From the NCBI GenBank assembly GCA_029567705.1, contig JAKPXC010000108.1:1-42749 (forward strand): 42,749 nt of DNA, given 5' to 3'. A program made the position numbers and the translations under genes. The stretch is from Candidatus Cloacimonadota bacterium. Its GTDB lineage: Bacteria; Cloacimonadota; Cloacimonadia; Cloacimonadales; Cloacimonadaceae. Position 1 is the first letter of the stretch. Each line of letters opens with the position of its first letter. Shown here piece after piece: positions 1 to 42,749 of the stretch. The notes under the pieces were generated by a model. It saw only the letters and a list, made by a program, of their open reading frames with translations. It did not search any database and was not told where the DNA came from.

Positions 1-123
1 GTAAGACCGTCGTGCAACGACCTGGTAAACCTCATGCGTAAAGAACTAATGAGTGATCAAGAACTGCAGAAAACCATAAACATCAACCTAAACTTGGGAA
101 CTGCTATGTCCGTAAACCAGTAG
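1..123 (+). CDS. C-terminal end of an unidentified protein (partial)
   Basis: Frame 1 is open from the window edge to a TAG at 121-123, giving about 40 residues that end in NLGTAMSVNQ. The other two forward frames contain stops. A strong palindrome follows 20 bases after the stop, as expected at a gene end. The fragment has no motif I recognise, so the product is unknown and even its coding status is uncertain. Confidence 0.4.
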   Translation, partial: VRPSCNDLVNLMRKELMSDQELQKTININLNLGTAMSVNQ

Positions 124-142
124 TTAATGTCCAAACTCCAGA

Positions 143-177
143 CCCCTGCCCAGAGAGCACAGCTCTCTGGGCAGGGG
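143..177. repeat. 15-bp perfect palindrome, possible terminator
   Basis: The arms 143-157 and 163-177 are perfectly complementary over 15 bp around the five-base loop CACAG. No T-run follows, so it is a poor classical terminator for the preceding gene end. The core GAGAG-CACAG-CTCTC is shared with the palindrome at 42144-42192, which points to a dispersed palindromic repeat family. Confidence 0.7.
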
Positions 178-268
178 TAAGGTTCTTATGGATGGATAAC
201 TAGTAGAGACCGTTGCACGTACGGCAATACATGGCGATTTTTGGGGTACTCCACCATACTTTACGCAG

Positions 269-354
269 CGTCATTCCTGCGAAGGCAGGAATCCATCACT
301 ATGTCTCTCAATCTATTAAACGCACTATGGATTCCTGCCTTCGCAGGAATGACG
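269..354. repeat. Nested inverted repeat of the ATTCCTGC type
   Basis: Bases 269-296 are the reverse complement of 327-354, separated by 30 bases. Each arm itself contains the smaller palindrome ATTCCTGC-GAAG-GCAGGAAT. This nested architecture is typical of short palindromic repeats (REP/MITE-like) scattered between genes in many bacteria. Confidence 0.75.
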
Positions 355-451
355 GCGCATGGACACTGGGTATCAGTGTGTAGAAATCTTCTAAATACAA
401 GTTTCGATTGGCTTTGGACAATTATTCAACGCTCTTTAGTAGGACATGTTA

Positions 452-491
452 CGAGGAACATCGCTGCGCTACGCACCCTCGCTATGATCTG
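452..491 (+). repeat. Diverged copy of the right-end inverted repeat
   Basis: The 25 bases at 467-491 are identical to 42239-42263, and the preceding bases from 452 are a looser match. The same unit occurs inverted at 42076-42111, so this family is present at both ends of the window. Confidence 0.65.
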
Positions 492-680
492 GTGTATAGG
501 CAGGAATTGGGAGTATTTATCATGGAGAAGGGCCTCAGCTTCACTCCGTGCTGGATGTAAGTCCAACATGGCGTCTAGATATGGTCTATACTCTTATAGT
601 TGGGAATGCCATGTTGAACTCCGACAAGCCGAGATATCCTACGTGCCAAGAAATCCAACCATTAGAGAGGAAAATAGTTA

Positions 681-686
681 TTGACA
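681..686 (+). promoter_or_regulatory. Candidate -35 box TTGACA
   Basis: A consensus TTGACA lies 54 bases before the start of the exported-protein gene at 740. No good -10 hexamer is visible at the usual 16-18 base spacing, so only the -35 element is called. Confidence 0.3.
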
Positions 687-739
687 ATCATTTTAACTAT
701 TGCGGGAATGATAAAGTCATAAAAGTTAGGAGTTGAAAG

Positions 740-1513
740 ATGGACAAATGCCGTTTCACAGTACTTGTATCATGTATCCTTCTGTTGAGCTGGTGCACGA
801 TGGGGTGGGCTACCGCTGATGAAGAAGAATCTCAATCTGAATATGAAGCACAAAGGGATATGCTTGCTTATGTGCAATCAACTTTTCCTTATCGATTTGG
901 CAGCGATCTGCAAGCCGGGGATTTTGTTCAATACGAGATTTCTGATCACCATTCACAGGGAGAGGAACCCGAACAATGCAGCTTGATGGTGCAGGAGCGA
1001 AATGGCATTGTTGTTACTGTCATGGAGCAATTTGAAGGAAACACGCTATATTACCGAATAGATCTTCAGAGTAACATCTTGCTGGAGTATTGGGGATTTG
1101 ATGAGGATGGGATCGAGCAAAGGCCAGCATTGCTTTCGTCTTCAGAAGTGGAAACCAGAATGCAGACTATAAAGAGTCAAAACTTCGGAACAAGTACTCA
1201 CACATTACCGCAAAGCATCTCAAAACCTCTGTTTACGAGTTTGGCTCAAAGGGAGACCTTCTCGACTGGAAGATCAAGCATTGATTGTCTGGTGAGAGCT
1301 CTTGATATCCCGGTTGTGGAAGGCATTACCCCTCAGGTCAGACAAGCTGTGCAGGAACTAAGCAAAGTCTATTTCTCGGAATCGGTGCCCAAACTCTTGC
1401 CTGCCAAATTTATGGCTGTTTATCTGGATAATCCTGAGCTTTTTGAAGGTAATGCAGGTCTGGTGAAACAAAGTAAATACCAAGTAAGTGATTTTTATAG
1501 AGTTGACAGGTAG
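740..1513 (+). CDS. Exported protein of unknown function
   Basis: This 257-residue protein starts at ATG 740 behind AGGAG. Residues 1-26 form a Sec-type signal peptide: Lys and Arg near the start, a hydrophobic stretch (FTVLVSCILLLSWC), then a probable cut near GWA-TA. The mature part is polar and acidic with no recognised domain. The gene is followed nine bases later by a lipoprotein gene with its own strong Shine-Dalgarno sequence, so the two are probably co-transcribed and act in the envelope. Function cannot be assigned from sequence. Confidence 0.7.
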   Translation: MDKCRFTVLVSCILLLSWCTMGWATADEEESQSEYEAQRDMLAYVQSTFPYRFGSDLQAGDFVQYEISDHHSQGEEPEQCSLMVQERNGIVVTVMEQFEGNTLYYRIDLQSNILLEYWGFDEDGIEQRPALLSSSEVETRMQTIKSQNFGTSTHTLPQSISKPLFTSLAQRETFSTGRSSIDCLVRALDIPVVEGITPQVRQAVQELSKVYFSESVPKLLPAKFMAVYLDNPELFEGNAGLVKQSKYQVSDFYRVDR

Positions 1514-1522
1514 GAGGAAGAG

Positions 1523-2653
1523 ATGAAAAGCTTATTTTATATAGCAGTGTTAATGGGTCTGGCGTTATTGTTGGGATCATGTTGGCCGACTGAACCAGAA
1601 TATCCGCGTCCTGAGCCCTGGCTTTGCAGCATCAATGCAGATGGAACAGGTTTCAGAAAAATCATGAAATCACCTTTCAACACCCCTGGATTAGTGGACA
1701 TCTACATGACCAAGGACAATCGGATCATCTTCTATGGGAGCAAGCTCTGGATCTCGGAGACAGATACGATCAGGGTTGAACAGATTACACCGGATAATCT
1801 TGTCTTGTTCGATAAACCTCAGCTTGAATTTACAAGAGATGGTGGCACGGCCTATTTTGACGCAAGCAGAGATATTTATAAACTTAAACTGTCCACCGGT
1901 GAGGTGTTCAAAATCACAGAAACGCCGGTTAACTATAGATATGCAGAACCGTTATTATCTGATGATGAGCAATGTATAACCATGAGATCATACCCATGTA
2001 AAGGGAGAGAGTCAGGAATTGTTGGAGCTTACATAGACTTACGAGATAACGTCCTAAAATACATATATTCAAATATGTGGTTTCCAGCATCGTATAAAAC
2101 AATGCTAATGACCACATTGAATAGAATGATCCTTGAGAACAGGGACGGCTTAGGAAGCGTCAGCTTGGAGGACTCTACCTATACTCTGCATTTATCTTAT
2201 CTGCCAAGCTATAAAAATATGTTTGAAACAAGCGCTGACCAACGCTATCTGATTACTAAATATATTCAATCAACCAAGTCCTACGCTATGGCTATAGATC
2301 TCCAAAACTACGCTCGTTATAATCTCGGTTATGTGAATGAGCATTACTCGCGAAGCCCGATCAAGACCTGTAAAGATGCAAACCTCGTATTTTATTTTGA
2401 TGATCAGCAGATTTACAGATACGATCTGGACACTCACCAGAAGAGCATTGTTATAGGATCAAATGCGGGAGTTGACGTGTGCAGTATTATCATGCTTGCC
2501 CCCACTTGGGATGGCTCTAAAGTATACTTCTATGCCGATATATTAAAGAATTTAGGAGGACTCGATGAAACAATGAGATATTGCGCTGGTATGTGTGATG
2601 TTATTGATTATTATGTCCACAGAATGGCTGTTTGCCGTGGCTTTACATATTGA
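1523..2653 (+). CDS. Lipoprotein with TolB-like beta-propeller character
   Basis: This 376-residue protein has a type II signal peptide with lipobox LLLGSC, so lipidation is expected at Cys20. The phrase SINADGTGFRKI just after the signal resembles the repeat start of TolB/PD40-type propellers, where a value and its residue are reported per blade. Further weak blades (YFDASRDIYKLKLSTGEVFKIT) follow. The start at 1523 is set by GGAGGAAGAG just upstream. The Cys-containing C-terminus is not obviously propeller. A strong terminator overlaps the stop. It is probably an envelope-anchored propeller; its partner is unknown. Confidence 0.7.
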   Translation: MKSLFYIAVLMGLALLLGSCWPTEPEYPRPEPWLCSINADGTGFRKIMKSPFNTPGLVDIYMTKDNRIIFYGSKLWISETDTIRVEQITPDNLVLFDKPQLEFTRDGGTAYFDASRDIYKLKLSTGEVFKITETPVNYRYAEPLLSDDEQCITMRSYPCKGRESGIVGAYIDLRDNVLKYIYSNMWFPASYKTMLMTTLNRMILENRDGLGSVSLEDSTYTLHLSYLPSYKNMFETSADQRYLITKYIQSTKSYAMAIDLQNYARYNLGYVNEHYSRSPIKTCKDANLVFYFDDQQIYRYDLDTHQKSIVIGSNAGVDVCSIIMLAPTWDGSKVYFYADILKNLGGLDETMRYCAGMCDVIDYYVHRMAVCRGFTY

Positions 2654-2690
2654 AAAGAAGCCCTGAGAGATCGGGGCTTCTTTTATTTTG
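2653..2690 (+). terminator. Rho-independent terminator
   Basis: Arms 2653-2663 and 2674-2684 form an 11-bp stem (AAAAGAAGCCC / GGGCTTCTTTT) with a 10-base loop. The stem runs into a T-rich tail to 2689. It overlaps the stop of the TolB-like lipoprotein gene and ends that unit. Confidence 0.85.
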
Positions 2691-3101
2691 GGGGGGCGAT
2701 CGTCTGACTTGTCTTCAGGTTTATCCCACCTTGAGCGTCTGATCTGAAAGAATATCTGTTCCAATAAACTCCTGAAAAATAGTAAGTTCTGCGCCTGAGG
2801 AAAAGATTCCACAGAAAAGTGTCCAAATTCGGAGGAAAGTGTCCACGTATAAATAGTAGAGGGAGCCATATCTTTGGTTCTTTCAAGCAGTGGAAAGCAG
2901 GATATTCCGATACTATATATTGGGATAAGGGGCACTTCGTGGGTTAAGCCGTTCCTGAGGTTCCTTATCTATGGTTTATTGGCTGAAACATAGGGTGGAC
3001 TTTGTGCTTGACACAATAGCAGCACTATTTTAGACTGCCGGAGAGTGTTCTTTTAGGTGCTGTGGAGATGGATTGCTCATGAATAAGTAAAGGATTAAAA
3101 A
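2691..3101. other. Gene-free stretch with a short direct repeat
   Basis: No supportable gene is visible. The AAAGTGTCCA-type direct repeats at 2814-2845 resemble tandem terminal repeats of insertion sequences and may be a remnant. The end of the stretch carries the candidate hutU promoter. The minus-strand open frame at 2552-2935 runs through the terminator and was not accepted. Confidence 0.5.
3008..3036 (+). promoter_or_regulatory. Candidate promoter for the hutU-to-GPP34 array
   Basis: TTGACA at 3008-3013 is followed by a 17-base spacer and TAGACT at 3031-3036, which matches the -10 consensus at four of six positions. The start codon is 65 bases downstream. This is the best-spaced candidate promoter in the window. 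Confidence 0.45.
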
Positions 3102-5093
3102 ATGTCAGAGACAAAAAGAATTGGAATCTCGAGCGTGTTACCGCCCGATCCCGTTTTTGAACCCGGTATCCGCAGGGCTCCGGATAGAGGTTTGAATCTG
3201 AGCCCCGCCGAAATGATTCAAGCTGTCAAGAATGCTCTGCGCTACATACCTAAGGAGCTTCACGAGAAGCTGGCTCCGGAGTTTATGCAGGAATTGAAGA
3301 CTATGGGGCGCATCTACGGTTACCGCTTCCGTCCCCAGGGAAGAATCTACGGCAAGCCAATAGATGAGTATGAAGGCACTACAGCCGGTCGTGCCTTGCA
3401 GGTGATGATAGACAATAATCTGGATTTTGATATTGCTCTCTATCCTTACGAATTGGTTACCTACGGAGAGACCGGGCAGGTTTGTCAGAACTGGATGCAA
3501 TACAGATTGATCATGCAGTATCTCAGTGTGATTCGTGATGATCAAACCCTGGTAGTATCCTCCGGGCATCCATTAGGACTCTTTCCTTCCAGACCGGAAT
3601 CTCCCCGGGTAATCTCCACCAATGGACTGGTCGTGGGTAAATGGGATAATCCCGATGATTTCAAGCGGCTTACTGCTTTGGGAGTGGCAAATTATGGACA
3701 AATGACAGCCGGGGGCTGGATGTACATCGGCCCGCAAGGTATTGTTCATGGCACCTATATCACGCTGCTCAATGCCGGTAGAAAGTATCTTGGAATACCT
3801 CAGGATAAAGACCTGAGCGGGATTCTCTTCATCTCCAGTGGTTTGGGAGGAATGAGCGGTGCTCAATCCAAAGCCGTGGAGATAGCCGGAGGCATCGGAG
3901 TGATAGCCGAGGTGGACTACAGCCGGATTCAGACCCGGCACAGCCAGGGCTGGGTATCCAAAGTTTCCGATAAACTGGATGAAATCTTTGGCTGGGTGGA
4001 TGAATATCGGATAAGCGGCAAGCCAGTTTCCATAGCCTATCATGGCAATATTGTTGATCTGCTGGAATATGTAGATCGGCACGATATCAAGGCGGAATTG
4101 ATCTCGGATCAGACCTCCTGCCATGCCGTCTACGAGGGAGGATACACTCCCGCTGGGCTCAGTTTTGAGCAGGGCAGAGAACTGATCGCTCATGATCTTT
4201 CAACCTTTAAAACCAAAGTGGATGAATCCCTCAGGCGTCATTACCGGGTGATCAAGAGCCTCACGCACAAGGGCTCGTATTTCTGGGATTATGGCAATAG
4301 CTTTATGGCTTCCATCTTTGATGCTGGTGTGTCGGAGATTGCTATTAATGGTGTAAACACAAATGATGGCTTTATCTGGCCTTCCTATGTGGAAGATATC
4401 ATGGGGCCGCTATGTTTCGATTATGGCTATGGTCCCTTCCGCTGGGTTTGTCTCTCTCGAAAAGATGAAGATCTGCACAAGACGGATATGGCTGCCAAAG
4501 CTCTGATAGATCCCAATCGTAACGCTATGGACAGAGATAACTATCATTGGATCAGCAGTGCCGAAGAGAATAAGCTGGTGGTGGGCACCAAGGCCAGAAT
4601 ATTGTATGCCGATGAAGAAGGTAGAGTTCGGATAGCTCTCAAGTTTAATGAGATGATTCGCAAGGGAGAAATCGGCCCGGTGATGCTGGGACGTGATCAC
4701 CACGATGTTTCCGGCACGGATTCACCCTTCCGGGAAACTGCCAATATCAAAGATGGTTCCAACCTCATGGCTGATATGGCTACGCATTGTTTTGCCGGCA
4801 ATGTGGCCAGAGGGATGAGCCTGGTGGTGCTTTCCAATGGGGGAGGAGTGGGGATAGGACGCTCCATCAATGGCGGTAACGGTATTGTTCTGGATGGCAG
4901 TGAACGAATGGATAATGTGGTGCGGTCTGCCCTGTCCTGGGATGTGATGGGCGGAGTGGCTCGCAGAAACTGGGCACGGAATCCCAATTCTGTGAAAACC
5001 GTTCAAGACTGGAACCATAAACATGAAGAAGAAGGACACATCACTGTTCCCGAACCGATCGACGAGCAGTGGCTTAAATCCATATTCGAGTGA
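3102..5093 (+). CDS. hutU: Urocanate hydratase
   Basis: Urocanase converts urocanate to imidazolonepropionate in histidine degradation, using tightly bound NAD+ as an electrophile. The 663-residue protein shows family blocks throughout: SSGLGGMSGAQ (NAD-binding glycine loop), DQTSCHAVYEGGY, GPLCFDYGYGPFRW with the conserved Cys at residue 438, MLGRDHHD and GGGVGIGRS. Its length matches the longer urocanase form (about 660-680 residues, as in animals) rather than the roughly 555-residue enteric type. The start follows an AAAGGA sequence. No other hut gene is nearby; the next gene begins eight bases after the stop. Identity is secure; the operon context is odd. Confidence 0.95.
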   Translation: MSETKRIGISSVLPPDPVFEPGIRRAPDRGLNLSPAEMIQAVKNALRYIPKELHEKLAPEFMQELKTMGRIYGYRFRPQGRIYGKPIDEYEGTTAGRALQVMIDNNLDFDIALYPYELVTYGETGQVCQNWMQYRLIMQYLSVIRDDQTLVVSSGHPLGLFPSRPESPRVISTNGLVVGKWDNPDDFKRLTALGVANYGQMTAGGWMYIGPQGIVHGTYITLLNAGRKYLGIPQDKDLSGILFISSGLGGMSGAQSKAVEIAGGIGVIAEVDYSRIQTRHSQGWVSKVSDKLDEIFGWVDEYRISGKPVSIAYHGNIVDLLEYVDRHDIKAELISDQTSCHAVYEGGYTPAGLSFEQGRELIAHDLSTFKTKVDESLRRHYRVIKSLTHKGSYFWDYGNSFMASIFDAGVSEIAINGVNTNDGFIWPSYVEDIMGPLCFDYGYGPFRWVCLSRKDEDLHKTDMAAKALIDPNRNAMDRDNYHWISSAEENKLVVGTKARILYADEEGRVRIALKFNEMIRKGEIGPVMLGRDHHDVSGTDSPFRETANIKDGSNLMADMATHCFAGNVARGMSLVVLSNGGGVGIGRSINGGNGIVLDGSERMDNVVRSALSWDVMGGVARRNWARNPNSVKTVQDWNHKHEEEGHITVPEPIDEQWLKSIFE

Positions 5094-5101
5094 GGAGCAG
5101 T

Positions 5102-6463
5102 ATGCAGAATCAGTTTAGCAAATTGATGAAGTCAGAAGGTCTCGATGAAGCCTTGATACGCACTTTCGGCTCATATTACGACAGCTTTGCAGCCGGAGAA
5201 AAGGGAATGATAGCTTCCGGAGAGATCCGGCCTCCATCTGTGGATAATCTGGTGGATTACAACCAGATCAAGGACCTTGCCAGAACTGATATCTTGAAGA
5301 AAGTTGTGGTGATAAAGCTCAATGGCGGCTTGGGAACCTCCATGGGATTAACTCAGGCCAAATCTCTGCTTCCTGTCAAAGGCAATATGAACTTTCTGGA
5401 TATCATTTCACGGCAGGTGCTCACTCTTCGGGCGCAAAGCGGTTATGATGTTCTGCTCTTGCTGATGAATAGTTATGTGACCGAGGAAGACACTCTGAAA
5501 TACTTAAGCAAGTACCCCGATCTGAGCAAACAAAACATCCCTATCTCTTTTGTGCAAAACAAATTCCCCAGGATACGACAGGATAATCTGCAGCCCTATG
5601 AATCCAGTGATAAGGATAAGGGCTGGAATCCTCCCGGGCATGGGGATCTCTATGCATCGATCAGTAAGGATCATCTGCTGGATAGGTTGATTGATCAAGG
5701 TTATAGATATGCTTTTGTATCCAATGCAGATAATCTGGGCGCAACGATCGATACAGCCATTCCGAACTATATGGAGAAGAATGATCTGAGCTTCCTGATG
5801 GAGGTTTGCGACCGTAGCGTCAACGATAAAAAGGGCGGTCATCTCTGTGAGGATAAAACGGGGCAATTGCTGCTTCGGGAGATAGCTCAGTGTCCGCCGG
5901 AGGATCTGGAGCAGTTTCAGGATATAAACTACTACCGGTATTTCAATACCAATAACCTCTGGATAGACCTGAAGGCATTACAGTGGCAGCTTATCTCCGG
6001 AGATGGAGTGCTGCTGCTACCGCTGATTGTAAATCCCAAAGTGGTGGATGGTACCCCGGTGTATCAATTGGAGACGGCGATGGGCTCTGCAATTAGTGTG
6101 TTTGGCAAATCCAAAGCGCTGGTAGTGCCAAGATCCCGTTTTGCTCCGGTGAAAAAGACGAGCGATCTGCTGGCGATTTGGTCTGATCTCTATGAACTGA
6201 ACGATCAGTATCAGATTGTACTTAAGCGGGGTGTAAACGCTGTTCCGAAGCTGGAACTGGATGATCGCTTCTATGGCAAGATCGAGCAGATGAGAGCTCG
6301 TTTTTCCAAGGGTGTGCCCTCTCTGGTGGCATGTTCTGAGCTCAAGCTGGAAGGCGATATCAGTTTTGAGGATGAGGTGATCTGTGAGGGCAGGGTTCAG
6401 GTGATAGCCGCCGGCCCCAGCGTTATCAAGAAAGGAGTCATTAGTGGACAGATCAATCTGTAG
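5102..6463 (+). CDS. UTP-glucose-1-phosphate uridylyltransferase, UGP2-type
   Basis: The enzyme makes UDP-glucose from UTP and glucose-1-phosphate for glycan and glycolipid synthesis. Near residue 75 it has KLNGGLGTSMGL, the nucleotide-binding loop of the eukaryote-like UDPGP family, followed by AKSLLPVK, NPPGHGDLY, FVSNADNLGA and FNTNNLWIDL. This differs from the GalU family. I chose ATG 5102 because GAGGAG sits just before it; an in-frame GTG at 5090 overlaps the hutU stop and lacks such a site. The length of 453 residues fits the family. The MCE gene starts 12 bases after its stop. Confidence 0.9.
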   Translation: MQNQFSKLMKSEGLDEALIRTFGSYYDSFAAGEKGMIASGEIRPPSVDNLVDYNQIKDLARTDILKKVVVIKLNGGLGTSMGLTQAKSLLPVKGNMNFLDIISRQVLTLRAQSGYDVLLLLMNSYVTEEDTLKYLSKYPDLSKQNIPISFVQNKFPRIRQDNLQPYESSDKDKGWNPPGHGDLYASISKDHLLDRLIDQGYRYAFVSNADNLGATIDTAIPNYMEKNDLSFLMEVCDRSVNDKKGGHLCEDKTGQLLLREIAQCPPEDLEQFQDINYYRYFNTNNLWIDLKALQWQLISGDGVLLLPLIVNPKVVDGTPVYQLETAMGSAISVFGKSKALVVPRSRFAPVKKTSDLLAIWSDLYELNDQYQIVLKRGVNAVPKLELDDRFYGKIEQMRARFSKGVPSLVACSELKLEGDISFEDEVICEGRVQVIAAGPSVIKKGVISGQINL

Positions 6464-6475
6464 TGGAGATAGCTT

Positions 6476-7741
6476 ATGGTTAGCCGAGCGGTAAAGGTCC
6501 GGCTCGGGATCTTTCTGAGCATAGGTCTGATTCTGGGCTTGATCTTCGTGATTGCCGTGGCGGGGGATAAACTCTTGGATAAACGGGATATCTACTATGT
6601 GGAGTTTGAGAACTTCTCCGTATCCGGCCTGCAGGTGGGAGGGGAAGTTCGCTACAATGGTATCATGGTGGGACGGGTTGAGGCCATCAAGATCAATCCC
6701 AAGGACATCACCAAGATCATACTCACTTTGTCTCTGGATAAAGGCACTCCCATCAAAGAAGATACTGGAGCCGTGCTGATCTTTGTGGGTATCACCGGAG
6801 TGAAAGCTGTCGAGCTGAAAGGCGGGACCAATGCCTCACCGATGCTGAAACAGGGAGGCTATATCAAGGCCGGCACAACCATGCTGGATAGTATATCCGA
6901 TAAAGCCGGCTCCATTGCGGATAAGATTGACGAACTAACTGCCAACCTGAACAGCATGACCAATGAAGAAAACCGCAGAAACTTGGCTGAGATCTTGAAT
7001 CAAACCAGTCTCCTGATCCGTGATACCAGGCAGAATCTAACCCAGACTGTAAGCTCCATCACCACAATCTCAGAGAACGCTGCCCAAATCACGGGAGAAG
7101 CCAGCGAGAAATTTGGCCAATTGGCTGATCAACTCAGCTTGAGCATGAATGAGCTGACCAGCTCTTCAACCCAGTCTATTGAGACGATTTCCGGTTCTGC
7201 TGCAACGGCTCTGGATAGTATCAGCCTTACCACCAGGGCAAGTATTGAGCTTCTGGCCAGAAGCCTGACCAGGGACGTGGAAAGCCTGACCATGAATTTG
7301 AACGAAAGTATAGATGAGATAACCAATCAGACAAACCTGCTGCTGGCAGATACAAGAACACAGGTGAACACCTTGGGCACTCACAGTGATGAGCTTATCT
7401 TGAGCACAACCCGTGATATTGCTACCCTCAGTGGCAGCATCAACAGCTCTCTGGAAAGAGTGAATCAGATCCTTATGTCGGAGGATTTTGACCGTATCCT
7501 CAGTAACATCGCTGTGCTATCAAATAAACTGAATGATATGGAGACCAGAGACCTGTTATCTGAGCTGACTCTCACGATAAACCGGGCGGGAAGCTTGATC
7601 GGCAACCTGGACAGAACGCTGATCCGTAGCCGGTCAAACATCTTTGAGACTCTGGAATCTCTGCGGGAAGCATCCGAGAATCTAAACGACTTCTCCCGGC
7701 AAATCTCGGACACACCTTCTATTCTCTTGAGAGGTAATTAG
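6476..7741 (+). CDS. MCE-domain lipid-transport protein (MlaD-like)
   Basis: MCE proteins are the substrate-binding or tunnel components of Mla-type lipid ABC transporters. One N-terminal membrane helix (residues about 8-30) anchors the protein in the inner membrane. A single MCE domain follows (about 38-115, with SGLQVGGEVRYNGIMVGRVEAI and ITGVKAVELKGG). The remaining roughly 270 residues are Ser/Thr/Leu-rich, probably alpha-helical with heptad character, like the helical needles of Mce1/PqiB/LetB-type proteins. The protein ends in DTPSILLRGN, reminiscent of MCE tails. It sits in order with an auxiliary lipoprotein, permease and ATPase. Confidence 0.9.
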   Translation: MVSRAVKVRLGIFLSIGLILGLIFVIAVAGDKLLDKRDIYYVEFENFSVSGLQVGGEVRYNGIMVGRVEAIKINPKDITKIILTLSLDKGTPIKEDTGAVLIFVGITGVKAVELKGGTNASPMLKQGGYIKAGTTMLDSISDKAGSIADKIDELTANLNSMTNEENRRNLAEILNQTSLLIRDTRQNLTQTVSSITTISENAAQITGEASEKFGQLADQLSLSMNELTSSSTQSIETISGSAATALDSISLTTRASIELLARSLTRDVESLTMNLNESIDEITNQTNLLLADTRTQVNTLGTHSDELILSTTRDIATLSGSINSSLERVNQILMSEDFDRILSNIAVLSNKLNDMETRDLLSELTLTINRAGSLIGNLDRTLIRSRSNIFETLESLREASENLNDFSRQISDTPSILLRGN

Positions 7742-7745
7742 TCCT

Positions 7746-9923
7746 ATGATAAAGATGATTAAACATGTTTCGCTGTATCTTCTCGTATTACTGCCTCTGG
7801 TCTTAGGTGGTTGTTTTGGCAGAATAGCCCGGGTGGAGACGAATTACTATGTGCTGGATTACCTCAAGGCTACAGAGCGGGAGAACCTGAAACAGAGGAC
7901 GCCTCAGGCTGAAGCACTGGAGGTCTGGGATACATCAGTATCCAGGGCCTACAGCCGAAACCAGATTGTGGTGAAGGAAAACAACTACCGTATCCGTTAT
8001 CTGCAGAATGATCTCTGGGCCACCAGACTGTCTGAATCCGTGCCCAACCTCATCACTCAACGCCTAAGGGCTTATAATATCTTTCGCAAGACCGATCGTG
8101 ATATTGGTGTGCAGAATCCCAGCCACTACCTTGAGACCAGCATACTGAATCTGGAGAAGAGGGAAGGAACTCATCCCTCAGCTTACCTTTCCATGGAGTT
8201 CTATCTCAGAGACAGCGCCAGCCAGAGAGTTCTGCTCACGCATAAAGCAGAGACCAGCCGTCCTTTGACAGATAATAGCATTGTGTATCTGGTACAGGTC
8301 TTCAATGAGATGATCATGCAGGAGACAGATATCTTTGCTGCCCGGACGATCATGCTGTTTGAAGGCAGAGAAGCTATTTCCGGCACAGGCACACGTTATG
8401 CCAGCCCTGCTGCCCGTTTCTATTATGAGGCCATTGAAGCGGAAACGGCAGCTCCCGAGATGGGTGAATTGATGCTAAACCTCAGTACAGGAGAGCATCC
8501 GGAATACTATTATACGATTTACAAGTACGATTCTGAGCATACTATGGTGGAACGCATGAATGCTCTTATCGGGCAACCCGTTCAGCTTGAGGTAGGAGAC
8601 TACACGGTTGTAGTGGGTGAGAACCAGGATATCAGTATCCCCGTAAACATCCGAGCCAGGATGAGAACCGTGGTGGACAATTCCTACTGGTCTGAGCTCC
8701 GGGTAATGATTATTGATGAAGGCAGGAATCGGGTTCGGATGGGTTATGATATCTTCAGCAGAGACGAGGATGAGCTGGCCTATGAGCTCTATTCTCAAGG
8801 ATACAGCCTGGATGATGAATCCATCGGAGAGCTGGATAAGACCTGGATTCTACCGGCCGGACACTATATGGTTAAGCTGGGGGGAGGCTCCTGGACTGAC
8901 CTGAAGGACTTCACTACCTTAAAGCTGTATCAGGGACAGAGCCAAGTTCTCACCATAGTCGTGAATCCGGCTGGAGAAAGGAACTTCATGGTGGGAGCTG
9001 GAGTCCTGAATGAAGATGGCATCCTGGGTAAAAGCAGCAGTATACACCGTGGAGCTGTTCATACTAATATCAGCCTCAGCCAAAAGAACTCCACTGCTCA
9101 GGAAGATCCCATTAACAGCTTCACCCTCAATGCCCAGTTTGAGAACAACATTAACTTGAACCAAGACTATTTTGAGTACAACCTCAGAAGCCTTTATGAC
9201 TTGGGGATGAGTCTCAGCACGGGGAACGACTTCCGTATCTCGCAGGATGGCCTTAGTCTTAAGAATACAGTGCTCTTCACACCTTTTAGAAACGATCGTC
9301 TTCTGAGGAACTTTGGATTCTATGGAAGAGCTGATCTGAATACCCATCTCTTCGATGAGATATTGAACTTCTCCAATCCGCGCAATGTTGTGATGATTGA
9401 TAGGGATGGAGATACTCTTTCAGTGAGCCAGGAGCAATCTTCCATGCGCTCCAGAATTGCCTTGTTTCCTCTACGGCTTAAGGAAGGAATGGGGGTAACC
9501 TATCGCTTTGTGCTGAGTCCAAAAGTATCCATGAGTATCCGGGGCGGTTACGGTTGGCAGCAGGATTTGAACAGGCGTTCCTTTACTTTTGACCGCGTTA
9601 GTTATGCCATAAATGATACTCTGGAGTATGATGTTTACAAGGAAGACGACGACAATATCGCCACGGGCATCGAGAGCACCTTTATCCTGTCGGCTTTGAA
9701 TCTCTTTGGCTTGTTCAGTATCAATTCCTCATTCGACGTTCTCTTTCCCATGATAGGTGATAGAGATAACAAAGTGAAGTATGAAAGTGATAACAGGCTG
9801 AACATCCGTCTATTCAGAAACATATCTCTGGATCTGAAAGCCAATATCCGTTATGATACAGCCAACAATGATTATGTGTTGTACGACTACAGCTCGTTCC
9901 TGAGGCTTTCACTCTTTTATTGA
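7746..9923 (+). CDS. PqiC-like lipoprotein fused to a probable outer-membrane beta-barrel
   Basis: This 725-residue protein begins with a lipoprotein signal whose lipobox LGGC places the lipidated Cys at 23. Residues about 30-205 resemble the auxiliary lipoproteins (PqiC/YmbA type) that accompany MCE transporters: YYVLDYL, then LSESVPNLITQRLRAYNIF and YLETSILNLE. Residues about 215-410 look like one or two beta-sandwich modules (VGDYTVVV; LPAGHYMVKLGGG). From about 430 to the end come alternating amphipathic beta strands rich in Asn, Arg, Phe and Tyr, finishing in SSFLRLSLFY with a C-terminal aromatic, as in outer-membrane barrels. The gene is four bases after the MCE gene and three before the permease. 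I infer that it is the outer-membrane end of this transporter. The barrel assignment is by pattern only. Confidence 0.75.
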   Translation: MIKMIKHVSLYLLVLLPLVLGGCFGRIARVETNYYVLDYLKATERENLKQRTPQAEALEVWDTSVSRAYSRNQIVVKENNYRIRYLQNDLWATRLSESVPNLITQRLRAYNIFRKTDRDIGVQNPSHYLETSILNLEKREGTHPSAYLSMEFYLRDSASQRVLLTHKAETSRPLTDNSIVYLVQVFNEMIMQETDIFAARTIMLFEGREAISGTGTRYASPAARFYYEAIEAETAAPEMGELMLNLSTGEHPEYYYTIYKYDSEHTMVERMNALIGQPVQLEVGDYTVVVGENQDISIPVNIRARMRTVVDNSYWSELRVMIIDEGRNRVRMGYDIFSRDEDELAYELYSQGYSLDDESIGELDKTWILPAGHYMVKLGGGSWTDLKDFTTLKLYQGQSQVLTIVVNPAGERNFMVGAGVLNEDGILGKSSSIHRGAVHTNISLSQKNSTAQEDPINSFTLNAQFENNINLNQDYFEYNLRSLYDLGMSLSTGNDFRISQDGLSLKNTVLFTPFRNDRLLRNFGFYGRADLNTHLFDEILNFSNPRNVVMIDRDGDTLSVSQEQSSMRSRIALFPLRLKEGMGVTYRFVLSPKVSMSIRGGYGWQQDLNRRSFTFDRVSYAINDTLEYDVYKEDDDNIATGIESTFILSALNLFGLFSINSSFDVLFPMIGDRDNKVKYESDNRLNIRLFRNISLDLKANIRYDTANNDYVLYDYSSFLRLSLFY

Positions 9924-9926
9924 TCC

Positions 9927-11009
9927 ATGCTTGAGTATCATAGGAAGCAAAGCAGTCTGATCTTGAGTGGGGAACTCATCGCCGCTCAGATACCGGCAGT
10001 TTACGCAGCCCTCAAGAAGGAACTCAGACAGGCAGAAGTAAGCTCAATAAACATCTCCGGCCTCACAGACCTGGATTCTGCCGGTGTGGCACTTTTGGAC
10101 GAGATGCAGGAGATGCTTGTGCAGAGTGGTAGACTGGTGCTCATAGAAGGCGCAAGTGAGCTTCAGCAGTCGATCATCGAGACCTTCAGCTCCTCGGGTC
10201 TTGCTATTCAGGAACAACCCAGGATGCCGGGTTTCTTTGAAACAATCGGCCAGAGCCTGCTTGATACCCTCAATTCTTTTTGGGTTGTGTTAATACTGGC
10301 ATCAGAGCTTGCATATTGGTCGGTGGTGGGTATATTTGATCACACCAGTGCCCGTAAGGGTTCTCTGAGTGTAGCAGCCTATCAATTGGGAGCGGCAGCC
10401 TTTCCGATCGTAGCGCTGTTATCATTTATCATTGGTTTTATCTTATCTTTGCAATCGGGACTTCAACTCAAGACCTTCGGTGCCAATGTGTTCCTGCCAG
10501 ATCTACTTTCTATAACCATGGTACGCGAGATGGCTTCTTTGGTGACAGCAATAATCGTTGCAGGAAGAAGCGGAAGCTCCATTGCCTCAGAGGTTGCCAC
10601 CATGAAGGTGACCGAAGAGCTGGACGCTCTCAAGGCCATGGCCCTGAATCCGCTTCGTTATACTATAGTTCCAAAGATACATGGCATAACCATCGTCATG
10701 CCGATTCTGGTATTCTTCTCTATCCTCTTTGCCATGATTGGTGGTGCCATCATAGGAATTGGCATGCTGGAGCTTAGTCCGGTAGTATTCTTGACCCGAT
10801 CCCTGAGAATTCTGGTTTTTAAGGATATACTTATCACCTATATCAAGAGCACTGTCTTTGCTTGGGTGATTGTGGTAGTTGGCTCTCATTACGGTTTCCA
10901 GGTCAAAGGTGGAGCCGAGGGAGTGGGAAAAGCCACAACCATGGCAGTGGTGACTTCCATCTTCACTGTGATTGTGATTGACGCCATTTTTAGTTTGTTG
11001 TATATATGA
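9927..11009 (+). CDS. mlaE: STAS + MlaE-family lipid ABC permease
   Basis: The 360-residue protein combines an N-terminal STAS domain (about residues 1-90; ISGLTDLDSAGVALLDEM is the MlaB-like core) with an MlaE permease of five to six membrane helices (about 115-360). The permease carries the family signatures MVREMASLVTAIIVAGRSGSSIASEVATMKVTEE and ALNPLRY. In E. coli, MlaB and MlaE are separate proteins; here they are fused. The MlaF gene starts in an ATGA overlap with its stop, implying translational coupling. Direction of lipid movement cannot be read from sequence. Confidence 0.92.
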   Translation: MLEYHRKQSSLILSGELIAAQIPAVYAALKKELRQAEVSSINISGLTDLDSAGVALLDEMQEMLVQSGRLVLIEGASELQQSIIETFSSSGLAIQEQPRMPGFFETIGQSLLDTLNSFWVVLILASELAYWSVVGIFDHTSARKGSLSVAAYQLGAAAFPIVALLSFIIGFILSLQSGLQLKTFGANVFLPDLLSITMVREMASLVTAIIVAGRSGSSIASEVATMKVTEELDALKAMALNPLRYTIVPKIHGITIVMPILVFFSILFAMIGGAIIGIGMLELSPVVFLTRSLRILVFKDILITYIKSTVFAWVIVVVGSHYGFQVKGGAEGVGKATTMAVVTSIFTVIVIDAIFSLLYI

Positions 11010-11749
11010 GCAAGAATGCGGTAATAGAAGTAAGAGGGTTGGATGCTGCCTATGGCGAGCACCAGATTCTCTCCGATGTAAACGTGGACATCCCTGCCAA
11101 TCAGGTAACGGTTATCCTTGGTACCAGTGGCTGCGGGAAGACCACTCTATTACGCAATATCCTGCGCTTGGAGCCTGCCAAAGCCGGTTCGGTCAGATAC
11201 TGGGGTGAGGAAGTGCTAAACATGGAGGAGCAGGACTTCTACAAGATACTGCTCAAGACTGGTGTTCTGTTTCAAAACGGTGCACTCATCAATTCCATCC
11301 CGGTATTTGATAACATTGCAATTCCCTTGGAGCAGCACACCAAGCTGAGTAAATCAATCATCGAGAAGATGGTAAGGGTCAAGCTCTCTCTGGTGCATCT
11401 AGATCATGCTATCAACCTTCTGCCTTCAGAGCTTTCCGGAGGTATGAAGAAAAGGGCTGCCTTGGCTCGGGCTATCATTATGGACCCACTCATACTCTTC
11501 TGTGATGAACCTTCTGCAGGTCTTGACCCTCAGACTTCAGCCACTCTGGATGAACTGCTCCTGGATCTCAAGAATCAGCTCAAAATGACCATGTTGATAG
11601 TGACGCACGAACTGGCTTCTATTCATAGGATTGCGGATAGAATCATCTTTTTAGATAGTGGTAAGCTTATCTTCCAGGGTAGCCTAAAAGAAGCCAAAGA
11701 ATCAAACATGCCCAAAGTGAAGACATTCTTTTCAGCCGGGAAATACTGA
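11006..11749 (+). CDS. mlaF: MlaF-like ABC transporter ATPase
   Basis: This 247-residue ATP-binding subunit drives the MlaE permease. It has a Walker A GTSGCGKTT (about residue 39), an ABC signature LSGGMKKRAALARAI, a Walker B LILFCDEP and a switch His in VTHE. The GMKKR form of the signature is typical of the Mla/Mce ATPase subfamily. It overlaps mlaE by ATGA, and its TGA overlaps the folA ATG by one base (TGATG). Confidence 0.93.
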   Translation: MSKNAVIEVRGLDAAYGEHQILSDVNVDIPANQVTVILGTSGCGKTTLLRNILRLEPAKAGSVRYWGEEVLNMEEQDFYKILLKTGVLFQNGALINSIPVFDNIAIPLEQHTKLSKSIIEKMVRVKLSLVHLDHAINLLPSELSGGMKKRAALARAIIMDPLILFCDEPSAGLDPQTSATLDELLLDLKNQLKMTMLIVTHELASIHRIADRIIFLDSGKLIFQGSLKEAKESNMPKVKTFFSAGKY

Positions 11750-12264
11750 TGCAGGATTATTCCATTATCGTGGCCATGGATAGAAATCGTTTGATAGGTG
11801 CCAGGAACCATCTTCCTTGGCGTATCACGGAGGATCTGGCTTATTTCCGCACCAGAACCTTGAATCAGAATGTCATCATGGGAAGAAAAACCTGGCTCTC
11901 AATTGGCAAGGCCCTGGATGAAAGAACCAATATCGTCCTCACTAATGACCTTGGCTTCAGTTATCCGGGCGTTATTGTTCAACACAGCATTGCGGAGCTG
12001 GAATCCTGGCTGGTTTCACAACAGAGCCCTAACGAGAACTTCATCATTGGCGGTGCAGGGGTATTTGAACAGTTTCTTCCCTTGGCCTGCAAGATGTATA
12101 TCACAAGGATAGAACATGAGTTTGAGGGAGATACCTATTTCCCCCCGTATAATGAAGAAGAGTGGCTTCTCACCAGCTATGAGACGCAAAGCTCAAGTTC
12201 CGGATATGAATTAAGTTTTAACCTGTATGAAAGAAGAGGAGAGACCCATGCTAAACTTGGCTGA
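11749..12264 (+). CDS. folA: Dihydrofolate reductase
   Basis: DHFR reduces dihydrofolate to tetrahydrofolate with NADPH. The 171-residue length is typical. Visible motifs are IIVAMDRNRLIGARNHLPW near the start, the catalytic Asp29 in WRITEDL, MGRKTWLSIGKAL (NADPH phosphate loop), IIGGAGVFEQFL and ITRIEHEFEGDTYFP. Translation is probably coupled to the preceding ATPase through TGATG. No thymidylate synthase gene is nearby. Its place in a lipid-transport array looks like packing rather than shared function. Confidence 0.95.
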   Translation: MQDYSIIVAMDRNRLIGARNHLPWRITEDLAYFRTRTLNQNVIMGRKTWLSIGKALDERTNIVLTNDLGFSYPGVIVQHSIAELESWLVSQQSPNENFIIGGAGVFEQFLPLACKMYITRIEHEFEGDTYFPPYNEEEWLLTSYETQSSSSGYELSFNLYERRGETHAKLG

Positions 12265-12892
12265 AGACCTGATCCTGCTGGCTCTGGACGATACCACCGG
12301 CAGTTTCTACAGAATGACCGACGTCAATTTCAATCTTGCCCTTGTAGGTGCTGTGTTTATGAATCTGGCAATTCTGGAACGCATAGATGTTGATCAGCAA
12401 AACCTCTTCGTCAGTTCTACAGAAGCAACTGGAGACCGGATTCTGGATGAGATACTGGGGCTGCTAACCTCCCCGGATAGCTCTTGTGATACTGCCGATT
12501 TGATCCGAATGGTTTATAATGCGATTCCTAATCTGCGGGACAAACTTCTGGAGAGCCTGAAGCAAAAGGGTGTAGTTGAGATGAAGGAGGAGAAGGTGTT
12601 CTGGCTCTTCAATCATCGCAGATACCCAGTAATCAACAACAGAGAAGAACAGGAGATTCTCAGCAGAATCAAAGCCGTAGTTCTGCAAGGTGCTGCTCCA
12701 GAGCAGAAGGACATCGTATTGATCTCCCTGCTATGTGTATGCGACCTGCTGGATAAAGTCTTTACAAAAGAGGAGCTCCAAACGCATTGTGAGCGCCTAG
12801 AGCTCCTAAGATCAATGGATTTGATAGCTCACTCAGTGAACAAGATCATCGCTGAAATCCAGATGATGATCGCATCCACCTTTATCGCTTAG
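12248..12892 (+). CDS. GPP34 (GOLPH3-like) family protein
   Basis: The protein has the GPP34 fold seen in the eukaryotic Golgi phosphoprotein GOLPH3 and in scattered bacterial proteins: LNLAEDLILLALDDTTGSF at the start, then a mostly helical body with alternating Leu-rich segments and a final hydrophobic helix. I chose ATG 12248 because AGAGGAG sits six bases upstream; an earlier in-frame ATG at 12227 lacks one. The gene overlaps the folA end by 17 bases. GOLPH3 binds phosphoinositide at membranes; whether the bacterial form binds lipid is unknown. Its last four bases are shared with the htpG stop on the other strand. Confidence 0.85.
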   Translation: MLNLAEDLILLALDDTTGSFYRMTDVNFNLALVGAVFMNLAILERIDVDQQNLFVSSTEATGDRILDEILGLLTSPDSSCDTADLIRMVYNAIPNLRDKLLESLKQKGVVEMKEEKVFWLFNHRRYPVINNREEQEILSRIKAVVLQGAAPEQKDIVLISLLCVCDLLDKVFTKEELQTHCERLELLRSMDLIAHSVNKIIAEIQMMIASTFIA

Positions 12893-14895
12893 TTTATATA
12901 CTGCAGTATCCGGTTGGCTTTCTCCACGAAGGCCTTTAGTTCCTTGCCGCTAAAGGGCTTCTGTTCTAAAAGAGACAGGTCGTGCAGATAGCTGCATAAG
13001 GTGTTCACTTCTTCCTGCTTCCCTTCTGCGGAGAGGTCGCGTATCTTCTGTACCACAGGACTTTCCTGGTTCACGATCAGAGTGTGAAACTTTAGCATAT
13101 CGCCATCCTGACGGCGATTTAGCATCTCCATATCGTGCCAGCGGCGCATGTGTTCGTTAAAGACGATCATGGCAGGAATATCTTTGGTCTTCAAGCTCTT
13201 CACCTCTATCTTCAGATCAGTATAGATGTGATCCCAGAGCTCTTTCATGGCTGCATCACCCAGTTCCTGGCGTTTCTCGGCAGGAATATCGTAGGGTTTG
13301 ATCTTAGTGCTGCCGTCTTCCTGGTGCTGATAAGCTGGGAAGACCGTGGCTGCAGTGGGATGCTTCTTAAAGAATTCCTTCAAACTTTCCTCACTGAAGG
13401 AAGCCTCAATCTCTGGATTCAGGGCTTTGTCGAAGATTTCTTTAAGCTTATCGCTGTCAGTACGGTTTTCACGATCGACCAGTTCAGTTTTCTCTTTGTT
13501 TAAGAGCACATCGTTGAGTTCGCTATCCACCCGGATGAACTCAATATTCTCCAGCTTCATCTCAAGTTGTTGGAAAAGATGCGTATCCAAAGGAGAGTTC
13601 TGGTAAACTACTTCCAATCCCTGTTCTTTCATCAGGTTAAGGAAACTCACCTGAGTGTCTTCACTGGAAGCATACCAGATCTTGGTCTTTTCTTCGGTGC
13701 TCTGATTACGCAGCTTGTATTCTTCAACCGTCACGTAGTCTCCACTTGCGGTTTTAAAGACTACTTTATCTTTCATGGATTCAAAGAAATCCTCGTCTCT
13801 GAGCATACCGTATTTGATGAAGGTGTTTATATCTTCCCAATACTCTTCATACTTCTTGCGGTCTTCTTTGAAGGTCTCGTTGAAGTGGTCGGCTACCTTC
13901 TTGATGATGTACTTGCTGATCTTCTGCACCTGCTTATCGTTCTGCAGGAAGCTCCGGCTCACATTGAGCGGGATGTCCGGGATATCTATGCCTCCCTTGA
14001 GGAGCAGTAAGAAGTCGGGTAGCAGGTCTTCCAGATTTTCTGCCACATAAACGTTGTTGCAGAAGAGGCGAACCTGTCCCTTGTAGATGTCAATGTCGTT
14101 GCGTAGCTTGGGAAAATAGAGGATACCCTTGAGATTGAAGGGGAAATCCACATTGAGATGAATCCAGAACACCGGATCCATATAGTCATGGAACATATCC
14201 TTGTAGAACTTGATGTAGTCTTCAGAAGTTAGATCTTTAGGGTTTCTATTCCATAATGCTTCCTTCTGATTCACTTCTTTATCGTCAAAGAAGATGGGCA
14301 CAGGCATGAAGTTGCAGTAACGTTCCAGGATCTCCTTGATCTTGCCTTCGTCGTTGTATTCTTCGGCTTCTTCGCTGAAGTGGATGGTGATGGTGGTACC
14401 TACTTCCTTGCGTTTGCCTTTACCCAGGCTGTAATCTGTGGAGCCATCGCATTCCCAGAAAGCGGGTTCTGAACCTTCGGCGTAGGATAGAGAGTCGATT
14501 GTGACCTTGGAGGCGACCATAAAGGAGGAGTAGAATCCCAGACCAAAGTGACCGATGATATTGGATTGAACGTCCTTAAACTTGTTGATAAATTCTTCTG
14601 CTCCGGAGAAGGCTATCTGATTGATATACTTGCGGATTTCTTCGTCGGTCATGCCAATACCGGTATCGACTACCTGCAGAGTTTTCTTCTTTTTATCCAG
14701 CTTCACGGTGATCTTCATATCTTCCGCTTTGAAGCCTTCGTCTGCATACTTTCTCTTGTTAATGGCGTCAACTGCATTTGAGACCAATTCCCTCAAGAAT
14801 ATGTCATGCTGGGAATACAGCCATTTCTTGATGATGGGGAAGATGTTCTCAGTGTGAATGCTGAGAGCACCCTTTTCCAGCTTTTTGTCAGCCAT
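12889..14895 (-). CDS. htpG: Hsp90-family chaperone HtpG
   Basis: HtpG is the cytosolic bacterial Hsp90, an ATP-dependent dimeric chaperone. The N-terminal ATPase domain shows RELVSNAVDAINKRKY, VVDTGIGM and IGHFGLGFYSSFMVA. The middle domain has DIPLNVSRSFLQND, with the catalytic Arg. The C-terminal dimerisation region follows. At 668 residues it is slightly longer than the E. coli protein (624). AAGGAG lies just upstream of the start. A TTGACA box lies about 60 bases before the start. No CIRCE-type inverted repeat is seen, so heat control by HrcA is not supported. Confidence 0.97.
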   Translation of the reverse strand: MADKKLEKGALSIHTENIFPIIKKWLYSQHDIFLRELVSNAVDAINKRKYADEGFKAEDMKITVKLDKKKKTLQVVDTGIGMTDEEIRKYINQIAFSGAEEFINKFKDVQSNIIGHFGLGFYSSFMVASKVTIDSLSYAEGSEPAFWECDGSTDYSLGKGKRKEVGTTITIHFSEEAEEYNDEGKIKEILERYCNFMPVPIFFDDKEVNQKEALWNRNPKDLTSEDYIKFYKDMFHDYMDPVFWIHLNVDFPFNLKGILYFPKLRNDIDIYKGQVRLFCNNVYVAENLEDLLPDFLLLLKGGIDIPDIPLNVSRSFLQNDKQVQKISKYIIKKVADHFNETFKEDRKKYEEYWEDINTFIKYGMLRDEDFFESMKDKVVFKTASGDYVTVEEYKLRNQSTEEKTKIWYASSEDTQVSFLNLMKEQGLEVVYQNSPLDTHLFQQLEMKLENIEFIRVDSELNDVLLNKEKTELVDRENRTDSDKLKEIFDKALNPEIEASFSEESLKEFFKKHPTAATVFPAYQHQEDGSTKIKPYDIPAEKRQELGDAAMKELWDHIYTDLKIEVKSLKTKDIPAMIVFNEHMRRWHDMEMLNRRQDGDMLKFHTLIVNQESPVVQKIRDLSAEGKQEEVNTLCSYLHDLSLLEQKPFSGKELKAFVEKANRILQYIN

Positions 14896-14955
14896 AATAT
14901 TCTCCTTGATAGTTAAATCTTAGTTATGGAGATAAGCTAACGGAGGTGGATTTCG

Positions 14956-14961
14956 TGTCAA
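14956..14961 (-). promoter_or_regulatory. Candidate -35 box for htpG
   Basis: On the minus strand this reads TTGACA within GCTTGACAC, about 60 bases before the htpG start. The same extended string occurs before hutU and before the lipoprotein gene at 22811. The matching -10 is poor (AGCTTA at 17 bases). Confidence 0.35.
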
Positions 14962-15042
14962 GCAGAAACTTAGCAGACGTAATGCTGGAGTGCTAATATC
15001 TACTGGCCAGCCTCATAAAATCCCAAGACTAAACTTAATATA

Positions 15043-15083
15043 AAAGGCGGATTGAATGCTGGTTAATCATTCAATCCGCCTTT
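15043..15083 (-). terminator. Terminator downstream of the GAPDH gene
   Basis: Arms 15043-15058 and 15068-15083 form a perfect 16-bp stem (AAAGGCGGATTGAATG) with a nine-base loop. On the minus strand the stem is followed by TTTATATTAAG. It lies about 60 bases beyond the GAPDH stop and separates it from htpG. Confidence 0.85.
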
Positions 15084-15145
15084 ACTATTGCTTCTAGAGT
15101 CTCTGCTATAACACGAGCTCGTTTTTTTTCTATTGTGTCTTGCTA

Positions 15146-16390
15146 TCAGACACTCTTATCATGGATGTAGTTGCACAGACGGGACAGGCAGTTCACGTAG
15201 GACCCCAGCTCGTTATCATACCAGCCGAATATTTTGGCATGGGTGACGGGCATTTCCACAGTCTTATCCGTCACAATCCCTTGAGTAGCCAGAACCTCGG
15301 GCGGGAAACTGATAAAGCCTGTACGGGTATGGGTCTCGTGAGCCTCGATAGTAACAGCGGCCATGCTTCCGATCAAGTCCGCCGAGACATTCTGCCGGGT
15401 GCTGAAGACCAAGAGGTCTTTATGCGGTCCATTGGCAGCTTTGGCATAGACATCATTGATCAGATGGCGGTTGATCAGAGGTTCACCCAGTTCGTTAAGC
15501 TGGGTATAGAAAGTGACGTTAAGGTTGATTAAAGAAACTGTACTGGTGGGGATTCTTACGCTATCTGCCATAAAGCCAATGCTTTTCACCTGAGGTATCA
15601 CTTGTTCCAAGGCTTTGGTAACTCCAGTGGTGGAAAGGATGATATTATTCATCACACTTCTGGTCTTACGCAGGTCTGTGGCTGAGGCTTTTGGTACGCT
15701 ATCCAGGATGGACTGGGTATTGGTGGCAGAATGAATAGTGCTCATGGAAGCCGTCACTATTCGGGAGGTTTCCTGATTCTCCAGAAGAGGTTTGATCATA
15801 TACGACAAACCGGTGGTAGTGCAGGAAGCTGCGGAGATTATATGATGCTCGCGGGGATTAAACTCCAAATGATTAATGCCGTAGATCATGGTCTTGGCAT
15901 CAGCCGGAATACCTGCTTTAGCCTTGAAGGGAGCGCTGCAGATCACTTTGATGGCTCCTGCTTCCAGGTGTCCGCGCAGGCAGGCTTTGCCGGATTCTGT
16001 GGTTGGCAGGGGATCAAGGAAGGTTCCCGTGCAATCCACCACTATCTTCACACCTTCGTCCAGCCAGTTGATATCCTTGGGATCACGGGCTTTTCTCAAT
16101 ATCTTCACATAGACACCATCGATCTGTAGGATGGGAGTCTCTTTGTCCAGGATCTTGATCTCCGCCTTGGGACCAACCACTCCATAGAGAAACTTATGGA
16201 TAGAGCCGTAGGTGCTATCCGTTTCAATCACCTGAATCAGGTCGTCCAGGCTGGTGCCAAGCTCACGTCCGCAATTCACAATGATCCCTTCGTAATTCTT
16301 CAGATGGATCTGGTTCCAAAGCAAAAGTTTTCCGATCCTTCCCAAGCCATTGATGCCCAGTAATTTCTTGTTACGCAAGCTCAGATTCAT
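15146..16390 (-). CDS. gap: Divergent glyceraldehyde-3-phosphate dehydrogenase
   Basis: The fold and catalytic plan are those of phosphorylating GAPDH: a Rossmann start GINGLGRIGKLLLWN, a DSTYGSIHKF segment, catalytic Cys190 in SAASCTTT, His220 in STIHSATNTQSILD, IILSTTGVTKAL and a terminal WYDNELGSYVN. It differs from the usual enzyme in several ways: 414 residues instead of about 335, SNASCTTN changed to SAASCTTT, and an altered C-terminal motif. The gene follows the PPDK-like gene by 29 bases, with AAGGAGATC before the start, so they are likely co-transcribed. Glycolytic activity is probable; cofactor preference cannot be stated. Confidence 0.85.
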   Translation of the reverse strand: MNLSLRNKKLLGINGLGRIGKLLLWNQIHLKNYEGIIVNCGRELGTSLDDLIQVIETDSTYGSIHKFLYGVVGPKAEIKILDKETPILQIDGVYVKILRKARDPKDINWLDEGVKIVVDCTGTFLDPLPTTESGKACLRGHLEAGAIKVICSAPFKAKAGIPADAKTMIYGINHLEFNPREHHIISAASCTTTGLSYMIKPLLENQETSRIVTASMSTIHSATNTQSILDSVPKASATDLRKTRSVMNNIILSTTGVTKALEQVIPQVKSIGFMADSVRIPTSTVSLINLNVTFYTQLNELGEPLINRHLINDVYAKAANGPHKDLLVFSTRQNVSADLIGSMAAVTIEAHETHTRTGFISFPPEVLATQGIVTDKTVEMPVTHAKIFGWYDNELGSYVNCLSRLCNYIHDKSV

Positions 16391-16419
16391 GGTTCTGATC
16401 TCCTTTTATTCTTTTATCG

Positions 16420-19400
16420 TTATTTATAGTAGTGAACGCTATGCAGCGGATAGTGTCCCAGATAGATGTTCCCTCCGGTGGCGTCCAGGGATATCTTGTC
16501 CCCTGCTCTCAGGATAGTCCCTCCAATGGTACAGAGGGCTTGAGAATCCAGAACGACCAGATCACGGCAGTTAACAATACCTATCAAACCCAGGCGGGTG
16601 GCAGTTACTGCGGCATGGGAAGTAACTCCCCCGCGGGAAGTAAGCAATCCCTGACACTCAAATAGCAGAGGTATATCGTCCGGAGCTGTATCCGGTCTCA
16701 CCAGGATCAGGGTCTCATGGCTGCCTTTATATCGTTGAATATCCAGAGCGGACATTACAATAATCCCGTTGAGGGCTCCTTTTCCAATACCTATACCTGA
16801 GGCCAGCAGATTAAGTGAGTCGCTATCAGCACCCAGTACCTGATAGTCTGGGACTTTCTGAATCACCTGGTTACGAGTCTGCAGAATGTAGAGCTGTTCT
16901 TCACCCTTACCTTCAAAGGTGAATTCAATCTCTTGGTGTGGATAGTCCTTCTCGTGAATCAACTGATTGGCTATTCTAAGCAAACGATGATAGATAGCAG
17001 GGAAATCCTTTTCCAGAGAGGTATCTGCAGAACTGCTGTGCTCTCTTTGAGCTTCTGAGATGGGGAGGGTGTGCACCAAACCTGCCACAACATCCTCACC
17101 CTGACTGCAGATGGTGAAGTCTCCATTGAGACAGATACCCGGTTCCTGGTTCCAATCTGCGTAGGTGAAGAGAACTCCGCTTCCGCTTTCCAGGGAGATG
17201 TTTCCCATTACCATTTTCTGCACGATCACAGCAGTACCCCAATGTTCCGATATATGAAGTTTGGCGCGATATAGCCTGGCGCGCTCTGTATTCCAGCTAT
17301 CCAATACATGGGAGATAGCCACATAAACCTGACGGAAGGGATTTTGTTCCAAAGCCACTCCGTGAACGCATAGCACGGCCTTGTAATCCTCCACCATAAT
17401 GCGCATTTGCTCATCGCTAAACTGAGTCTTCTGAGCAACGTTGTAGCGTTGCTTGTGATCCAGCATCACCTGATCAAACTCATCCCTGGGAATGCCATGA
17501 GCCATACCCCAGCTTTGGATCAGGCGACGGTAACAATCCCAAGCCGTCCAGCCATAGTTTGGCATCCTGGACAAGCCCTGCGTGATCTCGTCTGTCAGTC
17601 CTATGTTCAGGAATGTATCCATTGCTCCGGGTAAACTCATGGGAGCTCCTGATCTCACAGAAAGCAGAAGTGGTCTGGAGGGATCCCCATATTTGAGCCC
17701 GGTTTGTTCTTCCAGCCTTTCCAAGTTCTCACTGAGCAATCTGTCAAATTCAGAGGAGATATCCGGGTGCTTATTAACGATATCCCGGTTTCTGAAGAGA
17801 TCGGTAGTAATGACAAAACCGGTGGGGATGGGGAATTCATACTGGTGCATGCGCTTTAGGTAAAAAGCCTTGGAACCAAGCAGTACCTGGTTTTCTATTC
17901 GTGAGTTCTTGGAGCTCAAGTGGAAGAAGATAGTATCCGGATCATAATTCATCAGCTTCTGCACATCCTGGGGGCTGAAGAGTACAGTCATAGTGGATAG
18001 GCTCTCCAAGACCTGAGTAATGAAGCCATCCAGGCCTTGAACGAGGAAGGATTTACTGAGCAGTTCACGATAGAACTCCTCGGCAAACTTCTCTTGGGAT
18101 GCGCGGTTGTCCTCATGCTTAAACATCTGTCTCAGTTCCGGATCGTAGAACCTATAGTAATACTCGTTTATAATTTCGTTCACGCTATCCTTGAGCAGCT
18201 TGAAGATATCCATATATTGATCCAGAGCAGCATTACGATTGCGCTCCAACGAAATCAGCATCTCCAAAGCAGAACCAAAAGCATCGCTGGTTACTCTTTC
18301 CTGGCGCATGGCATAGTCGTAAAGCTCCAGAATCCGAATGATCCGCTTCAGGGTCTTGCCATTGATATATTCCAAGTTAATCTGCTTAATACTATTCTCA
18401 AAGAGACGACGAATCACGTTTTCCAGGCGGAAGATCATGCCCATAGCTTCCAGTTTGGGTTCCTTGTAGCTGCCATACATAGAGGGGATGCCTGCAGCGA
18501 TATGGCGTTTATAGTAGATGTTTTCCCAAGCTTCACTGGGCTTTGGATCCAGCACTATGGCATTGAGCAGACCGATGTAGTTCAACATTTGGCGGATGGA
18601 GCTGTCATAATCCCTGCGTATCAGACTCATACGCAGGCGATTCTGTTCTTTCACTTTGAAGAAAGGATACCTGGCTAAAAACTTCACAATATCATATGGA
18701 TCCAGATTATACTTGTCTTTAAGCAGGAAGTGGCAGTATGCCAGGTGACGCAAACGCTTCAGCCAGATATCGTTCTGGTCTTTTGGAAAGAGGCTTTCCA
18801 CTTTTTGCCAGGAAAGCGTCAGAAGTTGTTCGGTCGTGAGGTCCAAACTCTCCAGAAAGGCTCTGGTAGCCTTGCTTTGGCTTATGGTAATCTTATCCGG
18901 TGAAGAGACATAATCCCAAACGTCCAAAGGCAGCAGTCCTTTCAAAGGCTCGGGATTCAGATCGATCCAGTATTGCAGGATCCTCTCAATCAGCATGATG
19001 TGGGTATTGTTGCTTTCCGTATGTATCTGTTTTCTTAAGAAATGAATCAGCCTGTCTTCTCTCTGACAGAGCTCATCCAAGCTTGTGCTGGTGTCCCGAA
19101 TCTCTCCCTCTGCTCCTATCTCATTGTAAAAGACGGGGAACAGCTTTAACAGATGTTTACACTGCACATAGATCGGCTTCAGTTTGGAATTCAGGAAAGC
19201 AGACACATCCTTTTGAAAGAAATCAGTATCGGCGATAAAGACTCCCTCCCGAGTGAGATTGATCACGGTGAAGGCCAGCAAATCCTTGTTATGTTGAGGA
19301 TCAAGCGCTATCAATTCAAGCATGATCCGCAAGTGTTTCACATGGTTTTTATCCACCACGATCTGCCAATTCTTATCTATACTCATCTCACCGGGAGCAC

Positions 19401-20427
19401 AGAAGCCTAAATCCACTATGAACTGCATCAGTTCTTTGGTCAAAGCCGGATCGTTACCGGTCAGAATAGCTTTGGCGATGGTATCCATGCAGTCCAGCAC
19501 AATCCCGGGATGGCTGGATTGCAGACTTTTCAGGGTCTGGAACACCGAGCTCAGAAGCTGGCTCTGTTCATTGCGTTCGAGTTGGTTGAAAAGCCCGGCA
19601 ATCTGGCGGTTCAGATCCCAGAGCAGGTGATCCATCAGATTAAGCATTCCGGGTAGAGACAATAGATAGATGATAAAATGTATACGGTTGACCGGGTTCT
19701 TGATCTCGGGAATCAAATCCCGATATCGGTTGGCAAATTCGCTAAAGGCCGGAACATCGGCCAGATTATAGTTACTCAGCTCTCTTTCGAGCTCAGGATA
19801 AGAATTATCCAAGGGTGAGCTTTCGCCTAGTTCTGCCTGCCAAAGCTCCAGACTTGCAGTATCCTTCCAAAACTGGAGATTACTCTGAAGTACTTCTTTT
19901 AGGAAGAGCATTGTAGCTTCTGACTTTACCAATTCGGTTGTTTTCAGAAGCGAGCGCTTAAGCTGCGAACTCTCTTCCACAAATAGCTGCGGAGCTTTTT
20001 CCCTCCAGGCTTTCAACATCGACAGGATCTTGTCATAATGCCCAATCAGTATTGTAGGATACGAGATCAAGGCTTGGATAAATTCCAGCAAGTCTTCGAT
20101 CAGCTTTTTAGCTGTTCCGGAACTGGCAGATACCTGCCAAAGCTTGTCGTAGTAAGAGATAAAGGCTGTTATTAAGCGAGAGGACTCCTGGTGCTCAGCA
20201 AAGAACCAGAGATCTCCCAGCACACATTGCCGCATCAGATCCCGACAGATCTCGGGATTGACAAAGGGATGGAAGAGTTCCTCAAGAAACTGCCTGGCTC
20301 TTTGGTTGATTCCGAAGAAACTTTTGCTGAGTTCCAAGATCTGCAAAGCCTCTTCATCCATCTCGATTTGCAAGACTTTAGTGATCTCTAAGTTCTCAGA
20401 CAAAGCCTTGGAGTCTATGGTATCCAA
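16420..20427 (-). CDS. PPDK-like dikinase lacking a PEP domain, with a large helical N-terminus
   Basis: This 1335-residue protein has about 840 N-terminal residues of predicted alpha-helical, Leu-rich sequence of unknown function. A PPDK-type ATP-grasp domain follows (about 845-1190), including LLGSKAFYLKRM, IPTGFVITTDLF and SVRSGAPMSLPGAMDTFLNIGL. Next comes a swivelling phospho-His domain, with RGGVTSHAAV placing the carrier His at 1271. The protein stops soon after, in DATGGNIYLGHYPLH, so the C-terminal PEP/pyruvate barrel of true PPDK is absent. The segment AAGIPSMYGSYKEPKLEAMG before the ATP-grasp domain seems family-specific. It probably passes phosphate from ATP to an unknown acceptor. 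The gene precedes that for GAPDH. Confidence 0.8.
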   Translation of the reverse strand: MDTIDSKALSENLEITKVLQIEMDEEALQILELSKSFFGINQRARQFLEELFHPFVNPEICRDLMRQCVLGDLWFFAEHQESSRLITAFISYYDKLWQVSASSGTAKKLIEDLLEFIQALISYPTILIGHYDKILSMLKAWREKAPQLFVEESSQLKRSLLKTTELVKSEATMLFLKEVLQSNLQFWKDTASLELWQAELGESSPLDNSYPELERELSNYNLADVPAFSEFANRYRDLIPEIKNPVNRIHFIIYLLSLPGMLNLMDHLLWDLNRQIAGLFNQLERNEQSQLLSSVFQTLKSLQSSHPGIVLDCMDTIAKAILTGNDPALTKELMQFIVDLGFCAPGEMSIDKNWQIVVDKNHVKHLRIMLELIALDPQHNKDLLAFTVINLTREGVFIADTDFFQKDVSAFLNSKLKPIYVQCKHLLKLFPVFYNEIGAEGEIRDTSTSLDELCQREDRLIHFLRKQIHTESNNTHIMLIERILQYWIDLNPEPLKGLLPLDVWDYVSSPDKITISQSKATRAFLESLDLTTEQLLTLSWQKVESLFPKDQNDIWLKRLRHLAYCHFLLKDKYNLDPYDIVKFLARYPFFKVKEQNRLRMSLIRRDYDSSIRQMLNYIGLLNAIVLDPKPSEAWENIYYKRHIAAGIPSMYGSYKEPKLEAMGMIFRLENVIRRLFENSIKQINLEYINGKTLKRIIRILELYDYAMRQERVTSDAFGSALEMLISLERNRNAALDQYMDIFKLLKDSVNEIINEYYYRFYDPELRQMFKHEDNRASQEKFAEEFYRELLSKSFLVQGLDGFITQVLESLSTMTVLFSPQDVQKLMNYDPDTIFFHLSSKNSRIENQVLLGSKAFYLKRMHQYEFPIPTGFVITTDLFRNRDIVNKHPDISSEFDRLLSENLERLEEQTGLKYGDPSRPLLLSVRSGAPMSLPGAMDTFLNIGLTDEITQGLSRMPNYGWTAWDCYRRLIQSWGMAHGIPRDEFDQVMLDHKQRYNVAQKTQFSDEQMRIMVEDYKAVLCVHGVALEQNPFRQVYVAISHVLDSWNTERARLYRAKLHISEHWGTAVIVQKMVMGNISLESGSGVLFTYADWNQEPGICLNGDFTICSQGEDVVAGLVHTLPISEAQREHSSSADTSLEKDFPAIYHRLLRIANQLIHEKDYPHQEIEFTFEGKGEEQLYILQTRNQVIQKVPDYQVLGADSDSLNLLASGIGIGKGALNGIIVMSALDIQRYKGSHETLILVRPDTAPDDIPLLFECQGLLTSRGGVTSHAAVTATRLGLIGIVNCRDLVVLDSQALCTIGGTILRAGDKISLDATGGNIYLGHYPLHSVHYYK

Positions 20428-20494
20428 TCTTATAAACCTCTTATAATATTACATACCACCAACAACCCCACCATTTTCTATTATCTGCACTTTC

Positions 20495-20500
20495 TGTCAA
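20495..20500 (-). promoter_or_regulatory. Candidate -35 box for the PPDK-like gene
   Basis: A consensus TTGACA on the minus strand lies about 68 bases before the start codon at 20427. No convincing -10 is seen at normal spacing. Confidence 0.3.
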
Positions 20501-20649
20501 GGAAACTTATCCCCGGCATGGTTTTTTACTCTGATTTTCTTCGGGCTGTAGAAAAGTAGCTGCTCCATATGTGAAAAATCTACCGAGTCTCAAGTTAGAA
20601 GTACGGAACTGCCTGCGTTTCAAATTGATAGCCTATTCATTCTGTTCTC

Positions 20650-20727
20650 AATCGATAACTTATAGCAGGATAAGCCTTTCCTTAACTGAGGTTAAGGATG
20701 GGTTAAGGAATCGTATTAGGAAGCCAT
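20650..20727 (-). repeat. 78-bp dispersed intergenic repeat, copy 1
   Basis: In reverse orientation this copy matches 28761-28838 and 42412-42487 almost throughout. It contains the hairpin CCTTAAC-CTCA-GTTAAGG. It holds no open frame. Confidence 0.85.
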
Positions 20728-20806
20728 AGAGGAGAGGTGAATCATGGCCTTAGTCAGAAACAACACAATTCTGGTATGATGTTCATAAAGGAGCGCAACT
20801 ACCTTA

Positions 20807-20812
20807 TTGACA
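20807..20812 (+). promoter_or_regulatory. Candidate -35 box TTGACA
   Basis: The hexamer lies 46 bases before the start at 20859. The -10 region is not convincing, and the short distance makes this one of the weaker calls. Confidence 0.25.
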
Positions 20813-20858
20813 AAAAAGTCCGGCTTGATTTTGGTGAGTCTCTTTTGGAGAATGAATT

Positions 20859-21773
20859 ATGAAGAATAGAATCAAGCTTGCTCTCCTCATGCTGCTGCTT
20901 TTCTTGCTGGCAGCATGCGGAACCAATACAGATCTGGATAACGATCCGGATGATAATGATGCTCTACTGTTTGGTACAGATAACAGCCTTGATATTGTTA
21001 CCTGGAACCTGAGGGAATTTCCCTGGCAGGGCTCTGCCACGCTAGAAGCGCTGGCGCAGATTATTCCCAGAACCAAGGCGGATATTATCGCTCTTCAGGA
21101 GATTAACGATTTCTCAGCGTTTCAGACTCTCAGCACCATGATACCGGGTTATAGAACATTTGTCTATTCAGCTACGACCAGTTACCGTTTGGCTTTTGTG
21201 TATAGAAGTGATGCTGTGGAGATAGATACCGTTTACACTATCTACGAGAATCAAACAAATCCTTTTCCCCGGGCTCCATACATTCTCAAAGCCAATTGGC
21301 GGGGTAATGACTACTATGTCATAAACAACCATCTGAAGGCTTATGGGGATAACTACATAGACGAGATGGACGATTGGGATGATGAGGTGCGCCGCCGTCT
21401 GGCTTGCCAGCTCTTACATCAGTATATCAGTACAGAACTTTCCAACGAGAAGGTCGTGGTGCTGGGAGATATGAACGATCAGATTCAGGAACCGGTGGAG
21501 TATAACGTCTTTACCGTCTTTCTGGATCGTCCGGAAGAATATCGCTTTGCCACCATGCCTATCGCTTTGAATCCGAGCTTTGATACGGTATCTTATCCCA
21601 ATTCCAATAGCATCATTGATCATGTCTTGATTACCAATGAGCTCTATGATGGTTTCCAAGCCGGGGGAGCCGTCTGTAAAGCGATACAGGTGGAAAAGTG
21701 GTACGGGAGCTGGACGAATTACACTTCTCAGATATCGGATCACAGGCCAGTAGGCATACGGCTGGCTAATTAG
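20859..21773 (+). CDS. Lipoprotein endonuclease/exonuclease/phosphatase-family hydrolase
   Basis: The 304-residue protein has a lipoprotein signal with lipobox LLAAC (Cys20) and an Asp-rich linker. The EEP fold follows: TWNLREF (about residue 47), QEIN with the metal-binding Glu (about 80), NNHLKAYGDN with the catalytic His (about 157), GDMND (about 203) and the terminal SDHRPVG (about 293). All catalytic positions appear intact. Family members include extracellular DNases and phosphodiesterases; the substrate cannot be told. It probably acts in the periplasm or on the cell surface. The stop overlaps that of the convergent small gene by four bases. Confidence 0.88.
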   Translation: MKNRIKLALLMLLLFLLAACGTNTDLDNDPDDNDALLFGTDNSLDIVTWNLREFPWQGSATLEALAQIIPRTKADIIALQEINDFSAFQTLSTMIPGYRTFVYSATTSYRLAFVYRSDAVEIDTVYTIYENQTNPFPRAPYILKANWRGNDYYVINNHLKAYGDNYIDEMDDWDDEVRRRLACQLLHQYISTELSNEKVVVLGDMNDQIQEPVEYNVFTVFLDRPEEYRFATMPIALNPSFDTVSYPNSNSIIDHVLITNELYDGFQAGGAVCKAIQVEKWYGSWTNYTSQISDHRPVGIRLAN

Positions 21774-22027
21774 ATTCTGATGCTTTGAATCGTGCCCTGA
21801 TTGAGCTTCAGGGCAGGTTCTCCATGGATCATCATGATGATGCCAAGCTCTTTTTGGCATTTGGGGCAAAGCGGACGGGAAAAAGTTTCTGCTCCGGCTA
21901 AACCGACTTTATCTTCGGTAATCCGGGCAATCATTAGCTTGATCAGCCTGCCTTTTCCGGCTTTAAAATAGCGGAAGAGATGCTCTCCACAACGGCATTC
22001 TATATCTATAAGCTTACCTGTTCGCAT
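21770..22027 (-). CDS. Small protein with paired Cys motifs (zinc-ribbon-like)
   Basis: This 85-residue protein has IECRCGEHLFRYFKAGKGRLIK near the start and PLCPKCQKELG later. The two Cys pairs (CRC and CPKC) suggest a small zinc-ribbon. The basic loop FRYFKAGKGRLIK recalls nucleic-acid-binding ribbons, but I cannot name the family. Its start lies within the end of the upstream lipoprotein gene (14-base overlap), so it is probably translationally coupled. The stop shares four bases with the opposite gene. Confidence 0.65.
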   Translation of the reverse strand: MRTGKLIDIECRCGEHLFRYFKAGKGRLIKLMIARITEDKVGLAGAETFSRPLCPKCQKELGIIMMIHGEPALKLNQGTIQSIRI

Positions 22028-22811
22028 GGGCGATTTGGTGCTGGGAAAAAGAGCTTAGCCTGTTGAAGGGTCTGCCCAGAAGCTTTTGCAGGGCTTTCTC
22101 CTCACCGAGAAATCCATATCTAGCGCTGGAAATAGCATAACCCGAGAAGCTGATCTTTCCTTCTCTTTTGTAGTTCATCTCTCCGATCGATAAAGTGTAT
22201 TCTGTTCCCTGGCCCAGGTCTGTAACAGCATTGGCAGGAACGGTGAAGCTTCGGGACGAGGGGCTGAGATTGGCAGAATACTCATCTGTGTCCTCTGTAT
22301 AATGATTGTAAGAATCAGCACCGGCAAACTGATACTGGCTGTTGCTGCTCAGTTCCCAGGAAAACTGGGTACCAATAGAGGGATCAAATGAGGAGGGGAA
22401 CTGAACTACCGGCATGGAGGGAAGCTTCATGACTGTCTCTGCTTTTACCTGGTCATTGTAGGTGAAAACAAACGTGTGGGGAATCGTGGTGTCGAATACT
22501 GCTGAACCAATCCATACTCCGCTTGTAGCTCCCAAAAAGGCCACCATAGGGTACTCTACCCCATCGATGTAAAGGGAAGCTGAATCATCAGGAGAGAGAG
22601 AATCGTGATTTGAATGTAGATAGATGGCAGAAAAGAGAATAGTCACATCAGTCTTATCTTCGACATCTCCATATTGGAAACTGACGTCCCAATCTGTGTT
22701 GGTGGGATTAATATCCGGAGGATTGGTGATCAGGTCTTCTTCTGTGCAGGCTGTGATCAGCAGCAGTATCATCAAGCCGGCTATGGCTACTATCTTCATA
22801 AATGGATTCAT
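22014..22811 (-). CDS. Lipoprotein of unknown function
   Basis: The 265-residue protein has a signal ending in lipobox LLITAC (Cys22), then an Asp/Asn/Pro-rich linker (EEDLITNPPDINPTNTD). A beta-rich body follows that may be one or two Ig-like modules. The start at 22811 is supported by CCAGGAGAAACC upstream; ATG 22799 is a weaker alternative. A TTGACA box lies 54 bases before the start. No enzymatic motif is visible. It is probably in the envelope, facing the periplasm or the surface. Confidence 0.7.
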   Translation of the reverse strand: MNPFMKIVAIAGLMILLLITACTEEDLITNPPDINPTNTDWDVSFQYGDVEDKTDVTILFSAIYLHSNHDSLSPDDSASLYIDGVEYPMVAFLGATSGVWIGSAVFDTTIPHTFVFTYNDQVKAETVMKLPSMPVVQFPSSFDPSIGTQFSWELSSNSQYQFAGADSYNHYTEDTDEYSANLSPSSRSFTVPANAVTDLGQGTEYTLSIGEMNYKREGKISFSGYAISSARYGFLGEEKALQKLLGRPFNRLSSFSQHQIAHANR

Positions 22812-22864
22812 GGTTTCTCCTGGAGGCTTTTGTGATTTTGCAATAGTGAAGGCTTAAGGCTTTG

Positions 22865-22870
22865 TGTCAA
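22865..22870 (-). promoter_or_regulatory. Candidate -35 box for the lipoprotein gene
   Basis: On the minus strand this reads TTGACA in the extended form GCTTGACAC, also seen before htpG and hutU. It lies 54 bases before the start at 22811. Possible -10 sequences are weak. Confidence 0.35.
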
Positions 22871-22880
22871 GCATAGAATG

Positions 22881-22910
22881 AAAAAGCCGCAGGTTTGTGA
22901 CCCGCGGCTT
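22881..22910 (-). terminator. Terminator of gdhA
   Basis: AAGCCGC (22884-22890) pairs with GCGGCTT (22904-22910), with an inner GGT/ACC pairing. On the minus strand the stem runs into a T5 tract (GCGGCTTTTTC). It lies 22 bases after the gdhA stop. Confidence 0.85.
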
Positions 22911-22931
22911 CTGTATATGATAGCTTGTGGT

Positions 22932-24269
22932 TTAGACAAGTCCCTGATCGCACATGGCATTGGCGACTTTGAGGAAGCCGGCGATGTTGGCACCTTTGAC
23001 ATAGTTGGTATAACCATCTTTGTCAGTACCGTTCTTGCGGCAGGCTTCATGGATGTTTCTCATGATGCTGTGAAGCTTCTCGTCCACTTCTTCTCTGTTC
23101 CAGTTCAGACGCATGGAGTTCTGAGTCATCTCCAGACCGCTGGTGGCAACACCACCGGCGTTGGCAGCTTTTCCGGGAGCAAAGAGGATTTTGGCGGCTT
23201 GGAAGATTTCGACGGCTTCTGGCACGCAAGGCATATTTGCACCTTCGCAGACGCAGATACAGCCGTTCTTGACGAGAGCCTTGGCATCTTCAGCACCGAG
23301 CTCGTTCTGAGTGGCGCAAGGCATGGCGACATCAACGGGAACTTCCCAAGGACGCTTTCCGGCGAAGAACTTGGCATTCTTGAAGACGTCGGCATAATCG
23401 CTGACGCGGTCGTTATTCGAAGCACGAAGCTCGAGAAGGTAATTGATCTTTTCGGCGTTGAGGCCTTCTTCATCATAGATGTAGCCATCAGGACCGGAGA
23501 TCGTCACAACTTTTCCGCCCAGTTCAGTGACCTTTTGAGCAGCGCCCCAAGCAACGTTTCCGAAGCCGGAAAGGGCGACTCTCTTGCCTGCAAAGCTCAT
23601 ACCCTTGGTCTTGAGCATTTCTTCGGCAAAATAGGTGGCACCAAATCCTGTGGCTTCAGGACGCACGAGGCTTCCGCCCCAGTTAAGACCCTTACCGGTG
23701 AACACACCTGTGAACTCGTTGGCAAGCTTCTTGTACATACCAAACATGTATCCAATCTCACGGCCACCCACACCGATATCACCGGCAGGGACGTCCGTAT
23801 CGGCACCTATATGGCGGAAGAGCTCAGCCATGAAGGCTTGGCAGAATCTCATGATTTCAGCATCACTGCGACCCTTGGCATCAAAGTCACTACCACCTTT
23901 ACCACCGCCCATGGGCAGGGTTGTAAGGCTGTTCTTGAAGATTTGCTCAAATCCCAAGAACTTCAGGATGGAAAGGTTCACACTGGGATGGAAGCGGAGT
24001 CCGCCCTTGTAAGGACCAATTGCGCTATTGAACTGCACACGATAACCACGGTTTACATGCACTTCACCTTTGTCATCCATCCAAGGGACGCGGAAGATGA
24101 TCACGCGTTCCGGTTCAACTATACGTTCAAGAACGTTAGCTTTTACGAAGCGGGGGTTGCTTTCATAAGCTTCCCAAATAGTTTCGACAACTTCTTGTAC
24201 TGCTTGTAAGAATTCGGGCTCACCCGGATTCTTCGCTTTGACCTTTGCCATGAAATCATGAAAAGTCAT
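22932..24269 (-). CDS. gdhA: Glutamate dehydrogenase (hexameric, family I)
   Basis: The enzyme interconverts glutamate and 2-oxoglutarate plus ammonia with NAD(P)H. The 445-residue length and the blocks PYKGGLRFHPSVN, PMGGGKGGSDFDAKG (catalytic Lys region, near residue 120), VPAGDIGVGGREIGYMFG and ALSGFGNVAWGAA (Rossmann motif) mark the hexameric family I. Cofactor preference is not decided by eye. In an amino-acid-fermenting organism it would work with urocanate/histidine breakdown, which also feeds glutamate. It lies 61 bases downstream of pfp but has its own candidate -35 box and a strong terminator. Confidence 0.97.
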   Translation of the reverse strand: MTFHDFMAKVKAKNPGEPEFLQAVQEVVETIWEAYESNPRFVKANVLERIVEPERVIIFRVPWMDDKGEVHVNRGYRVQFNSAIGPYKGGLRFHPSVNLSILKFLGFEQIFKNSLTTLPMGGGKGGSDFDAKGRSDAEIMRFCQAFMAELFRHIGADTDVPAGDIGVGGREIGYMFGMYKKLANEFTGVFTGKGLNWGGSLVRPEATGFGATYFAEEMLKTKGMSFAGKRVALSGFGNVAWGAAQKVTELGGKVVTISGPDGYIYDEEGLNAEKINYLLELRASNNDRVSDYADVFKNAKFFAGKRPWEVPVDVAMPCATQNELGAEDAKALVKNGCICVCEGANMPCVPEAVEIFQAAKILFAPGKAANAGGVATSGLEMTQNSMRLNWNREEVDEKLHSIMRNIHEACRKNGTDKDGYTNYVKGANIAGFLKVANAMCDQGLV

Positions 24270-24328
24270 TTCGTTCCTCCATGTGTGTATTTTGTATTTA
24301 CGGACATGCTTAAAAAGGCTCTGTTACT

Positions 24329-24334
24329 TGTCAA
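24329..24334 (-). promoter_or_regulatory. Candidate -35 box for gdhA overlapping the pfp stop
   Basis: TTGACA on the minus strand lies 60 bases before the gdhA start and overlaps the end of the pfp coding region. The -10 at normal spacing is poor (AAGCAT at 17 bases). Confidence 0.35.
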
Positions 24335-25554
24335 GTGTTTCCATCCAAAAGTTTGGCCACTCTTGGAGCCCTTAACCTGTGGCTCACAGGGAAGCCTGAT
24401 CCAATCAAGGGACGGAGATAGAACTTGAAATCATCGGTGATGCCATTTCCGGCGCTGTTTATATATTCATCGGGCATATGGCGCGTCTTTCGTGCCACAT
24501 CGGTGAGCTTTTCCAATTGGTAATTCACAGAATAGAAGCCAGTTCTTTGTATAGAGATGGAACCGTCCAAGTTATACCAGATAGCATAATGTGCTGCGCG
24601 CTCTCCCACTTCACGGGCTTCTCTTTGATCTACATCGGAGACACAGCCCATGAAAGATCTCTGCAGGTATCCAAAGGTATCGCTTCGTACACGCTTGATG
24701 TGGAGCTTATCCCGAATCAGGTCGGAAAGCAGGTCTCCCAGCATCCCAGTTCCGGAGAGCTGCACGTTGCCATGAGCATCTGTCTCAACATTAGTCGCCA
24801 GCTTGGTCATCATAGGTACACCGTGCTCGTCCACTATACCTTCCGAGACGGCTATCACGCATCTTCCATACTTGTTATAGACTTCATGGACGTCTGTAAG
24901 GAATTTCTCCCGATGGAAGGGACGTTCTGGCATATAAATGAGGTGTGGCCCATCATCCGGGTACTTTTGAGCCAGAGCTGAGGCAGCCGTCAGGAAGCCG
25001 GCATGCCTTCCCATCACAACCCCTATATAGACTCCCGGAAGCGCTCTGTTATCCAGATTCACTCCAGTGAAAGCCGAAGCAACAAACCTGGCTGCTGAAC
25101 CATAACCCGGTGTGTGATCGTTCAAGACCAGATCGTTATCTATTGTCTTCGGGATGTGAATTGCCCGGAACTCATAATCAGCCTGTTGTGCCTGCTCATT
25201 AACGATTCTCACCGTATCGGCAGAGTCATTGCCTCCAATATAGAAGAAGTAGCGGACATCATGGGCTTTCAGCACCTTAAAGATCTCCTTGCAGTAAGTC
25301 TCATCCGGTTTATCACGGGTGGACATCAGAGCAGAAGAGGGGGTTTCGGCAATCTGTTCCAGATTATGAGTGGTCTCTTGGGTAAGATCCACAAACTCCT
25401 CGTTGATAATGCCCTGAACTCCGTGCAAAGCACCATAAACCCTCGTTACCTGGGAAAACTTTCTGGATTCAAGCGCAACTCCCACCAAAGATTGGTTGAT
25501 TACAGCAGTAGGTCCGCCACCTTGGGCAACCACGACTTTTCCGTCCAACTTCAT
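24331..25554 (-). CDS. pfp: 6-phosphofructokinase, probably pyrophosphate-dependent
   Basis: The protein phosphorylates fructose-6-phosphate in glycolysis. It has GGGPTAVINQSLVG at the start, IGGNDSADTV near residue 109, PKTIDNDL near 137 and GYGSAARF plus MGRHAGFL. ATP-dependent enzymes carry GGDGS at the second motif; Asp in place of the second Gly (GGNDS here) is the mark of the pyrophosphate-dependent class. The 407-residue length agrees with that class. GAAGGAGTC precedes the start. It is divergent from dnaX across 114 bases. Phosphoryl donor is an inference from motif, not proven. Confidence 0.92.
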   Translation of the reverse strand: MKLDGKVVVAQGGGPTAVINQSLVGVALESRKFSQVTRVYGALHGVQGIINEEFVDLTQETTHNLEQIAETPSSALMSTRDKPDETYCKEIFKVLKAHDVRYFFYIGGNDSADTVRIVNEQAQQADYEFRAIHIPKTIDNDLVLNDHTPGYGSAARFVASAFTGVNLDNRALPGVYIGVVMGRHAGFLTAASALAQKYPDDGPHLIYMPERPFHREKFLTDVHEVYNKYGRCVIAVSEGIVDEHGVPMMTKLATNVETDAHGNVQLSGTGMLGDLLSDLIRDKLHIKRVRSDTFGYLQRSFMGCVSDVDQREAREVGERAAHYAIWYNLDGSISIQRTGFYSVNYQLEKLTDVARKTRHMPDEYINSAGNGITDDFKFYLRPLIGSGFPVSHRLRAPRVAKLLDGNT

Positions 25555-25668
25555 AATGACTCCTTCATAAGATTATCTTTTCCATAGTTTCCCACCTGTG
25601 GTTTTTCTGTCCAGAAGAAAATACTTGCGCAAAACAGCTTGGGTAAAAAGGATGTCAGTGGAGAAGAT

Positions 25669-27297
25669 ATGAGTTATATAGTCCTTGCCAGAAAGTACAG
25701 ACCCCAGACCTTCGCAGAGGTCTACGCTCAGGAGCACGTTACAGACATCCTGATTAATGCGATAAACAGCAACAGGGTGAACCACGCCTATTTGTTCAAC
25801 GGACCTCGTGGAGTGGGGAAGACTTCCCTTGCCAGAATCCTGGCCAAGAGCTTGAATTGCGAAAAAGGTCCCACCACCACACCCTGCAATGTGTGTTCAA
25901 ACTGTGTGGAGATCACCTCCAGCACTTCCACGGATGTGATAGAGATAGACGGAGCTTCAAACAACGGGGTGGATGATATCCGCGAGCTGCAAGAAGAGCT
26001 GATGTATCCTCCAGCTCACTCCAATTACAAAATATATATCATCGACGAAGTGCATATGCTCTCCAAGAGTGCTTTTAACGCCCTGCTTAAAACTCTGGAA
26101 GAACCTCCGGAAAACGTTGTCTTCATCTTTGCCACCACTGAGCCCCACAAGGTTCCACCCACAATCATCTCCCGTTGCCAACGCTACGATTTCAAGCGCA
26201 TCCCGGTTGATTCCATTGTCAAACGCATTAAAGAACTGGCTGCTGAAGAGCATGTTTCCATAGATGATGAATCCATCTTCCTGATTGCCAGAAAAGCCGA
26301 TGGCGGCCTTAGAGATGCTTTGTCCCTGATGGATCAAGTGCTTTCCTACTGCATGAACGAGGTGACCATCGACAAAGTGCGCGAGATCTTCGGTCTCTTG
26401 CCCAATCAGGTCTTCAAAGGCTTACTGCAAAACATACGGAATAACGAAAGCCAAAGTTTGATCATGGAGATACAAAAAGTCTTTGAACAAGGAACAGAAT
26501 TGCAGGAATTCCTGAATAATTTCATGGACTTCCTAAGGATTGTTCTTCTCCGGCAGGTGGGAATCTCTCCCAGTGAGATCAGCAAGGACGAATATCCTCT
26601 CTACGACGAGATCTCGGCACAATTCAGCCGTTCTGAGCTACTCTATATCATTAGCGCTCTGATGCAATGCAAACAGGATATCCGCAGCAGCACCAATCCT
26701 CAGCTCATCCTGGAAGTTGTGCTGATCAAACTGAGCCGCATGGATGAGATGAACGAGATCTCCCAAATCATCACCAAACTCGATAGTATCAAGATATCAG
26801 GTGCTTCACAACCTGCCCCGGTGCAATCCAGAGTAATGGCAGATCCTGTTTCCAAACCGGTCTACAACAAGCCAGCAGAACAGCCAGTTCAAGAGCTTCC
26901 TCCCGAACCTGAAGCTCTGGAAGCTTGCCCGGAATTCAATGAAGCGAGCCTGAAACAGGTCTGGCCCAGGCTTATTGCCAAGGTCAAGAAAGCAGGGACC
27001 GGTATCGTTCCCATTTCGCTGAGCCAAGCCCAGATCATAGAAGTAAAAGAGTGCAGTTTCAAGCTTCAGATCAGAGGTCTCACCTACTATACACCCCTGA
27101 ATAAGAGTAAAGAACTGGTGGAATCCATCCTGAAAGAACTCTTTGGCAAAGCCATCAGATTAGAACTGGAGCTGATGGAAACGGAAGCCCCCCAAACGGT
27201 ACAAATCAAACGGAAAAGCCTGGATGATCTGAAAGCTGAGAACCCCGGCATTCAGGAGTATCTCGAGCTCACCAAGTCCCGTTTGATTCAGAGCTAA
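25669..27297 (+). CDS. dnaX: DNA polymerase III subunit gamma/tau
   Basis: DnaX is the clamp-loader ATPase of the replisome. The 542-residue protein starts at ATG 25669 (GGAG five bases upstream); the in-frame TTG at 25639 is less likely. Motifs in order are YRPQTFAEV, Walker A GPRGVGKTSLA (about residue 45), a zinc module with four Cys (about 64-79), IIDEVHMLS, FATTEPHKVPPTI and the arginine finger in SRCQRYDF. Domain III and a Pro-rich linker follow (about 390-425), then a C-terminal region that is probably tau-like. I see no A-rich slippery sequence for a gamma frameshift. The next gene begins one base after the stop. Confidence 0.96.
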   Translation: MSYIVLARKYRPQTFAEVYAQEHVTDILINAINSNRVNHAYLFNGPRGVGKTSLARILAKSLNCEKGPTTTPCNVCSNCVEITSSTSTDVIEIDGASNNGVDDIRELQEELMYPPAHSNYKIYIIDEVHMLSKSAFNALLKTLEEPPENVVFIFATTEPHKVPPTIISRCQRYDFKRIPVDSIVKRIKELAAEEHVSIDDESIFLIARKADGGLRDALSLMDQVLSYCMNEVTIDKVREIFGLLPNQVFKGLLQNIRNNESQSLIMEIQKVFEQGTELQEFLNNFMDFLRIVLLRQVGISPSEISKDEYPLYDEISAQFSRSELLYIISALMQCKQDIRSSTNPQLILEVVLIKLSRMDEMNEISQIITKLDSIKISGASQPAPVQSRVMADPVSKPVYNKPAEQPVQELPPEPEALEACPEFNEASLKQVWPRLIAKVKKAGTGIVPISLSQAQIIEVKECSFKLQIRGLTYYTPLNKSKELVESILKELFGKAIRLELELMETEAPQTVQIKRKSLDDLKAENPGIQEYLELTKSRLIQS

Positions 27298-27298
27298 G

Positions 27299-28384
27299 TT
27301 GTTTCCCAGCCTATTATTTCCTGTAGCCACGTTCTTGTACTCGGCTTTTCTGGGCCTGGGTACTTTGGGCTTGATGCTAGGCAGGAAAAAGCCCCAGATG
27401 GCTTCTCTCCAATCCATCAGCGTGATCATAGCTGCACGCAATGAAGCAGAGAATCTTCCCCGTCTGCTTGGGTCTCTGGCAGCCCTGGATTATCCCCGAG
27501 ACTTGTTTGAGATAGTACTCGTTAGTGACCATTCCACCGATAACAGTCTTGAGATTATCGCTCAATACAAAGCAATTCTTCCCATGAAAATAATCGACTT
27601 TCAGGATAGTCTCCAAGGATTGACCGGCAAGAAAGCAGCCCTCCAGAAAGGGATAGAAACTGCCACTAATGATCTTCTGGTCTTCACGGATGCGGATTGC
27701 GAGGTTCCGACAGGATGGCTGAAGGCAATCAGCCGCAACTTTACTGATAAGACAGACTATCTGCTTTCTTACTCGCTGATCAAACGAACAGACGGAGGAA
27801 GCAGCTTCAGGCTGAAGAATTTTGAACGCAGTATCTACTACGCTCTGGCTGCAGCAGGTTTGTATTTCCGGAGGCCCATCACCAGCAGTGCCTGCAATCA
27901 TGCCTATCGTAAAAGCCTGTTTCTGAAGAGCGGGGGTTTTGGGGGCATCGGGCATATTCGCAGCGGCGATGATGATCTGCTGCTGATGAAGATGATGCCC
28001 CATATTCGTGAAGCCCACTTTTCAGCCGAAGCTGATCTGCAAGTGATATCTTATGATGGAACCAGCCGGAAAGCCCATCATCACACCAATATCCGCAGAG
28101 CTTCCAAGTTCCGCTACTTCCCTTTGTGGCTCAAGCTGCTGGCAGCATATATATTTCTCTATTTCATCAGCTTCTACTACGCCCTGATCTTTGCTCCCTG
28201 GGAGACTGGAGCCTGGATTCTTCTGAAGACAGGCATTGAGTTGTTCCTGTCTGCATCAATACTGCTTCGGTCCGGGCAGATCCGGCTTCTGATGCTTTAT
28301 CCCGTGCAGATTCTGCTTTTCCCTTTGCAGTTCATTTACTACGCTGTTCGGGGTAGCCTGGGCAAGTACCAATGGAAGCAGTAG
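27299..28384 (+). CDS. Membrane-associated family 2 glycosyltransferase
   Basis: A 361-residue GT2 enzyme. Residues about 1-27 form a membrane helix, the GT-A domain follows (SVIIAARNEAENLP, VLVSDHSTDNS, LLVFTDADCEVP with the DxD motif, and RSGDDDLLLMKM as the acceptor-side acidic motif), and two or three further membrane helices lie near the C-terminus. The start is TTG 27299, one base past the dnaX stop, with no clear Shine-Dalgarno; the first internal ATG would delete the N-terminal helix. It probably transfers sugar to a lipid or envelope glycan on the inner face of the inner membrane. The sugar and acceptor are unknown. Confidence 0.85.
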   Translation: MFPSLLFPVATFLYSAFLGLGTLGLMLGRKKPQMASLQSISVIIAARNEAENLPRLLGSLAALDYPRDLFEIVLVSDHSTDNSLEIIAQYKAILPMKIIDFQDSLQGLTGKKAALQKGIETATNDLLVFTDADCEVPTGWLKAISRNFTDKTDYLLSYSLIKRTDGGSSFRLKNFERSIYYALAAAGLYFRRPITSSACNHAYRKSLFLKSGGFGGIGHIRSGDDDLLLMKMMPHIREAHFSAEADLQVISYDGTSRKAHHHTNIRRASKFRYFPLWLKLLAAYIFLYFISFYYALIFAPWETGAWILLKTGIELFLSASILLRSGQIRLLMLYPVQILLFPLQFIYYAVRGSLGKYQWKQ

Positions 28385-28401
28385 CGATCCTTTAAAGCAA
28401 G

Positions 28402-28428
28402 AGAGCCGTCCCCAAAAGGAACGGCTCT
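28402..28428. terminator. Weak hairpin between convergent genes
   Basis: AGAGCCGT (28402-28409) and ACGGCTCT (28421-28428) form an 8-bp stem between the glycosyltransferase and the minus-strand regulator gene. There is no T-run on either side, so efficient termination is uncertain. Confidence 0.5.
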
Positions 28429-28450
28429 GAACGCATAACAGGGTAGAGCT

Positions 28451-28693
28451 TTACATCTCTATCAGCTTGGCCTGGACGTATTCGATGGCATTGAGCTGTT
28501 CAATCATTACGGCGATATCAGCACCATCAACTTCCAAAACGATCAAACCGTCGTTGGCACAAAACTCCTTGGAAACCTCGTGCAGGCCCAATCTGACTTT
28601 GATGCTGCAGCCATACTCGGTCAGGATGCTTTGCACCTTACCTGCCTCTGTGCTGCGGTGGTCAATCTTGATCAATACTACTTTGTAAGTCAT
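28451..28693 (-). CDS. TM1266-like small ACT-fold regulator
   Basis: This 80-residue protein fits the small ferredoxin-fold family known as iron-only hydrogenase system regulator (TM1266 type): KVQSILTEYGCSIKVRLGL, then LIVLEVDGADIAVMIEQLNAI and a final VQAKLIEM. No DNA-binding domain is present. GGGAGGTAAG before the start is a strong Shine-Dalgarno. No hydrogenase gene is in the window, so the hydrogenase link is from family knowledge only. It may be a ligand-binding ACT-like subunit. Confidence 0.7.
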   Translation of the reverse strand: MTYKVVLIKIDHRSTEAGKVQSILTEYGCSIKVRLGLHEVSKEFCANDGLIVLEVDGADIAVMIEQLNAIEYVQAKLIEM

Positions 28694-28760
28694 ACTTACC
28701 TCCCAATACCAGCAGAGGATACCTTCTGCTTTTTGTCCAGATATTTTTAGTCTCTAACTA

Positions 28761-28838
28761 ATGGCTTCCTAATACGATTCCTTAACCCATCCTTAACCTC
28801 AGTTAAGGAAACGCTTATCCTATAGTAAGTTATCGATT
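28761..28838 (+). repeat. 78-bp dispersed intergenic repeat, copy 2
   Basis: Nearly identical to the reverse complement of 20650-20727 and close to 42412-42487. It lies upstream of the TM1266-like gene and beyond the protease terminator. It includes the conserved hairpin CCTTAAC-CTCA-GTTAAGG. Confidence 0.85.
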
Positions 28839-28872
28839 AGGCGTCCTATCTGACAGGAAAACAAGCAGGTTA

Positions 28873-28905
28873 CAAAAGAAAAGCCCCACAACTGTGAGGC
28901 TTTTC
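28873..28905 (-). terminator. Terminator of the C25 protease gene
   Basis: GAAAAGCC (28878-28885) pairs with GGCTTTTC (28898-28905), extended inward by CAC/GTG. On the minus strand the stem runs into TTTTGTAACC. It lies 20 bases beyond the protease stop. Confidence 0.75.
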
Positions 28906-28924
28906 ATGTATGATTATGTACTGG

Positions 28925-31900
28925 TTACTTCATCATGAGCATTTTGCGGGTCAAGGTCTGGCCAGCTACTTGCAGTTTGTAGAAGTAGATACCGGAGCTA
29001 ACGCTATTGCCGTTATCATCTTTGCCGTTCCAAACCAGGCTATGGTCTCCGCTTGCCACATCACCATTCAGAAGAGTTCTCACGACCTGTCCTCTGAGGT
29101 TCGAGATGACCAACTGAACCTGCCCTGCGACAGGACTGTGGAAGCTGATCGTGGTGCTGGGGTTGAAGGGATTGGGATAGTTCTGATTCAGAAGGAACTG
29201 CGGAGTGATCTGAGCATCGGAATTTGCCACGTAAGTATCAGGCGGTGTGGTAGTAAATTTGATGGCCAAGTTGTTCTGCAGGAGGGCGGATGTGATGGGG
29301 TATTGATTGCCGTGGGTATAAGTGAGGCCATCCAACTGCAGGTGATTTTCAATGCCTACTGTGCAGTAGTTTGTAGTGATTCCGGGATTGTCCACTGTGT
29401 GGTACTGAATCACGATGTCTCCATCCTGACCGGCTCTGGGATAGAGGATAATCTGGAACTTCTCAAGAGAGGGGTCTTCAGAATCAACGTTGTATTGATT
29501 GTAAGCATCACTCCACTGCACAATGTAGCGGTTGTTGGCCTGATCGTGCCAATATAGCACACGCATATCGTCATAGATGCCGTTGCCATCTCCATCGGTT
29601 CCAGTTCTCTCGCCTTTGAGGTCATCCCAATATCCTGCAACCATGGCATAGGGTCCTAAAGCGGCAGGGATATAATGATTGTAGAAGTCGAACATATCAG
29701 TGGGGCCAAAGGATAGCCAGCCATTGCTGCAGATGGTGATCTGGTCGTAATCTATTCCAAAGTAGCGGAATTGGAAAGGAAGGTTCACAATTCTGGAACC
29801 ATCGTCTTTAACGGGGAAGATTTCTGCCTGGCCTCCCAGGAGAGGATCGATCTCAATCCAGTTGTACACCGGTGCTTGAGGATATCCCTGGTCGGTGCTG
29901 TCATAAGCGAAGTATCCATAACTGCAGGGCCCGGTGGGATCAGTCGAGGAAGGAGTTCCTGCCACAACTGAGTATGAATTGGAGGGGAAGAACACATTAT
30001 GTCCATTCATTTGGAAATGTAATGGTATGCTTCTGCCATTATATGTGTCGCTCTGTACCTGGATGCTGGTATTGATTGTCTTGGTCTCTCCAATCGCAAA
30101 AGCTCCGATCTGGATGGGTGTGGTACTGACAACTGCAGCATTGGTAAGCGAGCTGATAATCAAGCTGGCGTTGGTCAGGGCTTTAGTGCCTGTGTTCTTG
30201 ATCTCAAAGCTGATGGGGCTGTTCTGTCCCAGAGGGAGCACTCCGGTGTGGTTTAGAACGGTAAACTGGGCATTCAGAGGTGTGTAAGAATATAAATGTG
30301 TGCTGATCACCTGGTTATTGCGTTTCACCTTCAGGCGGAAAACCAAGGGAACTCTGGGATTAACAAATTCGCTGATGTTTACGCCAAAGCTAAACTCAGT
30401 CTGAGTATTGGCAGCCAGGTTTTCAATGCTCCATGTGCTGGAAACGAAGTTCACCATTTCTGTATTGTAGCATTCGGCTTCCACAAAGATATCTGTAAGG
30501 CTGCCGGTGGTATTGTTGCGCAGGAAGCCTGTGAGAGTGTAATTCGTGCCTTGAGGAGCTACATTTATACTGTTCAGGGATAAGGCTGCTGCTTCAGTGA
30601 CAGTGAGGGTTCTCTGCAATGGAACCATATCCTGTTTGCTGATGGTAACTATCAGTTCACCTGTTTGGGCAGGATCAATGCTGATCAGGCCAATGCCGTT
30701 TTCCACTTTGGCGTAGCTGTAGTTCTGGCCGTCTTTCGTAGCAGTGATGATAGCTCCATCCAGACCTGTGGCGTTGATCTGGATATGAGTGGCGCTTTGG
30801 GGATAGGTAAGTCCGTTTACAAACACTGATTCAGGAATCGTTTCGGGTACCAGAGACCACATGTTCAGAGCCGGATCACTAAGCAAATTGTAAACGTGGA
30901 AGTAGAAAGGCACATATTGATCGGGAGCCAGGTCGTTAGGGAAGTTCTTATAGAGCTCGATCTTACCTTCCAGAATGCTGGATCCGAAGATTCGTACATC
31001 GTAATCCAGGATGGCTCTGAAAGCCCCTGAGGAGATGGAATTGTTCAGCCTGGTCTTGGTGTGCAGATCAGATGGGCCCACAAAGGCAATAGCTCCACCT
31101 GGAGCAGCAGTTGTTCCCATTCTCATCCACTTTTCGCCGAAACAGGGGTTGACGTTTATGTTTGCGAAATCTCCCGTGTTACAAACGATAGAAAAGACTA
31201 TGGGCATCTTGGCTCCGTTGAAAGTGACGTCAAGATCAGGGTTATGGAAGGATGGATAGTGCCAACCGTTGGCATCCCCCCAGCCGCGGTAGCTGATGTA
31301 TTGCAGTCCCTGGTTGATAGAAGATTGGATCAGGGAAGTACCGGGGAAAGTGGTCGGGAAAAAAACGGTATCCACCGTGGCATAACCGTAATCGAGCAAC
31401 CTGTCCCGCAACCATCTGGACATGTGTATCGGTGTGGTGGGACGCAGGGTGCCTTCAGCGAAGTTACCTGCTACGGTGAGGGCTCGCCTCATCCAGGTGA
31501 CATCATCCATATAAGGGGTTTTTTCGTAGCTGACAGTCTTGTTCAGCATGGTTATAAGCTCTGAGATATTGCCAAAGGAGAACCTACCCACCAGCATATC
31601 GGGGAAGTAGTCATCACCTTCCAATAAAGTATAAGTCTGGTCGTCTGCGTCGTTTTCCTGATACTCAGGAGAGGGGAAGAAGGCTGTGGGAATTGCATAG
31701 GTGCCGGTAACATCACCAAATAGAAGGAGGTAGTCCGGCCTGTATTGAGCATAATGTGCGGCAATACCGGCCTTGATCTGATCTACATTATCACCTAAAT
31801 CAGCCCGATTCAGGACGTAGACTTCAAAGCCTTTCTGTTTTCTCCAATTGATGTAATCCTGTTGATAAGGAGCCAGCGGTGCATGGGAAATGATCAGCAT

Positions 31901-32446
31901 CTGGGGTCTGCCCACAGGAAGATAGCGGAGATAGGATGTCTCCCAGTTATCTGCCAGAGATTTGTAAGACTGCACAAAGGCAGGGGAGACGCTTTCCGGG
32001 ATGCTTACCGGGTTGTTGCCGGTGATGGAAAAGTCTATGCTATTCAGGGTTCTGGTGAGGTTTCCTTCTGTAAACTGGGCTCGGATCTTTACAGTGTGTC
32101 CTCTCATATCCCTAAATGTAAAACTATTGGCCACAACAGCTGTCCCTTCTCTGAAACTATCTTCAGTATAAAGGAAGGTACCTGTCTGGTCATACACATT
32201 CCAACTCATGCTATTTATCTGGAGCGAGACGCTCTCGTAAGGTAAAGCAAAGGTCTTGCTGGTGTAGGATACGGTATCCAAACCATCGTTATTGTCGGGG
32301 CTGCTGTCTTCAACGAGTGGGGCGGCGCGCAATTCCGTGATAGCAGCACGGAGTCCACTTGCTGTGGTTTGATACTCTTCAAGACTAGCGGCTACCAGTA
32401 TGCTCGCCAAGAGGAGCATCACTATGATTATTGCTGTCTGTCTCAT
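28925..32446 (-). CDS. Gingipain-like C25 cysteine protease with type IX-style sorting tail
   Basis: An 1173-residue secreted protease. A signal peptide (about 1-20, IIIVMLLLASILVAAS) is followed by a propeptide-like region. The C25 domain (about 175-545) has LIISHAPLAPYQQDYINWRKQKG, LLLFGDVTG, the catalytic His396 in RGWGDANGWHYP and Cys422 in FSIVCNTGDF. Beta-rich domains follow, including a segment with SNGWLSFG and YWDDL of the kind common in exported FCB proteins. The tail has LNQNYPNPFNPSTTISF, LRGQVVRTL and a final ISS-GIYFYKLQ...KMLMMK layout, the FlgD-like/type A sorting domain. It is expected to cross the outer membrane by the type IX system. No such genes are in this window. Confidence 0.93.
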   Translation of the reverse strand: MRQTAIIIVMLLLASILVAASLEEYQTTASGLRAAITELRAAPLVEDSSPDNNDGLDTVSYTSKTFALPYESVSLQINSMSWNVYDQTGTFLYTEDSFREGTAVVANSFTFRDMRGHTVKIRAQFTEGNLTRTLNSIDFSITGNNPVSIPESVSPAFVQSYKSLADNWETSYLRYLPVGRPQMLIISHAPLAPYQQDYINWRKQKGFEVYVLNRADLGDNVDQIKAGIAAHYAQYRPDYLLLFGDVTGTYAIPTAFFPSPEYQENDADDQTYTLLEGDDYFPDMLVGRFSFGNISELITMLNKTVSYEKTPYMDDVTWMRRALTVAGNFAEGTLRPTTPIHMSRWLRDRLLDYGYATVDTVFFPTTFPGTSLIQSSINQGLQYISYRGWGDANGWHYPSFHNPDLDVTFNGAKMPIVFSIVCNTGDFANINVNPCFGEKWMRMGTTAAPGGAIAFVGPSDLHTKTRLNNSISSGAFRAILDYDVRIFGSSILEGKIELYKNFPNDLAPDQYVPFYFHVYNLLSDPALNMWSLVPETIPESVFVNGLTYPQSATHIQINATGLDGAIITATKDGQNYSYAKVENGIGLISIDPAQTGELIVTISKQDMVPLQRTLTVTEAAALSLNSINVAPQGTNYTLTGFLRNNTTGSLTDIFVEAECYNTEMVNFVSSTWSIENLAANTQTEFSFGVNISEFVNPRVPLVFRLKVKRNNQVISTHLYSYTPLNAQFTVLNHTGVLPLGQNSPISFEIKNTGTKALTNASLIISSLTNAAVVSTTPIQIGAFAIGETKTINTSIQVQSDTYNGRSIPLHFQMNGHNVFFPSNSYSVVAGTPSSTDPTGPCSYGYFAYDSTDQGYPQAPVYNWIEIDPLLGGQAEIFPVKDDGSRIVNLPFQFRYFGIDYDQITICSNGWLSFGPTDMFDFYNHYIPAALGPYAMVAGYWDDLKGERTGTDGDGNGIYDDMRVLYWHDQANNRYIVQWSDAYNQYNVDSEDPSLEKFQIILYPRAGQDGDIVIQYHTVDNPGITTNYCTVGIENHLQLDGLTYTHGNQYPITSALLQNNLAIKFTTTPPDTYVANSDAQITPQFLLNQNYPNPFNPSTTISFHSPVAGQVQLVISNLRGQVVRTLLNGDVASGDHSLVWNGKDDNGNSVSSGIYFYKLQVAGQTLTRKMLMMK

Positions 32447-32555
32447 TCATTTCTCCCTATGTATTAGTATTCATTCGCTAATGAGCAAGTTTTGTTCCTA
32501 AACCATTTATCTTCATCTGATCAGGTGAATATTTCCGTTTTCTGATAGATCGTCC

Positions 32556-32561
32556 TTGACA
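32556..32561 (+). promoter_or_regulatory. Candidate -35 box for the lipoprotein-receptor unit
   Basis: TTGACA lies 172 bases before the start at 32734. That distance fits a long structured leader. The -10 at usual spacing (CCAATT) is weak. Confidence 0.3.
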
Positions 32562-32600
32562 ATCAGCCCAAGCCTATCCCAATTGGCTCACGCCGAGTTT

Positions 32601-32733
32601 GAGGATCTAAGCCCCAAGGGGTATGAACTTAAACCGAAAGGGTATGGTCGGAAACAGCCATGCCTCCTGTGGGAAAGGCGGGCAGTAAATCTTTCATGCT
32701 GCCAGCCTCCAATATCTACCAAGTGGAGGTAAA
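32601..32733 (+). promoter_or_regulatory. Structured 5' leader, candidate riboswitch sequestering the Shine-Dalgarno
   Basis: The ribosome-binding site GGAGG (32725-32729) can pair perfectly with CCTCC at 32706-32710, hiding it. An alternative stem, GGCGGGCAG (32677-32685) with CTGCCAGCC (32699-32707), uses two of the same bases, so the two are mutually exclusive in part. A second CCTCC at 32663-32667 offers another partner. Smaller stems are CCGA/TCGG (32634-32637, 32648-32651) and GCCT/AGGC (32662-32665, 32676-32679). The GTGGGAAAGGC segment recalls the cobalamin aptamer, and the downstream receptor fits, but the canonical B12 box is not visible. The ligand is unassigned. Confidence 0.55.
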
Positions 32734-33540
32734 ATGAAACGGACACTTTCTGTCCTCTTGTCACTTGCTCTTCTCTTACTGCTCTTTGCCTGTAGTGAGA
32801 AGGATGACAATCCTACGGATGTCAATGTTTATGGTTATCGTTTAGGCCAATTCATCAATCAAGCCACGATAGCGGCACTAGTCGATTCCGCTCCGGATAG
32901 CCTTGATCTCAGAAATCTCTTTGCTTACGAGATTATCGCCGCAGACGGCTGGAGTCCCCGCGAGAGCGTTAATGCAGGCTACGACCTGAATTGGGATCTC
33001 TTTAATGATTGCTTCCTGGTTCCCACCGACAACAACAGAGTATGGCACTTCAATGCCGATCTGCCTTCTGCCTATAAGGTAAGGGATGTCCTTGAATTCA
33101 GAGCCTATCGCAAGATAGACGTCAATACCGGCAGAGGAAAGCAAATGGTGGAGCTGAAAGGGCTTCCAGTTCAACAGATCGAAAACTGGGATGGAGTGAT
33201 GGAAGACGCAGTAAAGCTTTCTGATCTGCTTCAGGGCGTGAGTGCTTATGATTCTCTCAGTATAGTGTGTTATGACGGCTATGGTTCGGACAAATACTAC
33301 TATGCAGAAGTTGTAAACCTGGGCTATTATCTCTTGGACTCCGAACGGACTATCTTCCCGGGTGCAACCATTCCAAACAATCAGAAGAAGATGAAGAAGG
33401 TAGAATCAATTCAGCTTTACGGTGCAGTCACTGCAGAACACAGCTTTGCCAATGCGGCTCATGACATGGCAGATCTGATCGTTCCCAGACCTGCTTCCAT
33501 GACGGGCTTTGAATCTACCATAATGCCCACCGGGGAATAA
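32734..33540 (+). CDS. Lipoprotein partner of a TonB-dependent receptor
   Basis: This 268-residue protein has a lipoprotein signal with lipobox LLFAC (Cys20) and a linker SEKDDNPTDV. Its second half (about 130-235: ELKGLPVQQIENWDG, VKLSDLLQGV, SLSIVCYDGYG, VESIQLYG) faintly resembles the molybdopterin-binding oxidoreductase fold, without obvious cofactor residues. This is a pattern impression only. GGAGG lies four bases before the start, inside the switch-like leader. The receptor gene starts four bases after its stop, so it may be a surface or periplasmic substrate-binding partner for uptake. Confidence 0.7.
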   Translation: MKRTLSVLLSLALLLLLFACSEKDDNPTDVNVYGYRLGQFINQATIAALVDSAPDSLDLRNLFAYEIIAADGWSPRESVNAGYDLNWDLFNDCFLVPTDNNRVWHFNADLPSAYKVRDVLEFRAYRKIDVNTGRGKQMVELKGLPVQQIENWDGVMEDAVKLSDLLQGVSAYDSLSIVCYDGYGSDKYYYAEVVNLGYYLLDSERTIFPGATIPNNQKKMKKVESIQLYGAVTAEHSFANAAHDMADLIVPRPASMTGFESTIMPTGE

Positions 33541-33543
33541 AGC

Positions 33544-35424
33544 TTGAAGCCGTACTATGTCCTGGCATTTCTTCTGGTTGGGTGTGCTCTATTGACTGCA
33601 ACCCGGCCGGATAGCCTGAAGACTTACACCCTGCAGCCTATAGCAGTGGTGGCAGATTTGCCCGGGCAAAGCATAGGTACGGCAGAACTTGTACCAATTG
33701 TGCAGGGAGAGGAAGGTCTTTCGCTCTCCCTGCGCGATTATGTCTCCGGAATTCCTGGACTCTCTGCAACAACGGGAACCAAGGATGAAAGCTCCATCCG
33801 CATCAGAGGTTTCAGGAAGACTGATCTGAAAGTGATGATCGATGGACGTCCCCTCACCAGTGGGTACTTTGGAAACGTTGATCTTAACAACATCCTGGGC
33901 TCAGACATCTCCGGTGTCATGATCGTAAAAGGTCCCAGTTCTTCCCTTTATGGAGTGGGAACCTTGGGTGGAACCCTGAACCTTCTAACCCGTCCAGGCA
34001 GTGAGCATAGCCTCTTTCGGCTGGGGCTGGGTATGAAGAGGAACAACACCAATCTGATAGAACTGAGCAGTGGCGGGGACTTTGGTTCCTGGGCGTACAA
34101 GCTTTCTGCATCTCGAAGCCACACAGATGGTTTCGTGCTCTCCGATGCTTTTGAGCAAACGGCTTTTGAGAATGGAGGCCCGCGCAACAACGCATCCAAA
34201 ACTGCTTACAATCTCCAGGCCAGTCTCGAAAGGGAGTTTGGTTTGGCAAACAGGCTGGGCTTCTCCATTGGATATAACAACCAGGATAGAAAGAAGGTCC
34301 CTGCTTCCATCTATGAGCAACGCTACCGGGTCTACGACGATTGGTACCGCAGCTATAGCACTCTGAACGGAGTCTTCTACCTGGGAGATGAGCTGTCCCT
34401 CCTGGGTTCTGTTTACTTAGACAGCTCTTACGACCAGTATCTGGAATACAATGATCCAGCCTATCAGGTACTTTCTCTGGATTCCAAGATGGATAGCCGT
34501 TCTTTGGGGATAAATCCTCGTCTGGTCTGGAATGCTTCACCGTCATTGGTGGTGAACACCGGCTTCAGGATGGAGAACCACAACTCTAAAAGGAAAGACA
34601 ATGCAGGATACCTGAACTGGAAGCACTCCAGCTTGAATACCGGCAATGTTTTCCTAACGGCTGATTACGATTACAGCACTAAGATCAGAATAAACAGCTC
34701 TCTAGGTTTGAGTGTCTACGATCTGGGAAAATCCCTTGATCTGATCCCGGAACCCGCCATCAACCTGAGTTATGGCAGTTCTGCTGCTTCTCTAACTCTT
34801 TCCGGGGGGATAAACAGTGCCAGCCCCACCATGAGGCAGCTTTTCAGTACGAACACCGGTAATCCGGAGCTTTCTCCACAGCGAGCCTTCAAGACGGAAC
34901 TCTCCGGCAAGAGCAATCTGAACCTGAACGGGATGAATCTTCATCTGGAAGCCACTCTCTTCTTGAATAGGATTAATGACCTGATAGACCTGTACCAAGG
35001 CAGATACGAGAATATCTATTCGTATGAAAGCCATGGGGCAGAACTGAGTATCCTGGCAAGTTTTGGTGCCGTTTGGGAGACCTCACTGGATTACGCCTGG
35101 CTGGATTATGAGCTGAAGGACGGTTACATTCTTACAGAGAGTCCCAAGCACAGCATAATCATGAAGAATAGCATCAGTCTACCCTGGAGATTGAGCTTGA
35201 TAGAGACAAGTTCATGGACGGGAGAGAGGCAATCGGCAGATTCTGCGGGATACTACCACACACTTGGAGCATATTGGAAGCATGATCTTCAACTAAGCAG
35301 AAGCTGGAGCAAGTATAGGGTATATGTGGGTTTGGAGAATGTTACAGATGAGGATTATTCCCTCGAATACGGATATCCTGCCAGTGGATTGGATTTCAAC
35401 GCGGGCCTGGAACTGAGTATCTAG
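33544..35424 (+). CDS. TonB-dependent outer-membrane receptor (BtuB-sized)
   Basis: A 626-residue outer-membrane receptor energised by TonB. The signal peptide (about 1-20) is followed by a possible TonB box near TYTLQPIAVV and a plug domain (about 45-150: LRDYVSGIPGLSATTGTKDESSIRIRGF, MIDGRPL, VMIVKGPSSSLYG, GTLNLLTR). A 22-strand-type barrel ends in the family tail YVGLENVTDEDYSLEYGYP and LDFNAGLELSI. The start is a TTG at 33544; no ATG fits. Size and the structured leader of the unit suggest a cobalamin or metal-complex substrate, but nothing in the sequence fixes this. The stop overlaps the parvulin stop by four bases. Confidence 0.92.
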   Translation: MKPYYVLAFLLVGCALLTATRPDSLKTYTLQPIAVVADLPGQSIGTAELVPIVQGEEGLSLSLRDYVSGIPGLSATTGTKDESSIRIRGFRKTDLKVMIDGRPLTSGYFGNVDLNNILGSDISGVMIVKGPSSSLYGVGTLGGTLNLLTRPGSEHSLFRLGLGMKRNNTNLIELSSGGDFGSWAYKLSASRSHTDGFVLSDAFEQTAFENGGPRNNASKTAYNLQASLEREFGLANRLGFSIGYNNQDRKKVPASIYEQRYRVYDDWYRSYSTLNGVFYLGDELSLLGSVYLDSSYDQYLEYNDPAYQVLSLDSKMDSRSLGINPRLVWNASPSLVVNTGFRMENHNSKRKDNAGYLNWKHSSLNTGNVFLTADYDYSTKIRINSSLGLSVYDLGKSLDLIPEPAINLSYGSSAASLTLSGGINSASPTMRQLFSTNTGNPELSPQRAFKTELSGKSNLNLNGMNLHLEATLFLNRINDLIDLYQGRYENIYSYESHGAELSILASFGAVWETSLDYAWLDYELKDGYILTESPKHSIIMKNSISLPWRLSLIETSSWTGERQSADSAGYYHTLGAYWKHDLQLSRSWSKYRVYVGLENVTDEDYSLEYGYPASGLDFNAGLELSI

Positions 35425-36272
35425 TAGCTGTATTCCTCATCAAGTATCTGGATGGCGTCACCACATTGATCTCGAAGCTTCTTGACCAGCTTCACCAAGG
35501 TATACTCCATCTCTATTTGTGTAAGACGTGAGCGGAGTAGCTCTTTCATTTCTTCAAACTCAATCTGTCTGGATTCCCGCTTGCCTGTAACCATTAGTAA
35601 ATGGTAACCATGCCGGGTGAGGAAAGGTTCGCTGATCTGATCTATCTCCAGCTCGAAGGCTTTGTCTTCAATCTCTTTCAGGAGCCTGCCACGGGGGAAC
35701 CAACCCAGGTCTCCGCAATTGCAGTTGCTGGGACATTCAGAATACTCTGCACTCAGCTTAATAAAATCTCCCGGACTCTTTATCTGTGCCAGGACTTCTC
35801 TGCAACGTGCCAGAGAGTCTTCACCTGTTCCGGCGATCAGGAGATGGGATGCACGTACCTCGGGACCATGAATGAAGATTTCCTTTTGCTCCAGGTAATA
35901 CTTACGTAATTGCTCATCAGTTATCTTGATCTTTTCCTTGAAGACAGTGCTGAGGTATTTCTTCAAGATAATCCGGCAGCGAAGCAGTTTATCAAGCCCT
36001 CTGGCTGCTTTATCGTGATGATCGTCTATCTTCTGATCACCGAATTCCTTTTCCAGCACATCCATAAGAAGAGCATCATACTCTTCATCAGTGGCGATGA
36101 AGCCTTTGCTGACTGCTTCATTGAATAATAGAGCTCTGTCTATCAGTTTGGCCAGAGAAGTTATGCGTAAGAGATGATCAGGAGCTTTGTCCCCAACAAC
36201 GAAGCTGCTGCATTCTCGTAAGACGTCACTTTCCGTAATGTCTGTGTCATATACTGTTGCAATGATTCGCAT
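35421..36272 (-). CDS. Parvulin-type peptidyl-prolyl isomerase
   Basis: The 283-residue protein has an N-terminal helical part (about 1-130) and a parvulin domain (about 140-235): RASHLLIAGTGEDS, FIKLSAEYSECPSN, GDLGWFPRGRLLKEIEDKAFELE, ISEPFLTRHGYHLLMV. It speeds cis-trans isomerisation of Xaa-Pro bonds. There is no signal peptide, so unlike SurA or PrsA it is probably cytoplasmic. A Cys cluster (CPSNCNC) replaces the usual Gly-rich loop before GDLG. GAGGAAC precedes the start. It is the last gene after uridine kinase, mutL and miaA, 18 bases after miaA. Confidence 0.88.
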   Translation of the reverse strand: MRIIATVYDTDITESDVLRECSSFVVGDKAPDHLLRITSLAKLIDRALLFNEAVSKGFIATDEEYDALLMDVLEKEFGDQKIDDHHDKAARGLDKLLRCRIILKKYLSTVFKEKIKITDEQLRKYYLEQKEIFIHGPEVRASHLLIAGTGEDSLARCREVLAQIKSPGDFIKLSAEYSECPSNCNCGDLGWFPRGRLLKEIEDKAFELEIDQISEPFLTRHGYHLLMVTGKRESRQIEFEEMKELLRSRLTQIEMEYTLVKLVKKLRDQCGDAIQILDEEYSY

Positions 36273-36290
36273 CTAGTTCCTCAAGACTTG

Positions 36291-37217
36291 TCAACTCGCA
36301 GACGCACCAAGCTTTTCTGAGAGCAACCTGTTTATATCTGATAAATTAAAGTCTGAGGATGGGATTGTCAAATCAAAACTCTGTTTTCTATACCAAGTAA
36401 TCTGACGTTTGGCATAATTACGGCTGTGTTGCTTGGCTATTACCATTGCTTCATTGAGGCTGAGCTCTCCCTTCAGGAAGGGGATAAACTCTTTATAACC
36501 AACGCTATTCAAGCCCGGATCATACTCCGTGTATCCCATCTGCATCACACCATGGATTTCATCCAACAAGCCTTGCTCAAGCATCAGATCCAGCCTCTTC
36601 TCAATTCTTGTGTAGAGAAGTTCCCGAGGGGGAGCGATCAGGATGCGAAAAGCCAGGTAGGCTTCTTGGGATTTCTGCTCCTGCCAGTGCTGACTGAGGG
36701 CTTTTCCGGTGAATCGATAGACCTCTAAAGCCCTCAGAATCCTCTGTTTATCATTGCTGCTGATCTTTGCGGCAGAGATGGGATCAACCTGGCAAAGTTC
36801 ATCATAAAGACAAGCCAGGCTAGATCTACCCAGCTCTTCCAGCAGTTCCTCTTTCACGCCTGAGGGGATGGGGGGGAGCTTGCAGAGCCCTTCCAGCAAA
36901 GAGCGGATATAGAGCCCGGTTCCTCCACAAATGATAGGTACTAATCCTTGTTCATCAAGAGATAAGCAGATCTTCCCGGCATCTTTCACATAAGCTCCCG
37001 CATTATAAGCCTCAGAAGGCTCCAGGAAATCTATCAGATGATGTGCAATTCTCTTCCGATCATCCAGCCCCGGCTTGGCTGTGCCAATATCCAGATACTT
37101 GTAAACTTGCCGGGAATCTGCAGAGATGATCTGGCTGCCCAGATGCTCCGCCAAAGCCATGGCAAGAGCGGATTTTCCTGAGGCAGTAGGCCCTTCAATG
37201 ATTACGACGGGTATCAT
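36291..37217 (-). CDS. miaA: tRNA dimethylallyltransferase
   Basis: MiaA adds a dimethylallyl group to A37 of tRNAs that read codons beginning with U. The 308-residue protein has the P-loop GPTASGKSALA, ISADSRQVYKYLDIGTAKP, HHLIDFLEP, ICGGTGLYIRSLL and NDKQRILRALEVYRFTGK, and the C-terminal RNYAKRQITWYRK. All are family hallmarks. Its ATG overlaps the mutL TGA (ATGA), a common mutL-miaA pairing. Confidence 0.97.
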   Translation of the reverse strand: MIPVVIIEGPTASGKSALAMALAEHLGSQIISADSRQVYKYLDIGTAKPGLDDRKRIAHHLIDFLEPSEAYNAGAYVKDAGKICLSLDEQGLVPIICGGTGLYIRSLLEGLCKLPPIPSGVKEELLEELGRSSLACLYDELCQVDPISAAKISSNDKQRILRALEVYRFTGKALSQHWQEQKSQEAYLAFRILIAPPRELLYTRIEKRLDLMLEQGLLDEIHGVMQMGYTEYDPGLNSVGYKEFIPFLKGELSLNEAMVIAKQHSRNYAKRQITWYRKQSFDLTIPSSDFNLSDINRLLSEKLGASAS

Positions 37218-39109
37218 ACCAAACGCTTAAAGCGCTTTTCAAACTCCACCAAGGGCATCTTGATAATCACCGGACGTCCATGCGGACAAAAATATGGAAC
37301 CTTGCAGGCAAAGAGTTCATTGATCAGGTTCAGCATTTCCTTGCGGCTCAGCTTGTGTCCCGCTTTGATGGAGGACTTGCAGGCAATGGACTTCGCCATA
37401 CTGTCCCGGAAATCCGGATTCACTTCCAGTTCTTCTTCCAATTGCTTGAGTATTTCCACAAAAACCTTGCCGCCCTGCCAATCACCCAGTTCGGCAGGAA
37501 TCTCTTCCACCACCAGAGAATCTCCACTGAATTTCTTCAGGACAAAGCCTATCTTTTCCAAAAGCTCCAGGTTCTGATCCAATAGCTGCTTGATCTCTCC
37601 CGCAATGTAGGCTGGAATATCTATCACGATAGGCACAATCAGCTTTTGTCTCACAGCCGGAGCCCCGGCAGTACGATGCAGCAGCCTTTCATAGACAATC
37701 CGTTCATGCGCTGCATGCTGATCAATTGCCACAAGGCCATCTTCCACCTGCACAAAGATATAGGTATTGTGCAATTGCCAGGGATTGATGTAGTCCTCTT
37801 CATTAGTCTGAATCAACCTGAAGCTCACATTATCGTTTGGTTCTTCCGGAAGCAGATCCATTTGCTCAGTGTCTTCGGCTTTTTCTTGATTGAATACCGG
37901 TATGGTTTGACGGGAAGGAGGCAGTTCCGGTTCTTTAAAGAGATCAGGTTGATAGAGATTGCCAAATTCCTTTTTATAACTGCTGTAACGCGGGATGTCC
38001 ACACTGGATTTGAAAAGTTCCCGCTCGGCAAAACTGGCTTGCCCCGGTTCCCGGGCAGACTCAAACTTCGGCAGAGCAGCATCGAACTTCCTCTGCTCAT
38101 AGCCCTTGAGGGCATCACGGAGCGTGGAAAGCACCATGCCATGCACATGCTGAGATTCCCGGAAGCGCACTTCCTGCTTGGTAGGGTGGACGTTTACGTC
38201 GATCATATCCGGCGGAACGTTCACAAAGATCAGGTAAGGAGGAGTGCTTCCCTTGGCCCATACTCTGGTCTTCAGAATGAAGGGTTCATAAGCAGCTTTG
38301 ACGGCGTGTTTGATGGTCCTGTCGTTGATAAAGCGTCCATTCACAAAAACATACTGCAGATCCAAGATCTTATCGCTGCGATCTTCAAGCCCGAAGATGA
38401 AGCCTTCCACGGAGTACTCTCCCACTTGGTTGAACACCGGTATCACATCATCGGTGAAAAAGCCCGAACCAAAGACGTCCGCCATCCGCACTGTCCGTTC
38501 CGGAGTGCTCACATAATTCAGCTTCTCCCGTCCATCCACGATCAGTTTCAAAGAGACTTGGGGATATATAATAGATTGATAATGAAAGTATTTCAGAATA
38601 TGCTTCAATTCGGCGGATTCGGAACGCAGAAACTTCCTTCTGGCCGGGATGTTTTTGAACAGCCCCTTCACAATAATGGTCGTGCCGGGATTGGAAGCCG
38701 TTTTACTCACATTTATCAGGCGTCCATTGGCATATTCGATCCGGGTGGCCATCTCAGCTTCGGCAGTCTTGGTCACAAGCGAGAAACTGCTTACTGAAGC
38801 TATGCTGGGCAGCGCTTCGCCCCTGAAGCCCAGAGAATGGATGCTGATAATATCTTCCACCGTTTTGATCTTGGAGGTGGAATGCCGCTCAAAGGCCAGC
38901 ATGGCATCTTCTTCGCTCATGCCTATGCCGTTGTCGGTAACCTGGATGTAATCCTTTCCGCCTTTGTCAACACTCACCACAATATTGGTGGCACCTGCAT
39001 CCAGCGAGTTTTCCACCAGTTCTTTCACCACAGAAGCCGGGCGTTCGATCACTTCGCCTGCGGCGATTTTGTTGCGAACGTCTTCGCTGAGGATATGAAT
39101 TCTGCTCAT
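37214..39109 (-). CDS. mutL: DNA mismatch repair protein MutL
   Basis: The 631-residue protein has the GHKL ATPase motifs VKELVENSLDAGAT, DNGIGM, STSKI and GFRGEALPSIASV. The C-terminal endonuclease and dimer domain shows DQHAAHERIVYE (near residue 460), ACKSS and CPHGRP (near 606), with FEKRFKRL at the end. The DQHA(X)2E(X)4E motif predicts nicking activity, as in bacteria lacking MutH. No mutS is in the window. It lies 12 bases after the uridine kinase-like gene. Confidence 0.97.
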   Translation of the reverse strand: MSRIHILSEDVRNKIAAGEVIERPASVVKELVENSLDAGATNIVVSVDKGGKDYIQVTDNGIGMSEEDAMLAFERHSTSKIKTVEDIISIHSLGFRGEALPSIASVSSFSLVTKTAEAEMATRIEYANGRLINVSKTASNPGTTIIVKGLFKNIPARRKFLRSESAELKHILKYFHYQSIIYPQVSLKLIVDGREKLNYVSTPERTVRMADVFGSGFFTDDVIPVFNQVGEYSVEGFIFGLEDRSDKILDLQYVFVNGRFINDRTIKHAVKAAYEPFILKTRVWAKGSTPPYLIFVNVPPDMIDVNVHPTKQEVRFRESQHVHGMVLSTLRDALKGYEQRKFDAALPKFESAREPGQASFAERELFKSSVDIPRYSSYKKEFGNLYQPDLFKEPELPPSRQTIPVFNQEKAEDTEQMDLLPEEPNDNVSFRLIQTNEEDYINPWQLHNTYIFVQVEDGLVAIDQHAAHERIVYERLLHRTAGAPAVRQKLIVPIVIDIPAYIAGEIKQLLDQNLELLEKIGFVLKKFSGDSLVVEEIPAELGDWQGGKVFVEILKQLEEELEVNPDFRDSMAKSIACKSSIKAGHKLSRKEMLNLINELFACKVPYFCPHGRPVIIKMPLVEFEKRFKRLV

Positions 39110-39121
39110 CTATCCATCCTT

Positions 39122-40783
39122 CTAGTAGCGGAAGATACTGCCGCTGGTAAACTCCCGAATAATGGAGTTGAAAGGCACCAGCGCATCCGGGATATCATTG
39201 CAATAGCTCAGCAGCCGGAGTAGCCTCTGAGCTTCGGTATAGCTCGAGCTGGTGGAGGGAACCCTTTGCAAGAGCTTCCAGGCGTGTTTTCTAAGCACTC
39301 CAAGTTCATAGGTAAGGCTGCTGTTGAACATATAATCAGCATTCTCCTGATAGGGGAAGATGTTCTTCTCTTCGCCTTCACGGACGTCCGGCCAGCGGTG
39401 AATAGTCTCCGTGGCAGAGTAGCCTCTGTACTGATGATCCCGCACAATGCGGCGAATCAAGCGGCAATCCGTGGTGGGGATGCGGTTGTGATTGTCTATA
39501 TTGAGTTGATTGAGTGCGCTGATATAGATTTTGGCTTTGCGATCTCTGGGAATGGATTCCGTGAGCAGCTCGTTCAAGCCGTGAATGCCTTCCATCACGA
39601 TCACATTATCTTCTCCCAGTTTCACACTGCGGTTGCTTCTGCGGCGAATGCCCCGGGTGAAGTCATAAACCGGCAAGTCAACCCTCTCTCCATTGAGCAT
39701 GGCACTGAGCTGTTCATTCAGGAAATCCAGATCCATGGCATAGATGGATTCAAAGTCATAATCCCCATTCTCTTTCTTGGCGGTTTTGTCCCGATCATGA
39801 AAATAGTCATCCATCCCGATCACGATCGGCTTGGCCTTGGAAGCTTGCAATTGAACTCCCAATCGCTTGGCAAAAGTTGTTTTACCACTGGAAGAAGGTC
39901 CTGCGATCAGGATAAGTTTAATAGCTTTGTTGCTGGCGATGTTGGCAGCTATCTCGGCGATCTTTTTCTCGTGCAGAGCTTCTTCCACCAGGATGAATTC
40001 CGAAATATCGTAGTTATCATTCAGCACGTTTATGTCGTTGATAGTGTGAACGCTGAGGATATCCAGCCACTTATCATGTTCCTGATGCAAGCTAAAGATC
40101 TTCCTGGGTAATTTGAGGGGCTGGGCAATCTCAAAGTCCTTACCGGAGGGGAAACGCAGGATGAAGCCCGGTGACTGATAGACCAGCTCAAATTTGTCTA
40201 TCATCCCGGTACGATCAGCCAGAGGACGGATGTACATGTCGTAATACTTTCCGCTACGGTAAATAAAGACACTGGGTTGGAAGTGATACTTGATATTCTT
40301 CACCAAGTCTTTTCTGCCCATTTGGGAGAACAAATCCACGGCTTCATCCTGGCGCACTTCGATCTTTTCGATGGGGAGATTGGCTTCCACTATGGCACGC
40401 ATTTCTTGAGTGAGCCGGGAGCAATCTTCTTCCGTCCAGGTCTGACAATTGAAGACTTCGCAGAAAACACCATCACCCACAGAATGCTCCACCACCAGAG
40501 TGTGTTGTGTGCCCAGCAGGTTGTAAAGCGCTTTTGTCATCACGAAGATGGCAGAATCCTGATATATCCGGAGTCCTTCTGGGTGTTGCCAGGAGATGCC
40601 ATCCACCATGGTGTCGTGCTCCAATAGATATTCATCATTGACATAAAGGCTATGGTTTAATTTATAGGACAGTATGTACTTGTTATCAATTTCGGCTTGA
40701 TGAACCAGCTCTTTGATAGTGAGAGGAGCCTCCAGAACTATCACACTGTGTTTTATGCCGTTTAATCTAAGATCTATTTTCAT
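39122..40783 (-). CDS. Uridine kinase-like nucleoside kinase with ThrRS-like N-terminus
   Basis: The 553-residue protein has a TGS-like start (KIDLRLNGIKHSVIVLEAPLTIKELV), then a threonyl-tRNA-synthetase-like second domain (HTLVVEHSVGDGVFCEVF), and finally a P-loop kinase (GPSSSGKTTFAKRLG, near residue 295; GMDDYFHDRDKT; YDFTRGIRR; VIVMEGIHGLNELL). This architecture is known for large bacterial nucleoside kinases. I chose ATG 40783 because AAGGAAG precedes it; an upstream in-frame ATG at 40807 lacks a site. Substrate preference is inferred from the family only. Confidence 0.88.
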   Translation of the reverse strand: MKIDLRLNGIKHSVIVLEAPLTIKELVHQAEIDNKYILSYKLNHSLYVNDEYLLEHDTMVDGISWQHPEGLRIYQDSAIFVMTKALYNLLGTQHTLVVEHSVGDGVFCEVFNCQTWTEEDCSRLTQEMRAIVEANLPIEKIEVRQDEAVDLFSQMGRKDLVKNIKYHFQPSVFIYRSGKYYDMYIRPLADRTGMIDKFELVYQSPGFILRFPSGKDFEIAQPLKLPRKIFSLHQEHDKWLDILSVHTINDINVLNDNYDISEFILVEEALHEKKIAEIAANIASNKAIKLILIAGPSSSGKTTFAKRLGVQLQASKAKPIVIGMDDYFHDRDKTAKKENGDYDFESIYAMDLDFLNEQLSAMLNGERVDLPVYDFTRGIRRRSNRSVKLGEDNVIVMEGIHGLNELLTESIPRDRKAKIYISALNQLNIDNHNRIPTTDCRLIRRIVRDHQYRGYSATETIHRWPDVREGEEKNIFPYQENADYMFNSSLTYELGVLRKHAWKLLQRVPSTSSSYTEAQRLLRLLSYCNDIPDALVPFNSIIREFTSGSIFRY

Positions 40784-40836
40784 TGTAACTTCCTTAGTAT
40801 AGTGCAATGAGTCAAAAATAAGCAGGTGCCTAATTC

Positions 40837-40842
40837 GTCAAG
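40837..40842 (-). promoter_or_regulatory. Candidate -35 box (TTGACG) for the mutL operon
   Basis: On the minus strand TTGACG lies 54 bases before the start at 40783, in the short divergent region before the YitT-family gene. TATTTT follows 15 bases later and could be the -10. The spacing is short. Confidence 0.3.
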
Positions 40843-40860
40843 ACTTAAGGAGTCGATAAG

Positions 40861-41814
40861 ATGCCATTTATGAACAAACGTCAGATCAAAAGAGAACTGC
40901 TTCGCTCTCTTGGGATAGTCTTTGCTGCAATCTTCTTTGGGTTGGGATACAGTTGGTTCTTGCTGCCTTACAACATCTCTCCCGGGGGTGTGGCAGGTAT
41001 AGCCCAGATCATCAACCATTACACCAATGCTCCTTATGGCATCACCATGATTCTGATTAATATCCCTTTGTTTGTAGTCAGTTTCATTTTTATAGGCAGA
41101 TCATTTGGCGGAAAGTCGCTCTGGGGCATGCTGGCAGCTTCTTTTATGACGGATCTGCTGTCTTTTCCCACTCTTCATAAGCTGGGAATCATTCGGGATC
41201 TGAGCCAATACACCCACGTTTTGGATAACGGCAGGCAAATCTATGCCATGCTGCCTCCACAGGATATATATCTCTCTGCCATAGCAGGTTCAGTTCTTTT
41301 AGGTATTGGCATTGGCCTGATCTTCCGTTTCCGCGGTTCCACCGGTGGCACGGATATTCCTGTGGCATTGATCAAGCAGAAAGCCGGGCTCTCCATCGGT
41401 ATGGGCTATTGGCTGGTGGAAACTGCCATCATCCTGAGCGTGGGGCTCATGCTCAAAGACCCCAAGCTGATCATTTGGGGCTATGTGAATCTCTTTATCA
41501 CCACCAAGATCACCGATCTCACTTCCGAAGGTCTGCCCATGATCAAAGGCGTCTATGTTATCAGTCCGGAAGTGGATAAAATCCGCGATGAGATCTTCGA
41601 TAAGCTGGATAGAGGAGTGACCTTTCTCAAAGGGGAAAGCGGATTCCATAAGCGGGATATCGACGTGCTGTTCTGCGTTTTGAACCGGCGTCAGGTTCCG
41701 CAACTCACTGATATCGTTAAAGACATCGATCCCAAAGCTTTCATGATCGTAACCGATGTGAACGATGTGCTGGGCTATGGCTTCAAGAGCCGGAAAATCG
41801 ATCTGGCAGGATGA
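40861..41814 (+). CDS. YitT-family membrane protein
   Basis: The 317-residue protein has five or so membrane helices (about 15-210), with the family start FFGLGYSWFLLPYNISPGGVAGIAQI and GSTGGTDIPVALIKQKAGLSIGMGYWLVE. A cytoplasmic DUF2179 domain follows (about 230-310: GVTFLKGESGFHKRDIDVLFCVLNRRQ...IDPKAFMIVTDVNDVLGYGFK). The function of YitT proteins is not established. AAGGAG lies upstream of the start. It is divergent from the kinase-mutL operon. Confidence 0.92.
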   Translation: MPFMNKRQIKRELLRSLGIVFAAIFFGLGYSWFLLPYNISPGGVAGIAQIINHYTNAPYGITMILINIPLFVVSFIFIGRSFGGKSLWGMLAASFMTDLLSFPTLHKLGIIRDLSQYTHVLDNGRQIYAMLPPQDIYLSAIAGSVLLGIGIGLIFRFRGSTGGTDIPVALIKQKAGLSIGMGYWLVETAIILSVGLMLKDPKLIIWGYVNLFITTKITDLTSEGLPMIKGVYVISPEVDKIRDEIFDKLDRGVTFLKGESGFHKRDIDVLFCVLNRRQVPQLTDIVKDIDPKAFMIVTDVNDVLGYGFKSRKIDLAG

Positions 41815-42075
41815 TTGGTCAGTGAACAGAACGTGACAAGTGACCAGTAACATAGTGACTAGAGCTTCGCTGCTTTCGCATCCTTAACTGGGCTGCCAAA
41901 CTCCGATTTGGCAGAAACGCCTCTCAGTTAATACTTAATCGTGAGTAGTTAATAGAGCTTTTGCTACTTCGCTTTTGGCTGCCAATTCACCCCAATACCT
42001 CACTTCGTTCAGCTTTGAGGACCCCGATAACTCAGATATGGCAGAGACTCCTGACAGCTCTACATTAACGTCAGG

Positions 42076-42259
42076 TCATAGCGAGGGTGCGTAGCGAAGC
42101 GAAGCCCCTCGTTCCGAATCTTGGTGCCGACTCATTCCTCCTGAACTCTTCCCCTCCCCTGAGAGCACATCTCTCCCGGGAGGGGAAGAGTTATTCCCAT
42201 TTCAAGATTATTCCTGCCTCTTTCGAGGGGCTCCGCTTCGCTACGCACCCTCGCTATGA
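42076..42259. repeat. Composite inverted-repeat element
   Basis: Bases 42076-42111 are the reverse complement of 42224-42259 with one mismatch over 36 positions. Between them lies a 15-bp perfect palindrome (42144-42158 with 42178-42192) that itself holds a GAGAG/CTCTC hairpin (42161-42165, 42171-42175). The layout is that of a short non-autonomous element or an RNA-level structure. A 25-base part of the repeat also occurs at 467-491. Confidence 0.7.
42144..42192. repeat. Palindrome related to that at 143-177
   Basis: The 15-bp outer arms are perfectly complementary. The inner core GAGAG-CACAT-CTCTC differs by one loop base from GAGAG-CACAG-CTCTC at the left end. The outer stem sequences differ between the two but both still pair, as expected if structure is what is kept. 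Confidence 0.7.
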
Positions 42260-42332
42260 TCTGTCGCTCCCGTAGGATGACGGAACGTCTTTTCAATATC
42301 AATCCTAATGCCTTCCATATACGCTTCCGATT

Positions 42333-42368
42333 GCAGACGTCCTCGTCTGCACGTGCTTGGAGAGCACG
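42333..42368. repeat. Two adjacent small hairpins
   Basis: GCAGACG (42333-42339) pairs with CGTCTGC (42344-42350), and directly after it CGTGCT (42352-42357) pairs with AGCACG (42363-42368). Neither is followed by a T-run. Confidence 0.6.
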
Positions 42369-42411
42369 ATTTTGCTGCCTACTTCGCTGTTGACGAGACA
42401 TCCTCGCCAAT

Positions 42412-42487
42412 CGCTTCCTAATACGATTCCTTAACCCATCCTTAACCTCAGTTAAGGAAAGGTTTATTCTATAGTAAGTTATGGATA
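42412..42487 (+). repeat. 78-bp dispersed intergenic repeat, copy 3
   Basis: The core, including CCTTAAC-CTCA-GTTAAGG, matches the copies at 20650-20727 and 28761-28838. The right part is more diverged. The bases just after it (ATGGATAACTAGT, 42481-42493) recur at 191-203 near the left window end. Confidence 0.8.
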
Positions 42488-42722
42488 ACTAGTCTAACGA
42501 AAGAGCTATCTGATAGCCAAGTATGTACTTAGAGTGTTTCCCAAAAATCGGATTTCTGCGATTGTGGAATTGTTGCAACGTAAATAAACCTTCTTGGAAT
42601 AACGAATAAATCAATTTCTTGACGTATAATTATGATGCATATCAGTATGCACAAAGTGGTTTCAAGATTAGAAAGATCCTCTGAAACTATGATTATATCT
42701 GTATTGATTAAAGGAGACAATC

Positions 42723-42749
42723 ATGAATGTACTAGGCAAACATCATTTA
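42723..42749 (+). CDS. speD: Start of a probable S-adenosylmethionine decarboxylase (partial)
   Basis: Nine codons are visible, MNVLGKHHL, after AAAGGAG six bases upstream. The LGKHxL start resembles the N-terminus of SpeD, the pyruvoyl enzyme that makes decarboxylated AdoMet for spermidine. Nine residues are far too few for certainty; the coding start is better supported than the product. Confidence 0.45.

Follow-up and report, generated by a model that had tools for sequence, protein, structure and literature searches.

The window, a stretch of 42,749 nucleotides from a Candidatus Cloacimonadota contig, carries a tight run of forward-strand genes at 5090-12892, all co-directional and separated by gaps of no more than 12 nt or joined by short overlaps. 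The run opens with a UDP-glucose pyrophosphorylase-like gene (5090-6463), followed by the gene for a 421-aa MCE protein of the MlaD type (6476..7741; PF02470, E=1e-12), by a gene at 7746..9923 for a 725-aa protein joining a PqiC domain to a predicted beta-barrel, by a gene for a 360-aa protein in which a STAS domain is fused to the MlaE permease (9927..11009; PF02405, E=3e-66, and PF13466) and by the gene for a 247-aa MlaF-type ATPase (11006..11749; PF00005, E=4e-26, with the MlaF model as top NCBIfam match). A DHFR gene (11749-12264) and a gene with a GPP34 domain (Golgi phosphoprotein 3-like; 12227-12892; PF05719) close the run. Homologues of MlaD, MlaE and MlaF are found together in this operon with an MlaB-like STAS domain (PF02470, PF02405, PF00005 and PF13466). 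The fusion gene has an ATG start and no internal stop, and the single 725-residue chain that an earlier note on this DNA had placed between the MCE needle gene and the STAS-MlaE gene is an intact frame, 4 nt downstream of the former and 3 nt upstream of the latter; STAS-MlaE and MlaF overlap by 4 nt. In the source genome it is the sole PqiC-family gene found, while the adjoining MCE gene is one of three. The DHFR and GPP34 genes overlap, the latter starting within the 3' end of the former; eukaryotic GPP34 proteins bind phosphoinositides. The promoter scan gave a result near chance.

The N-terminal part of the fusion protein agrees with its earlier description as a lipoprotein with a PqiC-like domain. 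A lipoprotein signal peptide (residues 1-22) and the lipidation cysteine occupy 7746..7814, with the Cys23 codon at 7812-7814; the lipobox reads LGG-C23, and Cys23 does not vary in either of two alignments, of 23 and of 35 homologues. The PqiC/ABC_trans_aux domain extends over residues 33-205 (7842..8360). Profile PF03886 matches residues 36-192 with 49.8 bits (curated cut-off 26), and 23/23 homologues match it as well; Foldseek recovers the same fold in 2iqi (E=4.7e-10) and 8q2c (E=1.8e-8) with target TM-scores of 0.85-0.86. The full-length AlphaFold2 model, built from 35 sequences (mean pLDDT 79.3), gives a PqiC-type domain up to residue 205 with pLDDT of 84-95 and then a linker; the arrangement of the domains in this model is uncertain because its pTM is only 0.44. 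Where one or two beta modules had been claimed, the model gives two beta-sandwich-like modules (residues ~239-310 and ~316-421; 8460..9008; block pLDDT mostly 75-88), which are also kept in the split homologues outside Cloacimonadota. A low-confidence hinge at residues 422-432 follows.

The remainder of the chain (residues 434-724; 9045..9917) is a predicted 14-strand outer-membrane beta-barrel. The strand-rich C-terminal region, put at about 300 residues ending in an aromatic, measures about 290 residues before the final Y725, and an aromatic residue occurs within the last three positions in 34/35 homologues. The full-length model shows here a long antiparallel strand series with pLDDT mostly 70-89. 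When residues 425-725 were modelled alone, the confidence rose to a pLDDT of 82.7 and a pTM of 0.73; this model has one short hairpin and 14 long strands, which average about 14 residues and form a single antiparallel series. In Foldseek searches, the C-terminal part of the full model matches outer-membrane barrels, and for the domain alone all 50 of the PDB matches listed are such barrels, including autotransporter domains, FapF, OmpG, NanC, porins and others. The TM-scores to any single solved barrel are modest (~0.4-0.6, with an rmsd of ~8 A) and no family stands out, which is why the count of 14 strands should be read as a result of the model. The hydrophobic alternation of the barrel strands is 2.54 versus 1.16 in shuffled sequences, and none of 2000 shuffles reaches it; in the PqiC and sandwich strands, which are shorter and fewer, the alternation is below significance.

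Family profiles point in the same direction. In the fusion protein DUF481 (PF04338) scores 21.2 bits, barely above its cut-off of 21.1; among 23 homologues, at E<=0.1, it is matched in 16 (best 9e-12) and DUF3078 (PF11276) in 14 (best 2.5e-9). The PDB sequence search, performed with the whole protein and with the alignment of the beta modules plus barrel, yielded no barrel relative, so the evidence for the barrel comes from comparing folds and from family profiles. The barrel proposed in the earlier note is nevertheless well supported by prediction and comparison as the fold of residues 434-724. DUF481/DUF3078 outer-membrane proteins resemble this region through weak to clear profile matches over the barrel but are standalone. 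The same Cloacimonadota genomes contain standalone DUF3078/DUF481-like proteins of ~300 aa with signal-peptide-like starts (L135-L138, e.g. G000:C28:284-1201), which are distant barrel relatives and, as far as seen, have no linkage to PqiC or MCE.

The adjoining MCE protein is composed of a TM helix, one MCE domain and a long helical needle and has no C-terminal barrel. In 20/20 aligned homologues it ends in a helix and a short motif, which is not the C-terminal barrel of the Veillonella type. This conserved motif (NDFSRQISDTPSILLRGN; 7685..7738) contains F406 and P414, invariant in the 20 homologues, and is the best-conserved stretch of the protein outside the N-terminal and MCE region. The length of the MCE protein varies from ~283 aa (families f6 and f7) to 421 aa in the source, nearly all of the variation falling in the helical part, while the motif is retained. 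Among solved structures, the MCE chain of PDB 13hr is the closest relative of the MCE protein (2.4e-22), and the MCE profile aligns with it through the C-terminal motif region. 13hr also has PqiC-type lipoprotein chains; its ABC-auxiliary lipoprotein is a PqiC relative, but it has 214 aa and no barrel. We propose that the motif may act as a docking peptide for a PqiC ring.

As the earlier note had suggested, the fusion was surveyed across Cloacimonadota. A profile search of 125 genomes detected homologues in 113, which makes the observation more than a chance one; the whole protein lies in a single frame in 86 genomes, and in 14 it is replaced by two adjacent genes (12 of these genomes come from families f12 and f13, which belong to the same class, and a single one each from f6 and f8). 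In the split version, a lipoprotein of ~200-217 aa with its own lipobox accompanies a barrel protein of 515-540 aa with its own signal-peptide-like start. Other matches are partial, mostly broken by contig ends. The fusion is real and conserved in Cloacimonadota. All named homologues belong to this phylum except L097, whose record is titled Armatimonadetes and which is as close to the fusion protein as other members of the source's order. A subclade of genus g6 has no fusion gene and can therefore do without the system: the gene is absent from G007 (99% complete), G024, G032, G035, G063 and G067, some of them more than 90% complete, while congeners have it, and these absences represent an apparent loss of the system. 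In one f7 genome (L034, G042:C157, near 5200-5600) a TAA interrupts the lipoprotein part, which is fused and open in its close relative G050; a pseudogene, a sequencing error and a re-split gene are possible alternatives.

To describe the distribution outside the phylum, the search was widened to 387 genomes, 262 of them outside Cloacimonadota. Full-length proteins with the beta modules and barrel were found in nine outside genomes from seven families. In seven of these genomes, from five families (L139, L141-L146), the barrel gene adjoins genes for MCE, a PqiC-type lipoprotein and MlaE, with MlaF present in 6/7. Two other loci are organised differently. L140 (G229:C23) has the order barrel-MlaE-MlaF and no recognised MCE or PqiC gene; upstream, where these would be expected, lies a 596-aa ORF (7701-9491, minus strand) with no convincing family match. 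At L148 (G252:C148; 6007-12291, minus strand) a 659-aa barrel relative is located beside two MCE genes, MlaF and MlaE, and no PqiC gene was recognised.

Without an outgroup, the root of the barrel tree stayed open; it was placed once eight outside barrels had been added, and the root shown is the midpoint. The split sequences, i.e., those of the outgroups and of f12/f13, separate from the source's order. Within this order the split f8 diverges first, the split f6 pairs with the fused f7, and the remaining 20 fused sequences cluster together (96/93). A minimum of two switches between the fused and split states is required. With the outside split pairs as outgroup, separate genes appear to be the ancestral state and the fusion a derived one, which perhaps arose twice. 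Two barrels of f94, a family outside the phylum, are placed among the f12/f13 sequences, which makes transfer of the barrel between lineages likely. In G117 (L134, contig C5), a member of f13 whose relatives are split, a fused copy groups with f9 while MlaE groups with f13; this suggests either transfer or a mixed, chimeric bin.

Among other envelope components, MlaA, the outer-membrane lipoprotein of the canonical six-part Mla system, was detected in 0/125 Cloacimonadota genomes, the E. coli and Caulobacter controls being positive, while machinery of the outer membrane is present: Omp85 was found in 11/11 and LolA in 10/11 of the genomes checked. At L154 (G000:C68) a second MCE gene, for a 300-aa protein (5076-5978, minus strand), adjoins a gene for a 1015-aa protein (2026-5073, minus strand) that combines a Peptidase_MA-like domain and a PD40 propeller with an Omp85 domain at the C-terminus; the neighbours of this MCE gene include neither a permease nor an ATPase gene. 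Judging by coordinates, the same pairing occurs in G005 (C10), G037 (C83) and G040 (C349), and it is possibly another pair of MCE with an outer-membrane barrel.

We suppose that, in an MCE lipid transporter or bridge of the MlaEFD type, the 725-aa protein is probably the outer-membrane subunit. Its domains, lipobox, predicted barrel, operon and fusion/split history come directly from sequence or model; from them we infer a ring and its stoichiometry, docking, bridging, cargo, direction and a lipid path through the barrel. The fusion protein would receive its lipid at Cys23 and be delivered to the outer membrane, where its PqiC domains would probably form a ring on the inner face and grip the C-terminal tip of the MCE needle. 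The beta modules would connect this ring to the 14-strand barrel, which would anchor it in the outer membrane and may offer lipids a way into or out of the membrane. Together with the MCE needle and the STAS-MlaE/MlaF ATPase, the protein would form an ATP-driven bridge from the inner to the outer membrane, a role that we consider plausible. The cargo would most likely be phospholipid and, by analogy with Mla, its transport would more likely be retrograde. The fusion of PqiC with the barrel is in itself strong evidence that both halves work together.

A narrower form of this explanation, to which we assign a substantial but minority share of likelihood, is that the barrel serves solely as an anchor for the PqiC ring and the needle tip, and lipids cross at the ring. 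PqiC has been argued to tether PqiB like a bearing (PMC10897342), the Brucella Mpc system functions with PqiC alone (PMC12436622), and an N-terminal lipid with a C-terminal barrel would make a double anchor. However, a barrel of ~290 residues with conserved positions is not obviously needed for anchoring, and in other systems a lipid anchor is enough by itself. One can also suggest that the barrel is an entry pore for the import of another hydrophobic substrate from outside, comparable to the mycobacterial Mce systems, which transport sterols and fatty acids. The channel-type barrels (OmpG, FadL) among the fold matches and the diversity of lipids moved by MCE systems speak for import, but the operon, with its UDP-glucose pyrophosphorylase-like, DHFR and GPP34 neighbours, contains no catabolic hint, and the near-universal presence of the gene in Cloacimonadota fits a housekeeping function; we regard import as unlikely.

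Two further explanations concern the nature of the protein itself. It seems very improbable that the C-terminal part, instead of being a membrane barrel, is a beta-rich domain that is soluble, secreted or periplasmic. Such a reading would accord with the barrel being a predicted one that closely matches no single solved structure, yet residues 430-725, for which a soluble fold had been named as the outcome that would speak against a barrel, were not modelled as soluble: the series of long, amphipathic antiparallel strands with its aromatic end, the restriction of the listed fold matches to outer-membrane barrels and the DUF481/DUF3078 matches oppose it, as does the signal peptide that the barrel has when separately encoded. 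We therefore reject it on model, family and amphipathicity evidence. The possibility that mistakes in gene calling, which the earlier note had also considered, or in assembly created the fusion appears to us practically negligible. Some genomes do have two ORFs, but these are true two-gene versions, in which a clear stop is followed by a new start and a signal peptide, the frame is uninterrupted in the 86 genomes, and the fused and split labels cluster on the tree; gene-calling error was rejected on these grounds. The outer-membrane subunit of an MCE transporter remains our preferred reading.

For most phyla it has yet to be explained how MCE needles are joined to the outer membrane; Grasekamp et al. 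(PMC10665443) put forward an explanation for MlaD of the Veillonella type. Here a predicted barrel is found in the gene next to MCE, together with the type of lipoprotein that is known to grasp the needle tip. This suggests a barrel as partner of MCE lipid transporters, either fused or encoded by a neighbouring gene. Because the chain is fused, the outer-membrane end of the machine could be purified and tested as a single protein. We see about equal chances for and against the broader proposal that several lineages share an undescribed branch of MCE transporters with a dedicated outer-membrane subunit made of two beta modules and a 14-strand barrel, in most cases beside or fused to a PqiC lipoprotein; this subunit would provide the FCB long-MlaD systems with the outer-membrane end that they lack, and the PqiC ring with the barrels would form a continuous lipid path from the inner to the outer membrane.

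Within the open-access papers searched, we found no account of an MCE system in which PqiC and a dedicated barrel form a pair or a fusion, in a group reported not to have the MlaD barrel. No paper was found on Cloacimonadota with MCE, or on TGD4 with MCE and a barrel, which is a weak negative covering open-licence literature only. The premise of the earlier note that an outer-membrane component and the auxiliary lipoprotein are always separate proteins was overstated, since the MCE chain of Veillonella parvula MlaD bears a C-terminal barrel, which fractionates with the outer membrane (PMC10665443), and fusions of PqiC (DUF330) to MCE domains have been reported (PMC5561183). What does stand as unusual is which two pieces are fused here, and that the same pair also occurs as separate genes.

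The closest known systems each share a part of this arrangement. E. coli PqiABC has a homologous PqiC lipoprotein fold, and its needle is held at the outer membrane: PqiC, an octameric toroid, binds PqiB and lies among the head groups of the membrane (PMC10897342). Yet this PqiC is short and barrel-free, PqiA is no MlaE/MlaF ABC transporter, and PqiB has three MCE domains. The Mpc system of Brucella abortus (MpcEFDA) is more similar, as it combines MlaE/MlaF, a single-MCE needle and a PqiC-type lipoprotein in one operon and has been proposed to bridge the envelope; its PqiC relative MpcA pulls down MpcE, MpcF and MpcD (PMC12436622). The Brucella lipoprotein, however, is separate and short, with no barrel reported, whereas in Cloacimonadota the barrel is located on the lipoprotein and STAS is fused to MlaE. 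With MlaEFD and a PqiC-type lipoprotein and without MlaA, the Cloacimonadota system belongs to the Mpc type, of which the barrel makes it an extended form. The Veillonella MlaEFD system with its long MlaD is likewise an MCE bridge with an outer-membrane barrel and without MlaA, but its barrel has 10 strands and is part of the MCE protein, and no PqiC is involved, while the predicted 14-strand barrel of Cloacimonadota is on the PqiC protein or in a separate gene; the MlaD barrel was reported as absent from FCB and PVC MlaD (Grasekamp et al., PMC10665443). The Cloacimonadota system is a combination of the PqiC cap, as in Brucella, with the barrel principle, as in Veillonella, placed in a different gene.
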